Source: Bacilli bacterium
GTDB lineage: Bacteria; Bacillota_I; Bacilli_A; RFN20; CAG-826
Length of the DNA stretch: 64,000 bases
Reading direction: 5' to 3'
NCBI GenBank assembly: GCA_022653695.1
Contig: JALCSW010000002.1
Coordinates: 62,001-126,000, forward strand
The position numbers were made by a program, and so were the translations under genes. Within the stretch, counting starts at the first letter, position 1; each line of letters opens with the position of its first letter. The notes under the pieces were generated by a model. The model was not told the DNA's origin and made no database searches. It saw only the letters and a program-made list of their open reading frames with translations. Positions 1 to 64,000 of the stretch are shown here, piece after piece.

Positions 1-63
1 CGCAAGAGCCACGGCCACCGTCAGCCCTATACTTGCCTCGTCGTCAAATCCATCAACGCCTAA
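1..63 (+). CDS. rplU: 50S ribosomal protein L21, C-terminal end (partial)
   Basis: The window opens inside this gene. The 20 visible codons end RQPYTCLVVKSINA before TAA and include the KxHGHRQPYT signature of the bacterial L21 C-terminus, which binds 23S rRNA in the large subunit. The stop codon overlaps the start of prp by one base (TAATG), so the two genes are translationally coupled. The order rplU-prp-rpmA is the standard Firmicutes arrangement and supports the call. The start lies outside the window. Confidence 0.9.
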   Translation, partial: RKSHGHRQPYTCLVVKSINA

Positions 64-377
64 TGATCCTCATCACCGTCCTTGAGAAAAACGGCTCCTT
101 CGTCTCGTTGGAGATAAAGGGCCACGCGAACAGCGCCCCAAGAGGGGAGGACCTCGTCTGCAGCGCCGTCAGCGCCATCGCCGTCGGAGGGCTCAACAGC
201 CTTCAAGACCCCAAAGGGACTTACGATGCCACGGTCGAGTCCGGATGCGTGAGGCTCGTCGCCCTAAAGCGGCCGAGCCAACGCGACCAAATCGCGCTCG
301 AGACGATCATTAGCCAATTAGAAAGCGTCGCGGAAAGCCAAAAGGCTTATGTGAAGCTAGAAAGGAAAAAACCATGA
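63..377 (+). CDS. prp: Ribosomal-processing cysteine protease Prp
   Basis: A 104-residue protein of the Prp (YsxB) family. In Firmicutes this enzyme removes the N-terminal extension of ribosomal protein L27, which is needed for ribosome function. The GHA motif with His21 and the [12 protein letters not shown] motif with Cys33 match the catalytic dyad. The start at 63 is chosen because it overlaps the rplU stop and gives the normal N-terminus; a longer reading from 33 would run through the rplU end in another frame. It lies between rplU and its substrate gene rpmA and overlaps rpmA by four bases (ATGA), so the protease and its substrate are co-expressed. Confidence 0.93.
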
Positions 378-664
378 AATTCATCATCGATCTTCAGCTC
401 TTCGCCTCCAAAAAGGGCGTTTCGAGCACCCGTAACGGCCGTGATTCGGCCGGACGTCGGCTGGGCTCAAAGGTCGGCGACGGCCAAAAGGTTTTGGCCG
501 GCAATATCCTCTATCGCCAAAGAGGCACCAAGATGCAAATCGGCGAAGGGACCGCCCTCGGGAAGGACGATACGATTTACGCCCTCATCGACGGGATCGT
601 GAAGTTTGAGCGGAACGGACGCGTCGGCAAGCGCATTTCCGTTTACGCCGAAACCGCGAAATAA
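374..664 (+). CDS. rpmA: 50S ribosomal protein L27 with Prp-cleaved extension
   Basis: A 96-residue L27 with the usual [18 protein letters not shown] start of the mature protein and the [17 protein letters not shown] core. L27 reaches towards the peptidyl-transferase centre through its N-terminal arm. The precursor begins [10 protein letters not shown] followed by ASKKG, which is the Firmicutes extension with the Prp cleavage site between Phe10 and Ala11. The protease gene is immediately upstream. A strong intrinsic terminator follows. In most Bacilli obgE comes next, but here it lies 23 kb away, beyond a starch-utilisation locus. Confidence 0.96.
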
Positions 665-684
665 GAATCCGCGATAAGTTTCAA

Positions 685-708
685 GGGGGTCTTTGGATCC
701 CCTTTTTT
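685..708 (+). terminator. Intrinsic terminator of the rplU-prp-rpmA operon
   Basis: A 7-bp stem (GGGGGTC with GATCCCC, one G-T pair) closes a TTTG loop at 685-702 and is followed by six T residues. It lies 20 bases after the rpmA stop. Confidence 0.88.
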
Positions 709-740
709 CGCGCTTTGCGAAATAAGGGACGGTCCTTTTC

Positions 741-845
741 CCGATCGAAGCCAGTCCACCGATCGAAGTTATAAGAAAACAAGCCGGCATTTCAGCGAAC
801 GCCTGTTGAAATCGCTAAGTCTCATCGAGAGAAAACCGGCATTTC
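741..845. repeat. Two pairs of 10-bp direct repeats upstream of the starch locus
   Basis: The 330-base gap between rpmA and the first lipoprotein gene has no convincing ORF. It contains CCGATCGAAG at 741-750 and 759-768, and CCGGCATTTC at 784-793 and 836-845. Their role is unknown; they could be binding sites or remnants of a rearrangement at the junction of the ribosomal operon and the starch locus. Confidence 0.5.
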
Positions 846-900
846 GATAACTTACGAAATTTTCTTAAGCCCAAATTCGTTAGTTACGATGCCACCTTTT

Positions 901-914
901 TGTAATCGCTTACA
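901..914 (+). promoter_or_regulatory. cre-type (CcpA/LacI-family) operator
   Basis: TGTAATCGCTTACA matches the catabolite-responsive element consensus TGWAANCGNTNWCA at every position, including the central CG typical of LacI-family operators. It lies eight bases upstream of the predicted -35 box of the starch locus. CcpA or a MalR-like LacI-family regulator is the expected ligand, which would tie expression to the carbon source. A position upstream of -35 fits activation as well as repression, so the sign of regulation cannot be read from the sequence. Confidence 0.75.
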
Positions 915-922
915 AAGCGGTC

Positions 923-951
923 TTCACAAAAACGGAAACCCGAATTATTAT
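923..951 (+). promoter_or_regulatory. Promoter of the starch/maltodextrin locus
   Basis: The -35 box TTCACA (923-928) and the -10 box TATTAT (946-951) are separated by 17 bases, which is optimal for the housekeeping sigma factor. It would give a leader of about 85 bases before the lipoprotein gene at 1045. The cre-type operator lies just upstream. Confidence 0.7.
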
Positions 952-1044
952 AACGAGTGTTAATTATTTAAATTATGCGAGGGGAGTGCAGAAGTCCTTT
1001 TGATTCGGGCGTCCCTCAAACTAATTTGGAAAGGAGCGTAATTG

Positions 1045-1575
1045 ATGATTAACAAATCGAAGACGCTGGTTCTCGGTTTGGCCGCGATGGCCACCCTGGG
1101 ATTGGCGGGTTGCGGGGAAACGAGCGGCGCGGACTCCTCTGGGCCGGACATCGCCCCCATTTCGCAGAACGATTCTTCTATCCCTGACGTGACGGAGAAT
1201 CTGCAGTTGGTCGGAGACGTGAAATCCGACGCCGAGGGAACCGTTGTCGCGACTTGGGATCCAACCACGAAGAACAATCCCCATTTCACGAAGGTGAGCA
1301 AAATGCTTTACACCTTGTCGGACGTTACCATCTACGGAAACGGCGACACCGACGATTCGTCTCAGTTCAAGTTCACGTATGACGACAAATGGAGCAACGA
1401 CTTTGGATTCGACGCCGTGCAATTCGACGCAGCCATATCCGATGACTTCAAGAGCGCCGATGGCAACATTAAGTGCCTTGTCGCCGGAACGTACGATTTC
1501 GAGTACCATCCGTTTTTCGTCGCCGAGGAAGGCGTTACCGCTAAGATGCTTATCAAAGCGGCCACGCTCATCTAA
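1045..1575 (+). CDS. Secreted lipoprotein with a starch-binding-like domain
   Basis: A 176-residue lipoprotein: signal peptide with lipobox LAGC (Cys at about 24), a short Ser/Gly-rich linker, then one domain. The domain begins LQLVGDVKS, has aromatic patches (ATWDPTTKNN, FKFTYDDKWSNDFGFD) and ends in AGTYDFEYHPF. This order of strands and Trp/Asp turns resembles the Ig-like carbohydrate-binding domains of SusE/SusF-type proteins; that is inference from pattern, not a search result. It is the first gene after the cre-controlled promoter and lies 20 bases ahead of the maltodextrin-binding protein. It may hold alpha-glucan at the cell surface. The ATG at 1045 is preferred to the in-frame TTG at 1042 because GGAAAGGAG is eight bases upstream. 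Confidence 0.72.
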   Translation: MINKSKTLVLGLAAMATLGLAGCGETSGADSSGPDIAPISQNDSSIPDVTENLQLVGDVKSDAEGTVVATWDPTTKNNPHFTKVSKMLYTLSDVTIYGNGDTDDSSQFKFTYDDKWSNDFGFDAVQFDAAISDDFKSADGNIKCLVAGTYDFEYHPFFVAEEGVTAKMLIKAATLI

Positions 1576-1595
1576 TGGGAAAGGATAAATATCCA

Positions 1596-2912
1596 ATGAA
1601 AAAGAATCTCTTGATCGCGGCCCTTATGGTCGCTTCGATGGGCGCGGGCCTTGCCTCTTGCGGCACGAGTTCGTCCGTCGTGCCGCCGGCCCCGACCGCC
1701 GCCGATGCCCATTTTATGGACGTCAATGCCCCGATCGTCGTTTGGGCGCCATCCGAGGAAGAGTCCACCATCAAATCCATTGTCGACGCGTACAACAACA
1801 ACCAAACCGAGGCCACTTCGAAGTTCAGTTACACATTTGTTGGCGTGTCCGAATCCGATGGCGGCACTACGCTGGCCACCGATCCGACGGTCGCCAATTA
1901 TCCGTCGCTCGTCGCGGTCGCCGATGACCAAATCAACAATTTGGTGACCAAAGGGGACATCAACCCGCTTGGCGGCGCGATGCTCGAACGCGTCACCAAT
2001 TTCAACACGGAATTCTCCGTGAAATGCGTCACCAATGGCGGCAAAGTGTATGGATTCCCGATCACGGCCGACAATGGCTATTTCATGTGGTATGACAAGA
2101 CGTTGGCGGGCGATACCGACATGACGGATTTAGCTGCCATCCTCGCCGCGGCCAAGAAAGCTGGCAAGAAAGTCGCCGCTGACTTCGGCAACGGCTGGTA
2201 TGCCTCGCAATTCTTCTTCGCCGAAGGGGTCGACGGAGTCGATTCCATGAGTTACAGCACCAACGCCGAAGGGAAACTCTCCTACACTATCAATTGGGAT
2301 AACGCGGCGGGCGTTGAAATGGCCACGAAAGCCAATGCTCTTCTCCAGCCTTATTATGAGGATGGAACCCTCGTCATCGGCGCCGACGCCACCAATGCCA
2401 AGATCCAGAACGGCTTCAACAACGGCACGTATTTCGCCGCCGAATCCGGCCTTTGGATGGAGAAACTCTTCACGGAAAATGACCACATGGGCGCTTGCGA
2501 ACTTCCGAAGATCGACGGCCATCACCTTGGCTCCTTCTCCGGCGCAAAAGCCTTCGTCGTCAACTCCTTCGCTACAGCGGGAGAGCAAAGGGCCGCCTTC
2601 TACCTCGGCGATCTTCTCACCCGCAAGGACTCGCAACTTACCCGTTTCACGAACCGCAATGCGATTCCGTGCAATTCCCAGGCTCTCTTGGATCCCAGCT
2701 ATAAGCCTTCTGAGTCCATCAAAGCCTTGACTGCGCAAAACAACTATGCCGCCATTCAATCCAGTTCGGCCGAAAGCCGTTACTGGGATCGTGGCCAAGA
2801 GATCGGCCAGGCTATCTGCGATGGCGATCTCGGCAAAGACACCAACGATGTCGCTTACACATGGCAGACTTTCCTGACCGCCAAGTGCGACATGCTTCGC
2901 GCGGCTCTATAA
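1596..2912 (+). CDS. Maltodextrin ABC transporter, substrate-binding lipoprotein
   Basis: A 438-residue lipoprotein with signal peptide and lipobox LASC (Cys at about 22). It shows the extracellular solute-binding protein family 1 pattern: IVVWAPSEEESTIKSIVDAYN at the N-terminus, TADNGYFMWYDK in the first lobe and a C-terminal helix with LTRKDSQLTRFTNRNAIPCNS, as in MalE/CycB-type binding proteins. It would capture maltodextrins released by the neighbouring lipid-anchored enzymes and deliver them to MalF-MalG. The ATG at 1596 is chosen because it starts the signal peptide and follows GAAAGGA; an upstream ATG at 1575 overlaps the previous stop and would add seven residues. A terminator follows, which would favour an excess of binding protein over permease. 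Confidence 0.9.
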   Translation: MKKNLLIAALMVASMGAGLASCGTSSSVVPPAPTAADAHFMDVNAPIVVWAPSEEESTIKSIVDAYNNNQTEATSKFSYTFVGVSESDGGTTLATDPTVANYPSLVAVADDQINNLVTKGDINPLGGAMLERVTNFNTEFSVKCVTNGGKVYGFPITADNGYFMWYDKTLAGDTDMTDLAAILAAAKKAGKKVAADFGNGWYASQFFFAEGVDGVDSMSYSTNAEGKLSYTINWDNAAGVEMATKANALLQPYYEDGTLVIGADATNAKIQNGFNNGTYFAAESGLWMEKLFTENDHMGACELPKIDGHHLGSFSGAKAFVVNSFATAGEQRAAFYLGDLLTRKDSQLTRFTNRNAIPCNSQALLDPSYKPSESIKALTAQNNYAAIQSSSAESRYWDRGQEIGQAICDGDLGKDTNDVAYTWQTFLTAKCDMLRAAL

Positions 2913-2938
2913 GGTTCGCTTCCGTTATATGGAAAACT

Positions 2939-2969
2939 GACGGGTCCCCCAATCGGGGCCCGTCTTTTT
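2939..2969 (+). terminator. Intrinsic terminator between binding protein and permease genes
   Basis: A GACGGGTCCC arm pairs with GGGGCCCGTC (one T-G pair) around a short loop and is followed by TTTTT. It lies 27 bases after the binding-protein stop. Together with a separate promoter downstream it would let the binding protein be made in excess. Confidence 0.87.
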
Positions 2970-3009
2970 CGTATAACGAAAATATTACGAAATATTGCGA
3001 TGTAACCCC

Positions 3010-3037
3010 TTCAAAAATCACTTTTGCGTGCTATGAT
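3010..3037 (+). promoter_or_regulatory. Promoter of malF-malG-amylase-pullulanase
   Basis: An extended -10 (TG-C-TATGAT, hexamer at 3032-3037) lies 16 bases after a weak -35 TTCAAA (3010-3015). It would give a leader of about 60 bases before malF at 3107, with AAAGGAG just ahead of the start codon. Confidence 0.6.
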
Positions 3038-3106
3038 GTGGTGTAAGAAATTGAAAATTGCCTATAGAGTGGATGGACGATAGCCTTTTTTGACAAAGGA
3101 GCCTTT

Positions 3107-5941
3107 ATGGAAGAAAACGAAGAACAGGGGATTGTGGTGGACGCCGGCGCATCACAAGTTTTCGAACGCACGGAAAAGATGCCGGCATGGATGAGCGTCG
3201 GCGAAGCCCTCATCAATGCCGTTTGGTTTCTCGTCAAATGGGTTTTTGGAGTCGTCGTCGACGTTCTCAAAACCCTATGGAGCGTTATCGCTTGGGTTGG
3301 GAAACTTCTTTATAACGTCGGCAGGTTCATCTATAAACTCGTCAAGGATCTTTGCCACAAGTTCAAATACAACGATTTGGGCGGGCGTTTGAGTTTTATC
3401 ATTTTCGGCGCCTCCAACTATGCCCATGGCCAGATCGTCAACGGGCTCATCCTTTCCCTTTTCGAAGTGGCCTACGTCGTCCTCTTCGCGATGTACGGCG
3501 TCAACTCCATCGGAATGCTAGGATCGTTAGGCACGCAAGCCACTCAAAGCGTGGAGGTTTGTGATGATGAAATTGGCTGCTATAACGTTCTCGTCAGCAA
3601 AGACAACTCCATCCTTATCCTCATCTTTGGCCTCTTGTGGGTTTTCTCTATCATCCTTTTCTTCGTGGCTTGGCGCGCTTCCATCAACGGGGGTTACAAG
3701 AACTATCGCATAACCAATTACCGGAATTATGCAAATCTGTTCGAGAAAGTCGAACCGGAATCGAAGGAAATGGACGATGACATCAACGCCAATCGTCTTT
3801 TCGGTCATAAGTTCAAGGAACTGAAGGAACGCTACGCCTTGGTTTATGCCAATTTCGAGGCGAAAGCCGAAGGGCGCTTCGAGAAGGATTTTGGCGAGTT
3901 CACGCTTGACGAGACGATCCGCCATTGCCTTATGGCCCACAAGGAACTTGAATCAAGCCGAGCCCGTTTGGCGAAGCGCGAGGCCAGAATCGAGAAAATC
4001 GACAAGAACCCCAAATATCTGGAGAAAATCGCCGCCAAGGAAAAAGCCCTTGAGAAAGAGCAGGCCGAACTTGACGCGATGAGCGAGGCTTACTGGGCCC
4101 TTTACGATAAAAGCGAACTTGGGGCTTTGAGCGAAAGCGACATGGCCGCCTTTGAAACGGCCAAGCGGGAACGCCGCTCCCTTCGAAACAAAGTCCTTGT
4201 CGATGGCGATACCCTGATCGCGAAAAAGAAGAGCCATGAGAAAAGGGTTGACAAATTGGACGTGAAACGCCGCCAGTATCGGACCGAAATCGATGACGGG
4301 GAGAAACATTATCTCAACGCGGTCGCCAAACTTCTTGCCGACAATGACAGCAAATACGGCAGTTTCAACAAATTCTATAAGAACGAAAGCGAATACGCCG
4401 TTCGCAAGTCCTTCTACGAGAATTACGAGAGAATCGGCGCTTCCTACGACGAAGGCTATGCCTCTTTCGAGAAAGCCAACGCGGACAATGTTGAGCAAAA
4501 GAAGACGCTCGCCGCCGATTACGCCGACAAATGCGCCAAGATACGCGCCAACTACGCCCAAGTCCGGGCCCATCGGGAAAAAAGCATAACCGAGGCTGGC
4601 ATAAAATACCCCGATTCGCCGAAAACCGTCAAAGCGGTCATCGCCTCCCTTCCGAGCCTGAAGCAGATCGGCGCGATGGAGAAAGAGGAAATCGATAACG
4701 TCACGCACAGCTATAAGCGCGACGCCAAAGCCCTGAAAACCAACTACACGGCGGAAACCTACGCCGAGTTCGCGGCCACTTCCTACATGATCGTCAATTG
4801 CGCCATCCCCTTTGAAGCGGCGCGCGTTCTCGTCAAGGACGTCAAGAGTCGCCTCCAAAAAGGCGAAGCCAGGGAGGAGCTCGATAAACTCAACCGGCAG
4901 AATCAGGCTTATGTGAGCGGCCACCCCGACAAGTTCGACGGGAAGCCAAAAACGTTGAAAGAACAAATCGGGTCCCTTTTGGACGAGAACTTCCACCTGA
5001 CCCTTTTGGCTCTTCCGATCCTAGGCGTCGTTTTCTTCACGGTCATGCCGCTTTTCTTTTCCATTCTTATCGCCTTCACAAACTACAGCAAAGGGCATGA
5101 ACCGATCAGTCAGTTGTTCGGATGGATCGGCCTCGATAATTTCAAAAACCTCTTCTTCCCCGACAGCAACTCGGTTTACGCCTCTTTGGCCGATGATATG
5201 GGAACGGCCCTTGTTTGGACCCTTGTTTGGGCGGTTTTGGCCACCTTCTCCAACTATTATCTCGGCATCCTTTACGCCCTCATGATAAACAAGGAGGGGA
5301 TCCGATTCAAAAAATTCTGGCGCACCATTTTCGTTCTTTCGATCGCGATGCCGCAGTTCATCTCCCTGATCGCCATATCCCTCATCCTTAACAATTCGGG
5401 GCCGTTCGGGAATCTATGGTTCAACACGTTTGGCACCAATTTGAACTTTGGCGATAAAATCGATGGCCGAAACGGGGCCATTGTGACGAAAACCATAATC
5501 ATCCTCGTCAACATTTGGATCGGCGTTCCCTATACGATATTGCAGACGACCGGCATCCTTTTGAACATTCCAAAGGATCTTTACGAGTCGAGCGAAATCG
5601 ACGGAGCCGGCAAGGGTCGTCAGTTCTTCTCGATTACCATGCCCTATATCCGTTTCGTTTTGGGGCCATCCCTCATCACGACCTTCATCGGCAACGTCAA
5701 CAACTTCGGCGTCATTTACTTCCTTACCGGAGGCGGTCCGACGATCACAAACTCGACCCTTGGCTTAGGCCACACCGATTTGCTTATCACCTTCCTTTAC
5801 AAACTCGTGACCAGTTCGAGCAACCCCCAGTATGGAATCGCGTCCACGATTGGCATTGTGGTGTTCGTGATATGCGCGTTCTTCTCGATTATCGTCTATA
5901 ACAAGAGCGACGCGGTTACCAAGGAGGATCAGTTCCAATGA
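3107..5941 (+). CDS. malF: Maltodextrin ABC permease MalF with giant coiled-coil insertion
   Basis: At 944 residues this is about twice the usual MalF length (430-450 in maltodextrin-type permeases). Residues 1-190 hold hydrophobic segments (about 25-60, 110-130 and 168-188), resembling the N-terminal part of Gram-positive MalF/MalC. Residues about 195-625 are a highly charged Lys/Glu/Ala-rich helical region (for example KREARIEKIDKNPKYLEKIA) predicted as long coiled coil in the cytoplasm. Residues about 630-944 are the permease core: HLTLLALPILGVVFFTVMP, then the EAA loop (YESSEIDGAGKGRQFF, about 828-843) that docks the ATPase. It overlaps malG by four bases. The family call is secure; the role of the insertion is unknown. 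It might tether the transporter to other proteins or sense state. Confidence 0.9.
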   Translation: MEENEEQGIVVDAGASQVFERTEKMPAWMSVGEALINAVWFLVKWVFGVVVDVLKTLWSVIAWVGKLLYNVGRFIYKLVKDLCHKFKYNDLGGRLSFIIFGASNYAHGQIVNGLILSLFEVAYVVLFAMYGVNSIGMLGSLGTQATQSVEVCDDEIGCYNVLVSKDNSILILIFGLLWVFSIILFFVAWRASINGGYKNYRITNYRNYANLFEKVEPESKEMDDDINANRLFGHKFKELKERYALVYANFEAKAEGRFEKDFGEFTLDETIRHCLMAHKELESSRARLAKREARIEKIDKNPKYLEKIAAKEKALEKEQAELDAMSEAYWALYDKSELGALSESDMAAFETAKRERRSLRNKVLVDGDTLIAKKKSHEKRVDKLDVKRRQYRTEIDDGEKHYLNAVAKLLADNDSKYGSFNKFYKNESEYAVRKSFYENYERIGASYDEGYASFEKANADNVEQKKTLAADYADKCAKIRANYAQVRAHREKSITEAGIKYPDSPKTVKAVIASLPSLKQIGAMEKEEIDNVTHSYKRDAKALKTNYTAETYAEFAATSYMIVNCAIPFEAARVLVKDVKSRLQKGEAREELDKLNRQNQAYVSGHPDKFDGKPKTLKEQIGSLLDENFHLTLLALPILGVVFFTVMPLFFSILIAFTNYSKGHEPISQLFGWIGLDNFKNLFFPDSNSVYASLADDMGTALVWTLVWAVLATFSNYYLGILYALMINKEGIRFKKFWRTIFVLSIAMPQFISLIAISLILNNSGPFGNLWFNTFGTNLNFGDKIDGRNGAIVTKTIIILVNIWIGVPYTILQTTGILLNIPKDLYESSEIDGAGKGRQFFSITMPYIRFVLGPSLITTFIGNVNNFGVIYFLTGGGPTITNSTLGLGHTDLLITFLYKLVTSSSNPQYGIASTIGIVVFVICAFFSIIVYNKSDAVTKEDQFQ

Positions 5942-6825
5942 AATCCCTAAAAGCCAGGCGAACGGTCCTATTGGCCGTCATTTACGTCATTCTCGGAATT
6001 TCCGCCATCATTTGGGTTTTGCCTATCATTTGGATCGTCTTGCAATCCTTCGCCGGAGACGGTGGGGCTGAGGCTTACTTCATTCCAAAGACGTGGACCC
6101 TCAAGAACTATGCCTATCTCTTCGGCTTCGGTGCCCCCAGCTATGCGCAAACGACCTCCATGAACGGCTTCTTCGTGAAGTGGCTGATGAATACGCTCAT
6201 CGTCGCGTGCTGCTGCTGCGTCATCTCGACGTTCTTCGTCCTTGCGACCGCGTATTCGCTTTCCCGTTTCCGTTTCAAAGGCCGCAACACCCTCATGAAA
6301 CTGAATTTGATCCTCGGCATGTTCCCGGGGTTCCTTGGCATGATCATCCTTTACTGGGTCATGAAGTCGATTTTCCATCTGCAGGGATCCTTTTGGGCTT
6401 TGGTCATCATCTATAGCGCCGGCAGCGGCATGGGCTTCTTTATCTCAAAAGGCTTTTTCGACACCATATCGCGCTCCATCGACGAAGCGGCCATGATCGA
6501 CGGGGCGTCCCGCAGCCAGATTTTCTGGCACATCATTTTGCCGCTGGCCAAACCGATCGTCGTCTATACGATCCTCACTTCCTTCATGGCGCCTTGGGGC
6601 GATTACATCACCTCCAGTTATATCATCGGCCTTCAGAATTCAACGCAGTGGACCGTCGCCATCGGTCTTTACAAATGGGCGACCGAATCAACGACTCTCA
6701 CGCCGACGTATTACACGCAATACGCAGCCGGTTCGGTTATCGTCTCCATTCCGATGATCGCCTTATTCATGGCGACGCAACGCTACTATGTCGGCGGAGT
6801 CACCGGCGGAGCGGTGAAGGGCTAA
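5938..6825 (+). CDS. malG: Maltodextrin ABC permease MalG
   Basis: A 295-residue inner-membrane permease of normal length with six predicted membrane segments, starting with LLAVIYVILGISAIIWVLPI. The EAA loop SIDEAAMIDGASRSQIFW contains Glu183 and the invariant Gly, and contacts the ATPase. MalG pairs with MalF to form the channel for maltodextrins brought by the lipoprotein at 1596. Its ATG overlaps the malF stop (ATGA), so the two are translationally coupled. The amylase gene begins six bases after its stop codon. Confidence 0.95.
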   Translation: MKSLKARRTVLLAVIYVILGISAIIWVLPIIWIVLQSFAGDGGAEAYFIPKTWTLKNYAYLFGFGAPSYAQTTSMNGFFVKWLMNTLIVACCCCVISTFFVLATAYSLSRFRFKGRNTLMKLNLILGMFPGFLGMIILYWVMKSIFHLQGSFWALVIIYSAGSGMGFFISKGFFDTISRSIDEAAMIDGASRSQIFWHIILPLAKPIVVYTILTSFMAPWGDYITSSYIIGLQNSTQWTVAIGLYKWATESTTLTPTYYTQYAAGSVIVSIPMIALFMATQRYYVGGVTGGAVKG

Positions 6826-6831
6826 TCGCCT

Positions 6832-8490
6832 ATGCGCCACTTTCCGCGTTTCGTTAAGCAAACGGGGTTGGCGCTTTTGCTTTGCCTAACCCTTTGTTCC
6901 TGCGCCGGCGCCTCATCGGATCAGGGAAGCGGCTCGTCCCTTTCCTCCTCTTCCGTTCCTCCGGTCAATTTGGAGGAAGGGGACGGAACTTACGACCTCA
7001 AGGAAAACGTCAGCAACGAAGGGGGTTCCCTCTCCTACGAGATCTTCGTCCGCAGCTTTTACGACCACGACGGCGATGGGGTCGGGGATTTCCTCGGCGT
7101 GGCCGATAAAGCCGAGTATTTGAAGAAAATGGGCGTGGGCCAAGTCTGGCTGATGCCGATAAACCCCTCGCCAAGCTACCATGGCTACGACGTAACCGAC
7201 TATTTCGGCGTCAACGGCGATTACGGGAGCCTCGACGATTTCAAAACGATGGTTTCGACCCTTAACGCCTCCGGAATCAAGGTCCTCATCGACATGGTTC
7301 TCAATCACAGCAGCGACGAGAACGATTGGTTCTCGGAGTCCTATTACGACGAATACGGCGGCTACGAGGGCGACGATTCCAAAGCCGATTGGTACTGCTG
7401 GAGCGAAAACTTCAAGACCGGTTACTCCAAATACAAGAACCTTTATTACGAAAGCCGTTTCGACAGTTCGATGCCGGATTTCAATTGGGACTCCGCCGGA
7501 TTCCGAGCCGAGATGAGGAAGATTCTTCTTTATTGGCTTGGGCTTGGGGTAAGCGGATTCCGGCTCGACGCGGTGAAATACTATTATTTCAACCAAACAT
7601 CCAAGAACATCGAGGCCCTTAACTCCATCGTCGACGCGGTGAAAGACGATTATCCAAACGCGTATTTCGTCGGCGAGAATTGGTCGACCGGATCCGAGTA
7701 CACGGATTATTACAAGAGCGAGATCGACAGTTTCTTCTGCTTCCAGAAGTCGGTTACAGGCACCGACGACACCATCGTCTCAGCCGCCAAGAATTTCGTC
7801 TCAGGCGACGATTTCACCGCTTCGATCGAAAGTCTTGAAAAAACGGTGAAGGCCAATAACCATTCGTCGGTGTCGTCTTATTTCCTTTCCAATCACGACC
7901 AGGATCGCGTGAGCAAGAACCTCACCGGATCCTATGCCAAAGCCGGGGCGTCACTGACGTATCTTCTGCCCGGAACGCCATGGTGCTACTATGGCGAGGA
8001 AATCGGGCTCAAGGGCACGCGCCGCACCTCCCCCGACGATCATAGCGACGCCCGACGTCGCCTTCCGATGGTATGGTCCTCAAGCGAGGAGACCGGGGAA
8101 TGCGATTTCCCCGAGAGCGATCGCCCGGACCTCGAGGATAACGATCAAGTCTCCCTAGGGGCCGACGATCTCATCGGTCAACCCATGTCGCTCCTTTCCC
8201 ATTACCGGAAGCTCGCCGAAGTTCGCAATTCCCATATGGACGCTTTCCGCAACGGCGTTTTTTCGGCCATCCCAACCGGCCTAAAGAACATCGTGGCGTA
8301 CCGTCTGACGGGATCCAAGGAATCCATCGTCGTCGTGACCAACAAAACGGACGTCGCGACCGAGCTCGACGTTTCCGGGTATGCCGGAAGCCTGCTCGAG
8401 GAAGTCGACGCCGCGAATCTGAAGCCCTCCTACCAAGGCGGAACCCTTGGCATCGGAGGTTTCAGCACCTGCGTTTTCGCCGCCAAATAA
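6832..8490 (+). CDS. GH13 alpha-amylase-family lipoprotein
   Basis: A 552-residue surface lipoprotein: signal peptide with lipobox LCSC, a Ser-rich linker, then a GH13 barrel. The four conserved regions are visible: DMVLNH (154-159), GFRLDAVKY with nucleophile Asp246, GENWS with acid/base Glu282, and SNHDQDR with His355-Asp356. The start of the barrel, YEIFVRSFYDHDGDGVGDF, is typical of alpha-amylases and neopullulanases acting on alpha-1,4-glucans. It would cut starch or maltodextrins at the cell surface. It lies between malG and a pullulanase gene in the same transcription unit. The exact subfamily and product size cannot be told from motifs alone. Confidence 0.92.
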   Translation: MRHFPRFVKQTGLALLLCLTLCSCAGASSDQGSGSSLSSSSVPPVNLEEGDGTYDLKENVSNEGGSLSYEIFVRSFYDHDGDGVGDFLGVADKAEYLKKMGVGQVWLMPINPSPSYHGYDVTDYFGVNGDYGSLDDFKTMVSTLNASGIKVLIDMVLNHSSDENDWFSESYYDEYGGYEGDDSKADWYCWSENFKTGYSKYKNLYYESRFDSSMPDFNWDSAGFRAEMRKILLYWLGLGVSGFRLDAVKYYYFNQTSKNIEALNSIVDAVKDDYPNAYFVGENWSTGSEYTDYYKSEIDSFFCFQKSVTGTDDTIVSAAKNFVSGDDFTASIESLEKTVKANNHSSVSSYFLSNHDQDRVSKNLTGSYAKAGASLTYLLPGTPWCYYGEEIGLKGTRRTSPDDHSDARRRLPMVWSSSEETGECDFPESDRPDLEDNDQVSLGADDLIGQPMSLLSHYRKLAEVRNSHMDAFRNGVFSAIPTGLKNIVAYRLTGSKESIVVVTNKTDVATELDVSGYAGSLLEEVDAANLKPSYQGGTLGIGGFSTCVFAAK

Positions 8491-8522
8491 GCCCCATCAT
8501 CTTCGTAAAGGAGGATATAAAT

Positions 8523-11210
8523 ATGAAGAAACGTCTATCCGTCTTCGTCGCGGCCGTCGCCGCTTTGGCCTTAGGGGGGTGCGGGAGCGTCAGTTCCAGC
8601 GAAACCTCAAGCCAAGCCAGCGCCAGCTCCCAAGCTTCTTCAAGCCAAGCGAGCAGTTCGGTTTCCTACGCGCCGATCAGCGAGATCGACCCCCCGACTT
8701 ATGAGGAGGAATCCGTTCAGATCCATTACCTGCGGCCGGATGGCAAATACTCGGCCTGGGCCCTATGGATTTGGCCGCAGGGAGGCGACGGATCCCTTTA
8801 TGGGTTCAACGGGCAGGAACAAACCAATGGGGCCATCGCCTCGTATAAACTGAGCGAGTTCGGCGTCAGCGGGACCGGAACGCTCGGCTTCATCGTCCGC
8901 AATTCCGGCGATCCCGCCACGTGGAGCGACAAGGACCCCGACGGCGACCGCTTCGCCAAACTGGCCAATTACCCCGCCGACAGCCATTTGGTCCATCATA
9001 TTTACCTCCGGACGGGCGACAGCAACGTCTATTATTCCCCGGACTACAAAATCCTCGACGCCATCGACAGCGCCTATTTCACGTCTTACTCCAAGCTCTA
9101 TTTCGAGGCCAGCAACAAAATTTCGGCCTACCAGATCCTTAAGGGCGAGGACGTCATCAAGGACGTGACCCTTGCAAGCCCCACCAAGGGGGTCCTCGTT
9201 GGCTTGGACGCGGAGGTCGATCTTTCCTACGACTATCGCGTCAAGGCGACTTTCGCCGAAAGCGGAGAGACGATCACGAAATCCGTCTCGGTCACGAAAC
9301 TTTACGGCACCGACAAATTCGGCGAAGCCTTCACTTACGACGGGAACGATTTGGGCGCCTCCTATTCGGAGAGCAAGACGACCTTCAAGGTCTGGTCCCC
9401 GTTCGCGAGCGCGATCGAGTTAAGGCTTTACGATAACGGCACGCCGACGCGCATAAGCGCCACCAAAGGCAGCGACGTCTACGTCCCCTATCCCATGAGC
9501 AAGGGCGAGAAGGGCGTTTGGGAGGCCGAGGTGAGCGGCGACCAAGCCGGGAAGTATTACACCTATGCCGTCACCAACGGCAACTACCTCGCCAAAGAGA
9601 TCGTCGATCCCTACGCTAAGAGCGCCGGGATCGATGGGCTTCGGGGCATGGTCGTCGACTTCGATGCGACCGATCCCGAGGGATGGGAGGCGGTCAAGCC
9701 GCTTCAAATCGACCGCAAGGGCCTCGTCGTTTACGAAACGCATGTCTGCGACCTTACCTCAAGCCCCACGTGGACAAGCGACGTATCAGCCCGCGCCAAG
9801 GAAAAGACTTTCGAAGGGGCTTATCTTTCAGGCACGACGTTCACGAAGGGCGAAACCACCGTCAAGACCGGCTTCGATCACGTGAAGGAACTCGGGGTGA
9901 ACGCGGTGGAACTCCTTCCGATTTTCGATCAGGCCAACGATGAGGTCAATCCGTCTTTCAACTGGGGTTACAACCCCCTTAACTACAACGTCCTTGAGGG
10001 GTCCTACTCCAGCGACCCTTACGACGGATACGCCCGCGTCAGGGAGTTCAAAGCCCTTGTCAAGGCCTATCACGACGGGGGTATGAACATCATCATGGAC
10101 GTCGTCTACAATCACGTCAACGGCGCCAGCGGCAGCAATTGGGACGTCCTCGTCCCCGGCTATTTCTACCGTTACGAGGACGACGGGAGCCTTTATAACG
10201 GCAGCGGATGCGGCAACGAGGTGGCCTCCGAGCTTCCGATGGTCCACAAGTTTATCCTCGATTCGACCGCTTTCTGGGCTCATGAATACAAATTGGGCGG
10301 CTTCCGTTTCGACCTCATGGCCCTGATCGACATGAAGACCATGAACGCGGTGGCGGACTCCCTCCACGCCAGCAATCCCGACTGCGTCGTTTACGGGGAG
10401 CCGTGGACCGGCGGGGATTCCGGCCTTGCGGGGAAGGAGCAAACGAGTCAGGCCAACATCACGAGTTGGGGCGACTACGGCGGCTTCAACGATCAGATGC
10501 GCGATGCCCTCATCGCCGGCGGCCTTAACAGCAAAGAGAGCAAAGCCTGGGTGACCGACACCGCTTCCGGCAAACCGACGGAGAAAATCCTCGGCGGCAT
10601 CCGCGGGCAAACCCTCGCGGGCAAAAACATGCTTGACCCCAACAAGACGGTCAACTACGCGAGTTGCCACGACAACTACACCCTTTACGACCGCGTTTCC
10701 GCCGCCGGGATCACCGACCAGACGGCCCTTCATTTCATGCCGGTTCTCGCCAATTCGGTGGTCTTGACCTCCAGCGGCACGAGTTTCATGCTCGCGGGCG
10801 AGGAGATGCTCCGCACCAAAGGCGGCAACAGCAACAGCTACAATGCCTCTTACGAGGTCAACGCCCTCGATTATTCGCGGAAAGCCGATTACCCCGACGT
10901 CTTCGAGTCCTATCGGAAGCTCGTCGCTTTTAAGACGGGGGTCGATGGCCTTCGCCTCGAGAAGGCGGGGACCCTCTCCAGTGCCTTTCCGATCGAGGTG
11001 AGCGCTTTGGGCAACCAGATTTCCTACGAGGTCAAGGACACGGCGAACTCAAAGACCTATCGAGTCGTGCACAATAACGGTTACGGCGATCTTCCGACGA
11101 TGGATTTGAGCGGCTTCTCAGTCTATCTCGACACGCGGGGAGCCCACTCGGGCGCCCTTGATAGCGGCACCTCGTTTCTGCCTTTCGAAACCCTCATAGC
11201 CGTTAAGTGA
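8523..11210 (+). CDS. pulA: Type I pullulanase lipoprotein (GH13 with CBM41)
   Basis: An 895-residue lipid-anchored debranching enzyme. Order: signal peptide with lipobox LGGC, a Ser/Gln/Ala repeat linker (about 22-50), a CBM41/PUD starch-binding module (IHYLRPDGKYSAWALWIWP), a CBM48-like domain (TTFKVWSPFASAIELRLYD), then the GH13 barrel. The pullulanase signature FNWGYNPLNYNV is present, with YNHVN, GFRFDLM (nucleophile Asp597), YGEPW (Glu626) and SCHDNYTLYD (Asp717). It would hydrolyse alpha-1,6 branches of starch, glycogen or pullulan outside the cell. A perfect AAAGGAGG lies before ATG 8523. It is the last gene of the malF unit and a terminator follows. Confidence 0.94.
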   Translation: MKKRLSVFVAAVAALALGGCGSVSSSETSSQASASSQASSSQASSSVSYAPISEIDPPTYEEESVQIHYLRPDGKYSAWALWIWPQGGDGSLYGFNGQEQTNGAIASYKLSEFGVSGTGTLGFIVRNSGDPATWSDKDPDGDRFAKLANYPADSHLVHHIYLRTGDSNVYYSPDYKILDAIDSAYFTSYSKLYFEASNKISAYQILKGEDVIKDVTLASPTKGVLVGLDAEVDLSYDYRVKATFAESGETITKSVSVTKLYGTDKFGEAFTYDGNDLGASYSESKTTFKVWSPFASAIELRLYDNGTPTRISATKGSDVYVPYPMSKGEKGVWEAEVSGDQAGKYYTYAVTNGNYLAKEIVDPYAKSAGIDGLRGMVVDFDATDPEGWEAVKPLQIDRKGLVVYETHVCDLTSSPTWTSDVSARAKEKTFEGAYLSGTTFTKGETTVKTGFDHVKELGVNAVELLPIFDQANDEVNPSFNWGYNPLNYNVLEGSYSSDPYDGYARVREFKALVKAYHDGGMNIIMDVVYNHVNGASGSNWDVLVPGYFYRYEDDGSLYNGSGCGNEVASELPMVHKFILDSTAFWAHEYKLGGFRFDLMALIDMKTMNAVADSLHASNPDCVVYGEPWTGGDSGLAGKEQTSQANITSWGDYGGFNDQMRDALIAGGLNSKESKAWVTDTASGKPTEKILGGIRGQTLAGKNMLDPNKTVNYASCHDNYTLYDRVSAAGITDQTALHFMPVLANSVVLTSSGTSFMLAGEEMLRTKGGNSNSYNASYEVNALDYSRKADYPDVFESYRKLVAFKTGVDGLRLEKAGTLSSAFPIEVSALGNQISYEVKDTANSKTYRVVHNNGYGDLPTMDLSGFSVYLDTRGAHSGALDSGTSFLPFETLIAVK

Positions 11211-11228
11211 AAACAGGCGATAGTTTAG

Positions 11229-11256
11229 AAGGGCGCGGAAACGCGCCCTTTCCTTT
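11229..11256 (+). terminator. Intrinsic terminator after pulA
   Basis: AAGGGCGCG and CGCGCCCTT form a perfect 9-bp stem around a GAAA tetraloop (11229-11250), followed by a T-rich tail (TCCTTTC). It ends the malF-malG-amylase-pulA unit. Confidence 0.85.
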
Positions 11257-11276
11257 CGTTTCCCCTTCTCCTGCCG

Positions 11277-11282
11277 TAGAAT
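11277..11282 (+). promoter_or_regulatory. -10 box placed for a leaderless transcript
   Basis: TAGAAT ends six bases before the ATG at 11289, so transcription would begin at or next to the start codon. No ribosome-binding site is present and no good -35 is seen. Confidence 0.5.
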
Positions 11283-11288
11283 AAAACC

Positions 11289-11510
11289 ATGCCTCGCGTC
11301 AAGGACAAACGAACGATCGACGATCTTCAGCATGACGTCGAATTGCCTCAGGAAGAGCCGCGCGAAGAAAAAATCGCTCCTGAGGAAAAGAAAAGGCGGG
11401 ACCGCCACTACACGGTCCTTTACCTCGTCATCGCCGTTTTGGTCTTCGGCCTCGGTTTGCTCGTCATCGCCCTCATCAATTTAGGCGTCGACGGACGCTT
11501 CTACATTTAG
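11289..11510 (+). CDS. Small single-span membrane protein, unknown function
   Basis: A 73-residue protein with a charged N-terminal half (Lys/Arg/Glu, residues 1-42) and one membrane segment near the C-terminus (LYLVIAVLVFGLGLLVIALI), ending GVDGRFYI. I do not recognise the family. The predicted topology puts the charged part in the cytoplasm. It has its own -10 box immediately upstream and no ribosome-binding site. Its stop overlaps the end of the convergent reverse-strand gene by four bases. The clear promoter, hydrophobic segment and lack of a competing ORF support a real gene, but it could be spurious. Confidence 0.55.
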   Translation: MPRVKDKRTIDDLQHDVELPQEEPREEKIAPEEKKRRDRHYTVLYLVIAVLVFGLGLLVIALINLGVDGRFYI

Positions 11511-12574
11511 CCTTCGGGACCGTCTTTCGTCTTTTCCGTTCGCGAAAGCAAATCGATGTAATCCTCATCCTCGTAGGAGGCGAGGGCCCGCCGCTCCGCG
11601 TCCTCTTTTTCGATTTCGTCTTTGTAAATCCGCGATGTTCTTGCGTCGAAAGAGGCGATGCCGAGGATTTTGTCCGGAATGCTTTGGTTGTCCTTCCCGA
11701 AAAGAAGGCAAAGCGCGTTGAAGAATAGAGGCATGACCCACAGCAAGGCCACCGAGTAGGCATTGAGCCAATAGGCGCCCAAGAGGCAGGGGGCGCCAAA
11801 AAGCAGGCAACGGAGCGGAAGCTTCCAGCGGCGGAGGCGGAAAAGGCTCTTGTCGGCGTACCCGAGGCGAAGGATTTTTTCGCCCACCGGGGCGTTTTCC
11901 TTGTTTAACGAAGGGAAGACGAGCTCGATCAGAAGGAAGGCCACCCCGATCGAGGCCAATCGCGAGAGGCCCTCGCATTGGCGGATGAGGCTGAGGGCGG
12001 ATCCGTATTCTGAGGAGGTTTCCTCAAGAAGCGAAGGCAATCCGCCATAGGCGGTGCGATAGATGTCGGCCAGGTTGCTTAGTCCCGTCGGGTTGAGGGA
12101 ATCGGCCTTGACGAGGGCCTTGACGTCGACGTTCACGGTGCCGTCCTCGTTAAGGACGTAGGCGAAGAAATCAGTCGAATAATCCGTCAAGGAAGGTTTT
12201 GAAGGGAGCCCGCACACGTTCACGTTATAGAGATAGGCGATCGAACTGTAGGGGACGCTCACCTGAGCGTCGTAGAAATCGAGGATCTCGGCTGGGAAAT
12301 CGTCGAAATAGAAAGATTCGACGGGGGTCTGGTATTCCTTGTAGGAGAGATTGTCGGGGAGGTTAAGATCGTATTCCTCCATCTTTTGCGCTCGCAGGCT
12401 CATGGCATCGGCGTATGGGGTCGCGTTCATGCTCGGGTAGCACACCCCAAAATAAAAGATGAGGGCGAGAGCGGCTATGGAAAAGGCGTTGATGAAGCTC
12501 GAAAGAAGCCCCTTTGAGAGCATGGGTCGTTCCGCGGCCCTATTCACGCACGAGTTCCGGGTGCCTTTCCTCAT
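11507..12574 (-). CDS. RDD-like membrane protein with large extracellular loop (second of pair)
   Basis: Up to 355 residues. One hydrophobic segment near the N-terminus (SIAALALIFYFGVCYPS) is followed by an extracellular stretch of about 170 residues. Then come three hydrophobic segments with RDD-like landmarks (VGEKILRLGYADKS; IPDKILGIASFDART) and a charged cytoplasmic tail. It looks like a divergent paralogue of the gene just upstream on the same strand. The start is uncertain: ATG at 12574 has GAGGAGAAGGA ahead of it but overlaps the upstream gene by 35 bases; ATG at 12523 gives an N-terminus more like the paralogue. RDD proteins are poorly defined, some being linked to ion transport; no function is assigned. 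Confidence 0.72.
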   Translation of the reverse strand: MRKGTRNSCVNRAAERPMLSKGLLSSFINAFSIAALALIFYFGVCYPSMNATPYADAMSLRAQKMEEYDLNLPDNLSYKEYQTPVESFYFDDFPAEILDFYDAQVSVPYSSIAYLYNVNVCGLPSKPSLTDYSTDFFAYVLNEDGTVNVDVKALVKADSLNPTGLSNLADIYRTAYGGLPSLLEETSSEYGSALSLIRQCEGLSRLASIGVAFLLIELVFPSLNKENAPVGEKILRLGYADKSLFRLRRWKLPLRCLLFGAPCLLGAYWLNAYSVALLWVMPLFFNALCLLFGKDNQSIPDKILGIASFDARTSRIYKDEIEKEDAERRALASYEDEDYIDLLSRTEKTKDGPEG

Positions 12575-13553
12575 AATCCTTCTCCTCGGCGCGGTCGAGG
12601 AACCAAAGCGACGTTTTCTCGTCGGCCACGACCGAATTGGCCAGATAATCGTGCAGGGCGCGGTGCTTTTTCGTGAATTGGCACATCGTGTAGGAGATGA
12701 GGAAGGTGGCGCCGAACGAGGCGAGGCCCCCTCCGATCTCGACGATGATGTAAACCAAAAAACGCGGCAGGAGCCATATTCTCTTGAGTTCGTAGCCGTC
12801 TTTGTCGAGGACGACGAGGCGGGTGACCCATTTGCCGACCGTTTTGCCGTTCCGCGAGAAGAGCGGGATCAGGAACTCGAAGAGAAATCCTGCCCCGAAA
12901 AGGGTCGGGATCGCCCACAAAACGGCGTTTCGCATCAGAGTCGCGTTCTCACGTTCGAGCGAAGCGACCGCCGCGGAACCGCCGACGGCCCCTTCGGCGG
13001 CGTCATAGGCCTCGAGGAAAAAGTCGATCGCCTTCCTCCTGACCTCATAATCTTTTTCCGCGAGCCCGATCTCGTAGGTGTCCGTGGGCGGATCGGCGAG
13101 GAAGGAACCGATTCCGCTGACGTCGTCGTCAACCCTAAGGATCGTCGATTCAAAGGCCGATCGGGTCATCACGGGGATATCGAAATCCGCGCATTTGCCG
13201 GTATAAAACAGATAGAGGTTTTTGACAAGCGAGAAAGTGTATTCCTTCGTTCCGTCGGAAACGGTTACCCTATTGAGCTTGGCGAGGGTGTCGTAAGAGA
13301 AAGCCTCGTCCCCATCCTTGCTGATCGCCGTCGGGTCTTGGAGGTCGCCACCCGCCTCAAGGTAGAGGCCGCTGCTAAGATATTCGGCCTTGAGCGCGTT
13401 TTGGTTGGCGACGTATTGGTCCCCGTCGAACGCATTGGGGTAAACCGCGGCGAAGAAAACGAGGCAAAACGACCCGGCGGTCAAAAGAAAATCGATGAGG
13501 CCGCTTCCGATGCGGGTCCAAATCGAGGGGAGGACGATGCGCTTCATGCCCAT
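12540..13553 (-). CDS. RDD family membrane protein with large extracellular loop (first of pair)
   Basis: A 337-residue membrane protein. A first span (SGLIDFLLTAGSFCLVFF) is followed by about 160 extracellular residues, a second span, and the RDD core with GKTVGKWVTRLVVLDKDG, LLPRFLVYIIVEIGGG and KKHRALHDYLANSVV. The RDD core is clear, but the long loop between spans one and two is much longer than in ordinary RDD proteins of 150-200 residues. A -10 box (TAGAAT) lies seven bases before the start, so the message may be leaderless. The downstream gene is a paralogue. The pair lies inside the starch locus on the opposite strand; a link to glycan uptake is only positional. Confidence 0.8.
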   Translation of the reverse strand: MGMKRIVLPSIWTRIGSGLIDFLLTAGSFCLVFFAAVYPNAFDGDQYVANQNALKAEYLSSGLYLEAGGDLQDPTAISKDGDEAFSYDTLAKLNRVTVSDGTKEYTFSLVKNLYLFYTGKCADFDIPVMTRSAFESTILRVDDDVSGIGSFLADPPTDTYEIGLAEKDYEVRRKAIDFFLEAYDAAEGAVGGSAAVASLERENATLMRNAVLWAIPTLFGAGFLFEFLIPLFSRNGKTVGKWVTRLVVLDKDGYELKRIWLLPRFLVYIIVEIGGGLASFGATFLISYTMCQFTKKHRALHDYLANSVVADEKTSLWFLDRAEEKDYEERHPELVRE

Positions 13554-13560
13554 ACAACCG

Positions 13561-13589
13561 ATTCTAAACGGCGCCCCGTCTTTTATAAA
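13561..13589 (-). promoter_or_regulatory. Promoter of the RDD gene pair
   Basis: On the reverse strand, TTTATA (13584-13589) and TAGAAT (13561-13566) are 17 bases apart. The -10 ends seven bases before the ATG at 13553, so the transcript would be leaderless or nearly so. Confidence 0.6.
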
Positions 13590-13709
13590 GACGCAAATGA
13601 AGGGGCCTGACGTTGCCTTAGCAGGCCTGATGGCTTTGAATTGTGCAACGTGAACAAATCAATTTTCACGATGGAATCTACGCTTTCGTCAATTCCCTCA
13701 TCCGAAACG

Positions 13710-13738
13710 TTGCCATCGTCGCGTCTCCTCGCTACAAT
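13710..13738 (+). promoter_or_regulatory. Promoter of msmX
   Basis: TTGCCA (13710-13715) and TACAAT (13733-13738) are separated by 17 bases, close to consensus. The leader to the ATG at 13804 is about 60 bases and carries AAAGGAG. Confidence 0.75.
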
Positions 13739-13803
13739 GAGGCGAAAGAAAACCATAGGCAAGGACCCTTCAGGAGCCCTTCTTCGTGGAAAAGGAGTCA
13801 GCA

Positions 13804-14985
<1,182 letters not shown>

Positions 14986-15003
14986 TCGGCGGCAACGAAG
15001 TCT

Positions 15004-15029
15004 AAAGGCGCTTCATCGCGCCTTTTTTT
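15004..15029 (+). terminator. Intrinsic terminator after msmX
   Basis: AAAGGCGC pairs with GCGCCTTT around a TTCATC loop (15004-15025), and the T run continues to 15029. It lies 19 bases after the msmX stop. Confidence 0.88.
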
Positions 15030-15062
15030 CGATTTTTAGCCCCCACGGGCGCGCGCAAAGGC

Positions 15063-15068
15063 TATAAT
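15063..15068 (+). promoter_or_regulatory. -10 box upstream of the second pullulanase
   Basis: A consensus TATAAT lies 35 bases ahead of the start at 15104 and within a small palindrome (GCTA-TAAT-TAGC). No -35 at normal spacing is visible. Confidence 0.55.
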
Positions 15069-15103
15069 TAGCTATCCAATCGCGTTTTTTGGAGGTCAAT
15101 CGC

Positions 15104-18100
15104 ATGAAACGTTCGATGTTAGCTTTGCTCGCGTCTTCGGCTGTTTTGGCTTTGTCGGGATGCGGGACGTCTTCGAGCCCCTCTTCTTCGGAGGCCGGCG
15201 ACACCTCATCCTCAGCGAGTTCTTCCTCGCTCCCCGGCAGTTCGGTTTCCGATTCCCCGCCTTCAAGTTCCTCCTCGTCGTCGGAAGGCCCCGAGCTCCC
15301 TTCCAGTTGGAAGGGTTGCGTCCGCATCTACATCCATCGGGACGACGGGGTTTATTCCGACTACCACCTTTGGATCTGGGGGACCGGGGTCAGCGGCTAC
15401 CAAGACGATTTCGCGAACATCGATAGCCCCGACGCCTATGGCGTTTATTACGACATCCATCTATCCGAGTCCCCTTGGGCGAACCGGAGTTCCATCACGT
15501 CCCTTTCCTTCTTGGTGAAGAACAAAGACGAGGGCGTCTGGGACTACCAGACCACGGACACCACGGTGAGATTCAACGATTTTTCGAGCAACCTCGACAC
15601 CTGCGATGACGGAACCACCCCGCGCATAACCTGCTACGGGGTCATCACCAAGACCGACGAGATCGATACCTACGCCAAAAAGAGCGACGCCATCGGCGAT
15701 CGCATCGAGTCGGCGGTTTTCACCGATTGGAGAACCCTCGTGGTGACGGGGACCGGTTCGAGCGAAGGCCGCGAAAGCGCCGACGTCGGCAAAATCGCCT
15801 CGTGGGAGCTTTACGCTTACTCAGCCGAGTATTGGAACCTTTCCGAGGAAGCTAAGGAAGCGAACAAACAGAACTATCTTCTCCAAAGCGGAACCGGCGG
15901 ATCCAACGCCATTACGATCAAATTCGACGCGGACATCGTCCCTTCCAACGGTTACACCGTCGAAGCCACTTTCGCGAGCGACACTTCCAAGATCAAGACG
16001 GGTTACGCGAGTTACATCGGCCTTTATGACACCCCCAAATTCGCGAGCGATTTCACCTATATGGGCGCTGACCTTGGTTTGACGTGGACGGACGAGGGCA
16101 AAGAGGTGTACAAACTGTGGGCCCCGACCGCCAGTTGCGTTTGGCTCTACCGTTACACGAGCGGCGTCCCCTCGGCTTTGGCGACCGACGGGGAAAGCCA
16201 TGAATCCTGGGATTACCATTCGTCTTCGAGGATGAGCCTTGGGGAAGGCGGGGTCTGGTCCACGACCCGCGCCCACAGCTCCAGCTATTCCTTTTACGCT
16301 TACGCGGTCGAGCAAGAGGGGTCGATCGCCGTCACCGCCGACCCTTATGCCAGAAGCAGCGGCATCAACGGCGTCCGCTCAGCCATTTTGACGGATGCGC
16401 AAATCGATGCGACCGATCCCGAAGGTTTCCGGGATTCCGTTGACGCTTTGGCGGCCAACGAGCCGGTCGCAAGCCCGAATCAGCTTTCGGTTTACGAAGT
16501 CCATGTCCGCGATTTCACGAGCGACGACAGCTGGATCTCCCACGAAGGAAACGCGAACGGGACCTACAAGGCCTTCGCCGAATCGGGGACCGCGTGCGAT
16601 GGGGTTTCCTCGGGTTTCGATTCCTTGGTCGATCTCCATCCGGACGCCGTTCAGTTGCTTCCGGTCTTTGACCAGGATAACGACGAGCGGACCTTTGAGA
16701 CGGGCGTTGGTGGGGATAAGAAAACCGTGAAACCGAATTTCAACTGGGGTTACAACCCCCTCAATTACAATGTGGTGGAAGGCGCGTATTCGAGCGACCC
16801 CTACAGCCCGACCGTCAAAATGAACGAATTGAAGGGCCTCGTCAAAGCCCTTTCCGACAAGGGCATCCGCACCATCATGGACGTCGTCTATAACCACGTC
16901 TCGTCGGTTTCGAGCAGCGCTTTCACGAAGATCATGCCGAAGTATTATTTCCGCACCGACGAGGGCGGCGCTTATAGCGATGGCAGCGGGTGCGGCAACG
17001 AAATCGCCAGCGAGCGGCCGATGGTCCGCAATTTCATCGAGCAATCGGTGATGTGGTGGGCCAAGGAATACGGCATGAAGGGCTTCCGTTTCGACCTCAT
17101 GGCCGTCATCGACCTCGCGACGATGAGGCAAATCAAGCGCGAACTTCACGAATATGACCCGAACATCGTGGTTTATGGGGAGGGATGGCTCGGCGGTTCC
17201 TCGTCCATCGATCCCGCGCAGGCTTCGACTTGCGGAAACGTCTATGCTTCCCTCAGCGACTGCGGAGGCGGCCCCACCGATTGCGTCGGCACTTTCAACG
17301 ACGGGGTCCGCAAAGGGCTCACGGGCGATCAGGGTGAGGATCGCGCCCCCTTCTACGGTTTCATGGCGAGCGGGGCCGACGACGTCGCCGCTAGCGCCGA
17401 AGATCGCTTTTGGAAAACCTATTGCGGGTATCTTGGCGAGAACAAGTCCGTCGGCGTCAACCCCTATCAGACCGTGAACTACGCCTCGTGCCATGACAAC
17501 TACACGCTTTACGACCAATTCAACTACACGATCGGCGACGGAGCGTCTTCGACCGCCGACAGCGACGATGCCAAGCGGGCGACGGTCGGGGCCGAAACCT
17601 ACATCCTTTTGGGGAACGGTTTGGCCTTCTTCCAGGGGGGCGAGGAGATTTTCCGCCAAAAAATCATGTCGAGCGAGGAATGCGACGAACTTGGGGCCAA
17701 GGTCGGGGACGAGGTCATCGCGATCGGCTCGACGGGCAAGTACCTCGTCCGCAACAGCTACCGCTCAAGCGATGAGGTGAATGGTTTCAAGTGGGATCGG
17801 AAAGCCCACAACATAGCTTATTTCAACCAGCTCAAAGAGGCCTTCCAGCTCCGCCGCGACCTTTATGGGAAGGTGGTCGGTTTCGATAGGGCGGCCATCA
17901 ACGCTTCGGTGAGCCCGTGGAACCAAGGGGCCGTTTCCGGAGCCATCGGCATCAACATCGTGGCCAGCGGAACGTATTATCTTTTCCTCGGCTGCCGCTC
18001 CGGCGCCACGCTGGGGATCGGGGCCGATCCCGTTTCGACCGTCGTCTCGACGGCCGATCGGACCTCTCCGATCGACGTTTCGGGCGGCTCGATCGCCATT

Positions 18101-18136
18101 CGGCCCTTTGAGTGCCTGCTTGTCAGGAAAAACTGA
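15104..18136 (+). CDS. Second type I pullulanase lipoprotein (GH13 with CBM41)
   Basis: A 1010-residue lipid-anchored debranching enzyme, paralogous to the one at 8523. Order: signal peptide with lipobox LSGC, a long Ser-rich linker (about 22-68), a CBM41/PUD module (VRIYIHRDDGVYSDYHLWIWG), a CBM48-like domain (VYKLWAPTASCVWLYRY) and a GH13 barrel. The barrel shows FNWGYNPLNYNV, DVVYNHVS, GFRFDLM (nucleophile Asp664), YGEGW (Glu693) and SCHDNYTLYD (Asp798). The insert with CGGGPTDCVGTFNDGVRKGL is absent from the first copy. It would remove alpha-1,6 branches at the cell surface. GGAGG lies eight bases before ATG 15104; an in-frame TTG upstream is less likely. The next GH13 gene begins 17 bases after the stop. 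Confidence 0.93.
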   Translation: MKRSMLALLASSAVLALSGCGTSSSPSSSEAGDTSSSASSSSLPGSSVSDSPPSSSSSSSEGPELPSSWKGCVRIYIHRDDGVYSDYHLWIWGTGVSGYQDDFANIDSPDAYGVYYDIHLSESPWANRSSITSLSFLVKNKDEGVWDYQTTDTTVRFNDFSSNLDTCDDGTTPRITCYGVITKTDEIDTYAKKSDAIGDRIESAVFTDWRTLVVTGTGSSEGRESADVGKIASWELYAYSAEYWNLSEEAKEANKQNYLLQSGTGGSNAITIKFDADIVPSNGYTVEATFASDTSKIKTGYASYIGLYDTPKFASDFTYMGADLGLTWTDEGKEVYKLWAPTASCVWLYRYTSGVPSALATDGESHESWDYHSSSRMSLGEGGVWSTTRAHSSSYSFYAYAVEQEGSIAVTADPYARSSGINGVRSAILTDAQIDATDPEGFRDSVDALAANEPVASPNQLSVYEVHVRDFTSDDSWISHEGNANGTYKAFAESGTACDGVSSGFDSLVDLHPDAVQLLPVFDQDNDERTFETGVGGDKKTVKPNFNWGYNPLNYNVVEGAYSSDPYSPTVKMNELKGLVKALSDKGIRTIMDVVYNHVSSVSSSAFTKIMPKYYFRTDEGGAYSDGSGCGNEIASERPMVRNFIEQSVMWWAKEYGMKGFRFDLMAVIDLATMRQIKRELHEYDPNIVVYGEGWLGGSSSIDPAQASTCGNVYASLSDCGGGPTDCVGTFNDGVRKGLTGDQGEDRAPFYGFMASGADDVAASAEDRFWKTYCGYLGENKSVGVNPYQTVNYASCHDNYTLYDQFNYTIGDGASSTADSDDAKRATVGAETYILLGNGLAFFQGGEEIFRQKIMSSEECDELGAKVGDEVIAIGSTGKYLVRNSYRSSDEVNGFKWDRKAHNIAYFNQLKEAFQLRRDLYGKVVGFDRAAINASVSPWNQGAVSGAIGINIVASGTYYLFLGCRSGATLGIGADPVSTVVSTADRTSPIDVSGGSIAIRPFECLLVRKN

Positions 18137-18153
18137 TGAAGGAGAAGGGAACC

Positions 18154-20865
18154 ATGAAAAAGAAACGATTGCTGATCGGCGGTTTCGCCTTCGCCGCGAT
18201 GACCCTCGCCGGGTGCGGGAGCGTCTCCGGCCTTGCCTCCTCAGGAGCCGTTTCCGGCGGCGGAGCCTCCTCAAACGCCGGTTCTTCCTCTTCCTTTTCT
18301 TCCTCCTCGGGCGCTTCCTCGCCCGTTTCCGATTCGGTGAAAGCCTACATGGATAGCCTTAGGAAGACCTCGCAAGGCAACCATTTCTATTTCCATTATT
18401 ACCGCGAGGGCAACCTGGCGAGCGATTATGACGACTGGGATATGTGGATTTGGGGATACCGGCCCAAAGAAACCGAAGGCGCGAAGTTCGATTGGCACGG
18501 CCGGACGACCTCGCATGACCTTCTCTCCGCCACGGGCGAGGCCCTTCCCGACGACTTCGGCGGGGCTTACGTCGACGTGGACCTCGCCAAAAGCTATGAC
18601 GGGGGTTGGGACGCCGAAAGCAAATCCATGGGCGGCACCGAGGTCAGCTATCTGGACGGATCGGGGAATATAGAGACCAAACTTGGCATCCAAGTCGTCA
18701 AGACGACGACGCGCTCCAGCTCCTCCTCTTTTTGGATTAACGACGGGCAATGCTACGTCAAACTGGAGGATTTCGCCCTCAGGAACGACGACGGAAGCGT
18801 CTCCTATCACGTTTTTGGCGACGAATACCACATCACGGCGCGCGAGGTCTCGGCGATCCCAAGCGATAGGGGCGCCTCAAGCGACCCCTTCGCCGGGGAC
18901 GATGGCACCAACGTGACATACGGCGACGATCGATATGCGAACGCGAGCATGGTCGACAAACCCATCCAGCCCACTTCCCCCGCCTTCCTTAAAGGCTCCG
19001 ACGGCGGAGCCCAAGACACTTCTTTGAAACGCGGGGCCGGCGTCGGCTATCAGATCATGGTCGCCAGTTTTGCCGACAGCGACGGCGATGGTTTCGGCGA
19101 TATCCAGGGCATCGTCGACAAACTCGATTACCTGGAGTCCCTGCACGTGAACGCCTTGTGGCTCACCCCGATTCAGATGTCGGACAGCTACCATGGCTAC
19201 GACGTCAGCGACTACACTCAGGTCGACCCGAAGTTCGGCTCCTCCGTTTCGAAGGCGGCGGAAGCCAATGGGGGCGAAGTCACACCCGCCACGGCCATGG
19301 AAGACTACAAACTTCTTCTTGGCGAGGCCCATAAACGGGGGATGGCGGTGGTGATGGACCTCGTCATCAACCACACCTCCAGCACCAACAAATGGTTCAC
19401 CTCGAGCGCCCTTCTCGACCCGACGTATCGCGGCTATTACCAGTGGGGCAACCACGAAACCTTTTCCTCGAAGATAAAAGAGGCCAATCATTGGTATCCC
19501 TATGGGAGCACGCCGTACAGCTACTACGCCAAATTCGGCTCCTCGATGCCGGAACTCAACTACATGTACCAAAGCACCCGCGACGCCGTGGCGGAAATAA
19601 CCAAGGACTGGGCCTCTTTGGGGGTCGACGGTTTCCGCATGGACGCGGTGAAGCATATTTTCATGAAGGACGAGATCGACGCCTCCAAGGTTTCGATGGG
19701 GCACGACACGATAATCGAGGATAACGCAAGCGGCGTCGACTATTCGAGCGATCTCACGAAAAACCTGAATTTTTGGCGTGAGTTAGCCTACGACGTCAAG
19801 AGCGTTTACCCGAACGTTTTCTTCCTCGGCGAGAACTTCGACGGGCACGCCTTCCACGTGGCCCCTTACTACGAGGCCTTCGACTCCATGTTCGATTTCT
19901 ATGGCTATTTCAACCTCACGAGCGCCGCCAACACCGCCATGGGCGGGGGTTACGGAGCGGTCGATTTCCCCGCCATATCGGGAGAAAACGCCACGAGCGG
20001 CGGCCTTTTCGCGGCCTCCGGCGACACGTCCGCCACGAACCCGTTGACCTCCATCGCCCACGGGGGCTACTGGAACCTCAGGAGCGTCCTTGACACCGAT
20101 AACGAGTATCGCACCGGGGAGACGAAGGCGGTCGGAAAAGAAGGCTACGCCGCGATCGGGGGCATGTTCACCTCCAACCATGACATCGCCCGGACCGTGA
20201 ACCGGATCCACGCCTCGGCGGGTTCCTCGACCGGGGTCACCGAGCAAGGCGAGGTAACCGGTTCCGATTACGCGAGTTTCGACAAAGAGGCGACTTTGGT
20301 TCAGATCGCGGAGCTTATGCTTCCGGGTTGCACGTGGATTTATTATGGCGACGAACTTGGCATGACCGGGAACCTCGAAGGCAAGAAATCAACGGACGGA
20401 TACGCCGATTTGGCGTATCGCCAACCGATGAAATGGAAGCAGGGGGGCCGTCCCGGCGACGGCAGCGGCACCTGCGGCTATTCGATCACCGGGAGCGGGA
20501 CTTCCGTCGCGTGGGATAAGGTGAACGCAAGCCCGATCGTCGGAAGCGCCGAGGAGCAAAGCGCCTCCAAGGCATCGCACTTGGCGGGGATTTCCTCCTT
20601 CGCCAAATTCAAGAGCGCGACGCCGGCCCTCATCCGCGGCGAATACCTGCCTTGCGGATGGAGCGACAGCACCAGCCATTACATGAATTTCCAGCGCATC
20701 CTGGGCGAGGAAAGCTATCACGTCGTCATTAACTTCGACCCAAGCGTGACCATGACCGCGGGGATCGCTTACTCCGAAGTGCTCGCCACTTTCGGGGCCG
20801 TGAACTCGAACGGGCAGAAGATTACTTCAATCGGCCCGCAAAGCGCCGTTCTGATTAAAGAGTAA
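18154..20865 (+). CDS. Large GH13 alpha-amylase-family lipoprotein with N-terminal starch-binding-like module
   Basis: A 903-residue lipoprotein: lipobox LAGC, a Ser-rich linker, an N-terminal module with the CBM41-like aromatic pattern (FHYYREGNLASDYDDWDMWIWG), then a GH13 barrel from about 305. The conserved regions are DLVINHTSS, GFRMDAVKH (nucleophile Asp497), GENFD (Glu560) and TSNHDIAR (Asp677). The YQIMVASFADSDGDGFGDIQG start is that of alpha-amylases and alpha-glucosidases. It would act on alpha-1,4-glucans bound at the cell surface, together with the pullulanase 17 bases upstream. ATG 18154 is preferred because it starts the signal peptide after GGAGAAGGG; readings from further upstream overlap the pullulanase end. 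Substrate range cannot be read from motifs. Confidence 0.9.
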   Translation: MKKKRLLIGGFAFAAMTLAGCGSVSGLASSGAVSGGGASSNAGSSSSFSSSSGASSPVSDSVKAYMDSLRKTSQGNHFYFHYYREGNLASDYDDWDMWIWGYRPKETEGAKFDWHGRTTSHDLLSATGEALPDDFGGAYVDVDLAKSYDGGWDAESKSMGGTEVSYLDGSGNIETKLGIQVVKTTTRSSSSSFWINDGQCYVKLEDFALRNDDGSVSYHVFGDEYHITAREVSAIPSDRGASSDPFAGDDGTNVTYGDDRYANASMVDKPIQPTSPAFLKGSDGGAQDTSLKRGAGVGYQIMVASFADSDGDGFGDIQGIVDKLDYLESLHVNALWLTPIQMSDSYHGYDVSDYTQVDPKFGSSVSKAAEANGGEVTPATAMEDYKLLLGEAHKRGMAVVMDLVINHTSSTNKWFTSSALLDPTYRGYYQWGNHETFSSKIKEANHWYPYGSTPYSYYAKFGSSMPELNYMYQSTRDAVAEITKDWASLGVDGFRMDAVKHIFMKDEIDASKVSMGHDTIIEDNASGVDYSSDLTKNLNFWRELAYDVKSVYPNVFFLGENFDGHAFHVAPYYEAFDSMFDFYGYFNLTSAANTAMGGGYGAVDFPAISGENATSGGLFAASGDTSATNPLTSIAHGGYWNLRSVLDTDNEYRTGETKAVGKEGYAAIGGMFTSNHDIARTVNRIHASAGSSTGVTEQGEVTGSDYASFDKEATLVQIAELMLPGCTWIYYGDELGMTGNLEGKKSTDGYADLAYRQPMKWKQGGRPGDGSGTCGYSITGSGTSVAWDKVNASPIVGSAEEQSASKASHLAGISSFAKFKSATPALIRGEYLPCGWSDSTSHYMNFQRILGEESYHVVINFDPSVTMTAGIAYSEVLATFGAVNSNGQKITSIGPQSAVLIKE

Positions 20866-20884
20866 GCCTAATTAACTTTTTAAG

Positions 20885-20913
20885 TTCACTTTTTTATCCG
20901 GCTGCCATATAAT
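20885..20913 (+). promoter_or_regulatory. Promoter of the first secreted unknown protein
   Basis: TTCACT (20885-20890) and TATAAT (20908-20913) are 17 bases apart. The leader to 21010 is about 90 bases and lacks an obvious ribosome-binding site. No strong terminator separates it from the upstream GH13 gene. Confidence 0.65.
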
Positions 20914-21009
20914 CCTTGTGACAGCCGAGTTTTGCGTTTTTCTTTACAACGTGATTTAAGATGGTATCTTTGTTTGGCTGCTTAATAAAAAAGCAGCGAC
21001 TGGGCAAAT

Positions 21010-21954
21010 ATGAAAAGAACTTGGAAAAGGAAATTTGGGGCCGCTTCGGCCGTATTGATCGCCATCGGCTGCGCTTTGGCCGCGGGCCTTTCCTTTTCCT
21101 CGCTGAGGAAGGCAGAGGGGGATGGCAAGGCCGTTTCCCTCGCCGCCCCGATCCTCGCGCAACCGCAGGCGAGCGCAGATTTCGTCGAGGCTTTGGCCCC
21201 CAACTTCCAGACCACGCGCCTTTGGATGGGCTTAGGCGAGTACATGAGCTGGTGGGAGGACGCCCCCACGACCGCCGTCAAGGCCTATAGCGGAGGCGAG
21301 GCCGTCCTTTACGAAGCCACGCGGATCGTCAGTTCCAAGGATTCCTCCGCCGTTTATTGGTACGCCGACGTTCCAGCGGGCATCGACAGCTACCAGTTCG
21401 TCCGCCTTGACAAGGCATATCCGCAATCGATATGGAATTCCTCGGTCGCGACGAATATCGGCGAAACCTATATGATCAACGTCGTTTCGGCCCCCGTCGA
21501 CGCCTCCGGGGATTATTCCATAACCAAGGCGGCCATTTCGGAAAGCGCGGCCGACGGGGCCATCGCCGCGCGGATCCTCGAAGGTTACACGACTTGCCTT
21601 CCATCCGAAATCAATGGCTACAACGCCCAACCGGGGCTTCAGGAAAACCTCATTTCGCGCCTGGACGAGGGTGCCTACGACGCTTTCGAAAGCGCGGCCA
21701 TCTCCGATTACTCCTATGGGGTTTATGATGGCGACGGCGGAGAATACCAATCCGATCACCCTCGGAGCATAACGACGACCGGGGCCGAGAAATGGGCTCA
21801 GATGTCGGCGATGTACGTGGCCAGTTCCTCGGCCATCGGTTCCCATGAGGACGAGGGGAGCGAGGGGATGGCCACCATTGGCGCCGTCGGGATCCTTTTG
21901 GGGCTTGGCTTCGTTGGCTTTCTTCTTTACCGAAAAGAGAAACTAGCGGCCTGA
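21010..21954 (+). CDS. Secreted protein with C-terminal membrane anchor, unknown function
   Basis: A 314-residue protein: basic N-terminus and signal sequence (about 8-30), an extracellular region, and a C-terminal span (about 285-305) with the basic tail YRKEKLAA. The exported part begins with an aromatic block (TRLWMGLGEYMSWWED) and contains YADVPAGIDSYQFVRLD, SIWNSSVA, and ILEGYTTCLPSEINGY. The last two blocks recur in the secreted protein at 22253 (VPTATVLGSYMSIQRF; LEGLLTCSDSVYNGYG), so the two are paralogues. The Trp-rich start and the VPxxxxxYxFxR pattern resemble small carbohydrate-binding domains of gut Firmicutes, but that is inference. It follows the starch enzymes and has its own promoter. 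Adhesion or glycan binding is possible; no function is assigned. Confidence 0.72.
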   Translation: MKRTWKRKFGAASAVLIAIGCALAAGLSFSSLRKAEGDGKAVSLAAPILAQPQASADFVEALAPNFQTTRLWMGLGEYMSWWEDAPTTAVKAYSGGEAVLYEATRIVSSKDSSAVYWYADVPAGIDSYQFVRLDKAYPQSIWNSSVATNIGETYMINVVSAPVDASGDYSITKAAISESAADGAIAARILEGYTTCLPSEINGYNAQPGLQENLISRLDEGAYDAFESAAISDYSYGVYDGDGGEYQSDHPRSITTTGAEKWAQMSAMYVASSSAIGSHEDEGSEGMATIGAVGILLGLGFVGFLLYRKEKLAA

Positions 21955-22026
21955 TTCGCAAAATATCCTTTTTCGGTAACGCGTCCCAATCGGCGATCCT
22001 TATCAGCAATGTTTCGTCCTCTTCTT

Positions 22027-22050
22027 GCGAAAATAGTTTCGCCGTTTTTT
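22027..22050 (+). terminator. Intrinsic terminator after the first secreted paralogue
   Basis: GCGAAA and TTTCGC form a perfect 6-bp stem around ATAG (22027-22042), followed by CG and six T residues. Confidence 0.8.
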
Positions 22051-22059
22051 ATTTAACGC

Positions 22060-22087
22060 TTTACATCCCTCGCTCGTGTGCTAAATT
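22060..22087 (+). promoter_or_regulatory. Promoter of the second secreted paralogue
   Basis: TTTACA (22060-22065) and TAAATT (22082-22087) are 16 bases apart, just after the terminator of the previous gene. Confidence 0.55.
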
Positions 22088-22094
22088 GTAGGGG

Positions 22095-22131
22095 TTAATA
22101 AAAGCCCTTTCATTGAGAAGGGGCCCATTAA
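22095..22131 (+). promoter_or_regulatory. Leader hairpin in a 160-base 5' untranslated region
   Basis: TTAAT (22095-22099) pairs with ATTAA (22127-22131), and inside it GCCC (22104-22107) pairs with GGGC (22121-22124). The hairpin would begin within a few bases of the predicted transcript start. The rest of the leader to 22252 has further short GC-rich pairings and no known riboswitch motif that I recognise. A regulatory role is possible but unproven. Confidence 0.35.
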
Positions 22132-22252
22132 TATCATGAAAAGCCGGGGTGAATGCTCTAAATTAGTTCGTTGACGAGCCGCGTGGGTGAGGTTTTTATC
22201 GCGTCGCCCGATGGATGGGGCCCCGCCGAAAAGCGGAAAAAAGGACAGCGAA

Positions 22253-22996
22253 ATGAAAAAAGTCAAAGTTTTGTTTTACAGCATGGTCGGCGCTTTGTGC
22301 GCGACCGCCGTTTTGGGCGCTTCCTTGGAGAAAGGGCAGGACCTGAGGGTCGCCGACGCGACCGTCTCGACGGCCTATATGAGGGTATGGATCACTTCCG
22401 ATCCCAGCAACCCGCTTAACAAGGACGGAGGCCTTCCGGGGCTGTGGTTCCATACCGACAGTTCCGGCGGCGAGGACGTTCACGTGACCGCCCACGACGC
22501 AAGCGGCTACGGCGAATGGGACAACGGGCAGGAATCGAACCGGCCGTACTATTATTTCGACGTCCCTACCGCGACGGTGCTCGGTTCCTATATGAGCATC
22601 CAAAGGTTTTCGCCCACTTGGGGGTTTTGGAACCAGTCCGATTCGATCCAATTCACGGAAGATGTCGCCAAAAGCCAACAGGTTTTCTACTTATGGGGCG
22701 ACTGGAAGGGAATAAGCCAAGGGGTTGTCCCTTCCGTCGACGCCGGGATGGCCGCCCACGCCCTCGAAGGGCTGCTCACTTGCTCCGACAGCGTTTATAA
22801 CGGTTACGGGGCGTTTGCGCACATCAACAACACGTTCATCAAGGACGGCAGCGGCAATTGGAAGACCATCGGCAATCTCTCCGATCATACGATTTACGAT
22901 TACGCGAGCGTTTCCGATTACGGCGATCCGAGCAAAAAGACCACGCAGGTCAACGCTTACGCGAAATACTTGGCCCTATCGGCCATGGCCAGTTGA
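22253..22996 (+). CDS. Secreted protein, paralogue of the 21010 gene, unknown function
   Basis: A 247-residue protein with a signal peptide (about 1-25, ending near VLGAS) and no C-terminal anchor, so it should be released. It shares with the gene at 21010 the blocks YYYFDVPTATVLGSYMSIQR, FWNQSDSI and LEGLLTCSDSVYNGYG. The start MRVWITSDPSNP with GLWFHTD is aromatic like the neighbour. I do not recognise a family; a beta-rich carbohydrate-binding fold is a guess based on the aromatic pattern and on the location beside starch enzymes. ATG 22253 follows AAAAGGA and starts the signal peptide; earlier in-frame starts would give an unlikely basic leader. It is flanked by terminators on both sides and is therefore a separate unit. 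Confidence 0.72.
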   Translation: MKKVKVLFYSMVGALCATAVLGASLEKGQDLRVADATVSTAYMRVWITSDPSNPLNKDGGLPGLWFHTDSSGGEDVHVTAHDASGYGEWDNGQESNRPYYYFDVPTATVLGSYMSIQRFSPTWGFWNQSDSIQFTEDVAKSQQVFYLWGDWKGISQGVVPSVDAGMAAHALEGLLTCSDSVYNGYGAFAHINNTFIKDGSGNWKTIGNLSDHTIYDYASVSDYGDPSKKTTQVNAYAKYLALSAMAS

Positions 22997-23021
22997 CCAT
23001 CGCGCCGCAACCGAATTCCGA

Positions 23022-23045
23022 AGGGCCCGCTTTGCGGGCCTTTTT
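23022..23045 (+). terminator. Intrinsic terminator after the second secreted paralogue
   Basis: GGCCCGC and GCGGGCC form a perfect 7-bp stem around TTT (23024-23040), preceded by AAG and followed by TTTTT. Confidence 0.9.
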
Positions 23046-23081
23046 CTTCGCCTTTTAGGTGCAAGCGTCCTTTTTTCTCTA

Positions 23082-23087
23082 TATAAT
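23082..23087 (+). promoter_or_regulatory. -10 box of the glycosyltransferase-obgE unit
   Basis: A consensus TATAAT ends ten bases before the ATG at 23098. The leader would be only a few bases long. No good -35 is present. Confidence 0.55.
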
Positions 23088-23097
23088 GGAGCCCACG

Positions 23098-23856
23098 ATG
23101 AAACTTTCCATAATCATCCCCGTCAAAAACCAATCCGCCAAATTGCTCGATCACCTTAAAAAGGAGCTCTTCCCGTATTTCGATGGGAAAAAACTCGATT
23201 ACGAGGTGATCGTTTGCAGCGACGCCTCGGACCCTGAGAATCAGAGAATCCTGGAAGAGGCGATGCCTTCCTTGCCTAAGAACGTCGTCCTTTTGCCATA
23301 CGAACCCACAAAAGGCAAGGGCCACGCCGTCCAACGCGGCTTGCTTGAAGCCAAGGGCGATTACAGCCTTTTCCTCGACGCCGACTTCGCCACGGACCTA
23401 GGGGCGTTCGATCTCATCGAGCCGCGCTTAAATGAATACAGGGCCTTCATCGGCAGCCGCAACGTCAAGGGCTCGGCCATCCTTGCCAAGCAAAGCCCCT
23501 TGCGCCGTATCCTCCATTGGGGGTCCCGGACCCTTATCAGGTCCATGTTCGGCCTTAAGGTCCACGACACCCAATGCGGGTTCAAGCTCTTTCGGAGCGA
23601 CGTCGGCCGCGAAATCGCTAAGCATCAAAGGATCCTCGGCTTCGCCTTCGACGCCGAGTACTGCTATTTCCTAAAGCTCAACGGCATCGAAACCCTCGAA
23701 ATCCCCGTCGTATGGTCCGACGACCCCGATAGCAGCGTCAAAAAACCCCTTCGGACCAGTTGGGCTTTCTACAAGGATCTCCGCAAAATCAGGAAATCCA
23801 GGAAATCCTATCTTCTTTCCGCGAAGGAAAAGGAGGCTCTCCGCCATGTTGATTGA
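23098..23856 (+). CDS. Family 2 glycosyltransferase, polyprenyl-phosphate hexose synthase type
   Basis: A 252-residue GT-A fold enzyme. It starts KLSIIIPVKNQSAKLLDHL and shows GKGHAVQRGLLEAKGDYSLFLDAD, where the DxD-type metal site binds nucleotide sugar. It also shows HDTQCGFKLFR, a block typical of dolichyl- or undecaprenyl-phosphate glucosyl/mannosyl transferases. It would load a hexose on a lipid carrier at the inner face of the membrane; no C-terminal membrane segments are seen. It ends 11 bases inside obgE, so the two are coupled. ATG 23098 begins the conserved N-terminus. The exact sugar and lipid cannot be told. Confidence 0.82.
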   Translation: MKLSIIIPVKNQSAKLLDHLKKELFPYFDGKKLDYEVIVCSDASDPENQRILEEAMPSLPKNVVLLPYEPTKGKGHAVQRGLLEAKGDYSLFLDADFATDLGAFDLIEPRLNEYRAFIGSRNVKGSAILAKQSPLRRILHWGSRTLIRSMFGLKVHDTQCGFKLFRSDVGREIAKHQRILGFAFDAEYCYFLKLNGIETLEIPVVWSDDPDSSVKKPLRTSWAFYKDLRKIRKSRKSYLLSAKEKEALRHVD

Positions 23857-25117
23857 CCGATGCGTGATCGAGGTCCGAAGCGGAAAAGGCGGCGACGGAG
23901 CCATCTCTTTTCTCCATGACCGCAACACGGCGATGGGGGGGCCTGACGGGGGCAACGGCGGCCGCGGCGGTTCCGTTATCCTTGTCGCCAAAGCCAACGT
24001 CAACACCCTCTTTTCCTTCCGTCACAGCCGCATGATCGCCGCGGAAGACGGCGAAAAGGGCTATGGGAAACTTATGTACGGGCACAACGCGAAAGACGTT
24101 TTCGTCGAGGTTCCCCGCGGCACCATCGTGAGCGATGAGGCAAGCGGGCAGATCCTTGCCGATTTGAAGAAGGAAGGCCAATCCGTTTTGGTCGCTAAGG
24201 GCGGCAAGGGCGGACGCGGCAACGCCTCCTACAAATCGAGCCGGATGCGGGCCCCCCGCATCGCCGAAAACGGCGACCCGGGCGAAAGGCGGCGCCTCGT
24301 CCTCGAGCTTCGCATGCTCGCCGACGCGGCCCTTATCGGCTTCCCCTCGGTCGGCAAGAGCACGTTCCTGAACGTCACGACCCACGCCAACGCGATGACC
24401 GCCGAATGGGATTTCACGACCCTCGAGCCGATCCTTGGGGTGGTGGATCTTCCCGATGGGTCCACTTTCGTCCTGGCCGATATGCCGGGGCTCATAAAGG
24501 GGGCTCACGAGGGAAAGGGGTTAGGAATCCGCTTCCTCCGTCATATCGAGCGGTGCCGCGTTTTGATCCATCTTGTGGCCATGGATGGGAAACGCGATCC
24601 CTACGAGGCCTACTTGACCATCAATGAGGAACTGAAAGACTATGACGCCGACTTGGAGAAGCGCCCTCAGATCGTGGTCGCCTCCTTCATGGATAGCGAC
24701 GGAGCCGAGAAAAGAAAAGAAGAGTTCGAGAGGAAAGCCAAACTCAAAACGTACCCGCTTTGCTCCTTAACCCACGAGGGCGTCTCGGACATCCTCAAGA
24801 AAACCGAGGAACTCATCGCCACGACCCCCGAATTCCCGTTGAAGGGCCTCGAAGAGGGCGGCATGAAAATCTATGACGGGCACCTTGAAAAAGGGCCGGA
24901 GTTCCGAATCGAGAAAATTCGGGCGGGCTATTTCCGCGTCGTCGGGGAAAAGGTCGAATACATGCAGAAAACGACCAACCTCAAGAACGACGACGGAGTC
25001 GCGCGACTCATCCATTACCTTGATAGGATCGGGGTCGAGGAAGCCCTTAAGAAGGCCGGGGCCAAAGACGGCGACACCATCGTCCTTGGCAGTTTTGAGT
25101 TCGAGTACACGTCTTAG
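23846..25117 (+). CDS. obgE: GTPase ObgE with atypical G4 motif
   Basis: A 423-residue Obg GTPase, essential in most bacteria for 50S maturation and stress control. The Gly-rich Obg fold (SGKGGDGAISF, GGPDGGNGGRGGS) is followed by the G domain with P-loop GFPSVGKST, switch DFTTLEPILG and DMPGLIKGA. The OCT domain fills the C-terminus (FEFEY). The G4 motif that should read NKMD reads SFMD (280-283), so the Asn and Lys that recognise guanine are replaced while the Asp remains. The G5 position reads CSLTHEG. All other features are intact and there is no frameshift. It overlaps the glycosyltransferase gene by 11 bases and lies 23 kb from rpmA, its usual neighbour. Confidence 0.93.
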   Translation: MLIDRCVIEVRSGKGGDGAISFLHDRNTAMGGPDGGNGGRGGSVILVAKANVNTLFSFRHSRMIAAEDGEKGYGKLMYGHNAKDVFVEVPRGTIVSDEASGQILADLKKEGQSVLVAKGGKGGRGNASYKSSRMRAPRIAENGDPGERRRLVLELRMLADAALIGFPSVGKSTFLNVTTHANAMTAEWDFTTLEPILGVVDLPDGSTFVLADMPGLIKGAHEGKGLGIRFLRHIERCRVLIHLVAMDGKRDPYEAYLTINEELKDYDADLEKRPQIVVASFMDSDGAEKRKEEFERKAKLKTYPLCSLTHEGVSDILKKTEELIATTPEFPLKGLEEGGMKIYDGHLEKGPEFRIEKIRAGYFRVVGEKVEYMQKTTNLKNDDGVARLIHYLDRIGVEEALKKAGAKDGDTIVLGSFEFEYTS

Positions 25118-25143
25118 CCTCCGCGAAGGGGCCCCCAAAGGGC

Positions 25144-25149
25144 TATAAT
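25144..25149 (+). promoter_or_regulatory. -10 box of ruvAB
   Basis: A consensus TATAAT lies 45 bases before the ruvA start. No -35 at proper spacing is visible. Confidence 0.5.
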
Positions 25150-25194
25150 GACGGCAAAGGGCCCTTGACTAGTCGAAGGAACCGGGAGAGCAAC

Positions 25195-25761
25195 ATGATT
25201 TACGGACTAAAAGGAACGGTTGTCGAAACCCTCAAAGATTCCATCGTCGTGGATGTCCACGACGTTCTTTACGAACTTTTGGCCTCCCGCCCATCCGCGT
25301 GGAAGGCGGGCGAAGAGGTTTCCGTTTACGCCTACGAGGTCTATGGGGAGGACGAGCATTATCTCGTCGGTTTCGTAAGCGCCCTGGAACGCCAGGCCTT
25401 CCTTTCGCTCGTTCAGGTGAAGGGCATCGGCCCAAAAACCGCCCTCGCGGCCTTGCGGGCCACGACGCCCGAGGATCTTTATAGAGCCATCGCCGCCAAC
25501 AACACCACGTATCTCAAAAAACTGCCGGGCATCGGCCCCAAGGCCGCCGCCCAGATCATCCTCGACCTCAAGGGTCAGCTCGCCGAAACCGATGAGAAAG
25601 GCAACCCCGCCCAGTTCGACGAGGTCCGCCAGGCCCTGAGGCAATTCGGCTTCCGCCTCAAGGAAATCGATGAGGCCCTCGCCTCCGTCAACGAGCCGAA
25701 CCTCACCAACGAGGAAGTGCTGCGTTTGGCGCTTCGCCATTTGCGGAAGCAAGGCAAATGA
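25195..25761 (+). CDS. ruvA: Holliday junction DNA helicase subunit RuvA
   Basis: A 188-residue RuvA of near-normal length. It begins [11 protein letters not shown] (OB-fold domain I) and has two helix-hairpin-helix motifs, [13 protein letters not shown] and [13 protein letters not shown], for binding the junction backbone. The C-terminal domain III (about 140-188) contacts RuvB. RuvA tetramers load RuvB rings for branch migration during recombinational repair. ATG 25195 is chosen because it follows GGGAGA and gives the standard N-terminus; a longer reading from 25165 lacks support. It overlaps ruvB by four bases. Confidence 0.95.
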
Positions 25762-26762
25762 GTCGGCTCCTCGACGCCAAAAAAGAACCGGAGGATATCG
25801 GCAGCGAACCTTCCCTTCGCCCCCGCACCCTCAAGGAATACGTCGGTCAGAGCGAGCTCAAACGCAATTTGACCGTTTTCATCACCGCCGCCAAAAAACG
25901 CGGGGAGACGTTGGATCACGTTTTGCTCTACGGGCCTCCCGGCTTAGGCAAAACCACCATGGCTTACGTCATCGCCGAGGAAATGGGCGCCCACGTCAAA
26001 ACCATTAACGGCCCTTCCATCGAGAAAACCGGCGATTTGGCGGCTGTTTTGAGCGAACTTGAGCCGGGCGACGTTCTCTTCATCGATGAAATCCATCGCC
26101 TTCCGCGGCCCGTGGAGGAGGTCCTTTACGGGGCCATGGAGGATTTCCGGCTGTCCGTTTTGGTGAATCGGGACGGCAACTCGAGGCCGCTGACGATGCC
26201 TTTGCCGCCTTTTACCCTTGTGGGCGCGACGACGCGCTCGGGCGATCTTTCCTCGCCTTTGCGGGCCCGTTTCGGCATCAGCGCCAAAATCGATTTCTAC
26301 AGTCCGCGGGACATCGCCAAAATCATTGAGCGGACATCGAAGGTTTTCGGAATGCCGATCGAGAAAGGGGCGGTGGAGTTGCTGGCCTCGAGAAGCCGGG
26401 GCACCCCCCGCATCGCCAACCGCCTTTATAAGCGCGTCCGCGATTTCGCGGAGTTCGAGGGGCGCTCGGCGATCGACGTCCCGATGGCCCTTACGGCGTT
26501 GAAGGCGCTCAAAATCGACGATCTCGGCCTCGACGACGTGGACAAGAAATATCTGCTCGCCATCATCGACCGTTTCCATGGGGGCCCGGTCGGCTTGGAG
26601 ACGATCGCCTCTTCGATCGGCGAGGAGATCACGAACCTCGAGGACGTCTATGAGCCCTACCTTCTCATGATCGGCCTGATCAACCGGACACCGCGTGGGA
26701 GAGTGGCCACCGAAAAAGCCTATTCGCACCTCAAAAAACCGCACCAGGGCTCCCTCTTCTAA
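25758..26762 (+). CDS. ruvB: Holliday junction helicase motor RuvB
   Basis: A 334-residue AAA+ motor with the canonical set: [12 protein letters not shown]-like start, Walker [11 protein letters not shown], Walker B FIDEIHRL, sensor [18 protein letters not shown] with its arginine finger, and a C-terminal winged helix ending [13 protein letters not shown]. It forms hexameric rings that pump DNA through the RuvA-bound junction. The ATG overlaps the ruvA stop (ATGA). In many Bacilli queA, tgt and yajC follow; here secDF comes directly. Confidence 0.97.
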
Positions 26763-26778
26763 CACATTGGAAAATAAC

Positions 26779-26808
26779 TTGTTAATGTGCGCGCGAGTGC
26801 GCTAGACT
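26779..26808 (+). promoter_or_regulatory. Promoter of secDF-recJ
   Basis: TTGTTA (26779-26784) and TAGACT (26803-26808) are 18 bases apart. The leader of about 45 bases contains a perfect hairpin with arms CGCGCA and TGCGCG (26822-26841), ahead of the strong site GGAGGA. Confidence 0.55.
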
Positions 26809-26859
26809 AATACACGCGAAGCGCGCAGTTTCTTTTGCGCGGGTATCGGAGGATTGCTT

Positions 26860-29616
26860 ATGCGACGCAAAATCGGTTATATTCTCTTGGCGGGCAGTCT
26901 GCTCTTTGCCTCCGCCGCGACCATCGGCCCGACGATCGTTTCCCTTGACGCGGACGTCACCATGTCGTCCGGGCGCGACCTGGTCTTCAAAATCAGCCAG
27001 TCGGGCACGACTTACAACGGCGTCGACGAAGCCAATTACATCGATAACGACGGCTACGCGGCCGTGGATTCCGTGGCCGACGAGTTCGAGAACCGCTTGA
27101 GCGAATGGGGCGCCTCCGGCACCGTCACGAAAGAAGGATACGACACCATCCGCGTCTCCCTCCGCGCCCAGGGCAACGACTCCATCGAATACCAATACCT
27201 TGAGAAATACCTGCCGTTCAGCGGCGGCGACATTTCCGTCGACGCCTCCAAGACGACCGGAAAGGATTACGGCGTGCTGCCCGGCTGGAGCGACCTTTTC
27301 GACGGGCAGACCGCCCGCGTCGAATACATCAATCAGGCCAAAGGCAGCCTTCCGGTGGTCGTCATCCCCATCAACGAGAACTCAAGCGCCTATGGCAAAG
27401 ACGGCGATTTCGCCTCCCTCCTTTCCTATTGCAAGGATAACAGCACCGAGGCCGACAGCGAGAAATCCCAAGCGGCCGATTACTGCGTCGTGACCTTCTG
27501 GGCCAACAAGCAAAGCGGCGACAGTTATGACGCCGCAATCGCCACGGGCGAGGACGCCGACAGCAACATCGCGAGCCGCCTTTTCTTCGCCGAACGCCAG
27601 GATTACGCCTGGTACGACGGCGATACGACCACGACCGACGACGACTACAAGGAAGTTCAGCTAATCCCCAGTTCGGCCGCCATCCAGAGCGGCACTTACG
27701 ACGCCTCCAAGGCCGATTCGGCCGCCAAAGCCGCCAAACTCTACAAATGCATGCTCAACGCTTCCAGTTACGGCGACATCGGAAGCGGATACGACGTTAC
27801 CTTCGCCTTCGAATCGCCGGTCAGCGCGACGGTGGAGGGGCTCGTCGGCTACACCGATTGGTCCTTGACCCCCGCTTGGGGCGCGGTCCTCATCTCGAGC
27901 CTCATCGCCTTCCTCATCGGATGCCTCATGCTCATTCTTTTCTATGGTTTGGGCTCCCTTTCGATCATCAGCAACGTCGCCGTCGCGCTCGTCGGCACCT
28001 TGCTGCTCTTTGGCTACTTCAACGCCCAATTCGGGGTCGGGGCCCTCATCGGCCTCGTGCTCGTCGCCCTTGAGGCGGCTTTCGGCGGCAGCTATTACTT
28101 CGCCAAGGTGAAGGAACAGCTCTACCTTGGCCGCTCGAGCAAGAAGGCCCATGCCGAGGCGACCAAGAAAGCCATGTGGCCGACGGTCGACGCCGGATTG
28201 GTCGGCATCATCCTCGGTTTATGCGTGTATTCGCTCGTTCCCGACGTGGTCGGCAAACTTGGCCTCGTTTTGGTGTTCGGTTCCTTCTTCGCCGCTTTGG
28301 CCAACCTTCTTCTATTGCGGCTGGAGGGATGGCTCTTAGCCAACGACGCGACTGTGGAAAGCCATATCGGCAAAACCTATAACGTCGACATGGGGAAGAT
28401 CCCCAACGCCATGAAAGACGAAAAACCCTCTTATTTCGGCCCGTTCGCCGAAAAGGATTTCAAAAAACCGTCCAAATGGATGGGGGCCGTCGTGGGGGCT
28501 TTGATGATCGCCTCGATCGTTGGCCTCAGCTTCTTCAGCGTCACCGGCCCAAGCGCCTACAACGTCAAAGCGGCCAGCAGCGACAGCACCATCGTCTACG
28601 TCGAATACCGCCTCCCGAGCGACATCAGCGATCCCTCGGTCAGCAAACTCCAGTCGATCGACGACCTCGAGACGAATGTCCTCTATAAGATTTCCTTGGA
28701 TGGGAAAGCCCTCGCTTCCAGCGATTATGGCGAGGTCACGATGAACGACGCCCCGCTCGATGGGACGGCCAAGAATTACACCATCCACTACTCTGACGAC
28801 GAGACCAATTACACGGTCGTCTATTTCACCGTCGAAATGGCCGTTCACTACGATCCGGCGGCCGTCTACGATTTCTCTTTTGAGGGAAAGGGGTATACGA
28901 GCCTCTTCGGTTCCGACGGCGTCATGAGCGCGGCCGTCGCGGCTTATGCCGGCGACGACTACGCGACCACGAGCGTCAAAAACGTGGCTGGGGCCTTAGG
29001 GACGCCGAGCCTCGCCACCCTTTGGATGGGATTGGGGATCGGGCTCCTCGCGGATCTCGTTTACATGATGCTCCGTTACCGTCCTTCGCGCGGGCTCTCC
29101 GCCGGCGTCGCCTCCTACGGCTCCGCCCTCTTCGTTTGCGGGTTCTTCGCCCTGACGCGCATTCCGGTGACCCCCCTTGTGAGCGCCGCGGCGGTGGCCG
29201 CTGGGTTCCTCGCCCTCGTCTATTCGATTTACCTCCTCGCCAAGGAACAGGAAATCTATAAGGAAAGCCGCGAGCGCGACAAAGACAATCTGGCCTTCCA
29301 TTCCGCCTGCCTTTCCAAAGCCACGAGGCAAGGGTCCGGCGACCTCGTCGTCATGTTGCTTCTCAGCGCTTTCGTGAGCGTCTTCTTCTACGGGTTCGCC
29401 CCCGAGGCGTGGAGTCCGATCTTCCTCGGCATCCTCGTGGGCCTCGTCGTCATCGGCGCCACGCTCCTCACTTTGCTCGAGCCGGTTTCGACCCTCTTCG
29501 CCAAGTTCTTCGGCCGCTTCCATTTCCATTTCCGCTTCTTCAAGAAGAAAGAGCAGCAGCCGCGCAAGAAATCGGCTGAGCCGGAAGAAGCCATCTTCAT
29601 CGGGATCAACGATTGA
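26860..29616 (+). CDS. secDF: Fused protein-export membrane protein SecDF, divergent
   Basis: A 918-residue membrane protein with the layout of a SecD-SecF fusion. An N-terminal span (about 6-26) is followed by a large extracellular domain and a cluster of spans from about 340 to 500. A further span at about 540, a second smaller extracellular domain and a final span cluster (about 720-900) follow. SecDF uses the proton gradient to help SecYEG complete secretion. The D1 motif is weak (SSGRDLVFKIS in place of GLDLxGG), as in the variant SecDF of Mollicutes relatives. The context (ruvB before, recJ and relA after) supports the call. ATG 26860 follows GGAGGA by six bases. Confidence 0.82.
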   Translation: MRRKIGYILLAGSLLFASAATIGPTIVSLDADVTMSSGRDLVFKISQSGTTYNGVDEANYIDNDGYAAVDSVADEFENRLSEWGASGTVTKEGYDTIRVSLRAQGNDSIEYQYLEKYLPFSGGDISVDASKTTGKDYGVLPGWSDLFDGQTARVEYINQAKGSLPVVVIPINENSSAYGKDGDFASLLSYCKDNSTEADSEKSQAADYCVVTFWANKQSGDSYDAAIATGEDADSNIASRLFFAERQDYAWYDGDTTTTDDDYKEVQLIPSSAAIQSGTYDASKADSAAKAAKLYKCMLNASSYGDIGSGYDVTFAFESPVSATVEGLVGYTDWSLTPAWGAVLISSLIAFLIGCLMLILFYGLGSLSIISNVAVALVGTLLLFGYFNAQFGVGALIGLVLVALEAAFGGSYYFAKVKEQLYLGRSSKKAHAEATKKAMWPTVDAGLVGIILGLCVYSLVPDVVGKLGLVLVFGSFFAALANLLLLRLEGWLLANDATVESHIGKTYNVDMGKIPNAMKDEKPSYFGPFAEKDFKKPSKWMGAVVGALMIASIVGLSFFSVTGPSAYNVKAASSDSTIVYVEYRLPSDISDPSVSKLQSIDDLETNVLYKISLDGKALASSDYGEVTMNDAPLDGTAKNYTIHYSDDETNYTVVYFTVEMAVHYDPAAVYDFSFEGKGYTSLFGSDGVMSAAVAAYAGDDYATTSVKNVAGALGTPSLATLWMGLGIGLLADLVYMMLRYRPSRGLSAGVASYGSALFVCGFFALTRIPVTPLVSAAAVAAGFLALVYSIYLLAKEQEIYKESRERDKDNLAFHSACLSKATRQGSGDLVVMLLLSAFVSVFFYGFAPEAWSPIFLGILVGLVVIGATLLTLLEPVSTLFAKFFGRFHFHFRFFKKKEQQPRKKSAEPEEAIFIGIND

Positions 29617-31166
29617 TGGAGGTCTCTTCCTTTTTAGGGAAACTCCTTTCCTATTACGGGCTTTCATCCGAGGATTACGAACGCCTCGCCGTGCCGCCTT
29701 CCGTTTCAGGTTTGCCCGATATCTCGGGCGACCCGAACGTAAAGGAAGCCATCGCGAGGCTTTCTTTGGCGCGGGAAAGAAAAGAGAGGGTCCTCATCTA
29801 CGGCGATTATGACACCGACGGCGTCATGAGCGCGGCGATCCTTTGCCGGGCTTTCCGGGAATTCGGGCTCGACGCCTCGGCCTATCTTCCCTCGCGCTAT
29901 ATCGACGGATACGGGCTTACGGCCCAGAACGTCGAACGGATCGCCGCGGCCGGATATGGCCTCATCTTCACCTGCGACAACGGCGTCACGGCGCACGAGG
30001 CGCTTCTCCGCTCCCGCGATTTGGGCCTCGACGTCATCGTCCTCGACCATCACGATTTCGACGGGACCGCCCCCGAATGCCTCGCGCTTGTCCACGCGGA
30101 CAGGCTCGGCCTCCGCGAGACGATATCGGCCGGTCTCCTCAGCTATTCGTTCGCGAGGGCCCTTTTGGGAAAGAGCGACGGCTATCTCTTGACTTTGGGG
30201 GCTCTTAGCACCCTCAGCGACGTTATGCCTCTTCAGGGCGTCAACCGCGACGCCGTCCGTCTCGGCCTCGCCCTCCTTAACGAAAACCGCTATCCTTCGC
30301 TCACCCTGCTAAGCGACCGGCAGTTTTACGACGAGCGCACGCTCCAAATGGAGATCATCCCGAAAATAAACGCGGTGGGCCGCCTTTGCGAAGGGACCGA
30401 AATCAACCGGCTTCTTGGCTACTTCGCCTTCCCGGAGAAAACCGACCTCGTCAGAATCTCCGCTTGGCTCAACGAGGTCAACGGCCGGCGGAAGGAACTC
30501 ACCCGAGCGGCCGAGAAGGGCCTTTCCCTCGATCCTAGCGAAGCCGCGATCGTGGTCGTGACGAAAACCCCCGAGGGCCTCAACGGCCTTTTGGCCTCGC
30601 GGTTGCTTAACGAATACGGCAAGCCGGTCTGCGTCCTTTCCCCGAGCAAGCGCGACCCCTCCCTTTTGGTGGGGAGCTTGCGAAGCGAGGAGGGGTTCAA
30701 CGTCCTCAAGGCGCTCGAGGGGAGCAAGGCCCCTTTGCTGAGCAAAGGCGGGCACGCCTTCGCCGGCGGCCTTTCCCTCAAAGCCACGGACCTGCCGCAG
30801 TTCAAAAAAGACCTCCTCTATAGCGCCCTCAAGCACCAAATCGAGCGAAAACGGCCGAAACTCATCCCACTTTCGGTGGGGGAGTGCACGATGGAGAACT
30901 ACCGCCTCATCGCTTCCCTCGGCCCCTTCGGGAACGGGCATGAGGCCCCGCGCTTCCTCCTTGAGAAGCTCGACCTATCCACCTTTGGCTACATCCATGA
31001 GGGGGCTTACCTCTCGACCAAAATCGCCCCGGGGGTCCGTCTTTTCTCCTTTCGGATCCATAACGGCAGTTTCCCCTCCCCGGAGCCCGTCGCCCTCGCC
31101 GTCACCTTTTCCCTCAACGAGTGGAAGGGCCGGCGATCCCTCGACCTCCTCGCCGAAATCGTTTAG
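29616..31166 (+). CDS. recJ: Single-stranded-DNA exonuclease RecJ
   Basis: A 516-residue DHH-family nuclease that degrades single-stranded DNA 5' to 3' in recombination and mismatch repair. Motifs include YGDYDTDGVMSAAIL (about 62-76), FTCDNGVTAHE, VLDHHDFDG (Asp144-His145-His146) and the DHHA1 region with SKGGHAFAGGLSLK. It is shorter than many RecJ proteins (565-770), with a reduced C-terminal region. The ATG overlaps the secDF stop by one base. The usual neighbour apt, between recJ and relA, is missing. Confidence 0.9.
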   Translation: MEVSSFLGKLLSYYGLSSEDYERLAVPPSVSGLPDISGDPNVKEAIARLSLARERKERVLIYGDYDTDGVMSAAILCRAFREFGLDASAYLPSRYIDGYGLTAQNVERIAAAGYGLIFTCDNGVTAHEALLRSRDLGLDVIVLDHHDFDGTAPECLALVHADRLGLRETISAGLLSYSFARALLGKSDGYLLTLGALSTLSDVMPLQGVNRDAVRLGLALLNENRYPSLTLLSDRQFYDERTLQMEIIPKINAVGRLCEGTEINRLLGYFAFPEKTDLVRISAWLNEVNGRRKELTRAAEKGLSLDPSEAAIVVVTKTPEGLNGLLASRLLNEYGKPVCVLSPSKRDPSLLVGSLRSEEGFNVLKALEGSKAPLLSKGGHAFAGGLSLKATDLPQFKKDLLYSALKHQIERKRPKLIPLSVGECTMENYRLIASLGPFGNGHEAPRFLLEKLDLSTFGYIHEGAYLSTKIAPGVRLFSFRIHNGSFPSPEPVALAVTFSLNEWKGRRSLDLLAEIV

Positions 31167-31191
31167 TTTTTCGCTGCAGGTCGCGCCCATG

Positions 31192-31217
31192 TTTCCCGAA
31201 TGGGAAAACGTTTTTTT
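31192..31217 (+). terminator. Intrinsic terminator after recJ
   Basis: TTTCCC and GGGAAA form a 6-bp stem around GAAT (31192-31207), followed by ACG and seven T residues. Confidence 0.78.
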
Positions 31218-31273
31218 GGGCCTCATGCGAACTGGGGCGCCTTAAACTCGCGCAAAGGGCGCTTTTTCTTTCT

Positions 31274-31295
31274 TCGTAGTATATAATTACTACGA
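31274..31295 (+). promoter_or_regulatory. relA promoter: -10 box centred in a perfect palindrome
   Basis: TATAAT (31282-31287) is flanked by arms TCGTAGTA and TACTACGA, which are exact reverse complements (8 bp each). The -10 ends nine bases before the relA ATG, so the message would have almost no leader. The palindrome could be an operator, or could make the -10 readable on both strands. No good -35 is seen. Confidence 0.65.
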
Positions 31296-31296
31296 C

Positions 31297-33561
31297 ATGA
31301 GCCCCACTGAGCAAAAAACGACAAATTCCACCCCGCCTTACGTCAATCCCGCGACCGGGAAGACCGTCCTGCCCAATGGCGGCTATCCGATGCATTCCTA
31401 CCAAGACGTGCGGGATCTTTACCGCACGTACATTAGCGACCCGGCCGAGCGGAAAATGATCGACGAGTCCTATCGTCTCGCCGAAAAGAAGCACGCCGGG
31501 GTTTTCCGCAAGTCGGGCGAGCCCTACATTCAGCACCCGATCGAGGTCGCCTATATCCTGTGCGGGCTCCATAGCGGGCCCGACACCATCGCCGCGGGCT
31601 TCCTCCACGACGTGGTGGAGGACACTGACGAGACCATCGAGGACATCGAGCGGCTCTTCGGGCACGACGTGGCCGCCATTGTCGATGCCCTCACCAAGAT
31701 CCAGCGCATGAAACTGAGCCATCGGACCGAGAAGGATTTCGAGGCCGAGGACCACCGGAAGATCTTCCTCGGCATGGCCAAGGACGTGCGCGTCATTCTG
31801 GTGAAACTCGCCGACCGGCTTCACAACATGCGCACCCTCGACGCCCTCAAACCCGTCCGTCAGCACGCCCTCGCGAGCGAGACGCTCGACGTTTTCACCC
31901 CGATCGCCCACCGCCTTGGCATCTACACCATCCAAAGCGAACTCGAGGACCTGTCGCTGAAATACCTTGAGCCCGATAAGTACGACGAGATCCTGAACCT
32001 TCTCAACGAACGGGAGAAGAACCGCAAGGAATCCCTCGAGGCCCTAAAGAAACGCATCGCCGACATCCTCTTCGAACACCATATCAAATTTCGGATGGAA
32101 AGCCGCGTCAAATCGATTTACAGCATCTATCGCAAGATGTTCCAAAAGGGCTATTCTTTCGACGAAATCTACGATGTTTTGGCGGTTCGCATCATCACCG
32201 AGACCGAGATGAACTGCTACGAGATCCTCGGCATCATCCATTCGACCTACAAACCCATCCCGGGCCGCTTCAAGGACTACATCGCGATGCCGAAGCCCAA
32301 TATGTACCAGTCGCTCCACACGACCATCGTCTCGGGCGACGGCAACATCTACGAGGTTCAGATCCGCACCGAGGAGATGGACCAGATCGCCGAGAGCGGC
32401 GTCGCCGCCCACTGGCGTTACAAGGAAGGCCAGAAATACAACGCCAAGGAGGAGCAGCGGGACATCGAGGAAAAGCTCCATTGGTTCCGCGATTTCGTTT
32501 CCCTTTCGGGCGAGCAGAGCGAAGACGCCAAGGACTACATGGCGGCCCTCAGCAACGACATCTTCAACGCCAACGTCTACGTCTTCACCCCCTTAGGCAA
32601 GGTCATCGACCTGCCTCAGGGCTCGACGCCCCTCGACTTCGCCTACAAGATCCACACCAAAGTCGGCGATTCGGCGGTCGGAGCCACGGTCAACGGGATC
32701 AACGTCCCCCTGAACACGACCCTGAAGACCGGCGACGTCTGCGAGATCCGCACCTCCAAGAATTCGGCGGGACCGAACGAGGGTTGGCTCGATATCTGCA
32801 AGACCGCGAGCGCCAAGGCCCACATCAAGAAGGCCCTTAACGCCAAAGCGGCGGAATTCATGGCCGAAGAGGACGTCCGCAAAGGCAAGGAAAGTTGCCT
32901 GGAGAGCTTCCGCAACCAAGGAATCGACGAGGGGGAGATGGAGAGACTCCTCGACAGCGACAAAGTCCGCGGCGAATACCACGTGAAGAACCTCGACGAC
33001 CTCTATGCGGCCGTGGCTAGCAAAAACCCGACTCCTCTCGCCCTCATCCAGTTCCTAAAAATACGCCGCAAGGACCTCGCCCCGAAGATCGAGCGCCATA
33101 GCTCCGCCCAAGACGACCACAATCCGATCGTCGTGGAAGGGGCGGGCAACGTCGCCGTCGCCTTGGCCAAATGCTGCACCCCGATCCCGGGCGACGAGAT
33201 CGTCGGCTACATCACCCGCGGGAAGGGCATCACCGTCCATCGCGTGAATTGCCCGAACGTCATCGACGAGAAACAGCGTCTCATCCCCGTCAAATGGAAG
33301 GAAGACCTCGGCATCTCGACTTACCCCGTGGACCTATCGATCTACGCCAACGACAGACCGGGCCTCGTGGCCGACATCCTGGCTCTGCTCTCGAGCAAGG
33401 GGGTCGCGATCAACGACCTGCGGGCCCACCTCATCCAAGCCACGATGAACACGGTGGTGAACCTCACCATCTTCGTCCCGGACCGCAAGACCCTCGAGGA
33501 CGACGACCAAGCGCTCCTCGGGGTCAAAGGGGTCTACGAAATCAAACGCGTCAATCATTGA
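31297..33561 (+). CDS. relA: Bifunctional (p)ppGpp synthetase/hydrolase, RelA/SpoT family
   Basis: A 754-residue long RSH enzyme that makes and degrades the alarmone (p)ppGpp. Domains in order: an N-terminal extension of about 40 residues; the HD hydrolase with HDVVEDT (His104-Asp105); the synthetase with RFKDYIAMPKPN (from Arg324) and YQSLHT; the TGS domain (VYVFTPLGKVIDLPQGSTPLDFAY); a Zn/CC region (CCTPIPGDEIVGYITRGKGI); and a C-terminal ACT domain. Both catalytic halves look intact. It heads a unit with hisS (18-base gap) and probably aspS, as in Bacillus. No ribosome-binding site precedes the ATG, which follows the -10 box almost directly. Confidence 0.96.
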   Translation: MSPTEQKTTNSTPPYVNPATGKTVLPNGGYPMHSYQDVRDLYRTYISDPAERKMIDESYRLAEKKHAGVFRKSGEPYIQHPIEVAYILCGLHSGPDTIAAGFLHDVVEDTDETIEDIERLFGHDVAAIVDALTKIQRMKLSHRTEKDFEAEDHRKIFLGMAKDVRVILVKLADRLHNMRTLDALKPVRQHALASETLDVFTPIAHRLGIYTIQSELEDLSLKYLEPDKYDEILNLLNEREKNRKESLEALKKRIADILFEHHIKFRMESRVKSIYSIYRKMFQKGYSFDEIYDVLAVRIITETEMNCYEILGIIHSTYKPIPGRFKDYIAMPKPNMYQSLHTTIVSGDGNIYEVQIRTEEMDQIAESGVAAHWRYKEGQKYNAKEEQRDIEEKLHWFRDFVSLSGEQSEDAKDYMAALSNDIFNANVYVFTPLGKVIDLPQGSTPLDFAYKIHTKVGDSAVGATVNGINVPLNTTLKTGDVCEIRTSKNSAGPNEGWLDICKTASAKAHIKKALNAKAAEFMAEEDVRKGKESCLESFRNQGIDEGEMERLLDSDKVRGEYHVKNLDDLYAAVASKNPTPLALIQFLKIRRKDLAPKIERHSSAQDDHNPIVVEGAGNVAVALAKCCTPIPGDEIVGYITRGKGITVHRVNCPNVIDEKQRLIPVKWKEDLGISTYPVDLSIYANDRPGLVADILALLSSKGVAINDLRAHLIQATMNTVVNLTIFVPDRKTLEDDDQALLGVKGVYEIKRVNH

Positions 33562-33579
33562 TTGAAAGGATATCGAATC

Positions 33580-34869
33580 ATGGAAATCGCACCAGTCAAA
33601 GGAACCCACGACATCGTGGGGCAAGAGGCCGCGGAGGCCCGTTACATCGAGATGGTCCTCTCCTCGGTGGCCGAGCTTTACGGCTATAAGGAAATAATCC
33701 CGCCGACGCTTGAGTACACCGACGTCTTCGCCCGGGGCACCGGCTCTTCGAGCGACGTCGTCCGCAAAGAAATGTACACCTTCCTCGACAAGAACGGCCG
33801 TTCGGTGACGCTTCGCCCCGAATTCACGGCCGGGGTGGCCCGCGCCGTCGTGAGCGGAAAGCTCTACGCCACGAGCGAGGCCCCCATCAAGCTTTATTAC
33901 CATGGGCCGGCCTTCCGCTACGAACGGCCGCAGTTGGGCCGCTACCGCCAATTCAACCAATTCGGCGTCGAGTGCCTGGGCTCCGACTCGGCCGAGGTCG
34001 ACGCCGAGACGATCCTCTTGGCCATGCAGGCCTTCCAGATGCTGGGGTTCAAGGACCTTCATTTGAAGGTCAACACCATCGGCGACGCGAAGACGCGGGA
34101 GCGTTATCGCGCGGCCCTTAAGGACTATTTCGGGGCCCATATCGACGAAATGTGCGCCGATTGCCACGAAAGGCTGCGCCTTAACCCGATGCGGATCCTC
34201 GATTGCAAGGTCGAATCAGATCGGAAAATCGCCGCGGACGCCCCGAAAATCGAAGGGTACCTCTCCGCGGAAAGCGAGGAACGCTACTACCGGAGCCTCT
34301 CGTTGCTCAACGACTTCGGGATCGGGTACGAGAAGGACGAGACCCTCGTCCGCGGGCTTGACTACTATAGCGAGATCGTCTTCGAAATCCACGCCAAAGG
34401 CCCTAGCGGCGCCGATTACGGCGCCCTCTGCGGAGGCGGGCATTACGATGGGCTCATCGAGCAATTCGGCGGCCCGAACATGGCCGGGGTCGGCTTCGCG
34501 GTCGGCCTTGAGCGCATCCAATCCCTCATGAAGGAGGAAAAGCTGCTCGAGGAAGTGCCTTCGGGGATCGACCTCTACGTGATGCCGGTCGGCGCGGGCG
34601 CGCTGGAAGAGGCCTTCCGCCTCACCGAGGCGGTCCGGTTGCTCGGCTATAGCGCCGAGACGCCCTTCGCCGCCATCAAAATGGGATCCTTGTTCAAGAA
34701 AGCCGAGAAACGGGGCGCTAAATTCGCCCTCATTTTGGGCGAGGACGAAATCTCGAAGGGCGTGGCTCAGCTCAAGAATCTAGGGACGAAAGAGCAAAAA
34801 GAGATTAAATTGGACGATCTGGAAGCGACGCTCGACGAGGCTTTCGGCGAAGAAGGCCACGCGGAGTAG
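33580..34869 (+). CDS. hisS: Histidyl-tRNA synthetase
   Basis: A 429-residue class II synthetase that charges tRNA-His. It begins with APVKGTHDIVGQEA and shows motif 2 (YHGPAFRYERPQLGRYRQFNQ), the HisRS-specific block LVRGLDYYSEIVFEI, motif 3 (GVGFAVGLERIQSL) and a C-terminal anticodon-binding domain. ATG 33580 has AAAGGA nine bases upstream; an in-frame TTG at 33562 would add six residues and is less likely. It follows relA and precedes aspS as in Bacillus, without the dtd gene found there. Confidence 0.97.
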   Translation: MEIAPVKGTHDIVGQEAAEARYIEMVLSSVAELYGYKEIIPPTLEYTDVFARGTGSSSDVVRKEMYTFLDKNGRSVTLRPEFTAGVARAVVSGKLYATSEAPIKLYYHGPAFRYERPQLGRYRQFNQFGVECLGSDSAEVDAETILLAMQAFQMLGFKDLHLKVNTIGDAKTRERYRAALKDYFGAHIDEMCADCHERLRLNPMRILDCKVESDRKIAADAPKIEGYLSAESEERYYRSLSLLNDFGIGYEKDETLVRGLDYYSEIVFEIHAKGPSGADYGALCGGGHYDGLIEQFGGPNMAGVGFAVGLERIQSLMKEEKLLEEVPSGIDLYVMPVGAGALEEAFRLTEAVRLLGYSAETPFAAIKMGSLFKKAEKRGAKFALILGEDEISKGVAQLKNLGTKEQKEIKLDDLEATLDEAFGEEGHAE

Positions 34870-34899
34870 CGAGGAAAAAAGGAAAGCGAAAACCAAAAT

Positions 34900-36630
<1,731 letters not shown>

Positions 36631-36636
36631 CGCTGT

Positions 36637-36654
36637 CTACTATAATTATAGTAG
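36637..36654 (+). promoter_or_regulatory. tkt promoter: -10 box in a perfect 18-bp palindrome
   Basis: CTACTATAA followed by TTATAGTAG is a perfect palindrome. It contains TATAAT on the plus strand (36641-36646) and TATAAT on the minus strand (complement of 36645-36650), so the element could start transcription both ways. The leader to the tkt ATG is about 50 bases and carries TAGGAGG. Confidence 0.65.
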
Positions 36655-36702
36655 GTTCGACCAAAACGCTACCAATTGTCTACTAGGAGGACATATTGAA
36701 CC

Positions 36703-38706
36703 ATGTATCAGAAAAAACCGTTATGCAACGTTGACGACCTTGCCATCGCCGCCATCAGAAGCCTCGTGATCGACGAGACCAACCAGGCCAAGAGCGGCCA
36801 TCCCGGGATGGCTCTCGACATCGCGCCGACCCTTTATCTCCTGTTCCGAAACCACCTTGTGAGCGACCCCGCGCACCCGGAATGGGTCAACCGCGACCGC
36901 TTCGTCCTCAGCAGCGGGCACAACAGCGCCCTTCTTTACGCGCTGCTCCATGTCTGCGGGTACGGATTGACCATCGACGACCTCCGGAAGTTCCGCCAGT
37001 TCGACTCGCTGACCCCGGGCCACCCCGAGTATGGGCGCACCATAGGGGTGGACGCCACGGCCGGGCCTTTGGGACAGGGCATCAGCCAAGCCGTTGGCAT
37101 GGCGATGGCCGAGCGGGCCGTCGCCGCCTCGTATAGGGGCGACGAGGCCATCATGAGCCACTTCACCTATTGCCTATGCGGAGACGGATGCCTGGAGGAG
37201 GGCCTCTCCCAGGAGGCGCTTTCCCTCGCGGGGCTCCATAAACTCGAGAAGCTCGTCCTTATCTACGACGAGAACGGGTCGACGCTCGACGGGCCGACCT
37301 CGGCCTCCCTCATCGAGGACGAGGGGCTTCGCTTTCAGGCCTCCGGCTGGCGCGTGATCGAGGTCGGGGACGGAAACGACCTCGCCTCCGTCGACGAAGC
37401 CATCGAGAAAGCCAAGACGCCGATGGGAAAGCCGACGCTCATCATCGTCCACACCGTGATCGGTTACGGGACTTCTTTGGCCGGCAGCCACAAATGCCAC
37501 GGCAGCCCCCTCGGTCTCGACGAAGGGGCCAAAGCCAAAGCGAATTACGGCTACGGCTATCCCCCCTTCACCGTCCCGAAGGAAGTCTACGATCTCCTTA
37601 AAACGACCTTCGCCGCCCGCGGCGAGGAAGCCTACGGAAAGTGGCAGGAAGACTACGCCGCCTTCAAGAATTCGCATCCAGGGGAGGCCATCCGCTTCGA
37701 GAAAGCCTTTAAGCGCGAGACCGAGGGGTTCCTTCCCCCGGAGCCCGAATACGTGAATGAGGCCTCCCGCCGAACGAGCGGGAAAATCGTCGCCTCTCTT
37801 CACGAGGCGATGCCCTTCACCCTCGGCGGCAGCGCCGACGTGGCGAGTTCCGTCATGACCGCCATCCCGGGCGACCCGGGCTTCTCGCCTGAGCACCCCG
37901 AGGCCCACAACGTCAACTTCGGCATTCGCGAATTCGCGATGGCCGGGGCCCAAAACGGCATGCTTCTCCACGGGGGCCTCGTCACTTACGTCGGCTGTTT
38001 CCTCATCTTCAGCGATTACATGAAGAACGCCATCCGCATGTCGGCTCTTGAGCGCGTCCCGGCCATTTACCTCTTCAGCCACGACTCGATCGCCGTCGGG
38101 GAAGACGGGCCGACCCATGAGCCGGTCGAGCAACTGACCGCCCTCCGCCTCATCCCCGGAATCCACCTCATCCGCCCGGCGGACGCGCGGGAGACTTATG
38201 GGGCCTGGCGACTCGCCCTTCTTTCCAAAAACGTCCCAAATTGCCTCATTCTGTCGCGGCAGACACTGCCGCTTCTCGAGCGTTCGGAGGCCGATAAAGT
38301 CGGCAAAGGGGCCTACATCGTCTATCCCAACGCCAAGGCGACCGTCCAGTTCTTGGCCACCGGCAGCGAGGTCTCCCTCGCCATCGAGGCCGCCAAAATC
38401 GCCAAGGAGAAAGCGGGTTTGGAGGCCGAAGTCGTCTCGATGCCGTGTTTGGAGCTTTTCGAGGAGCAGGACGAAGCCTACAAAGCCTCGGTCCTGCGTC
38501 TCCCAAAGAGCAACCGCTGCAGCTTCGAGATGGGATCGGGCGCCATGTGGTATCGCTACGCCGACCACGTGTATTCAATCGAGTCCTTCGGCAAGAGCGC
38601 CCCGGCGAGCCAAGTGCTCGACGCTTTCGGCTTCACCCCCGCCAAGGCGGCCGCGTGGGCGGTTAGCCTCAAGGAGGGGTTTGCTTCCGGGCCTTGGAGC
38701 AAGTAA
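36703..38706 (+). CDS. tkt: Transketolase
   Basis: A 667-residue thiamine-diphosphate enzyme that moves two-carbon units between sugar phosphates in the non-oxidative pentose phosphate pathway. It shows KSGHPGMALD, the thiamine-binding stretch GDGCLEEGLSQEALSLAG with YDENGSTLDG, GHKCHG-like substrate contacts (AGSHKCHGSP), the pyrimidine domain (FGIREFAMAGAQNGM), and SHDSIAVGEDGPTHEPVEQL, the transketolase signature. The C-terminal domain is complete. It has its own promoter. The erythrose and xylulose phosphates it handles link glycolysis to the pentose pathway. Confidence 0.96.
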   Translation: MYQKKPLCNVDDLAIAAIRSLVIDETNQAKSGHPGMALDIAPTLYLLFRNHLVSDPAHPEWVNRDRFVLSSGHNSALLYALLHVCGYGLTIDDLRKFRQFDSLTPGHPEYGRTIGVDATAGPLGQGISQAVGMAMAERAVAASYRGDEAIMSHFTYCLCGDGCLEEGLSQEALSLAGLHKLEKLVLIYDENGSTLDGPTSASLIEDEGLRFQASGWRVIEVGDGNDLASVDEAIEKAKTPMGKPTLIIVHTVIGYGTSLAGSHKCHGSPLGLDEGAKAKANYGYGYPPFTVPKEVYDLLKTTFAARGEEAYGKWQEDYAAFKNSHPGEAIRFEKAFKRETEGFLPPEPEYVNEASRRTSGKIVASLHEAMPFTLGGSADVASSVMTAIPGDPGFSPEHPEAHNVNFGIREFAMAGAQNGMLLHGGLVTYVGCFLIFSDYMKNAIRMSALERVPAIYLFSHDSIAVGEDGPTHEPVEQLTALRLIPGIHLIRPADARETYGAWRLALLSKNVPNCLILSRQTLPLLERSEADKVGKGAYIVYPNAKATVQFLATGSEVSLAIEAAKIAKEKAGLEAEVVSMPCLELFEEQDEAYKASVLRLPKSNRCSFEMGSGAMWYRYADHVYSIESFGKSAPASQVLDAFGFTPAKAAAWAVSLKEGFASGPWSK

Positions 38707-38709
38707 AAT
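38681..38709 (+). promoter_or_regulatory. Promoter of the Asp23-nusB-xse block, leaderless type
   Basis: TTGCTT (38681-38686) and TAAAAT (38704-38709) are 17 bases apart, inside the end of tkt. The -10 ends six bases before the ATG at 38716, so transcription would start at the start codon. No ribosome-binding site is present. Confidence 0.6.
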
Positions 38710-38715
38710 CAGGTT

Positions 38716-39051
38716 ATGGCAATTTCCTACTATCGTCTCGAGAATTACGGAAAGAACGGCACGACCGCGATTTCCCTATCGACTTTCGAGGCCATCGCGA
38801 CCATCGCCGCCTCCTCCCTCGAAGACGTCACCGTCACGAAAAAACGCAAGGATTTTTGGCTCACCAAGCCCGTTTCGGCCTCCCTTAAGAAGGACGGGCG
38901 GGTCCAGGTTTCCCTCGAGGTGAACGTCAAGAAAGGCGCCAAGGTCGACGAGACATGCACCAAGATCCAGCAAGAGGTGGCCTCCGCCATCGAAATGATG
39001 TGCGAAACGGTCCCCGTCCGGATCATCATCAAGGTCGCCGCCTTGCAATAG
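38716..39051 (+). CDS. Asp23/Gls24 family envelope stress response protein (YqhY-like)
   Basis: A 111-residue protein of the Asp23/Gls24 (DUF322) family: ISLSTFEAIATIAASSLEDV at the start, VQVSLEVNVKKGAKVDETC in the middle, and ASAIEMMCETVPVRIIIKV at the end. In Bacillus the homologue yqhY lies just before nusB, as here. These cytoplasmic proteins are linked to envelope stress or lipid metabolism, and the exact activity is not known. A -10 box lies six bases before the ATG with no ribosome-binding site. Confidence 0.85.
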   Translation: MAISYYRLENYGKNGTTAISLSTFEAIATIAASSLEDVTVTKKRKDFWLTKPVSASLKKDGRVQVSLEVNVKKGAKVDETCTKIQQEVASAIEMMCETVPVRIIIKVAALQ

Positions 39052-39055
39052 GAAA

Positions 39056-39553
39056 ATGGCTCACGCGAAAGAGCCGATCCCCGATTGCGACAAGGCTTTG
39101 GCCAGCTATCAAAAAAGCTGCCTGAGCCTTTTTTATCCCTCCCTCATCGGATTTCTCGCCACGGCCCTTGGCTTCTCCCTCTCCATGGCGGCGGACTTTC
39201 AGATGTCCGTCTCCCGTTCTTTGGGGGTTTATTTAGCCGCGCGGCCCTTGTCCGGCAACGCCGCCCTTTCCTCGGCCGTCTCCCTCGCCTTCGCGGCCCT
39301 CATCGTCGTCTTGTTCGCCTTCCTCGCTTTGAAGGCGGCGAAAGGGAAACTGTGGGCCCTCATCGTCGCGAGCGCCCTTTATTTAGGCGACTTCGCCTAT
39401 GGGATCGCCCTGATTTTCCCCGTTTATGGACGAATGGGCATTCTCGATTGGTCGCTCGCCCTCGCCACGCACGTCGTTTTCCTCGCTCTTTTCTCCCTAA
39501 CTTTCGTTAAGTATGTTAAACTATCACGGCTCTTTAAGAAGAGCCGCCCCTAG
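39056..39553 (+). CDS. Four-span membrane protein, unknown function
   Basis: A 165-residue integral membrane protein with about four hydrophobic segments (SLFYPSLIGFLATALGFSLS; SSAVSLAFAALIVVLFAFLA; LWALIVASALYLGDFAYGIA; ALATHVVFLALFSLTFV) and a basic C-terminus. I do not recognise a family. It lies four bases after the Asp23-family gene and ends five bases before nusB, so it is in the same transcription unit. Asp23-family proteins are often anchored by a small membrane partner, so this could be such an anchor; that is inference from position. Confidence 0.68.
   Translation: MAHAKEPIPDCDKALASYQKSCLSLFYPSLIGFLATALGFSLSMAADFQMSVSRSLGVYLAARPLSGNAALSSAVSLAFAALIVVLFAFLALKAAKGKLWALIVASALYLGDFAYGIALIFPVYGRMGILDWSLALATHVVFLALFSLTFVKYVKLSRLFKKSRP
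39527..39546 (+). promoter_or_regulatory. Perfect hairpin just upstream of nusB
   Basis: CGGCTCTT and AAGAGCCG form an 8-bp stem around TAAG. It overlaps the last codons of the membrane-protein gene and lies 11 bases before the nusB ATG. There is no T run, so it is not a terminator. It may affect nusB translation or mRNA processing. Confidence 0.45.
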
Positions 39554-39557
39554 CAAC

Positions 39558-39980
39558 ATGAAAACCGAAACCAGCCGCAACCAAGAAGAACTCTTCGCCA
39601 TGAACGCCATCTACGCGTTTTTGACTTACCTCGACATGAAACAGGACGTCGATCTGGAAGCCGCCGTCTCCTCCGGCAGCGGCGCGAGTTACGAGAAAAG
39701 CCCGCTTTTCGTGAAGGAAATCGCGCTTGAGGCGGTCAAGCATTACGCCGAAATCGTCGCCGCGTTCGCCCCGAATATGCGGAAATGGACGTTCGGACGG
39801 CTCAACCGCGTCGAGCAAGCCATCCTCATTCTCGCCTATACCCATTTCTATTACGTCGATCCCACAATCGGGAAACCGATCGTCATCGACGTGGCGGTCC
39901 GGCAAGCCAAGGGCTACCTCGACGGGGCCGATTACAAATTCGTGAACGCCATTCTGGACAAGGTGCTGATCCGTGGATAG
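39558..39980 (+). CDS. nusB: Transcription antitermination factor NusB
   Basis: A 140-residue NusB. The family pattern is clear: RNQEELFAMNAIYAFLTY at the start, KWTFGRLNRVEQAILILAYTHF, PIVIDVAVRQAKGYLDGADYKFVNAILDKVL at the end. NusB with NusE binds boxA RNA and supports antitermination in rRNA operons. ATG 39558 is chosen because it gives the conserved N-terminus; an upstream ATG would overlap the membrane-protein gene. No good ribosome-binding site is seen, and a hairpin lies just upstream. Its end overlaps xseA by eight bases. Confidence 0.93.
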   Translation: MKTETSRNQEELFAMNAIYAFLTYLDMKQDVDLEAAVSSGSGASYEKSPLFVKEIALEAVKHYAEIVAAFAPNMRKWTFGRLNRVEQAILILAYTHFYYVDPTIGKPIVIDVAVRQAKGYLDGADYKFVNAILDKVLIRG

Positions 39981-41163
39981 AAAAGCCCCCTTCCTCACCG
40001 TTTCGCAGCTTAACGGCTACGTGAAAGCCCTTATCGACGGCGTGGACGGCTTCCGCGGGCTCACCATAAAAGGCGAGATCAGCAATTTCAAACGTTACCC
40101 CAACGCCGCCTATTTCGACCTAAAAGACGAACGGAGCGTCCTCTCGTGCCTGATGTGGAGCGATTCGCTTTTCTATTTGCCGTTCGAACCCAAGGACGGG
40201 GACGAGGTCCTCGCCACCGGGAACCTTCAGGTCTATCAGCCCAAAGGCCGCTACCAGCTCTACGTCCGCGGCATCGAGCTTTATGGCCAAGGGGCGGAAC
40301 TGCTTCGTCTTGAGGCGCTAAGGAAGAAACTCTCCGCCGAGGGCCTTTTCGCGGAAAGCCGGAAACGCCCGTTGCCCCTTTTCCCGAAAGCCATCGGCCT
40401 CATCGTGGGCGCCGGCAGCGCCGCCGAGGCCGATCTCATCAAGAACATCCAGCGGCGGTGGCCGCTTGCGGATATTCTCGTTTTCCCTTCGCTCGTCCAG
40501 GGCGCCTCCGCCCCCAAAGACCTTTTGCGGGCCTACGATCTTTCGGCGACTCGTAATCTGAGCACCCTCATCTTCGCCCGCGGGGGCGGAAGCAACGAGG
40601 ATCTGTCGGCCTTTAACGACGAGGCGCTCGTGCGCGCCGTGGCGAAGAGCCCCGTTCCGACGATTTCGGCCGTCGGTCACGAAGTCGACTTCACATTGCT
40701 CGATTACGTCGTCGACAAACGCGTGTCGACCCCGACGGCCGCGGCGGAGGCCGCCACGCCGGACGAAGGCGAAATCAGGCAAAGGATCGACGAGGCCTCA
40801 TCGTCCCTTCTCACCGATATGGCGCGGATCGTCTCCAAGAAAAGGAACGAGGTCGCCAGCCTTTCCGAACGGCCCTTCTTCAAAAACCCGAGATCGATGT
40901 ACAAAGAAGCCAAAGGCGAAGTCCTGGAACTCGGACGAAGGCTCGCCATGGCGTTAAGCGGGGCCTTCGCGCTTCAAAAATCGTCCTTGCGCCGCTATGA
41001 CGAACGGCTGGACGCCCTCAACCCATACCGCGTTTTGGAGCGTGGGTACTCCATAACCGAGAACGGCGAGGGGCTCATCGTGAAATCCGTGAAGGACGTG
41101 AAAAAGGGCGACACCCTCAAGACGCGCCTCAAGGATGGTATAATCGTTTCAAAGGTCCAATAG
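39973..41163 (+). CDS. xseA: Exodeoxyribonuclease VII large subunit
   Basis: A 396-residue XseA. It starts with the OB-fold nucleic-acid binding domain (TVSQLNGYVKALIDG, GEISNFKRYPNAAYFDLKD) and has the catalytic core with FARGGGSNEDLSAFNDE and SAVGHEVDFTLLDYV. A helical C-terminal part follows, ending in ALNPYRVLERGYSI. With XseB it degrades single-stranded DNA in both directions to short oligonucleotides. The start is GTG at 39973, overlapping nusB by eight bases. folD, found between nusB and xseA in Bacillus, is absent. Confidence 0.95.
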   Translation: MDRKAPFLTVSQLNGYVKALIDGVDGFRGLTIKGEISNFKRYPNAAYFDLKDERSVLSCLMWSDSLFYLPFEPKDGDEVLATGNLQVYQPKGRYQLYVRGIELYGQGAELLRLEALRKKLSAEGLFAESRKRPLPLFPKAIGLIVGAGSAAEADLIKNIQRRWPLADILVFPSLVQGASAPKDLLRAYDLSATRNLSTLIFARGGGSNEDLSAFNDEALVRAVAKSPVPTISAVGHEVDFTLLDYVVDKRVSTPTAAAEAATPDEGEIRQRIDEASSSLLTDMARIVSKKRNEVASLSERPFFKNPRSMYKEAKGEVLELGRRLAMALSGAFALQKSSLRRYDERLDALNPYRVLERGYSITENGEGLIVKSVKDVKKGDTLKTRLKDGIIVSKVQ

Positions 41164-41174
41164 GAGGAATCGGC

Positions 41175-41384
41175 ATGGCGGAAAAGAAAGAACGGACGTT
41201 CGAGGAAAAGCTGAGTCGCCTCCAGGAGATCGTGGAGAAAGTGGAGGGAGAGACCCTTCCTTTGGAGGAGTCCATGAGACTCTTCCAAGAAGGCAAGACC
41301 CTCGTGGCTGATCTCGACAAGACGCTTGACGAAGCCGAGGAGAAGATTGGGAAATTCGAAGTGGTCGATAAAACATCAAAGTAG
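41175..41384 (+). CDS. xseB: Exodeoxyribonuclease VII small subunit
   Basis: A 69-residue XseB with the family pattern FEEKLSRLQEIVEKVEGETL and PLEESMRLFQEGKTLVADLDKTLDEAEEKI, two helices that pack on XseA. AGGAGG precedes the ATG with good spacing, 11 bases after the xseA stop. In Bacillus ispA would follow; here dxs comes directly. Confidence 0.93.
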   Translation: MAEKKERTFEEKLSRLQEIVEKVEGETLPLEESMRLFQEGKTLVADLDKTLDEAEEKIGKFEVVDKTSK

Positions 41385-41413
41385 AATATTAGTAGTTTTA
41401 AGGTTGTTTCACG

Positions 41414-43282
41414 ATGAAAAAAAACGTAGATTACATCGACATAAAATCAATAAAAGATCCTAATTTTGTCAAAAACTTGGATTATAAATCTGTTACGGCT
41501 TTATGCCATGACATCCGCGAAGAGATCATCCACGAGACGAGCCTGTACGGCGGTCACCTTTCAAGCAATCTCGGCGTCGTCGAACTGACGGTCGCCCTCT
41601 ATCGTTCCTTCAACTTCCCGACGGACAAACTCATCTTCGACGTCGGGCATCAATGCTATACGCACAAGATCCTGACCGGCCGCTCGCTCGACCATCTTCG
41701 CCAAAAAGGTTTCGTGAGCGGTTTCGAGGACCGGGACGAATCGATCTACGATTGCTATGAGGCCGGCCATAGCGGAACGGCCATCTCAGCGGCCGAGGGA
41801 TTCGCGATCGCTCGCGAAAGAAAGCATGGGAACTACAACATCGTGGCCGTCGTCGGCGACGCCTCGATCGTCAACGGTCTTTCCTTCGAGGCCCTTAACA
41901 ATATCGGTTCCCGCCGCGAGAAGGTCATCATCGTCCTCAACGATAACGATATGTCGATATCGCGGCCCGTCGGCGGTTTGGGCAAATTCTTCCGCTCGAT
42001 TTCAACCCAGCGTGGCTACAACAAGGTCAAGACTTGGTACAAGACGACGCTAAACAAGACGAAATTGGGCCATCATGTCTACAATTTCTCATATTGGATC
42101 AAGAGCCACCTCAAGGCAGCCCTCGTTCCGACGACCATGTTCGACAATATCGGCCTTACCTACATCGGCCCCATCGACGGGCACGACGTCAACGCCCTCG
42201 ATCGCGCCTTCAAAAAAGCCAAGAACACGACCAAATCCACGATCGTCCACGTTTATACGACCAAAGGGAAAGGGTACGGACCGGCCGAACGCGACCAAAT
42301 CGGATATTGGCACGGCGTGACGCCTTTCACGATCGCGACGGGAAAGCCGCTCAACATGCACGAGGGGCAATTCAGTTGGAGCCATTTCATGGGCGAATGC
42401 GTCCATGAGGTCCTCAAAGAGCGCCCCGACGTCGAACTTGTCGTCCCGGCCATGATCCGGGGCTCAGGGCTTGACGATTGCTTTGCGGATTTCCCGGACC
42501 AATGCGTGGACGTCGGCATCGCCGAAGAGCACGCGATCACGCTCGCGGGTTCGCTGTCAATCAACGGAATCCACCCGATAGTGGCCATCTATTCGACTTT
42601 CTTACAACGCGCTTACGACGAACTGAGCCACGATTGCGCCCGTTTGGGCGCCAATATGACACTCCTCATCGATCGGGCGGGCCTCGTGGGGCCGAACGGG
42701 GAAACCCACCAAGGCATCTATGACGAGGCGTTCCTCAAATCGATCCCTGGCGTCGTCGTCTCGATGCCTTCGACCCTCGAGGAAGCCAAAGGTTTGCTGA
42801 ATCTGTCTTTGTCGGAGACGCATGGGGTTTTCGCGATCCGCTATCCGCATTCCCTGACCGCCATCCCCGAGAGGATGGGGTCGTCGGCGATTGAATTCGG
42901 TAAATGGTTATCGATAAAGAAAGCCGAGAACGGGTGCTATGTTTTGGGCGTCGGACCGATGGGGCACGCCCTTTGCGAGCGTCTCAAAAAGGAAAATTCG
43001 CCTTGGGGCTTCGTCAATCCGCTTTTCCTTAACCCTCTTGATCAAAACGCTCTTCGCGATCTCGCCCATGCCCACGCGCTTTACGTTTATGATCCTTACG
43101 GAACGCGCGAGGGTTTTGCCGAGAGCCTTGAATCCGCCCTCTTCGCGAATGGCTTCCGCGGCCTTTTCGCTTGCCGGACCGCCCCGACGGCTTTCGTTCA
43201 GCACGCCTCGCTCAGCGATCAGCTGACCGACAACGGCCTCACCGTGAGCCAAGCCTTTTCCGAACTCTCGTCGCTCTTATGA
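41414..43282 (+). CDS. dxs: 1-Deoxy-D-xylulose-5-phosphate synthase
   Basis: A 622-residue thiamine-diphosphate enzyme making DXP from pyruvate and glyceraldehyde 3-phosphate, the first step of the MEP isoprenoid pathway. Visible motifs include GGHLSSNLGVVELTVAL, FDVGHQCYTHKILTGR, the cofactor site GDASIVNGLSFEALNN with LNDNDMSIS, and DVGIAEEHAITLAGSL with HDCARLGANMTLLIDRAGLVG. The upstream gap holds TAGAAT (41382-41387) and the motif ATTAGTAGTT. ispG and ispH of the same pathway are at 59.7 and 63.1 kb. ispA, the prenyl synthase gene usually between xseB and dxs, is missing here. Confidence 0.95.
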   Translation: MKKNVDYIDIKSIKDPNFVKNLDYKSVTALCHDIREEIIHETSLYGGHLSSNLGVVELTVALYRSFNFPTDKLIFDVGHQCYTHKILTGRSLDHLRQKGFVSGFEDRDESIYDCYEAGHSGTAISAAEGFAIARERKHGNYNIVAVVGDASIVNGLSFEALNNIGSRREKVIIVLNDNDMSISRPVGGLGKFFRSISTQRGYNKVKTWYKTTLNKTKLGHHVYNFSYWIKSHLKAALVPTTMFDNIGLTYIGPIDGHDVNALDRAFKKAKNTTKSTIVHVYTTKGKGYGPAERDQIGYWHGVTPFTIATGKPLNMHEGQFSWSHFMGECVHEVLKERPDVELVVPAMIRGSGLDDCFADFPDQCVDVGIAEEHAITLAGSLSINGIHPIVAIYSTFLQRAYDELSHDCARLGANMTLLIDRAGLVGPNGETHQGIYDEAFLKSIPGVVVSMPSTLEEAKGLLNLSLSETHGVFAIRYPHSLTAIPERMGSSAIEFGKWLSIKKAENGCYVLGVGPMGHALCERLKKENSPWGFVNPLFLNPLDQNALRDLAHAHALYVYDPYGTREGFAESLESALFANGFRGLFACRTAPTAFVQHASLSDQLTDNGLTVSQAFSELSSLL

Positions 43283-43302
43283 TCCGGACCATCGGTTTTT
43301 GG

Positions 43303-43330
43303 TTAACATAATCACGAATTGCCTTAGAAT
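43303..43330 (+). promoter_or_regulatory. Promoter of dinB-xerD, leaderless type
   Basis: TTAACA (43303-43308) and TAGAAT (43325-43330) are 16 bases apart. The -10 ends six bases before the GTG start at 43337. The 11-base string GTTAACATAAT here recurs at 48737 in the AT-rich gap. Confidence 0.6.
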
Positions 43331-43336
43331 GGTTTC

Positions 43337-44524
43337 GTGAGCAAAATCATCATGCATGTCGACTTGAACGCCTTCTTCGCCACGGCGGAGGTTTTGCGCG
43401 ACCCCAGTTTGGCCGGGAAACCCCTGATCGTTGGGGGTTTGGGCCGACGAGGCGTCGTCTCGACGGCCTCCTACGAGGCCCGCGCCTATGGCATCCATAG
43501 CGCCATGCCGACCTACCAAGCCGTCCAGCTTTTGCCTTCCATCGTCGTCAAGCCTTGCGACTTTCCCTACTACGAGATGCTCTCCCGGAGCTTTTTCGCC
43601 TATGTGCGAAGCTATAGCCCCTTAGTCGAGGAGGCCTCGATCGACGAATGCTACGTCGACATGAGCCGTCCGATGGCGGGCGTCACGGACGTCGAGGGTT
43701 TCCTGAAGGCGTTCCAAAACGGCCTTCTCAAGCAAATCGGCCTCAAATGCTCGATCGGCGTGGCGCCGACGAAATTTCTCGCCAAAATGGGTTCCGACAT
43801 GAAGAAGCCCCTGGGGATCACGATCCTTCGGCGCCGCGACTTGGCCGCCAAACTCTATCCCTTGCCCATCGAGTCGTGCTTCGGCATCGGAAAGAAGACG
43901 GCCCCGCGCTTGCGGAGCCTCGGGATTGCGACCATCGGCGATTTCCAGCGGCGGGCCCGCGCCGACGATCCGGCCCTTCTTTCCGCGATGGGGAAGTTCT
44001 TCTACGCGGTCAAGGATTGGGTCAACGGACGGGGCGACGACTCAATCGACCTTTTGCCATTCGACCCCAAGAGCCTCGGCCACAGCGAGACTTTTGAGCA
44101 CGACACTTCCGACTATGAGGAAATAAGGGGCAAGATCGCGCAGTTGAGCCATGAAGTCGCCATGGGCGCCCAAGAAGAGGGCCGGGCCGGAAAGACGGTT
44201 CAGCTCGTCGTGAAGGACACCAATTTCAAGAGCCATGACAAATCCGTCAGCTTCCGCGACCCCACAAACAAGGAGAGCGACGTTTTCGAGCGGGCCATCG
44301 CCCTTTACGAGAAGAACTTCGTCGGATTGGAGATCCGCCTCGTCGGCGTCACGCTCCAAAACCTCATCAAACCGAGCGAGGAAACGGTTCAGATGTCCTT
44401 ATGGAACTATCGGGATTACGAGGAGATGGACCAAACTAAGCTCCTTATGAACGAACTTAACCGCCGAATGGAAAAGCCGATGCTGAAACTGGCCTCGGAG
44501 GTCAAAAAACATGACGATCGATGA
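43337..44524 (+). CDS. dinB: DNA polymerase IV (Y family)
   Basis: A 395-residue Y-family translesion polymerase. It begins KIIMHVDLNAFFATAE with the first catalytic Asp and has EEASIDECYVDMS with the second acidic pair. A helix-hairpin-helix thumb follows (CFGIGKKTAPRLRSLGIATIGDF), then the little-finger domain. It copies across damaged bases without proofreading. No beta-clamp motif of the canonical kind is obvious in the C-terminal tail. The start is GTG, with a -10 box six bases upstream and no ribosome-binding site. It overlaps xerD by 14 bases. Confidence 0.94.
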   Translation: MSKIIMHVDLNAFFATAEVLRDPSLAGKPLIVGGLGRRGVVSTASYEARAYGIHSAMPTYQAVQLLPSIVVKPCDFPYYEMLSRSFFAYVRSYSPLVEEASIDECYVDMSRPMAGVTDVEGFLKAFQNGLLKQIGLKCSIGVAPTKFLAKMGSDMKKPLGITILRRRDLAAKLYPLPIESCFGIGKKTAPRLRSLGIATIGDFQRRARADDPALLSAMGKFFYAVKDWVNGRGDDSIDLLPFDPKSLGHSETFEHDTSDYEEIRGKIAQLSHEVAMGAQEEGRAGKTVQLVVKDTNFKSHDKSVSFRDPTNKESDVFERAIALYEKNFVGLEIRLVGVTLQNLIKPSEETVQMSLWNYRDYEEMDQTKLLMNELNRRMEKPMLKLASEVKKHDDR

Positions 44525-45392
44525 GGCCGTCGGCCGTTTCTTTCAGCATCTGCGCGTCGAGAAAGGCGTGAGCGAGCGGACGATCGAGGACTACCAAGAG
44601 GACCTCAGCCTTTTCTTCCGCTCCCTCGAAAGCAAGAGGACCACCGACGACCTGCGCGCGTCCGACATCAACGATTTCATGCGCCTTCAGGCCAGAGCGG
44701 ATCTTTCCGCTTCGACCATCCTCAGGAGGCTTTCCTCCACCCGAGGGTTCTATGAGTTCCTTTCCGGTGAAAAAATACTGAAAGAGCCGCTGCCCCGTTA
44801 CGAAGGCCCCAAACCGCCAAAAAGGCTTCCGGTCGTGCTGAGCGAAGAGGAAGTCGACCGCCTTCTCGAGGCCCCCGAAATGAGCAAGGAATCCGGCATC
44901 CGCGACCGGGCGATGCTCGAAACCATGTACGCCTCGGGCCTCCGCGTGAGCGAACTCGTCGGGCTTAGGCTCGGCTCCGTCAACGCCGAAGAAGGGATCC
45001 TCACGGTCTATGGCAAAGGCAACAAGGAGCGGCGCGTCCCGATCAGCGACTTCGCGCTTTCCTATCTCGAGAAGTACGTGCGGGGGCCGCGCCGCCATAA
45101 CCTCGGGCGCGCAAGCCCTTACGTTTTTCTCAATCGCGCCGGGAAGCCCCTCTCCCGGATCTATTTCTTCCGCAAGGTCAAGGAATACGCCTCCAAGGCG
45201 GGCATCGAGAAGAGCGTTTCGCCCCACACGCTGCGCCATTGCTTCGCCACCCACCTATTGGAACACGGGGCCGAGTTGCGGGCGGTGCAGGAGATGCTGG
45301 GCCACGCCAACATCGCGACCACCCAGATTTACACCCAGGTCTCCAGCAAGCGGATCATGAGCGCCTACGATTTGTATAGCCAGCGCAAATAA
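44511..45392 (+). CDS. xerD: Tyrosine recombinase XerD
   Basis: A 293-residue tyrosine recombinase. An N-terminal SAM-like DNA-binding domain (about 1-95) is followed by the catalytic domain with Arg145 (SGLRVSEL), His239-Arg242 (HTLRHCFATHLL), His265 (LGHANIATT) and the nucleophile Tyr274. XerC/XerD pairs resolve chromosome dimers at dif; no dif site was recognised in the window. The order xerD-deoB is that of Bacillus, which supports XerD over a mobile-element integrase. It starts inside the end of dinB. Confidence 0.92.
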   Translation: MTIDEAVGRFFQHLRVEKGVSERTIEDYQEDLSLFFRSLESKRTTDDLRASDINDFMRLQARADLSASTILRRLSSTRGFYEFLSGEKILKEPLPRYEGPKPPKRLPVVLSEEEVDRLLEAPEMSKESGIRDRAMLETMYASGLRVSELVGLRLGSVNAEEGILTVYGKGNKERRVPISDFALSYLEKYVRGPRRHNLGRASPYVFLNRAGKPLSRIYFFRKVKEYASKAGIEKSVSPHTLRHCFATHLLEHGAELRAVQEMLGHANIATTQIYTQVSSKRIMSAYDLYSQRK

Positions 45393-45405
45393 AGTAATAT
45401 ATTGG

Positions 45406-45418
45406 GCGGCAAAGCCGC
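45406..45418 (+). promoter_or_regulatory. Short hairpin ahead of deoB
   Basis: GCGGC and GCCGC form a 5-bp stem around AAA, just before the deoB site GGAGAG. There is no T run. It could be a weak pause or leader element. Confidence 0.3.
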
Positions 45419-45430
45419 GGAGAGATATTT

Positions 45431-46630
45431 ATGAACAAATACAAACGCGTATTTCTTATCGTCGCCGACTCGGCCGGCATCGGCGAGGAGCCCGACGCCG
45501 CCAAATTCGGCGACGTCGGCACCAACACCTGGGTCCATGCGGCCGCCTCGGTCGGCGGAATCAACGTCCCCGTCATGGAGGGCTTCGGGATCGGCGAACT
45601 CGCCGACATCCCGGGCGTGAAGCCGCTCCATCTCCATCCTCACGCCTACAGCATGCGCTTACGGGAAGCCTCCAACGGCAAGGACACGATGACGGGCCAC
45701 TGGGAGATGATGGGCATACTGACCACCAAACCGTTCCAGACCTTCACGGACACCGGATTCCCCGCGAGCCTCATCGCGGAGCTCGAGAGGGAAACCGGCC
45801 ACCGGATCATCGGCAATTACGCCTCGAGCGGAACCGAGATCCTGAAGGTCCTCGGCGAAGAGCAGATGAAGGAGAACAGCCTCATCGTCTACACTTCCGC
45901 CGATTCGGTTCTCCAAATCGCGGCCCACGAGGGCGTCACGGGCAAAGAGGAACTCTACCGTTGCTGCGAGATCGCCCGCAAGATCTGCATGAAACCCGAA
46001 TACTTCGTCGGGCGCGTCATCGCCCGCCCTTACGTCGGAACCGACAAGGGTAACTTCAAACGCATCGTCGGCGATCGCCGCGACTACGCCGTCGCCCCTT
46101 CGAGCGTGACCGCGATGGACATCCTCAAGGAAAACAAGCTCATGGTGAGCTGCGTTGGCAAAATCAGCGACATCTTCTGCGATGACGGCGTCGTCAAAAC
46201 GGTCCATACCACGAGCAACGAAGACGGCATGGATAAGACGATCGATCAGGTGAGGCGCGACGAATGGGAGGGCCTGTGCTTCGTCAACCTGGTCGAATTC
46301 GACAGCGAGTACGGCCATCGCCGCGACCCCGTGGGGTACGCGCGTTGCCTCGAGGCTTTCGATAAGCGCCTCGCCGAACTAATCAAAGTCATGCGCGAGG
46401 ACGATTTGCTCCTCATCACGGCCGACCACGGCAACGATCCGACCCACACCGGGACGGATCACACCCGGGAGAAAGTGCCTCTTCTCGCCTATTCGCCTTC
46501 GATCACGGAAGGCCGGCTCCTTGACGAGCGGTCGACTTTCGCCGACATCGGCGCGACCATCCTGAAGGATTTCGGGTTGGCCAAGAAGGAACCGATGATC
46601 GGTTCTCCGATCGATGAGCTGTTTCATTAA
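45431..46630 (+). CDS. deoB: Phosphopentomutase
   Basis: A 399-residue alkaline-phosphatase-superfamily enzyme that interconverts ribose 1- and 5-phosphate (and the deoxy forms) for nucleoside salvage. It shows VADSAGIGEEPDAAKFGD with metal-binding Asp, KDTMTGHWEMMG, YTSADSVLQIAAHE, and the C-terminal metal sites ITADHGNDPT and GTDHTREKVPLL. Length is normal. GGAGAG lies seven bases before the ATG. It follows xerD as in Bacillus; the purine nucleoside phosphorylase that usually comes next is absent. Confidence 0.96.
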   Translation: MNKYKRVFLIVADSAGIGEEPDAAKFGDVGTNTWVHAAASVGGINVPVMEGFGIGELADIPGVKPLHLHPHAYSMRLREASNGKDTMTGHWEMMGILTTKPFQTFTDTGFPASLIAELERETGHRIIGNYASSGTEILKVLGEEQMKENSLIVYTSADSVLQIAAHEGVTGKEELYRCCEIARKICMKPEYFVGRVIARPYVGTDKGNFKRIVGDRRDYAVAPSSVTAMDILKENKLMVSCVGKISDIFCDDGVVKTVHTTSNEDGMDKTIDQVRRDEWEGLCFVNLVEFDSEYGHRRDPVGYARCLEAFDKRLAELIKVMREDDLLLITADHGNDPTHTGTDHTREKVPLLAYSPSITEGRLLDERSTFADIGATILKDFGLAKKEPMIGSPIDELFH

Positions 46631-46681
46631 GAAATCGCCATTTCGGTAAAAAAATACTTTTTTGAGCGTTTTGGTTTATCG

Positions 46682-46722
46682 GCGGCGCTAACCTATGTAT
46701 AGTTACGTAGGAAAAGCGCCGC
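46682..46722 (+). promoter_or_regulatory. Large two-stem inverted repeat around the promoter of the NitT/TauT-type operon
   Basis: An outer 8-bp stem (GCGGCGCT, 46682-46689, with AGCGCCGC, 46715-46722) encloses an inner 8-bp stem (CCTATGTA, 46692-46699, with TACGTAGG, 46704-46711, one T-G pair) and a TAGT loop. The inner part contains TATAGT (46698-46703), a possible -10. It may be an operator, a leader structure, or a terminator of deoB read-through, although no T run follows. None of the conserved sequences of the thiamine riboswitch are present. Confidence 0.55.
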
Positions 46723-46748
46723 TTTGCCTTAGGAAAGGGGTAATAAAA

Positions 46749-47723
46749 ATGAACGCTAAAAAATTGATCGTCTTGCCGCTTGCCGTCATGGCTTTGGTTT
46801 CCTGCCAAACCAATTCGTCCGTCGATGCCTATGAAATGAAGTGGGTCACGCCGACCTCGACGCCGGCCTTGGCTTTCTTCGATCAGGGGAACAACGCCAA
46901 CTGGGTCTCCTCCTCGGCCCCAAAGAACGTGGTCGTCCCGGCTTTCGGGACCGCGGCTTACGACGCCATCGTTTTTGACGGGGTCTCGGGGCTCAACGTC
47001 ATTAAGAGCAACCATTATGACTGGAAGCTCGCGGACTGGATCTCCGGCGGCAACTTCTACGTGGTCTCAACCAAGCACACGGCCAAGACCGATTTCGCCG
47101 CGGGGCAGACCGTGACCGGCTTCATCAAGACCGGCAACGCCGCCCGCACGTTCCTGAAGCTCTCCAAGGACAAATGGAATTGGGATTACGAGGACAGCGA
47201 CCTCACCTTCCTTGACGGCGTCGCCGCCGTCCAGGCCGCGATGCTGTCCAACGCGGATTCGCGTGACTACTGGATCGTGGCCGACCCGATCTACACGGCC
47301 GTGAAAGGGGCCCTCGCCGCGAAGGGGGTGACCTTGAACCAAATCTCGGATCTTCAGGCGGACTTCAAGGACGCCTATGGCGTCGAGACCATTCCGGCGG
47401 CCGCCCTGTTCGTGCGGGGCGCGACCTACGAGAGCCATAAGGACGCCGTCGACTCTTTCCTCAGCGACACCCAAAGCCGCGTGGACGTATCCATCGACGA
47501 TCCGGATCAGGTCGTTGAGGCGCTTCACGCCTACGGAAGCGACGACAAGGTTCTCTCACGCTTCGGATTCACGCCTTCCATGGTGACCACCATGCAGGGC
47601 GGCGACGCCAACAAATTCGCGATGCTTAAGAGCGGGGTCATCACCGACGACAAGGCTTTCGCGAACGGCTTCGCCTCGGTTATCCTCGGTTCGACGTTTG
47701 ATGATTCCTATTTCCTCTCGTAA
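46749..47723 (+). CDS. NitT/TauT-type ABC transporter substrate-binding lipoprotein
   Basis: A 324-residue lipoprotein with signal peptide and lipobox LVSC (Cys at about 19). The rest has the two-lobed pattern of SsuA/TauA/ThiY-type binding proteins: KWVTPTSTPALAFFDQ, AAYDAIVFDGVSGLNVI, and DYWIVADPIYTAVKGALAAKG in the second lobe. Such proteins carry sulfonates, nitrate or thiamine precursors; the ligand cannot be read here. ATG 46749 follows GAAAGGGG and starts the signal peptide. A permease follows after 38 bases. No ATPase is present, so the system is incomplete in this window. Confidence 0.8.
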   Translation: MNAKKLIVLPLAVMALVSCQTNSSVDAYEMKWVTPTSTPALAFFDQGNNANWVSSSAPKNVVVPAFGTAAYDAIVFDGVSGLNVIKSNHYDWKLADWISGGNFYVVSTKHTAKTDFAAGQTVTGFIKTGNAARTFLKLSKDKWNWDYEDSDLTFLDGVAAVQAAMLSNADSRDYWIVADPIYTAVKGALAAKGVTLNQISDLQADFKDAYGVETIPAAALFVRGATYESHKDAVDSFLSDTQSRVDVSIDDPDQVVEALHAYGSDDKVLSRFGFTPSMVTTMQGGDANKFAMLKSGVITDDKAFANGFASVILGSTFDDSYFLS

Positions 47724-47761
47724 AATAAAGGGGCGTTAAGGAAGCCCGCTCAATCACAAAG

Positions 47762-48568
47762 ATGAAAAAGAAACGAACTTGGCACCTCAAATACGTCTTC
47801 GGAGCGGCCGGGTTCGTTTTCCTTTTCCTTCTTTGGTGGCTCATCTCCTATCTGATGCGCCTCGGCGGCAATTTCCTGCTCCCGTATCCGCTTCCGACTT
47901 TGGAACGGATGGCCGACGATCTCTTCGGAGGTGGGGCCTATCTGACCTATCCGGCGATCGGCTGGACGCTGCTTCGCATCGTCATCGGCTTTGTCGCGTC
48001 CTTCCTTCTGGGGGGGCTTTTCGGCACCATCGCCGGGCTCCATAGGCGCTTCGGGGATTTCATGGGTCCCTTCGTCGTTTTCTCGCGGGCCGTGCCGACG
48101 GCCGCGGTGGTCATCATTCTGGTCGCCATCTTCACCGGCTACCGGGGGATGAACACTTTCACGCCGTGCTTCCTTGTCTTCCTGGTCGCCTTTCCGCTCA
48201 TCTACGAAGCCTTCCGGAAAGGCATCGCGAGCGAGGCCAAGGAAACCAGGGACGCCCTGCGGATCGAATGCGGCGACAAATCGATCAAAGCCGTCTTCGC
48301 CGTCTTGCTGCCCGACGCGTGGAATTACATCGCCCTCGGGCTGGCCCAAAGCCTTGGCCTCTCGGTCAAGGTGTCCATCATGAGCGAGATCCTGGTCAAC
48401 AGCTCTGAGGCCCGGGGCGGGCTCGGCGGGCTCATCCAAAACGCGTACATCTACGGTTTCGACATGACGGCGGTCGTCGCGTATTCGCTCATCGCGGTTT
48501 TGCTTTCGCTCATGATGGATATCCCTCTCTCGATCCTTCGAAGAAGCGTGAAAAAGAAAATCGGATAA
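47762..48568 (+). CDS. NitT/TauT-type ABC transporter permease
   Basis: A 268-residue permease of the SsuC/TauC/ThiX type with about six membrane segments, starting YVFGAAGFVFLFLLWWLISYL. The cytoplasmic loop with EAKETRDALRIECGDKSIKAVFAVLLPDAWNYIALGL is the EAA-type ATPase contact. It works with the lipoprotein 38 bases upstream. The third component, an SsuB/TauB-type ATPase, is normally next to these genes but is missing; one encoded elsewhere may serve. The gene ends at an AT-rich convergent gap with no clear terminator on this strand. Confidence 0.88.
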   Translation: MKKKRTWHLKYVFGAAGFVFLFLLWWLISYLMRLGGNFLLPYPLPTLERMADDLFGGGAYLTYPAIGWTLLRIVIGFVASFLLGGLFGTIAGLHRRFGDFMGPFVVFSRAVPTAAVVIILVAIFTGYRGMNTFTPCFLVFLVAFPLIYEAFRKGIASEAKETRDALRIECGDKSIKAVFAVLLPDAWNYIALGLAQSLGLSVKVSIMSEILVNSSEARGGLGGLIQNAYIYGFDMTAVVAYSLIAVLLSLMMDIPLSILRRSVKKKIG

Positions 48569-48661
48569 AAGACGCTTCCTCCATAAGAGCCCCAAATGCC
48601 GTTAATGGTTCATTAGTAGTTAATTAGTATAATGTTCAAAACGTGGAAAAGGGCCGATTTC

Positions 48662-48670
48662 TGTGGATAA
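48662..48670 (-). promoter_or_regulatory. Perfect DnaA box
   Basis: TGTGGATAA on the plus strand is the complement of the consensus TTATCCACA. It is a single site in the AT-rich convergent gap; no further consensus boxes were seen nearby and no dnaA or dnaN gene is adjacent, so an origin is not claimed. It may titrate DnaA or be fortuitous. Confidence 0.5.
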
Positions 48671-48788
48671 CCGCAATCATCTTTTGACAAAAGCGAATGT
48701 TAAAAGCCCACCATATAGGCATATTTTAGCATATTAGTTAACATAATAGATATTATGCGTAGTTATTGCATAATTGATGAAGACATAA

Positions 48789-48812
48789 GAAAAAGACCAA
48801 TCTAAGGTGGCC
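48789..48812 (-). terminator. Probable terminator of the reverse-strand yqe operon
   Basis: On the reverse strand GGCCA and TGGTC form a 5-bp stem with one G-T pair around CCTTAGAT, followed by TTTTTC. It lies about 20 bases after the rsfS stop. Confidence 0.55.
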
Positions 48813-48832
48813 TTCCCACTAACGAAATACGC

Positions 48833-49168
48833 CTACTTCTTCTTTGAGCTGTGGGTCAAAAGACCATCAAGATCGATCTCTTTCCGCTTCTCTTCCGTGA
48901 AGACATGAACGACCACCGCCCCCGCGTCAACGACGATCCATTCGGATTCGGGGGTGCCTTCCTGTTGACGGACCCTCACCCCCGCCTTCGCGAATCCTTC
49001 CTCAACGGAATTCGCCAAAGCCCCAAGCATGCGGATGTTGTTCGCGCTCGCGATGACAAGATAATCGGCGAAAGGCGTGTTTTGCCTCACGTCCACCACC
49101 GCGATGTTCTCCCCCTTGTGATCGCTGAGGGCCTTCTTGGCCAACGTAACTTCTTTTGGGTATCTCAT
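48833..49168 (-). CDS. rsfS: Ribosomal silencing factor RsfS
   Basis: A 111-residue RsfS/DUF143 protein that binds L14 on the 50S subunit and blocks joining of subunits under poor nutrition. The family pattern is visible: DVRQNTPFADYLVIASANN, QQEGTPESEWIVVDAGAVVVHVFTEEKR, ending in LDGLL. AGGAGG precedes the ATG, which overlaps the nadD-yqeK stop (ATGA). It is the last gene of the yqeG-yqeH-yhbY-nadD/yqeK-rsfS operon. Confidence 0.93.
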   Translation of the reverse strand: MRYPKEVTLAKKALSDHKGENIAVVDVRQNTPFADYLVIASANNIRMLGALANSVEEGFAKAGVRVRQQEGTPESEWIVVDAGAVVVHVFTEEKRKEIDLDGLLTHSSKKK

Positions 49169-50271
49169 TTTTTGCCTCCTAGGTACATATCAAAGCACTC
49201 TTTCGATAAAGGGATGTCCATGTCGTAACCTTTCTCCATCAGGAATTTGCGGTTTTCGGAAAGCACGGTCAGAAACCCCATGTAATAGTCTTTTAAGCAT
49301 TCATGGATCATCTTTGAGGAATCATAGCCTCGCGTCGGCTCGATTTTGTCGGCGCTGTAGATGATTTTGCCTAGCGGCGGCATATGGGCTTTGCCGGTGC
49401 AATGGAACTCGATCGCGTCTAAAGCCGCCTGATCGGCGATGCCAAAGTCCTTTTCCGCCAAGTAACGGCCGGTGAACTGGTGCAAAGCCCATGCCGGGTA
49501 ATCGGCGTAAGCGCTTGGGAAGTTGTCCCTCACGATCTTTCTGGCCTCCTCTTCGGGGAGGCTCTTCCCAAGATCGTGGAGGAGTCCGGCGACGTAGGCC
49601 TTGTCAGCGCTGGCGATCCCATTCCTCTCGGCGATGGCGAACCCGAGGCGAGCCACCGAGACCGAGTGGATGAGCCGTTCCTTGGAAAGGCGCGGAATCA
49701 CTTTTTTCATGAAATAAAGCCCATGGGACTCGATGTAGCCGAGAACCTTCGCCGGGATGTCGAGGGATCTGAGTTCCCGGACCGAGGAAGAGGAAACCGA
49801 TCCCGCCTTGTCGTAATCGATCGCCCGCATATGGAAAGCGGCGACCGTTTCTTCATCCACGGGGACCCCGTCGCGCCTAATATAGCAAACGTCGCTCTCG
49901 CGCGACAGCGCCTTGGCCTCGCGCCAGCGCGGAAAAGCGTTGACCTGATCGGCCCCGATAAGAAGATAGAGGCGCTTTTTGGGGTTCTTCCGTTGCAGAT
50001 AGCGGACCGTGTCGATGGAATAATTCTCCTCGGCGTCTCCGTCGAGCTCGACCGTGTCGATGTAAAAGGCGCCGCTTCCGGACGAGGCGAGGGCGATCTT
50101 GAGCATGGCGAGCCTATCGGCGGCGCTGGCCTCGGTCGTTTTCCACCGCGGTTTCCTCGCCGGGACGAAAACGACGTCCGCGTTGAGGGCGAAGGAAGCG
50201 GCTTGGGCGATCCGCAAATGCCCGTTATGGATTGGGTCGAAGGACCCTCCGAAGACAATGAGACGTTCCAT
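49165..50271 (-). CDS. nadD: Fused nicotinate-nucleotide adenylyltransferase and HD-domain phosphohydrolase (NadD-YqeK)
   Basis: A 368-residue fusion. Residues 1 to about 190 are NadD, with GGSFDPIHNGHL (HxGH nucleotide site) and SSSSVREL (the ISSTxIR position); it adenylates nicotinate mononucleotide in NAD synthesis. Residues from about 195 are a YqeK-type HD domain (HSVSVARLGFAIAE, LLHDLGKSLP with His232-Asp233, WALHQFTGRYLAE). YqeK is known as a symmetrical Ap4A hydrolase. In Bacillus these are two genes (yqeJ, yqeK); the fusion is typical of Mollicutes. ATG 50271 lies one base after the yhbY stop; the longer in-frame reading overlaps yhbY and is rejected. Confidence 0.93.
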   Translation of the reverse strand: MERLIVFGGSFDPIHNGHLRIAQAASFALNADVVFVPARKPRWKTTEASAADRLAMLKIALASSGSGAFYIDTVELDGDAEENYSIDTVRYLQRKNPKKRLYLLIGADQVNAFPRWREAKALSRESDVCYIRRDGVPVDEETVAAFHMRAIDYDKAGSVSSSSVRELRSLDIPAKVLGYIESHGLYFMKKVIPRLSKERLIHSVSVARLGFAIAERNGIASADKAYVAGLLHDLGKSLPEEEARKIVRDNFPSAYADYPAWALHQFTGRYLAEKDFGIADQAALDAIEFHCTGKAHMPPLGKIIYSADKIEPTRGYDSSKMIHECLKDYYMGFLTVLSENRKFLMEKGYDMDIPLSKECFDMYLGGKK

Positions 50272-50272
50272 G

Positions 50273-50560
50273 TTAGAGGACGATCGACGGGTTTTCCTTC
50301 CGTGGCTTATAAAGAATCGCGACGCGGCCGATGACGGCGACCAGTTCGGAGGCGGACTTGCGGGCAATTTCGCCCGCCAGTTCGTTTTTGTTCGCGGCGA
50401 CCGAGGCCAAAACGCGAACTTTGACGAGTTCGTGGGCCTTCAAGGCCTTGTCAAGAGCCTCGACAAGGCGATCGTCGATCGGCCCTTTGCCGAGCGAGAG
50501 CGATGGCTTGAGCGGATTGGCGAGTCTTTTAAGAAGGGCTTTGGATTTAGGGCTCAGCAT
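50273..50560 (-). CDS. yhbY: YhbY-family RNA-binding protein (CRM domain)
   Basis: A 95-residue protein with one CRM domain: LSPKSKALLKRLANPLKPSLSLGKGPIDD, ALKAHELVKVRVLA, ELVAVIGRVAILYKP. The GxxG-type turn is near KPSLSLGKG. YhbY (YqeI in Bacillus) associates with pre-50S particles. It lies between yqeH and nadD with one-base gaps on each side, so translation of the three is tightly coupled. In Bacillus aroD precedes it; that gene is absent here. Confidence 0.92.
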   Translation of the reverse strand: MLSPKSKALLKRLANPLKPSLSLGKGPIDDRLVEALDKALKAHELVKVRVLASVAANKNELAGEIARKSASELVAVIGRVAILYKPRKENPSIVL

Positions 50561-50561
50561 G

Positions 50562-51716
50562 TCATTTCACCTTGCATCGGGAGCCGTAAACGCTCACGCC
50601 TTTGGGAACGTAGACGCGGAAAGTCTCCTTCGCCCCTTTGAAATTGATCCAGCCGAGTCCGGCGATGCCAAGGTCGCGGCTTCCCTCCTCCTCCACTTTG
50701 AAATCGAAGACATCGAAATCCCTTTGATCGCGGATAAGATGGGTCGTCGGGGCGAGGCCGCCTTTCTCGAGGCGCTTTCGAAAGGACTCGGCGATATCCC
50801 CGGGGGCGGCGATTTTCCGCAGCGAGACGCCGTCTCCGAAATAAGCTCTGATTCCGACTTCGCCGTCTTTGGCAAGCCCCGGATCGATGAGTTCGATGTG
50901 GGCGAGGCCGCCGATAAAGAGGGCGCCGCCCTTTCTCATCGCGAACTTCCGCTCCTTGAGCGGCGTCGTCGGGATGATTCGGCGGGCGCATTCGGGCTCC
51001 ACCACGCCCACGACCGTGTTCTTGATCGAAGTCCCGGGAGTGTCGTAAAGAAAGGAAGAGTTGTCAAGCGGGATCTGCATAAGACGAAGGCTGGTTCCCG
51101 GATAGGCGCTGGTCGTGATGTTATGGTTGCTCGCGTTCGAGTAGTTCCTTAGGAAAGCCGTGAAGAAAAGCGATTTGCCGCTGCCGTTGGGCCCGATGAT
51201 GTAAACGTCATGGCCCTTCCGTTCGCTTTCGATCCGGTGGGCGATGCCCTGGATGTTGGCCAAGGTCGTCAGGGAAACCGTGATGACCTGATTTTTCTCG
51301 ACGGGCATCGAAGCGACCCGGAAACGATGGGCCACATACTCCTCGATGTCGCCGTCTTTGGCTTTTTTCGGCATGAGGTCGCGCTTGTTGGCCAAAACCA
51401 GAATCCGCAGGCCTTTGATGCGATCGGCGATCGCGCGGGCGAAGGAGGATTCGAAGAATATGGCGTCGACCACGTAGACGATAAGGGCGTCCGAGGCCGC
51501 CGCGTCGTCAAGCATGAGCAGGAAATCGGAACTGACCTCCGGTTCGGGGGGAGCGAGGTTGAAATGGGCCTCGCTGTAGCAACGGGAACAAAAAAGCACT
51601 TCCGAAAGAGGGTGGGTGAGAAGCGCGGGGTCGATGTAGCCTTCCTTGTCCTTGTCTTTGCCTTGAAGAACCGCCCCGCAGTTATAGCAACGGCGCACGA
51701 CATTCACTTTGCTCAT
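50562..51716 (-). CDS. yqeH: Ribosome biogenesis GTPase YqeH
   Basis: A 384-residue circularly permuted GTPase needed for 30S assembly. An N-terminal zinc finger (CYNCGAVLQG and CSRCYSEAHF) is followed by G4 (VLANKRDLMPKK), then G1 (IGPNGSGKSLFFTAF) and G3 (YDTPGTSIKN), the permuted order G4-G5-G1-G2-G3. G1 reads more like an ABC Walker motif than the usual NVGKS. A C-terminal domain follows. ATG 51716 has GGAGGG upstream and overlaps the yqeG stop by four bases; a reading from 51731 lacks support. Confidence 0.95.
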   Translation of the reverse strand: MSKVNVVRRCYNCGAVLQGKDKDKEGYIDPALLTHPLSEVLFCSRCYSEAHFNLAPPEPEVSSDFLLMLDDAAASDALIVYVVDAIFFESSFARAIADRIKGLRILVLANKRDLMPKKAKDGDIEEYVAHRFRVASMPVEKNQVITVSLTTLANIQGIAHRIESERKGHDVYIIGPNGSGKSLFFTAFLRNYSNASNHNITTSAYPGTSLRLMQIPLDNSSFLYDTPGTSIKNTVVGVVEPECARRIIPTTPLKERKFAMRKGGALFIGGLAHIELIDPGLAKDGEVGIRAYFGDGVSLRKIAAPGDIAESFRKRLEKGGLAPTTHLIRDQRDFDVFDFKVEEEGSRDLGIAGLGWINFKGAKETFRVYVPKGVSVYGSRCKVK

Positions 51717-52237
51717 GATATTTCCCTCCAATCAGGGGATAGATGCCCTTGCTCGATCTTTTCGCGGATCGGTTTCTCAAGGTGGCGATTAAACCAACTC
51801 ACCCACGAATCGCGATCCGTCAAAGGCTCAGTCAGGATAATGCGAACGCCCGCCCCAACGGAGCATTTGACGTCGGTCATGACCTGATCGCCGACCATCA
51901 TGACCTCCGAAGGCTTGAGTCCCCTCCGTTTGAGAAACCGCCTTAAACGATGGGGGAAGGGCTTTAGGAGCCGGCTCAGACAGGGAACGCCCAGCAACTC
52001 CGCGTAACGGGTCACCCGCCTCGAGGTGTTATTCGAGCCGATATAAAGCTCGATTCCGGCTTCGTCGAGCCTTTTCTTGTAGGAGAAAGCCCTTGGTCCC
52101 GGTTCGCGAACGTCGTAGGCGTCGAGGGTATTGTCGAGGTCGCTTATGAGGACCTTTATTCCCAGTTTCGCGTAGAATGAGGGATCCACCTCATAGATCG
52201 ACGAGGCGGTCGCGAAAGGGATAAGTTTCCTGTTCAT
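51713..52237 (-). CDS. yqeG: YqeG family HAD-IIIA phosphatase
   Basis: A 174-residue HAD-superfamily phosphatase. It shows VLISDLDNTLDAYD (catalytic DxD), IGSNNTSRRVTRYAELLG (motif II Ser/Asn), and the C-terminal motif MVGDQVMTDVKCSVGAGVRIILTEPL with its metal-binding Asp. The YqeG substrate is not firmly known. It is the first gene of the yqe operon. A TAAACT box ends six bases before its ATG, so the operon message may be leaderless. Confidence 0.93.
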   Translation of the reverse strand: MNRKLIPFATASSIYEVDPSFYAKLGIKVLISDLDNTLDAYDVREPGPRAFSYKKRLDEAGIELYIGSNNTSRRVTRYAELLGVPCLSRLLKPFPHRLRRFLKRRGLKPSEVMMVGDQVMTDVKCSVGAGVRIILTEPLTDRDSWVSWFNRHLEKPIREKIEQGHLSPDWREIS

Positions 52238-52243
52238 GCATCT

Positions 52244-52249
52244 AGTTTA
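52244..52249 (-). promoter_or_regulatory. Possible -10 box of the yqe operon, leaderless type
   Basis: TAAACT on the reverse strand ends six bases before the ATG at 52237, and no ribosome-binding site is present. The hexamer is weaker than the others and no -35 is seen. Confidence 0.4.
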
Positions 52250-52269
52250 GCGCGCGCAGGTAGGCGAGG

Positions 52270-54885
52270 CTACTTCTTCTCACCGCCATCGTCGTCGTCG
52301 AAAAGGCTGATTTGCTCAAAAGAGTCGGTCGTTTTCTCGCCGTCAGGGGAGGAAACCGGGTCATGAGGGACTCGCTTCTTCCGCGGCGGGAAGGAAAGGG
52401 TCGCGGAATCGACGAGGTCGCTTTCTTCGCTCGCGACGTGGGCAATGCGGGCCCGCGAGGGGAATTTGCTCGGACGTTTGCAATACTTATCCATGGGGGT
52501 AAGGTGGAAATCGTCGAAGACGATGGGCTTGCTCTCGCCGGAGGCCAAAACGGTCTCGAGGATGAAAGGCAAAGCTTTCTCGCCCACCTTGGCCAAGTAC
52601 ACAAGCCGATGCGGTTCGGATTTGAACATGCTATAAAGGCGGCTCGTTTTGTCGAGGCGGCCCGTTTCGCCGATATGGCTGAGATCATAGACGCGCGCGC
52701 AACCTCGGTCGGTGAGAAGGATGAGTTTGCCTTTCTCATCGGGATTGAAGCTGAGAAGCCCAGCCATGCCGACGTCTTTGAAGGCTCCGGCCTTAATGCC
52801 GCCCGTGTGGGGATTCGTGGGCATGATCTCGTCTTCGTTATAAAGGACGGCGCTCCCGTCCTCGGCGACGATGAAAAGGTCGCTGTCGCCGCTAGTGAGG
52901 GCAGCCCCGACGAGTTCGTCGGTCTTCGAAAGCTTGATGGCCGAAATCGGGCGCGCGCGCCTCACGACGGGGAAAGCGGAAAGCTGGATGCGCTTGATGA
53001 GGCCGTGCTTCGTAAGCAAAACGACGTAGAGGTCGCCGCGGAAGACGCGCACCGCGAAGCAACGGACGATCCGCTCCTCCGGCGTCACGCTGACAAGGGT
53101 GTTCACGTGATACCCTTCGTCGTTCCACTTGGCCTCTTTGACTTCGTGGACCGGAATGTAAAGGTAATTGCCGAGGTTAGTGAACATCAGCAGGAAGTCG
53201 ATGGTCTTGCACCGTCCGTTAAAAAGGAGAACGTCGCCCGGCTTGACGCCTGGCTTGGATCCGTTTTGGCCGCCCGATCCCTTCCACGATTTGAGGGAGC
53301 TGCGCTTGAGGTAGCCATCGCGCGTGACGGCGAGATAGACATCCTCCTCGACGATAAGATCGCGTTTGTTGACTTCGAGGTCCACCGCGTCGGCGCCTTT
53401 GATTTCAGTCCGGCGCTTATCGCCGTACTTCTTAGCGACGGCGCTGATGTCAGCGATGATGGCCTGATCGATTTTGGCGGAATCGCCCAAGAGATCCTTC
53501 AAGTAGGCAATCTCCTTCTCGAGGGAAAGCCGTTCCTCTTCGAGGACGCCCATGTCGGTATGGCTCAGCTTATAAAGCGGCATCATAACGATGGCTTCGC
53601 TTTGGGACTCGGTGAAGCCGAACTCTTTTTGGAGGTTCAGCTTGCTGTCGGCTTTATCGGCGCTCCGCTTGATGACGGCCACCACCTTGTCGAGCATGGA
53701 GACGGCTTTGATGAGACCCGTCACGATGAGATGCCGCGCCTCGTCTTTGGCGAGGATGAACTTGCTTCGGCGAACGGTGACCTCACGCTGATGGGCGATG
53801 TAGCAGTCGCAATAGGAAATGAGCGTCATGGTCTTCGGCCGCCCATCGACGATGGCGACCATGTTGGCGCTGTAGTTCTGCATCAAACCCGTCTTGGCGA
53901 GCAGGTATTTCCTGATGGCGTCGCTCTTGGCGTCGGGCTTCAGATCGATGGCGATCCGCAAGCCTTTGCGGTCGGTTTCGTCGCGGACTTCCTCGATGCC
54001 GGGAATGACTTTGTCATGGCGGATCTTGTCGATTTGACCCACGAGTTCGCTCTTGTTGGAGCCGAAAGGGATCTCCGTGACGATAAGTTGCTTCGAACCG
54101 TCCTCGTTAACTACTTCCTCTATGCGGGAACTCACGGTCGCCCGGCCTCGCCCCGTTTCATAGATCTGACGGAGACGGTTGTCGGCGATAATGATCCCCC
54201 CTGTCGGGAAATCCGGACCAGGGACGCAGCGGAGAAGCGGATCGATCTCGCAATCCGGATGCTTGATGCGATAAATGACGGCGCTGGTGACTTCGCGAAG
54301 ATTGTGGGGCGGAATGGCCGTGGCGAGGCCAACGGCGATGCCCTCGCTCCCGTTCACGAGCAGACTTGGGAAGTGCGCCGGCAAAACGGTCGGCTCGAAG
54401 TTGGAATCGTCGTAGGTGAGCTCCATGTCGACGGTTCCTTTGTCGATGTCGCGGACCAATTCGTTGGCCAAAGCCGACATCTTGGCTTCGGTGTAACGGG
54501 GGGCAGCTGGGGAATCCCCGTCCATGGAACCGTTGTTGCCCTGGAAGATGACGAGCGGATAACGAAGCCGCCAATCTTGGGAAAGGTGGGCCAAGGCGTC
54601 GTAAATCGAAGCGTCGCCGTGGGGGTGGAAATTACCCATGACGTCGCCGACGATATGGGCGCTTTTCTTGGTTGGCTTGTCGAAGGTGTTGCCGGTCTTC
54701 CACATGTCGAAAATGATGCGGCGTTGCACCGGCTTCATGCCGTCGCGGGCGTCGGGGATGGCCCGATCTTGGATCACGTCCTTGGCGTAAATCCCAAAAC
54801 GCTCCCCCATCAAATCGTCGAGGGTTTGGGCGGAAATGTTTTCTTTGGCGGGCGGAGTCGGCGGCAATTGCTTTTTCTTAGCCAT
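52270..54885 (-). CDS. parC: DNA topoisomerase IV subunit A
   Basis: An 871-residue type IIA topoisomerase A subunit that cuts and rejoins DNA to decatenate daughter chromosomes. It shows [22 protein letters not shown], the quinolone-determining region [15 protein letters not shown], and the catalytic Tyr131 in [10 protein letters not shown] coiled-coil gate and a C-terminal beta-pinwheel follow, ending in an acidic tail. It is assigned to ParC rather than GyrA because it lies downstream of parE beside plsY, as in Bacillus. The ATG at 54885 overlaps the parE stop by one base; a longer reading inside parE is rejected. A 901-residue ORF on the opposite strand is only a shadow. Confidence 0.95.
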
Positions 54886-56834
54886 CACTTCCTGACCTCC
54901 TTGATGAAAGCGTCCTCTTCGTTGAACACGATATTCTCCTCGATCCAAGTCCGGCGCAAGGAGGCGTCCTTGCCCATAAGGATACCGATGCGTTTCTCGA
55001 CGATGAGCGGATCCTGAATGCTCACGCGAAGGAGCATGCGGGATTTTTTGTCCATGGTGGTCTGAGCGAGTTGCTCGGCGTCCATCTCGCCTAAGCCTTT
55101 GTAACGGTTGATGCCATAGCCGGCGCCGATCTTGGATTTAGCCTCGTCAAGTTCTTTCTCGCTCCAAGCGTAGATGTGCTTGCGGGCTGGGTCGCTCTTC
55201 TTGTAGACGCGGTATAGAGGCGGGCAAGCGATGTAGATCATGCCGCGGTCGATGAGAGGCTTCATGTAATTGTAGAAAAAAGTGAGCAAAAGGATTTGGA
55301 TGTGGGCGCCGTCGGTATCGGCATCGGTCATGATGATGATTTTGCCATAGTGGCTGCCATTGGGGTCGAAGTCCTGACCCACTCCGGCGCCGATGGTTTG
55401 GATGAGAGTGCTGAATTCGACGTTCTGGAGCATGCGCTCAAGAGTCACATTATCGGTATTAAGAGGTTTGCCACGAAGCGGCAGAATCGCCTGATGGAGG
55501 CGATCGCGTCCCTTCTTGGCCGAACCGCCGGCGCTATCGCCCTCGACGATGAAAAGCTCGTTTTGGGCATAATCCTTCGATTGGGCTTGGGCCAATTTGT
55601 CGCTCAGGATGAAATCGACCTTCTTTTGTTTATTGCCTCGGGCGGCTTCCTTGGCTTTCCTCGCGGCGTTGCGGGCTTGCTGGGAGGCCTGGCACTTATG
55701 GATCAGGTCGAGCGCGAATTCCTTATGCTCGGTGATGTAATAAGTGAATTGCGAATAGATAAAATTGCTAACGATGGACATGACCTCGGGGGTGTTGAGG
55801 CGCCCCTTGCTTTGGCCCTCGAATTCAAGTTTGCTTTCGGGTATTTTGACCGCCACGATGGCGGTAAGCCCTTCGCGAATGTCGTTCCCGTCGATGCGCT
55901 GGCTGTCTTTGATGACCTCGTTTTGGATCGCCCAGTCATTGATCGCCTTGGTAAGGCCCACCTTGAAGCCATCTTCGTGGGTGCCCCCTTGGATGGTCCG
56001 TTTGTTATTGGCGTAACTAAGGATCCGCTCGCTGTAATATTGGGCGCTCCACTGCATGGCCACCTCGATCTGGATGGGGCTTAGCTTATCCTCGAAATCG
56101 ATGATGGAGCCAAGGGAAATCATGTTTTGATTAAGAACCGAAACGTATTCGCGAAGGCCGTTCTCATAAAAGAAATCGTGCGAAAGCCCGCTCTTCTCGT
56201 CCTCAAGGATGAAATGGACTTTCTTCAATAAGAAAGCCTCTTCCTGCAAGTGGTTATATATCGTGTCCCATTTGAATTCGACGCTTGGGAAAACCTTGGC
56301 GTCGGGCTTAAAACGGACGACGCTGCCATGTCTATTCGTCTTTCCAATCACTTCAAGGGGCGTCTCAAGAGCGCCGCCGTCATGGAAACGGATGTGGTAA
56401 ATCTCCCCAAGGCGGTACACGGTCACGTCGAGCCATTCGCTCAAAGCGTTCGTGACGGTGGCGCCAACGCCGTGAAGGCCGCTGGAAGTCGCGTAAGTGC
56501 GACTGTTGAATTTGCCGCCGCTATGGAGCGTCGTGAAAATAAGCTGCACCGCCGGCATATGCGCCTTGGGATGCATATCGACCGGAAGGCCCCGCCCTTC
56601 GTCTTTCACCTCAACGGAGCCGTCTTTATGCATAATGACGATGATTTTGTCGCCATATCCGTTGACGGCTTCGTCCTCGGCGTTGTCGACGATTTCCCAC
56701 ACGAGTTGGTGAAGACCGGCCAATCCAGTCCCCTCGACGTACATGCCAGGACGCTTGCGAATGCCCTCAAGTTCGCTCAAGAGTTCAATCGATTTGGCGT
56801 TGTACTCTTTTTCTGCTTTATCGAAATCGGCCAT
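54885..56834 (-). CDS. parE: DNA topoisomerase IV subunit B
   Basis: A 649-residue ATPase subunit. The GHKL fold has EIVDNAEDEAVNGYGDKI and GLHGVGATVTNALSEW. The TOPRIM part has EGDSAGGSAKKGRDR and MTDADTDGAHIQILLLTFFYNYMKP. The block FSTLIQTIGAGVG is that of ParE rather than GyrB. It supplies ATP-driven strand passage to ParC. ATG 56834 gives MADFDKAEKEYNAKSIELL; a TTG at 56852 would add six residues. No clear ribosome-binding site is seen. The promoter at 56857-56873 serves parE and parC. Confidence 0.95.
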   Translation of the reverse strand: MADFDKAEKEYNAKSIELLSELEGIRKRPGMYVEGTGLAGLHQLVWEIVDNAEDEAVNGYGDKIIVIMHKDGSVEVKDEGRGLPVDMHPKAHMPAVQLIFTTLHSGGKFNSRTYATSSGLHGVGATVTNALSEWLDVTVYRLGEIYHIRFHDGGALETPLEVIGKTNRHGSVVRFKPDAKVFPSVEFKWDTIYNHLQEEAFLLKKVHFILEDEKSGLSHDFFYENGLREYVSVLNQNMISLGSIIDFEDKLSPIQIEVAMQWSAQYYSERILSYANNKRTIQGGTHEDGFKVGLTKAINDWAIQNEVIKDSQRIDGNDIREGLTAIVAVKIPESKLEFEGQSKGRLNTPEVMSIVSNFIYSQFTYYITEHKEFALDLIHKCQASQQARNAARKAKEAARGNKQKKVDFILSDKLAQAQSKDYAQNELFIVEGDSAGGSAKKGRDRLHQAILPLRGKPLNTDNVTLERMLQNVEFSTLIQTIGAGVGQDFDPNGSHYGKIIIMTDADTDGAHIQILLLTFFYNYMKPLIDRGMIYIACPPLYRVYKKSDPARKHIYAWSEKELDEAKSKIGAGYGINRYKGLGEMDAEQLAQTTMDKKSRMLLRVSIQDPLIVEKRIGILMGKDASLRRTWIEENIVFNEEDAFIKEVRK

Positions 56835-56856
56835 TATTTTTTTGCCACTCAATTCG

Positions 56857-56873
56857 TTTGCTATTATAGCAAA
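56857..56873 (-). promoter_or_regulatory. parE-parC promoter: -10 box in a perfect palindrome
   Basis: Arms TTTGCTAT and ATAGCAAA are exact complements around a single T. On the reverse strand this gives TATAAT (complement of 56863-56868), about 30 bases before the parE start. The plus strand reads TATTAT at the same place. Confidence 0.65.
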
Positions 56874-56921
56874 GGGGATATGAGGAACGCATCACTTTTA
56901 TTCGTCGAGGCTGAGGTTTGC

Positions 56922-56927
56922 TATAGT
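56922..56927 (+). promoter_or_regulatory. -10 box of plsY, nearly leaderless
   Basis: TATAGT ends eight bases before the plsY ATG. No ribosome-binding site is present and the -35 is weak. Confidence 0.5.
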
Positions 56928-56935
56928 AAGCGCAT

Positions 56936-57661
56936 ATGAGCGATATTCTCGGCAACATCCTTACCGTCCTGGCCGTGCTGGCCTTTGGCTACCTTTGGGG
57001 CTCGATCCAAAACGGAGTCATCATCGGGAAACTGTTTTTCAAAAAGGACCCGCGGGAGTACGGCAGCCATAATAGCGGAGGTACCAATTCGGGACGCCTT
57101 TTCGGCGAAAAAGTGGGGCTCCTCGTCATCTTCCTCGATATGCTCAAGGGCGCGATCGCTTTTTGGAGCGTTTGGGCCGTCATCCGTTTCTCCGGCGTTC
57201 GCGAGGTTTTCGCGATGTGGGATGATGGCGTCTTCTATTGCTGGCTTACGTTCTTCGGGGTCGTCGTCGGGCATTGCTACCCTCTTTATGCCGATTTCAA
57301 AGGTGGGAAAGCCGTCTCGTCGTTCATGGGTTCCCTGGGCGGAACCTCCTGGGTTTCCCTCATCTATTGTTTCGCCACCTTCTTCCCGCTGTACCGAAGC
57401 AAGCGGATCGTTTCGGCTGCCTCACTCGTCTCGGGTCTTGCCATCGTCATCATCACCTGGACTCTCGCCATCGCTTTCCGTTTCTCCGGGTGGACCGAGG
57501 CCTCCTCGATCCTCATGTGGAACTTCGGAAACGGAGGCGGCCTCTTCTTTTGCTGGGAGCAGGCCACCGTGATCACGCTTGAGTACGGACTTCTCGTTTT
57601 CCGCCATCGTGAGAACATCAAACGGATGAAAGCGGGATCTGAGAGGCCAGTTGATTACTGA
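56936..57661 (+). CDS. plsY: Acyl-phosphate:glycerol-3-phosphate acyltransferase PlsY
   Basis: A 241-residue integral membrane enzyme that acylates glycerol 3-phosphate from acyl phosphate, the first step of phospholipid synthesis. Conserved loops are visible: GSIQNGVIIGKL, HNSGGTNSGRLFG (the family GSGNxGATN position), GHCYPLYADFKGGKAV and HRENIKRMKAG. It has six or seven hydrophobic segments and is somewhat longer than usual (about 200), with an insertion near 145-200. It is divergent from parE-parC, matching the plsY-parE-parC cluster of Bacillus. Confidence 0.93.
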   Translation: MSDILGNILTVLAVLAFGYLWGSIQNGVIIGKLFFKKDPREYGSHNSGGTNSGRLFGEKVGLLVIFLDMLKGAIAFWSVWAVIRFSGVREVFAMWDDGVFYCWLTFFGVVVGHCYPLYADFKGGKAVSSFMGSLGGTSWVSLIYCFATFFPLYRSKRIVSAASLVSGLAIVIITWTLAIAFRFSGWTEASSILMWNFGNGGGLFFCWEQATVITLEYGLLVFRHRENIKRMKAGSERPVDY

Positions 57662-57823
57662 TGGTATTTTATTAGTAGTTATATGGTTCTTAATAAAATG
57701 AAACTTATTTAGATATTGATCAAAGAATTGCATAGATGGCAGCACGCAAAGACGGTTTTAATAACTCAATTCCGTTTTTATTAAATTACGCTTTTTGACG
57801 ATCGTTCTTTTTCTTGATATGGC

Positions 57824-57857
57824 AAAAAACGGCAATAAAAAACGGCAATAAAAAACG
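57824..57857. repeat. Tandem 13-bp repeat
   Basis: AAAAAACGGCAAT occurs at 57824-57836 and 57837-57849 and is followed by a partial third unit (AAAAAACG, 57850-57857) that merges with the yneF terminator. On the reverse strand each unit supplies a run of six T residues after the terminator stem, so it may be a duplicated terminator tail. Confidence 0.7.
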
Positions 57858-57880
57858 CCTTTCGGATTTCCAAAAGGCGT
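57849..57880 (-). terminator. Intrinsic terminator of efp-yneF
   Basis: On the reverse strand ACGCCTTT and AAAGGCGT form a perfect 8-bp stem around a 10-base loop, followed by six T residues. Confidence 0.9.
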
Positions 57881-57900
57881 CCATTTGCCTAAGTGAAGGT

Positions 57901-58137
57901 TTATTGGTTTTTCTTCATCGCGTTCATGACGGCTTTTATTTGCGCCTCAGAGGGCTTGCGGCCCATCTGCATGAACATGGCGCGAATCATATTCTCGTTG
58001 ATCGGCGGGTTCTTCTGCATCTCCCGTTTGATAAGGGCGCGGGCTCCGAAGAAGCCCCCAACCAAGCCGAGGATAAGCGTCAGGATGAGATAAAGGACGA
58101 ACAGCCCGGTCGTGCAAGTGACATCGAGAATCAGCAT
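57901..58137 (-). CDS. yneF: YneF family (UPF0154) small membrane protein
   Basis: A 78-residue protein with one N-terminal span (TGLFVLYLILTLILGLVGGFFGARALI) and the family tail NPPINENMIRAMFMQMGRKPSEAQIKAVMNAM. YneF proteins are widespread in Bacilli and Mollicutes; their function is not established. It lies three bases downstream of efp on the same strand and is followed by a strong terminator. Confidence 0.92.
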   Translation of the reverse strand: MLILDVTCTTGLFVLYLILTLILGLVGGFFGARALIKREMQKNPPINENMIRAMFMQMGRKPSEAQIKAVMNAMKKNQ

Positions 58138-58140
58138 CGT

Positions 58141-58698
58141 TTAAGCCCTCCCATCGTATTTGCCGGTCGCGGTATCGACCAAAATCTTGTCGCCCTCATT
58201 GACGAAAAGGGGAATGCGGAGTTTCATGCCGGTCTCGAGAACGGCATCCTTCGACCCGCCGTTGGTGACGGTGTCGCCGCGAACCCCCGGTTCGCAGGAT
58301 GTGACCGTGATGGCGACTTTGGCGGGAATCTGAATGCCCAAGACCTCGTCATTGTAACTGATGACCATAACCTCGAGGTTGGGAACGAGATATGGCATCT
58401 CTTTGGAAAGGCTGGCTTTCGGAAGTTCGATCTGATCGTATGTTTTCGGATCCATGAAAACAAGGCTCACGCCCCCATCGTAAAGGTACTGCATGTTTTT
58501 CTTGTCAAGACGGGTTTCGGTAACGTCATAGCCGCTGTTCCGGGCGAGCTCGATGATCGCGCCGGTGCGGACGTTCTCCACTTTGAGTTTTGCGACCATC
58601 TTCCTCATGGCCGTCTTATTCAAGAGGATGTCGATGCAGCGATAGAGGACTCCCTCGTCCTCAAAGTAATTGCCTGGCCTCAATTCCGTAACGTTCAT
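58141..58698 (-). CDS. efp: Elongation factor P with unusual tip loop
   Basis: A 185-residue EF-P, which helps ribosomes pass polyproline stretches. It has the three-domain layout: MNVTELRPGNYFEDEGVLYRC, the OB domain with SYNDEVLGIQIPAKVAITV, and the C-terminal signature with KDAVLETGMKLRIPLFVNEGDKI. The domain I loop that normally reads KPGKGxA reads LNKTAMRKM here (26-34), so the PGKG turn holding the modified Lys or Arg is replaced, with Lys28 or Arg32 as candidate tip residues. AAGGAG precedes the ATG. It is co-transcribed with yneF. Confidence 0.94.
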   Translation of the reverse strand: MNVTELRPGNYFEDEGVLYRCIDILLNKTAMRKMVAKLKVENVRTGAIIELARNSGYDVTETRLDKKNMQYLYDGGVSLVFMDPKTYDQIELPKASLSKEMPYLVPNLEVMVISYNDEVLGIQIPAKVAITVTSCEPGVRGDTVTNGGSKDAVLETGMKLRIPLFVNEGDKILVDTATGKYDGRA

Positions 58699-58731
58699 AT
58701 TGTTTTCTCCTTGCTATCGGTAAAATAGCCG

Positions 58732-58748
58732 TTGGTATTCTATACCAA
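58732..58748 (-). promoter_or_regulatory. efp promoter: -10 box in a perfect palindrome
   Basis: Arms TTGGTAT and ATACCAA are exact complements around TCT. On the reverse strand the centre gives TAGAAT (58737-58742), about 38 bases before the efp start. Confidence 0.6.
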
Positions 58749-58773
58749 TAACGGTCGGTTTTCCACTCTATGT

Positions 58774-59412
58774 TTATAGGCCCTGAAGTTCGGGGTTGGC
58801 GAAACGTTCCTGACGGATCGTCGTCGACGCCCCATGGCCGGGAAATACTTTGGTATCGTCGGGCAAAAGAAGCAATTTGCGTAGGCTGTCGCGCTGGAAA
58901 CGCGGGCAGCCGCCAGGCAAATCGGTCCGCCCCACCGATAGATGGAACAAGGCATCGCCCGTGAAGACGGCCCTATCGGCCTTAAGGTAGTAGCAAACGC
59001 TCCCAGCCGTGTGGAACGGTGTCGCTATCACGGTGAGAACGAAAGGGCCAAGCCTGATTTCGTCCTCGTCCTCGACGGGATAGGGTTCAATGCCTTTCAC
59101 CCTCACCGGCACTGGGAGATCGAAGGCCTCCGAGCCATTTAGGCACGGATCGCCAAGACACGCGATATCCTCCTCCGACATGAAAACCGGAGCCATGTGC
59201 TTAAGATCAACAAGGCCGCCGATATGGTCGAAATGCCCGTGCGTGATCAGGAAGCCAAGGCATTTCCCGGCGTGGCGCCTCTCGATATAATCGTCAAGGC
59301 AGCCTCTCTTGTTCGTGGCTGGGTCAATGACGAGGCAAGGGCTCCCCTCTTCGCCGATGATGTAGCAGTTCGCGTATTCCCCGCCATATGTGAGTTCCCG
59401 AATCAACGCCAT
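58774..59412 (-). CDS. Metallo-beta-lactamase-fold hydrolase (glyoxalase II-like, YqgX type)
   Basis: A 212-residue hydrolase with the zinc motif THGHFDHIGG (HxHxDH), the middle His in TPFHTAGSVCYY, FTGDALFHLSVGRTDLPGG, and the last His in VFPGHGASTTI. The layout is that of the YqgX/GloB-like group; it may hydrolyse thioesters such as lactoylglutathione analogues, but the substrate is not known. The gene begins right after the terminator of rpmG, so it likely has its own weak promoter or uses read-through. It is about 75 bases upstream of efp. Confidence 0.87.
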   Translation of the reverse strand: MALIRELTYGGEYANCYIIGEEGSPCLVIDPATNKRGCLDDYIERRHAGKCLGFLITHGHFDHIGGLVDLKHMAPVFMSEEDIACLGDPCLNGSEAFDLPVPVRVKGIEPYPVEDEDEIRLGPFVLTVIATPFHTAGSVCYYLKADRAVFTGDALFHLSVGRTDLPGGCPRFQRDSLRKLLLLPDDTKVFPGHGASTTIRQERFANPELQGL

Positions 59413-59422
59413 ACCAACTAAT

Positions 59423-59442
59423 AAAAAAGGCCCGAGGGCCTT
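59423..59442 (-). terminator. Intrinsic terminator of rpmG
   Basis: On the reverse strand AAGGCC and GGCCTT form a stem around CTCG, followed by a T run. It starts at the rpmG stop codon. Confidence 0.8.
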
Positions 59443-59602
59443 ATTTTGCTTCCTTATGCAAGGTCATTTTCTTGCAACGCGGGCAGAATTTCATTTTCTC
59501 CATTTTATCCGGATGGGCGCGTTTGTTACGGGTAGCGATGTAATTTTGTTCCCCGCAAACGCTGCACTTCAGAATAATGTTATCGCGCTTTGAAGTTGCC
59601 AT
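59441..59602 (-). CDS. rpmG: 50S ribosomal protein L33
   Basis: A 53-residue L33 read directly from the reverse strand. It begins MATSKRDNIILKCSVCG, continues NYIATRNKRAHPDKME and ends KFCPRCKKMTLHKEAK. The two CxxC pairs (Cys13/Cys16 and Cys40/Cys43) mark the zinc-binding C+ form. It is a 50S subunit protein. It lies on its own between divergent ispG and the metallo-hydrolase gene, with a terminator at its end. The upstream region has GAAAGAGAG about 12 bases before the ATG as a weak ribosome-binding site. Confidence 0.95.
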   Translation of the reverse strand: MATSKRDNIILKCSVCGEQNYIATRNKRAHPDKMEKMKFCPRCKKMTLHKEAK

Positions 59603-59684
59603 GTTCAGTCACTCTCTTTCTTTTCGCGGTTGTTACTCTAGCATAAATGCACGCGATTATCTACAAGTTTCGCCCGCAATCGGT

Positions 59685-59690
59685 TAAAAT
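59685..59690 (+). promoter_or_regulatory. -10 box of ispG, nearly leaderless
   Basis: TAAAAT ends nine bases before the ispG ATG; no ribosome-binding site is present. The 97-base gap also holds the divergent rpmG promoter. Confidence 0.5.
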
Positions 59691-59699
59691 GTCAGCGGT

Positions 59700-60752
59700 A
59701 TGAATCAAAGAGAATCGACACGTAGTGTCGCCATTGGCCGAATCGCTCTCGGCGGCCAAAACCGCGTTCTGGTTCAGAGCATGTGCAACATCAAGACCTC
59801 GCAAGCGGAGGCCGTCGCCGCCCAAATCAATCGCTGTGCGGCCCTCGGAGCCGATCTTATGCGCGTTTCAGTCCTGGATTTTGAGGACGCCAAGGCGATC
59901 GGGACGATAAAGAAGCGCGTCTCCATCCCGCTCGTCGCCGACATCCATATCGATTATCGACTCGCTTTGGCCGCCATCGAATCCGGAGTCGACGCCATCC
60001 GCATCAATCCGGGCAACATCGGCTCGAAGGACAAGATAAAGTTGGTCGTCGACGCCTGCAAATCCCGCCGCCTCCCGATCCGCGTCGGCGTCAATTCGGG
60101 GTCGCTCGACAAGACGGTTTATGACGGCAAGGGGCTCATCAAAGCCAAGTACCTCGTCGAGAGTTGCGCCAAACACGTAAGAATCCTCGAAAGCATGGGC
60201 TTCCGCGACATCGTCCTTTCCTTAAAAGGATCGGACGTCATCGAGACGATCGAAGCCTATCGGCTCGCCGCCAAGGCTTTCCCATACCCGTTGCATCTAG
60301 GCATCACCGAGGCGGGTCCGAAAGATATCGGCCTCATCCGCAGCGCGGCCGGGCTTTCGCCCCTGCTTCTCGAGGGCATCGGCGACACCATCCGCATTTC
60401 CCTCAGCGACTCCCCGGAAGAGGAAGTCCGGGCCGCCTCTCGCCTGCTCCATGACCTTGGGCTCAAGAAGGACTATCCGACCTTCATCAGTTGCCCCACT
60501 TGCGGGCGAACCCAAGTCGACCTCATCCCGCTCGCGAACCGCGTTCGCGAATACCTCGAAGACCACCACGTCAACAAAACCGTCGCCGTGATGGGTTGCG
60601 TCGTCAACGGGCCCGGCGAGGCAAGGCATGCCGACTTAGGCGCCGCCGGCGGCAAGGGGCAATGGGTCATTTTCAAAAAAGGCGAACCGCTCAAAACGGT
60701 CGCTGACGGCGAAGTCTACGAAACGCTCATCGAAGAAATCAAAAAACTATAG
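59700..60752 (+). CDS. ispG: 4-Hydroxy-3-methylbut-2-en-1-yl diphosphate synthase
   Basis: A 350-residue iron-sulfur enzyme for the sixth MEP step, converting MEcPP to HMBPP. It has the TIM-barrel part (VLVQSMCNIKTSQAEAV, DIHIDYRLALAAIE, RINPGNIGSKDKIK, RVGVNSGSLD) and the C-terminal cluster domain with CPTCGRTQVD and VMGCVVNGPGEARHADLG, supplying the three Cys for the 4Fe-4S cluster. Length is normal. It overlaps the convergent nfo gene by six bases at the end. Dxs and IspH of the same pathway are also in the window. Confidence 0.96.
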   Translation: MNQRESTRSVAIGRIALGGQNRVLVQSMCNIKTSQAEAVAAQINRCAALGADLMRVSVLDFEDAKAIGTIKKRVSIPLVADIHIDYRLALAAIESGVDAIRINPGNIGSKDKIKLVVDACKSRRLPIRVGVNSGSLDKTVYDGKGLIKAKYLVESCAKHVRILESMGFRDIVLSLKGSDVIETIEAYRLAAKAFPYPLHLGITEAGPKDIGLIRSAAGLSPLLLEGIGDTIRISLSDSPEEEVRAASRLLHDLGLKKDYPTFISCPTCGRTQVDLIPLANRVREYLEDHHVNKTVAVMGCVVNGPGEARHADLGAAGGKGQWVIFKKGEPLKTVADGEVYETLIEEIKKL

Positions 60753-61637
60753 AAAGCGGTCGCGCCATTTTGGGTCGTAGATGCCGCTCCGCAGCATTGC
60801 AATCTCCTTTTTGTACGTCTGAATCGAGTTCGCCGGCGGGGTTTCAAGGATTTTGGGCACGTCCGCGAGGCGGGGATCGCCCACCCATTTTTCAAGGGTC
60901 GAAAATCCGATCGTCCCATAGCCGATATTCTCATGGCGGTCTTTATGGGATCCGCGCTGGTTTTTGGAATCGTTCAAATGGATGACAAGGAGCTTTCTAA
61001 GGCCAAACGTTTCCTCAAAAGAAGTTAAGAGGCCATCGAGGTCTTTAACGTCCTCCCCCGCGTCGTTAAGATGGCATGTGTCAAGGCAGACCCCGATGCG
61101 ACCTTGGTTTTTGCTGAGGGAAATGATTTGGGCGATTTCTTTGAAATTCCGCCCGATTTCGTGACCCTTGCCCGCCATCGTCTCCAGGGCGATCCGAACG
61201 TTGGTGCCATCCCTTTCAAGGACTTCATCCAACCCGCGGGCAACGTTTCGGATGCCCTCCTGAGGGGTTTCGCCCGTGGCTGAGCCGGGATGCAAAACCA
61301 AAGTCGTGAGCCCGAATCCGGCCACGCGCCGGAACTCATCGACAAGAAAAGAGACGGCCGCTTCCGCGGAAAGGGGATCGCTTCTGGCAGCCAAGTTGAC
61401 GATGTAGGGCGCATGGACCACGATTTTGCTTTCGGGGAAGGCATGGTCGGCCAAAAATGATCGTCCCTCTTTTATCTTGAGCCGCGACAGCGGAACCCGG
61501 CGCGTGTTTTGGGGGGCCCCGGTGTAGAACATGAAAGCCGTTTCGCCATATTCGAGCGCCAAATGGCAGGTGCCTAGATATGAATCGGGAGCCCTCATCG
61601 GAAGATGGGAACCCAAGAAAAGCCTTTTAGCGGCCAT
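60747..61637 (-). CDS. nfo: Endonuclease IV (AP endonuclease)
   Basis: A 296-residue TIM-barrel AP endonuclease that nicks DNA at abasic sites. It starts with RLFLGSHLPM and shows IVVHAPYIVNLAA, TLVLHPGSATG, IALETMAGKGHEIGRNF, GVCLDTCHLNDAGED, IHLNDSKNQRGSHKDRHENIGYG and ILETPP, which are the zinc-binding motifs of the family. ATG 61637 is chosen for the normal N-terminus; it overlaps the helicase stop by 11 bases. The pair helicase-nfo matches the cshB-nfo order of Bacillus. Confidence 0.95.
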   Translation of the reverse strand: MAAKRLFLGSHLPMRAPDSYLGTCHLALEYGETAFMFYTGAPQNTRRVPLSRLKIKEGRSFLADHAFPESKIVVHAPYIVNLAARSDPLSAEAAVSFLVDEFRRVAGFGLTTLVLHPGSATGETPQEGIRNVARGLDEVLERDGTNVRIALETMAGKGHEIGRNFKEIAQIISLSKNQGRIGVCLDTCHLNDAGEDVKDLDGLLTSFEETFGLRKLLVIHLNDSKNQRGSHKDRHENIGYGTIGFSTLEKWVGDPRLADVPKILETPPANSIQTYKKEIAMLRSGIYDPKWRDRFL

Positions 61638-63003
61638 CGGAGGGTTTCTTCGCTTTCGCTTGCTCGCGGGCAAGCTCCTGGCGAACTTTCATCTGAATCG
61701 CCTTGCGGCGGTACTTGCGCTTGACTTTCTCGATCGCCCACTTCCGCTTTTTCTTATAAGCTGGCTTAACCTTGCCTGAACGCGTCTGCGCCTTGGCGAT
61801 TTTGATCTCGCGAAGCTCGTTATCGCTGATGAAGGCCTTTTTCTTGAACAGTTTCCTTTTGGGGGCGAGACCAACCGGATCCGGATTCAGTTCCCCCTTG
61901 CGAAGCACGTAGAAGTCGAAGGGCGCCCCGGCCTCGAAAAGAGCGTTCGCCCGAGCGCGACGATCGTCATCGTAGAAAACCCAACTGTCGCCTTCTTTCC
62001 CAAAACGCCCCGTTCGTCCGGCGCGATGGAAATAGAACTCGCTTTCGGAAGGAAGGTCGAGCGAAACGACGTCCGAAACGTCCTCGATGTCAATGCCACG
62101 GGCCAGCAAATCGCTGGCGACGATGACTTGATGCCGATTTTTTTTGATGTCGCGGATCGTTTTCTTGCGGGCCCGCTCGCCAAGGCTTCCGGTGAAGAAG
62201 GCGGCGTCGATCCCGCTTTCCAAAAGGCGTTTATAGCACTTGTCGACCGTTTCTTTCTTCGAAGCGAAAACCAGGCAAAGATAGGGTTTGCGGATGAGGA
62301 GGAAGGAAACGAGGGCGTCGTTGACGTCCTGATGCTTGATGTCGACGAGGTGGTGGCGGACCGTCGCGGCGGTCTCGGTCTTTTCCCCTTCGAACTCAAA
62401 GTCGCCGCCGACGAAACCGCGAAGTTTGTCCCGGAGATTCTGCTTAAGGGTGGCGCTGAAGACCATGGTCTGCGGATCCTTAAGCAGCGCGAAAATTTCC
62501 TCGATGTCGCCGAAATAACCCAAATCGAGAAGCATGTCGGCCTCGTCGAGGACGACGGAACGGACGCTTTGAAGATTCAAAACGTGTTTGTCGACGAGAA
62601 GGTCCTTAAGGCGTCCAGGCGTGCCGACGATCATCTGAGGGGCTTCGCTAAGCCCCTCCTCGTTTTGGCTGACATCGGCCTCGCTCGTGAGGAGCCGGAC
62701 TTTGAGCCTTGGCATGTAACGCGCGAATTCACGGGCGAAATCATAGGTCTGACGAGCGAGTTCGCGGGTCGGGGCGACGATAAGGGACTGAAGGCGGGGC
62801 AAGGAAAAATCGGTTTTTTCGATAAGGGGCACCAAAAAGGCGTGGGTCTTGCCGCTGCCGGTCGCCGATTGGGCCAGGACGGATTGGCCTCGCAAGGCTT
62901 TCGGGATGACGGCGCTTTGGACGGGGGAAGGCTCGAGGTAACCCATTTTGCGAAGGGCCGCGACCATCGGGGCGGATAAATTGAAGGCGCTAAATGAACT
63001 CAT
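61627..63003 (-). CDS. cshB: DEAD-box RNA helicase (CshB-like)
   Basis: A 458-residue DEAD-box helicase. It shows the Q motif (FSAFNLSAPMVAALRKMGYLEPSPVQ), motif I SATGSGKT, Ia APTRELARQ, II VLDEADMLLD, III SATLKQ, V ASDLLARGIDI and VI YFHRAGRTGRFG. A basic C-terminal tail (about 400-458) follows. Such helicases unwind structured RNA in ribosome assembly and cold response. The link to CshB rests on gene order (next to nfo, divergent from ispH). A TATAAT box ends nine bases before the ATG. Confidence 0.93.
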   Translation of the reverse strand: MSSFSAFNLSAPMVAALRKMGYLEPSPVQSAVIPKALRGQSVLAQSATGSGKTHAFLVPLIEKTDFSLPRLQSLIVAPTRELARQTYDFAREFARYMPRLKVRLLTSEADVSQNEEGLSEAPQMIVGTPGRLKDLLVDKHVLNLQSVRSVVLDEADMLLDLGYFGDIEEIFALLKDPQTMVFSATLKQNLRDKLRGFVGGDFEFEGEKTETAATVRHHLVDIKHQDVNDALVSFLLIRKPYLCLVFASKKETVDKCYKRLLESGIDAAFFTGSLGERARKKTIRDIKKNRHQVIVASDLLARGIDIEDVSDVVSLDLPSESEFYFHRAGRTGRFGKEGDSWVFYDDDRRARANALFEAGAPFDFYVLRKGELNPDPVGLAPKRKLFKKKAFISDNELREIKIAKAQTRSGKVKPAYKKKRKWAIEKVKRKYRRKAIQMKVRQELAREQAKAKKPSDGR

Positions 63004-63008
63004 GGCTG

Positions 63009-63023
63009 TTCTATTATATAGAA
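63009..63023 (-). promoter_or_regulatory. Helicase promoter: -10 box in a perfect palindrome
   Basis: Arms TTCTAT and ATAGAA are exact complements around TAT. On the reverse strand the centre gives TATAAT (63013-63018), nine bases before the helicase ATG. Confidence 0.6.
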
Positions 63024-63052
63024 AAGCCTTCCCGGGTGCACTTTTTTCGCGC

Positions 63053-63058
63053 TATAGT
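63053..63058 (+). promoter_or_regulatory. -10 box of ispH, leaderless type
   Basis: TATAGT ends six bases before the ispH ATG at 63065. No ribosome-binding site is present and the -35 region is weak. Confidence 0.5.
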
Positions 63059-63064
63059 GAATCC

Positions 63065-63937
63065 ATGGAAGTCTGGGCCTTGGAGCCTCACGGATTCTGT
63101 GAGGGCGTCAACCGCGCGTTTTCGATGGCCGAGGAAGCCATGAAAACGGCCACGCCCCTTTATTCGCTCGGCCTTCTGATCCATAACGAAAAAGTCATTG
63201 ATGCCCTTCGGGATCGCGGCCTGGTCGCCCTCGATGAGCGAAACTCCTCCTTAGAAAGCCTTCTTCGCGGCTTGCCCGATGGTTCTTCCGTCCTTTTCTC
63301 CGCCCATGGGCACGACCCGAAACTCGACGTCATCGCCAAGGAAAAACGAATAAAAGCCATCGACTCGACCTGCCCTTACGTCAAAGCCAACATGAATCGT
63401 ATCCTGTGGGCCCTCGAGCGCGGCAGTTCCGTGATCTACATCGGCAGGAAAGGCCATCTGGAATGCGAGGCCGCCCTGTCTTTAGGCGAGCGGGTCTATC
63501 TTTACGAAGAGCCGCGCGAAGGTTTTGCGCCCCGCTACTGCGCCATTAACGAGTCCAAACCCTATGTCATCGCCCAAACGACGATGGACGAAGACGAGGT
63601 CGATCGCGCCTATGGCCTTATCTCCGCACGCTATCCCGAAGCCGTTTACGCCGGTGGGCGCTGCCCTTCGACCGTAAGGAGGCAAACATCCCTCATTGAG
63701 GCCCCTCGCGACATCGACGTCTACGTGATCCTCGGCAGCGAGCGCAGCAACAACACGAACCGCCTCGCCACCCTCGTCAAAAAGCACCATCCCGGCGCCG
63801 CCCTCATCCGGGCGATGGATAAGCGCGGTCTCCTTTCCGTCGATTTCTCGAAATTCAGAAAAGCCGCCTTGGCCAGTGGGACGTCGACGGATCCGGAAAC
63901 ATACCAAGAAGCCTTGGCGTATCTTAAATCGCTATAA
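63065..63937 (+). CDS. ispH: 4-Hydroxy-3-methylbut-2-enyl diphosphate reductase
   Basis: A 290-residue iron-sulfur enzyme for the last MEP step, giving IPP and DMAPP. It begins EVWALEPHGFCEGVNRAF with cluster Cys12 and has VLFSAHGHDP, IDSTCPYVKAN (second Cys), IGRKGHLECE, VIAQTTMDEDEV, GGRCPSTVRRQ (third Cys) and RSNNTNRLATLV. Length is normal. ATG 63065 is chosen because it gives the family N-terminus and follows the -10 box; an in-frame reading from 62948 runs back through the helicase start region and is rejected. Confidence 0.95.
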   Translation: MEVWALEPHGFCEGVNRAFSMAEEAMKTATPLYSLGLLIHNEKVIDALRDRGLVALDERNSSLESLLRGLPDGSSVLFSAHGHDPKLDVIAKEKRIKAIDSTCPYVKANMNRILWALERGSSVIYIGRKGHLECEAALSLGERVYLYEEPREGFAPRYCAINESKPYVIAQTTMDEDEVDRAYGLISARYPEAVYAGGRCPSTVRRQTSLIEAPRDIDVYVILGSERSNNTNRLATLVKKHHPGAALIRAMDKRGLLSVDFSKFRKAALASGTSTDPETYQEALAYLKSL

Positions 63938-64000
63938 AAGCAACCGCGACCCCCATCGACGCGTGGTTCTCTCGCCTCTATATGACTATTGGCGTTTTCT
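63938..64000. other. Window end without gene
   Basis: The last 63 bases after ispH hold no ORF. A TATATGACTATTGG stretch near 63979 could contain a -10 box for a gene beyond the window. Confidence 0.3.

Follow-up and report, generated by a model that had tools for sequence, protein, structure and literature searches.

The long MalF of a putative maltodextrin importer

The window, i.e., the whole 64,000-nucleotide stretch of DNA analysed here, carries on its forward (+) strand the genes of an ABC importer whose permease subunit MalF is present in a long form (malF; 3107..5941, +). This gene is a single open frame of 944 amino acids without an internal stop, as the first-pass annotation had stated for an uninterrupted frame of 944 codons, and its assignment draws on that frame, on a match to BPD_transp_1 and on E. 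coli MalF as best solved relative. It is preceded by the gene for the solute-binding protein of the importer (1575..2912, +; SBP_bac_8, E 1e-21) and followed, with a 4-base overlap, by malG (5938..6825, +), the product of which matches BPD_transp_1 and scores 136.7 bits against the NCBIfam MalG model, under its cut-off of 261. The C-terminus of this MalG reads GGAVKG; a MalG tail ending in -GVKG is described, in a passage of PMC5730181, as inserting along the MalK dimer. Further downstream are encoded a GH13 amylase-type protein (6832..8490, +; Alpha-amylase, E 1.9e-72), the gene of which adjoins malG in many relatives, a type I pullulanase (8523..11210, +; TIGR02104, 543.9 bits, above the cut-off of 504.5), and an MsmX-type ATPase of 399 amino acids (13786..14985, +). 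Lipoprotein signals were recognised by eye in the binding protein, the amylase-type protein, and the pullulanase. The amylase and pullulanase neighbours point to maltodextrin as the putative substrate of the importer. In relatives that encode a long MalF, genes for a binding protein and MalG likewise lie beside malF, often with an amylase gene, in an order similar to that of the window.

Outside its insert, the window MalF has an ordinary architecture. The N-terminal part (residues 1-194; 3107..3688, +) is delimited by hydropathy, AlphaFold2 helices, and conserved columns common to short MalFs, and comprises an extended helix (28-88), TM1 (~110-133), and TM2 (~168-194). The permease core from TM3 on (residues 613-944; 4943..5938, +) is identified by BPD_transp_1, the match to E. 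coli MalF, and the core tree described below; the PF00528 (BPD_transp_1) match covers residues 719-931 with 59.5 bits against a cut-off of 26.4. The EAA loop at residues 827-846, ESSEIDGAGKGRQFFSITMP, was aligned to E. coli MalF; relative to the consensus EAAX3GX9IXLP quoted in a passage of PMC5730181, S replaces A twice and M replaces L, and the loop is intact. The normal N-terminal spans, complete core, and intact EAA loop reported earlier are therefore confirmed, the spans being common to other MalFs.

The closest solved structure, by sequence as well as by fold, is that of E. coli MalF, and chains of this protein were the top Foldseek matches of the AlphaFold2 model (E 8e-14; the model is modest, pTM 0.40). 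However, the score of 148.6 bits against the E. coli MalF equivalog (NCBIfam NF008232) falls below the curated cut-off of 392, so that the window MalF is not of the E. coli type in the narrow sense. The nearest named records come from 'Bacilli bacterium' UW_MP_BACIL4_1 (95% identical) and 'Bacillales bacterium' SUG340 (~40%).

In E. coli MalF the TM2-TM3 loop is short, and a large periplasmic loop follows TM3. The window protein and its operon resemble the E. coli system (MalFGK2; PDB 2r6g, 3puy, 9bcr) in the permease core, the EAA loop, and the operon partners, but MalF differs in two places: TM2 and TM3 are separated by a cytoplasmic insert of 418 residues, and the stretch following TM3 is short. 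This span ends at ~656-660 and the next long helix begins at residue 690, leaving a gap of ~30-35 residues with no large periplasmic loop there.

Anatomy of the insert

The insert makes up the whole TM2-TM3 loop (residues 195-612; 3689..4942, +) and is defined by loop lengths, helix prediction, and purifying selection. The same loop, measured on one alignment, spans 12-13 residues in 28 of 28 short MalFs (20 from the window's order and 8 from other Bacillota), which bears out the earlier statement that ordinary maltodextrin-type MalFs have no such region. MalFs of ~440-530 amino acids from Leuconostoc, Enterococcus, Lachnospiraceae, and Ruminococcus (L040-L077) share the span layout at 35-44% identity (23 aligned) but, unlike the window protein, have a loop of 13 residues in the eight measured. 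A second MalF encoded in the same genome (G000:C1:164817, 453 amino acids, L115) is 41% identical to the window MalF in its core yet has a 13-residue loop and lacks the motif described below; its gene adjoins one for an MsmX with an added C-terminus (577 amino acids). The cytoplasmic location predicted for the insert, which had also been claimed in the first-pass annotation, is supported by the match to the MalF layout and by the charge pattern: the segments flanking TM1 and TM2 on the inside carry 4 basic and 2 acidic and 3 basic and 0 acidic residues, respectively, compared to 1 basic and 5 acidic between the spans, while the stretch preceding TM3 is charge-neutral (4 to 4).

AlphaFold2 was run on the full protein (26 sequences; pLDDT 66.6, pTM 0.40) and on the insert alone (3 sequences; pLDDT 70.8, pTM 0.36). 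In both runs the insert is predicted to be helical almost throughout, its longest helices (343-416 and 440-500) having pLDDT values mostly of 75-90. These two helices flank a low-confidence stretch (pLDDT < 50 at 408-425 in the full-protein run and at 416-424 in the insert run). The two runs differ on the turn that a two-stranded antiparallel coiled-coil hairpin would need between the helices: the helix is broken at 417 and 439 in the full-protein run and at 439 only in the insert run. Heptad periodicity of the window insert exceeds that of shuffled sequences (z = 3.6). Composition and AlphaFold2 together delimit a first coil-like arm (residues 257-416; 3875..4354, +; helices 257-299, 302-337, and 343-416) and a second (residues 425-500; 4379..4606, +; helix 440-500). 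They are followed by a membrane-near part (residues 501-612; 4607..4942, +) that is richer in Pro and Gly, is formed of short helices, and is relatively well conserved among the group-A inserts defined below, as judged from the conservation profile and AlphaFold2. Thus, of the coiled coil proposed earlier for residues ~195-625, a helical insert at 195-612 stands, but the coil does not extend throughout, residues 501-612 being of a different kind.

The window insert matched no Pfam family at E 0.01, and among five inserts searched two families were hit, each by one member (E 0.007-0.008). A fold search with the insert model gave no PDB match that reached E 0.001, and a match of the insert profile to the sequence of 4iyp (E 0.024) was not convincing. 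Variable coiled-coil arms that end in conserved tips are known from GreA and Rad50; the insert resembles these in its variable arms and conserved tip, although its model had no PDB fold match at that threshold. A limited literature search returned nothing on a coiled-coil insert in MalF.

Relatives of the long MalF and a motif shared by their inserts

Long MalFs were collected from 61 genomes (the window's own and 60 relatives), 279 genomes of the order, a scan of genome contigs, and fetched regions. A total of 37 distinct MalFs longer than 700 amino acids were obtained after one duplicate was dropped; three end at contig ends, and the complete ones span 820-1514 amino acids. In a tree built on the permease core only (70 rows, including 36 long MalFs), the 36 long MalFs form one side of a single branch with support of 100/98. 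A single clade on the core fits one ancestral in-frame insertion as the simplest reading, and both the anatomy of the window MalF and a single origin of the long form are held with high confidence.

To the extent sampled, long MalFs are limited to a single order of Bacilli that are uncultured. For the class, 395 genomes were sampled, with at most five candidates scored in each, and 102 of these genomes had a MalF core that reached E 1e-55. Frames longer than 900 amino acids occurred in 15 of the 102, all from the window's order; in other orders 58 genomes had a match, and the frames of the candidates scored there reached 698 at most. A phylum-wide sample (392 genomes), which overlaps that of the class, gave the same picture.

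The inserts fall into group A (21 proteins, including that of the window), group B (14 proteins), and two singles, G042 and G092. Five group-A inserts that were first examined had no BLAST match to any other group, and heptad z values were 2.8-4.7 in these five; group-B inserts contain more Pro and Gly (z 0.8 to 4.2), and G042 has z of -0.5. Profiles of groups A and B, compared by hhalign with E-values that apply to single comparisons, matched at E 0.018 and 0.053 over the inserts and at 0.0026 around the motif. Treating the A and B inserts as one alignable domain was rejected, the profile similarity being no better than that to unrelated coils. Homology of the two groups is instead argued from the core tree, the motif, the shared place in MalF, and G092. 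The insert of this 1514-residue MalF matches the group-A profile (probability 93.8, E 1.8e-7 in a single comparison, to which coil composition may contribute) and also bears a motif like that of group B, thereby bridging the two groups.

Searched over the 279 genomes of the order at E 0.001, the group-A profile matched 22 genomes from 8 of 56 genera. In these relatives, too, the insert lies within malF: 27 of the 29 matches fall within frames of MalF length, and no separate gene for the insert, as envisaged in the first-pass annotation, was met with this profile in the 279 genomes. The extra matches in G122 and G123 lie outside MalF and, once the frames were read, were rejected as matching by coil only; we take these proteins to be RqcH-like.

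Across the inserts, the pattern [YF]-[DGE]-[KRS]-[YF]-N-x-[YFI] is present in 37 of 37 long MalFs, twice in G092; in the window it reads YGSFNKF (residues 417-423; 4355..4375, +) and sits between the two long predicted helices, in the poorly resolved stretch. Since the pattern was written after the sequences had been seen, this count and the fixed Asn and aromatic positions are descriptive, and the remaining figures serve as controls. None of 20 short MalFs has the pattern, and of 525 other frames of at least 250 amino acids from the same loci (spurious frames included) it occurs in one, an unrelated frame in L099. Shuffled inserts contain it in 0.06 of 37 on average and in 2 at most. Beyond the pattern as defined, Lys occupies motif position 3 in 31 of 37 proteins, and Tyr directly follows the motif in 24 of 37. 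The motif is also present in a further long MalF (G117, a 930-amino-acid frame) that was met later and is outside the count of 37. The number of insert residues before the motif ranges from 97 to 283 (676 in G092) and after it from 108 to 349 (truncated G035 left out), and these variable distances argue against a fixed ruler. Covariation of arm lengths, sought in the long MalF inserts as proof of a hairpin, was not clear.

A short motif of this kind is not diagnostic by itself. A profile of the tip gave weak matches in other orders (G578 and G359, E 7e-4 and 8e-4), in which a motif-like string can be seen by eye; these proteins are presumably of cation-efflux and RecO type, and the matches were taken as chance. 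The motif was looked for in the enlarged MsmX proteins described below and was not found there. A PDB match of the tip profile to 3nua, a SAICAR synthetase, covers 41 helix residues up to the letters YN and was also taken as chance; its E-value (5.7e-4) is not trivial.

Conservation and selection were compared along the insert. Within group A the motif stretch is well conserved (mean BLOSUM score 2.51), but membrane-near parts are as well (3.29 at residues 192-206 and 2.1-2.2 at residues 522-551). In eight of eight pairs of relatives, some of which share members, omega of the insert is 0.065-0.248, well below 1, which indicates from codon comparison that the insert is under purifying selection; in all eight it exceeds omega of the core. 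For the 35 codons around the motif, omega is lower than for the whole insert in five of eight close pairs and higher in three, with few changes in each. Both the BLOSUM scores and this comparison count against taking the motif for the functional part of the insert.

Possible roles of the arm

The arms change while the short central motif stays, which suggests that the arm serves to hold the tip and that the tip does the work; for this reason docking is the favoured reading. These are features of a docking arm and in part support the first-pass annotation, in which tethering to cytoplasmic partners, clustering of transporters, and reporting of transport state had been offered as roles that the coil might have. 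The insert would act as an arm that keeps its motif-bearing tip clear of the membrane, roughly as deep in the cytoplasm as the ATPase dimer or deeper, where the tip might dock a cytoplasmic partner such as a regulator or a glucan enzyme. Docking of this kind would couple maltodextrin import to metabolism inside the cell or place the importer near it. That the putative tip docks a cytoplasmic partner is proposed tentatively, at somewhat less than even probability: confidence is lowered because the two models do not fix the turn and because the motif window is not the most constrained part in all close pairs. Instead of a binding site, the motif may form the packed core of a small bundle. It is considered quite unlikely that the arm is a sensor or dock built into the permease itself, a type so far undescribed in ABC importers; an aromatic/Asn tip ([YF]-x-K-[YF]-N-x-[YF]) would then recognise a glucan, a sugar phosphate, or a glucan enzyme in the cytoplasm and thereby gate or place the importer, so that the permease subunit, rather than the ATPase, would be the seat of control.

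The alternative that survives best, which is nonetheless unlikely, is that the arm folds back so that its tip touches the MsmX dimer, at the regulatory domain or the nucleotide site, and damps or licenses ATP hydrolysis, in the manner of EIIA-Glc acting on E. coli MalK. EIIA-Glc is described, in a passage of PMC10710835, as acting on MalK of MalFGK2; this is likewise cytoplasmic control of a maltose importer, but there a separate protein binds MalK, whereas the extra part in the window is inside MalF. Helices of 61-74 residues would measure ~9-11 nm by helix rise, near the approximate depth of a MalK dimer. The distribution of ATPase sizes is also suggestive, as though the extra cytoplasmic mass were carried by one subunit or the other. 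Each of the 14 long-MalF operons that have msmX beside them (13 relatives and the window, nearly all group A) encodes a plain MsmX (364-433 amino acids), and G092 also encodes a plain MsmX ~6 kb from its long malF. By comparison, where msmX neighbours a short-MalF operon (12 cases), the MsmX is enlarged in 10, to ~558-1007 amino acids, by C-terminal additions or an internal coil. However, these counts are confounded by shared ancestry, since 6 of the 10 enlarged proteins come from one related set and the 10 are not independent cases. Moreover, the stretches fetched from the group-B genomes examined show no msmX beside the long malF, and six of these genomes have an unsplit best match, which covers only about the first 300 residues of frames of 451-524 amino acids. 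Group-B ATPases thus look altered too, which counts against an either-or pattern of MalF versus MsmX enlargement, as the varying arm length counts against contact of the tip with the dimer.

A related suggestion in the first-pass annotation was that the charged N-terminus of MsmX might be the partner of the insert. The extra residues (~39 in the window) are indeed there, but, by the predicted start codons, the extension varies in length and sequence across the 14 operons and is almost absent from the 364-amino-acid MsmX of G089 (MENENKGYVSL...). Because it is not conserved, this extension is probably not the partner.

Clustering, in which arms of adjacent importers would pair as coiled coils and gather transporters in patches or at a membrane site, is improbable. 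The coil-like composition and heptad periodicity of the five group-A inserts are in its favour, as is E. coli ProP, which pairs through a cytoplasmic coiled coil according to a passage of PMC10710835. ProP and the window MalF, likened here by description, are both transporters with a cytoplasmic coil, but ProP is not an ABC permease and its coil is at the C-terminus. The arms diverge while the motif is kept, and pairing would be expected to conserve the arms.

Still more improbable is that the insert is tolerated ballast without a job of its own. Such ballast would account for the wide variation in insert size and sequence, for omega being higher in insert than in core in all eight pairs, and for the existence of short MalFs without the insert. 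Purifying selection in the eight pairs (members shared between pairs), the conserved motif, and the occurrence of the insert, by a search with the group-A profile alone, in 8 of the order's 56 genera speak against it. An assembly error joining two genes, the other doubt raised in the first-pass annotation, has next to no probability and found no support, as independent assemblies show the same layout in 37 distinct proteins, almost every one from a different genome, and the group-A profile revealed no separate-gene form in the 279 genomes.

Among ABC importers the maltose system is a textbook case, and its best known control acts on the ATPase subunit. The long MalF is a real, conserved variant of this known transporter, found in a bacterial group that is represented here by metagenome-assembled genomes alone. 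What is new is the motif shared by inserts that otherwise vary widely in sequence and length. A permease clade with a conserved cytoplasmic arm offers a defined and testable part, namely the arm and its seven-residue motif, that bears on how sugar import is tied to metabolism, and the insert suggests docking of the importer to, or its control by, a component of the cytoplasm.

MsmX size beside short and long MalF

In the operon neighbourhoods compared, the MsmX ATPase subunit adjoining a short MalF was enlarged in 10 of 12 cases, whereas that adjoining a long MalF was plain in 14 of 14, the window counted. This comparison set regions L100-L105, L113-L116, L118, and L119 on one side against L080, L081, L160-L167, L171, L172, L174, and the window on the other. 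Genomes of insert group B did not fit this pattern cleanly.

Two overlapping minus-strand frames (window 11507-12574 and 12540-13553), running opposite to the operon direction, separate the pullulanase gene from msmX in the window; both contain hydrophobic stretches, as judged by eye.

Further MsmX-type ATPases bearing large additions were seen at four loci of the window's genome, G000: L120 (contig C2, 249044-250129) and, on contig C1, L121 (111750-112994), L122 (479942-481492), and L125 (494585-495700). The added sequence takes one of three forms: an insertion close to residue 140, roughly 120-160 aa long; a charged N-terminus of 171 aa; or a C-terminal addition of some 264 aa.

Placement of extra sequence in MalF and related permeases

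The longest MalF collected (1514 aa; genome G092, L176:7078-11619) holds approximately 980 extra residues in the TM2-TM3 loop, the same loop as in other long MalFs, and carries two copies of the pattern [YF]-[DGE]-[KRS]-[YF]-N-x-[YFI]. MalFs of 575-617 aa from seven genomes (L106-L112; G029, G019, G005, G002, G030, G035, and G004) have a normal loop of 12-13 aa and a long N-terminal part, with extra hydrophobic segments there in most. Two distant permeases, of 917 aa (G048, L098:8049-10799) and 632 aa (G038, L099:8164-10059), have a charged, coil-like stretch that precedes the first clear hydrophobic span, indicating N-terminal rather than loop placement.

The helix ahead of TM1

Long MalFs also have a long, moderately hydrophobic helix ahead of TM1 (residues 31-88 of the window MalF; window 3197-3370), which could either rest on the membrane surface or cross the bilayer as an additional span.
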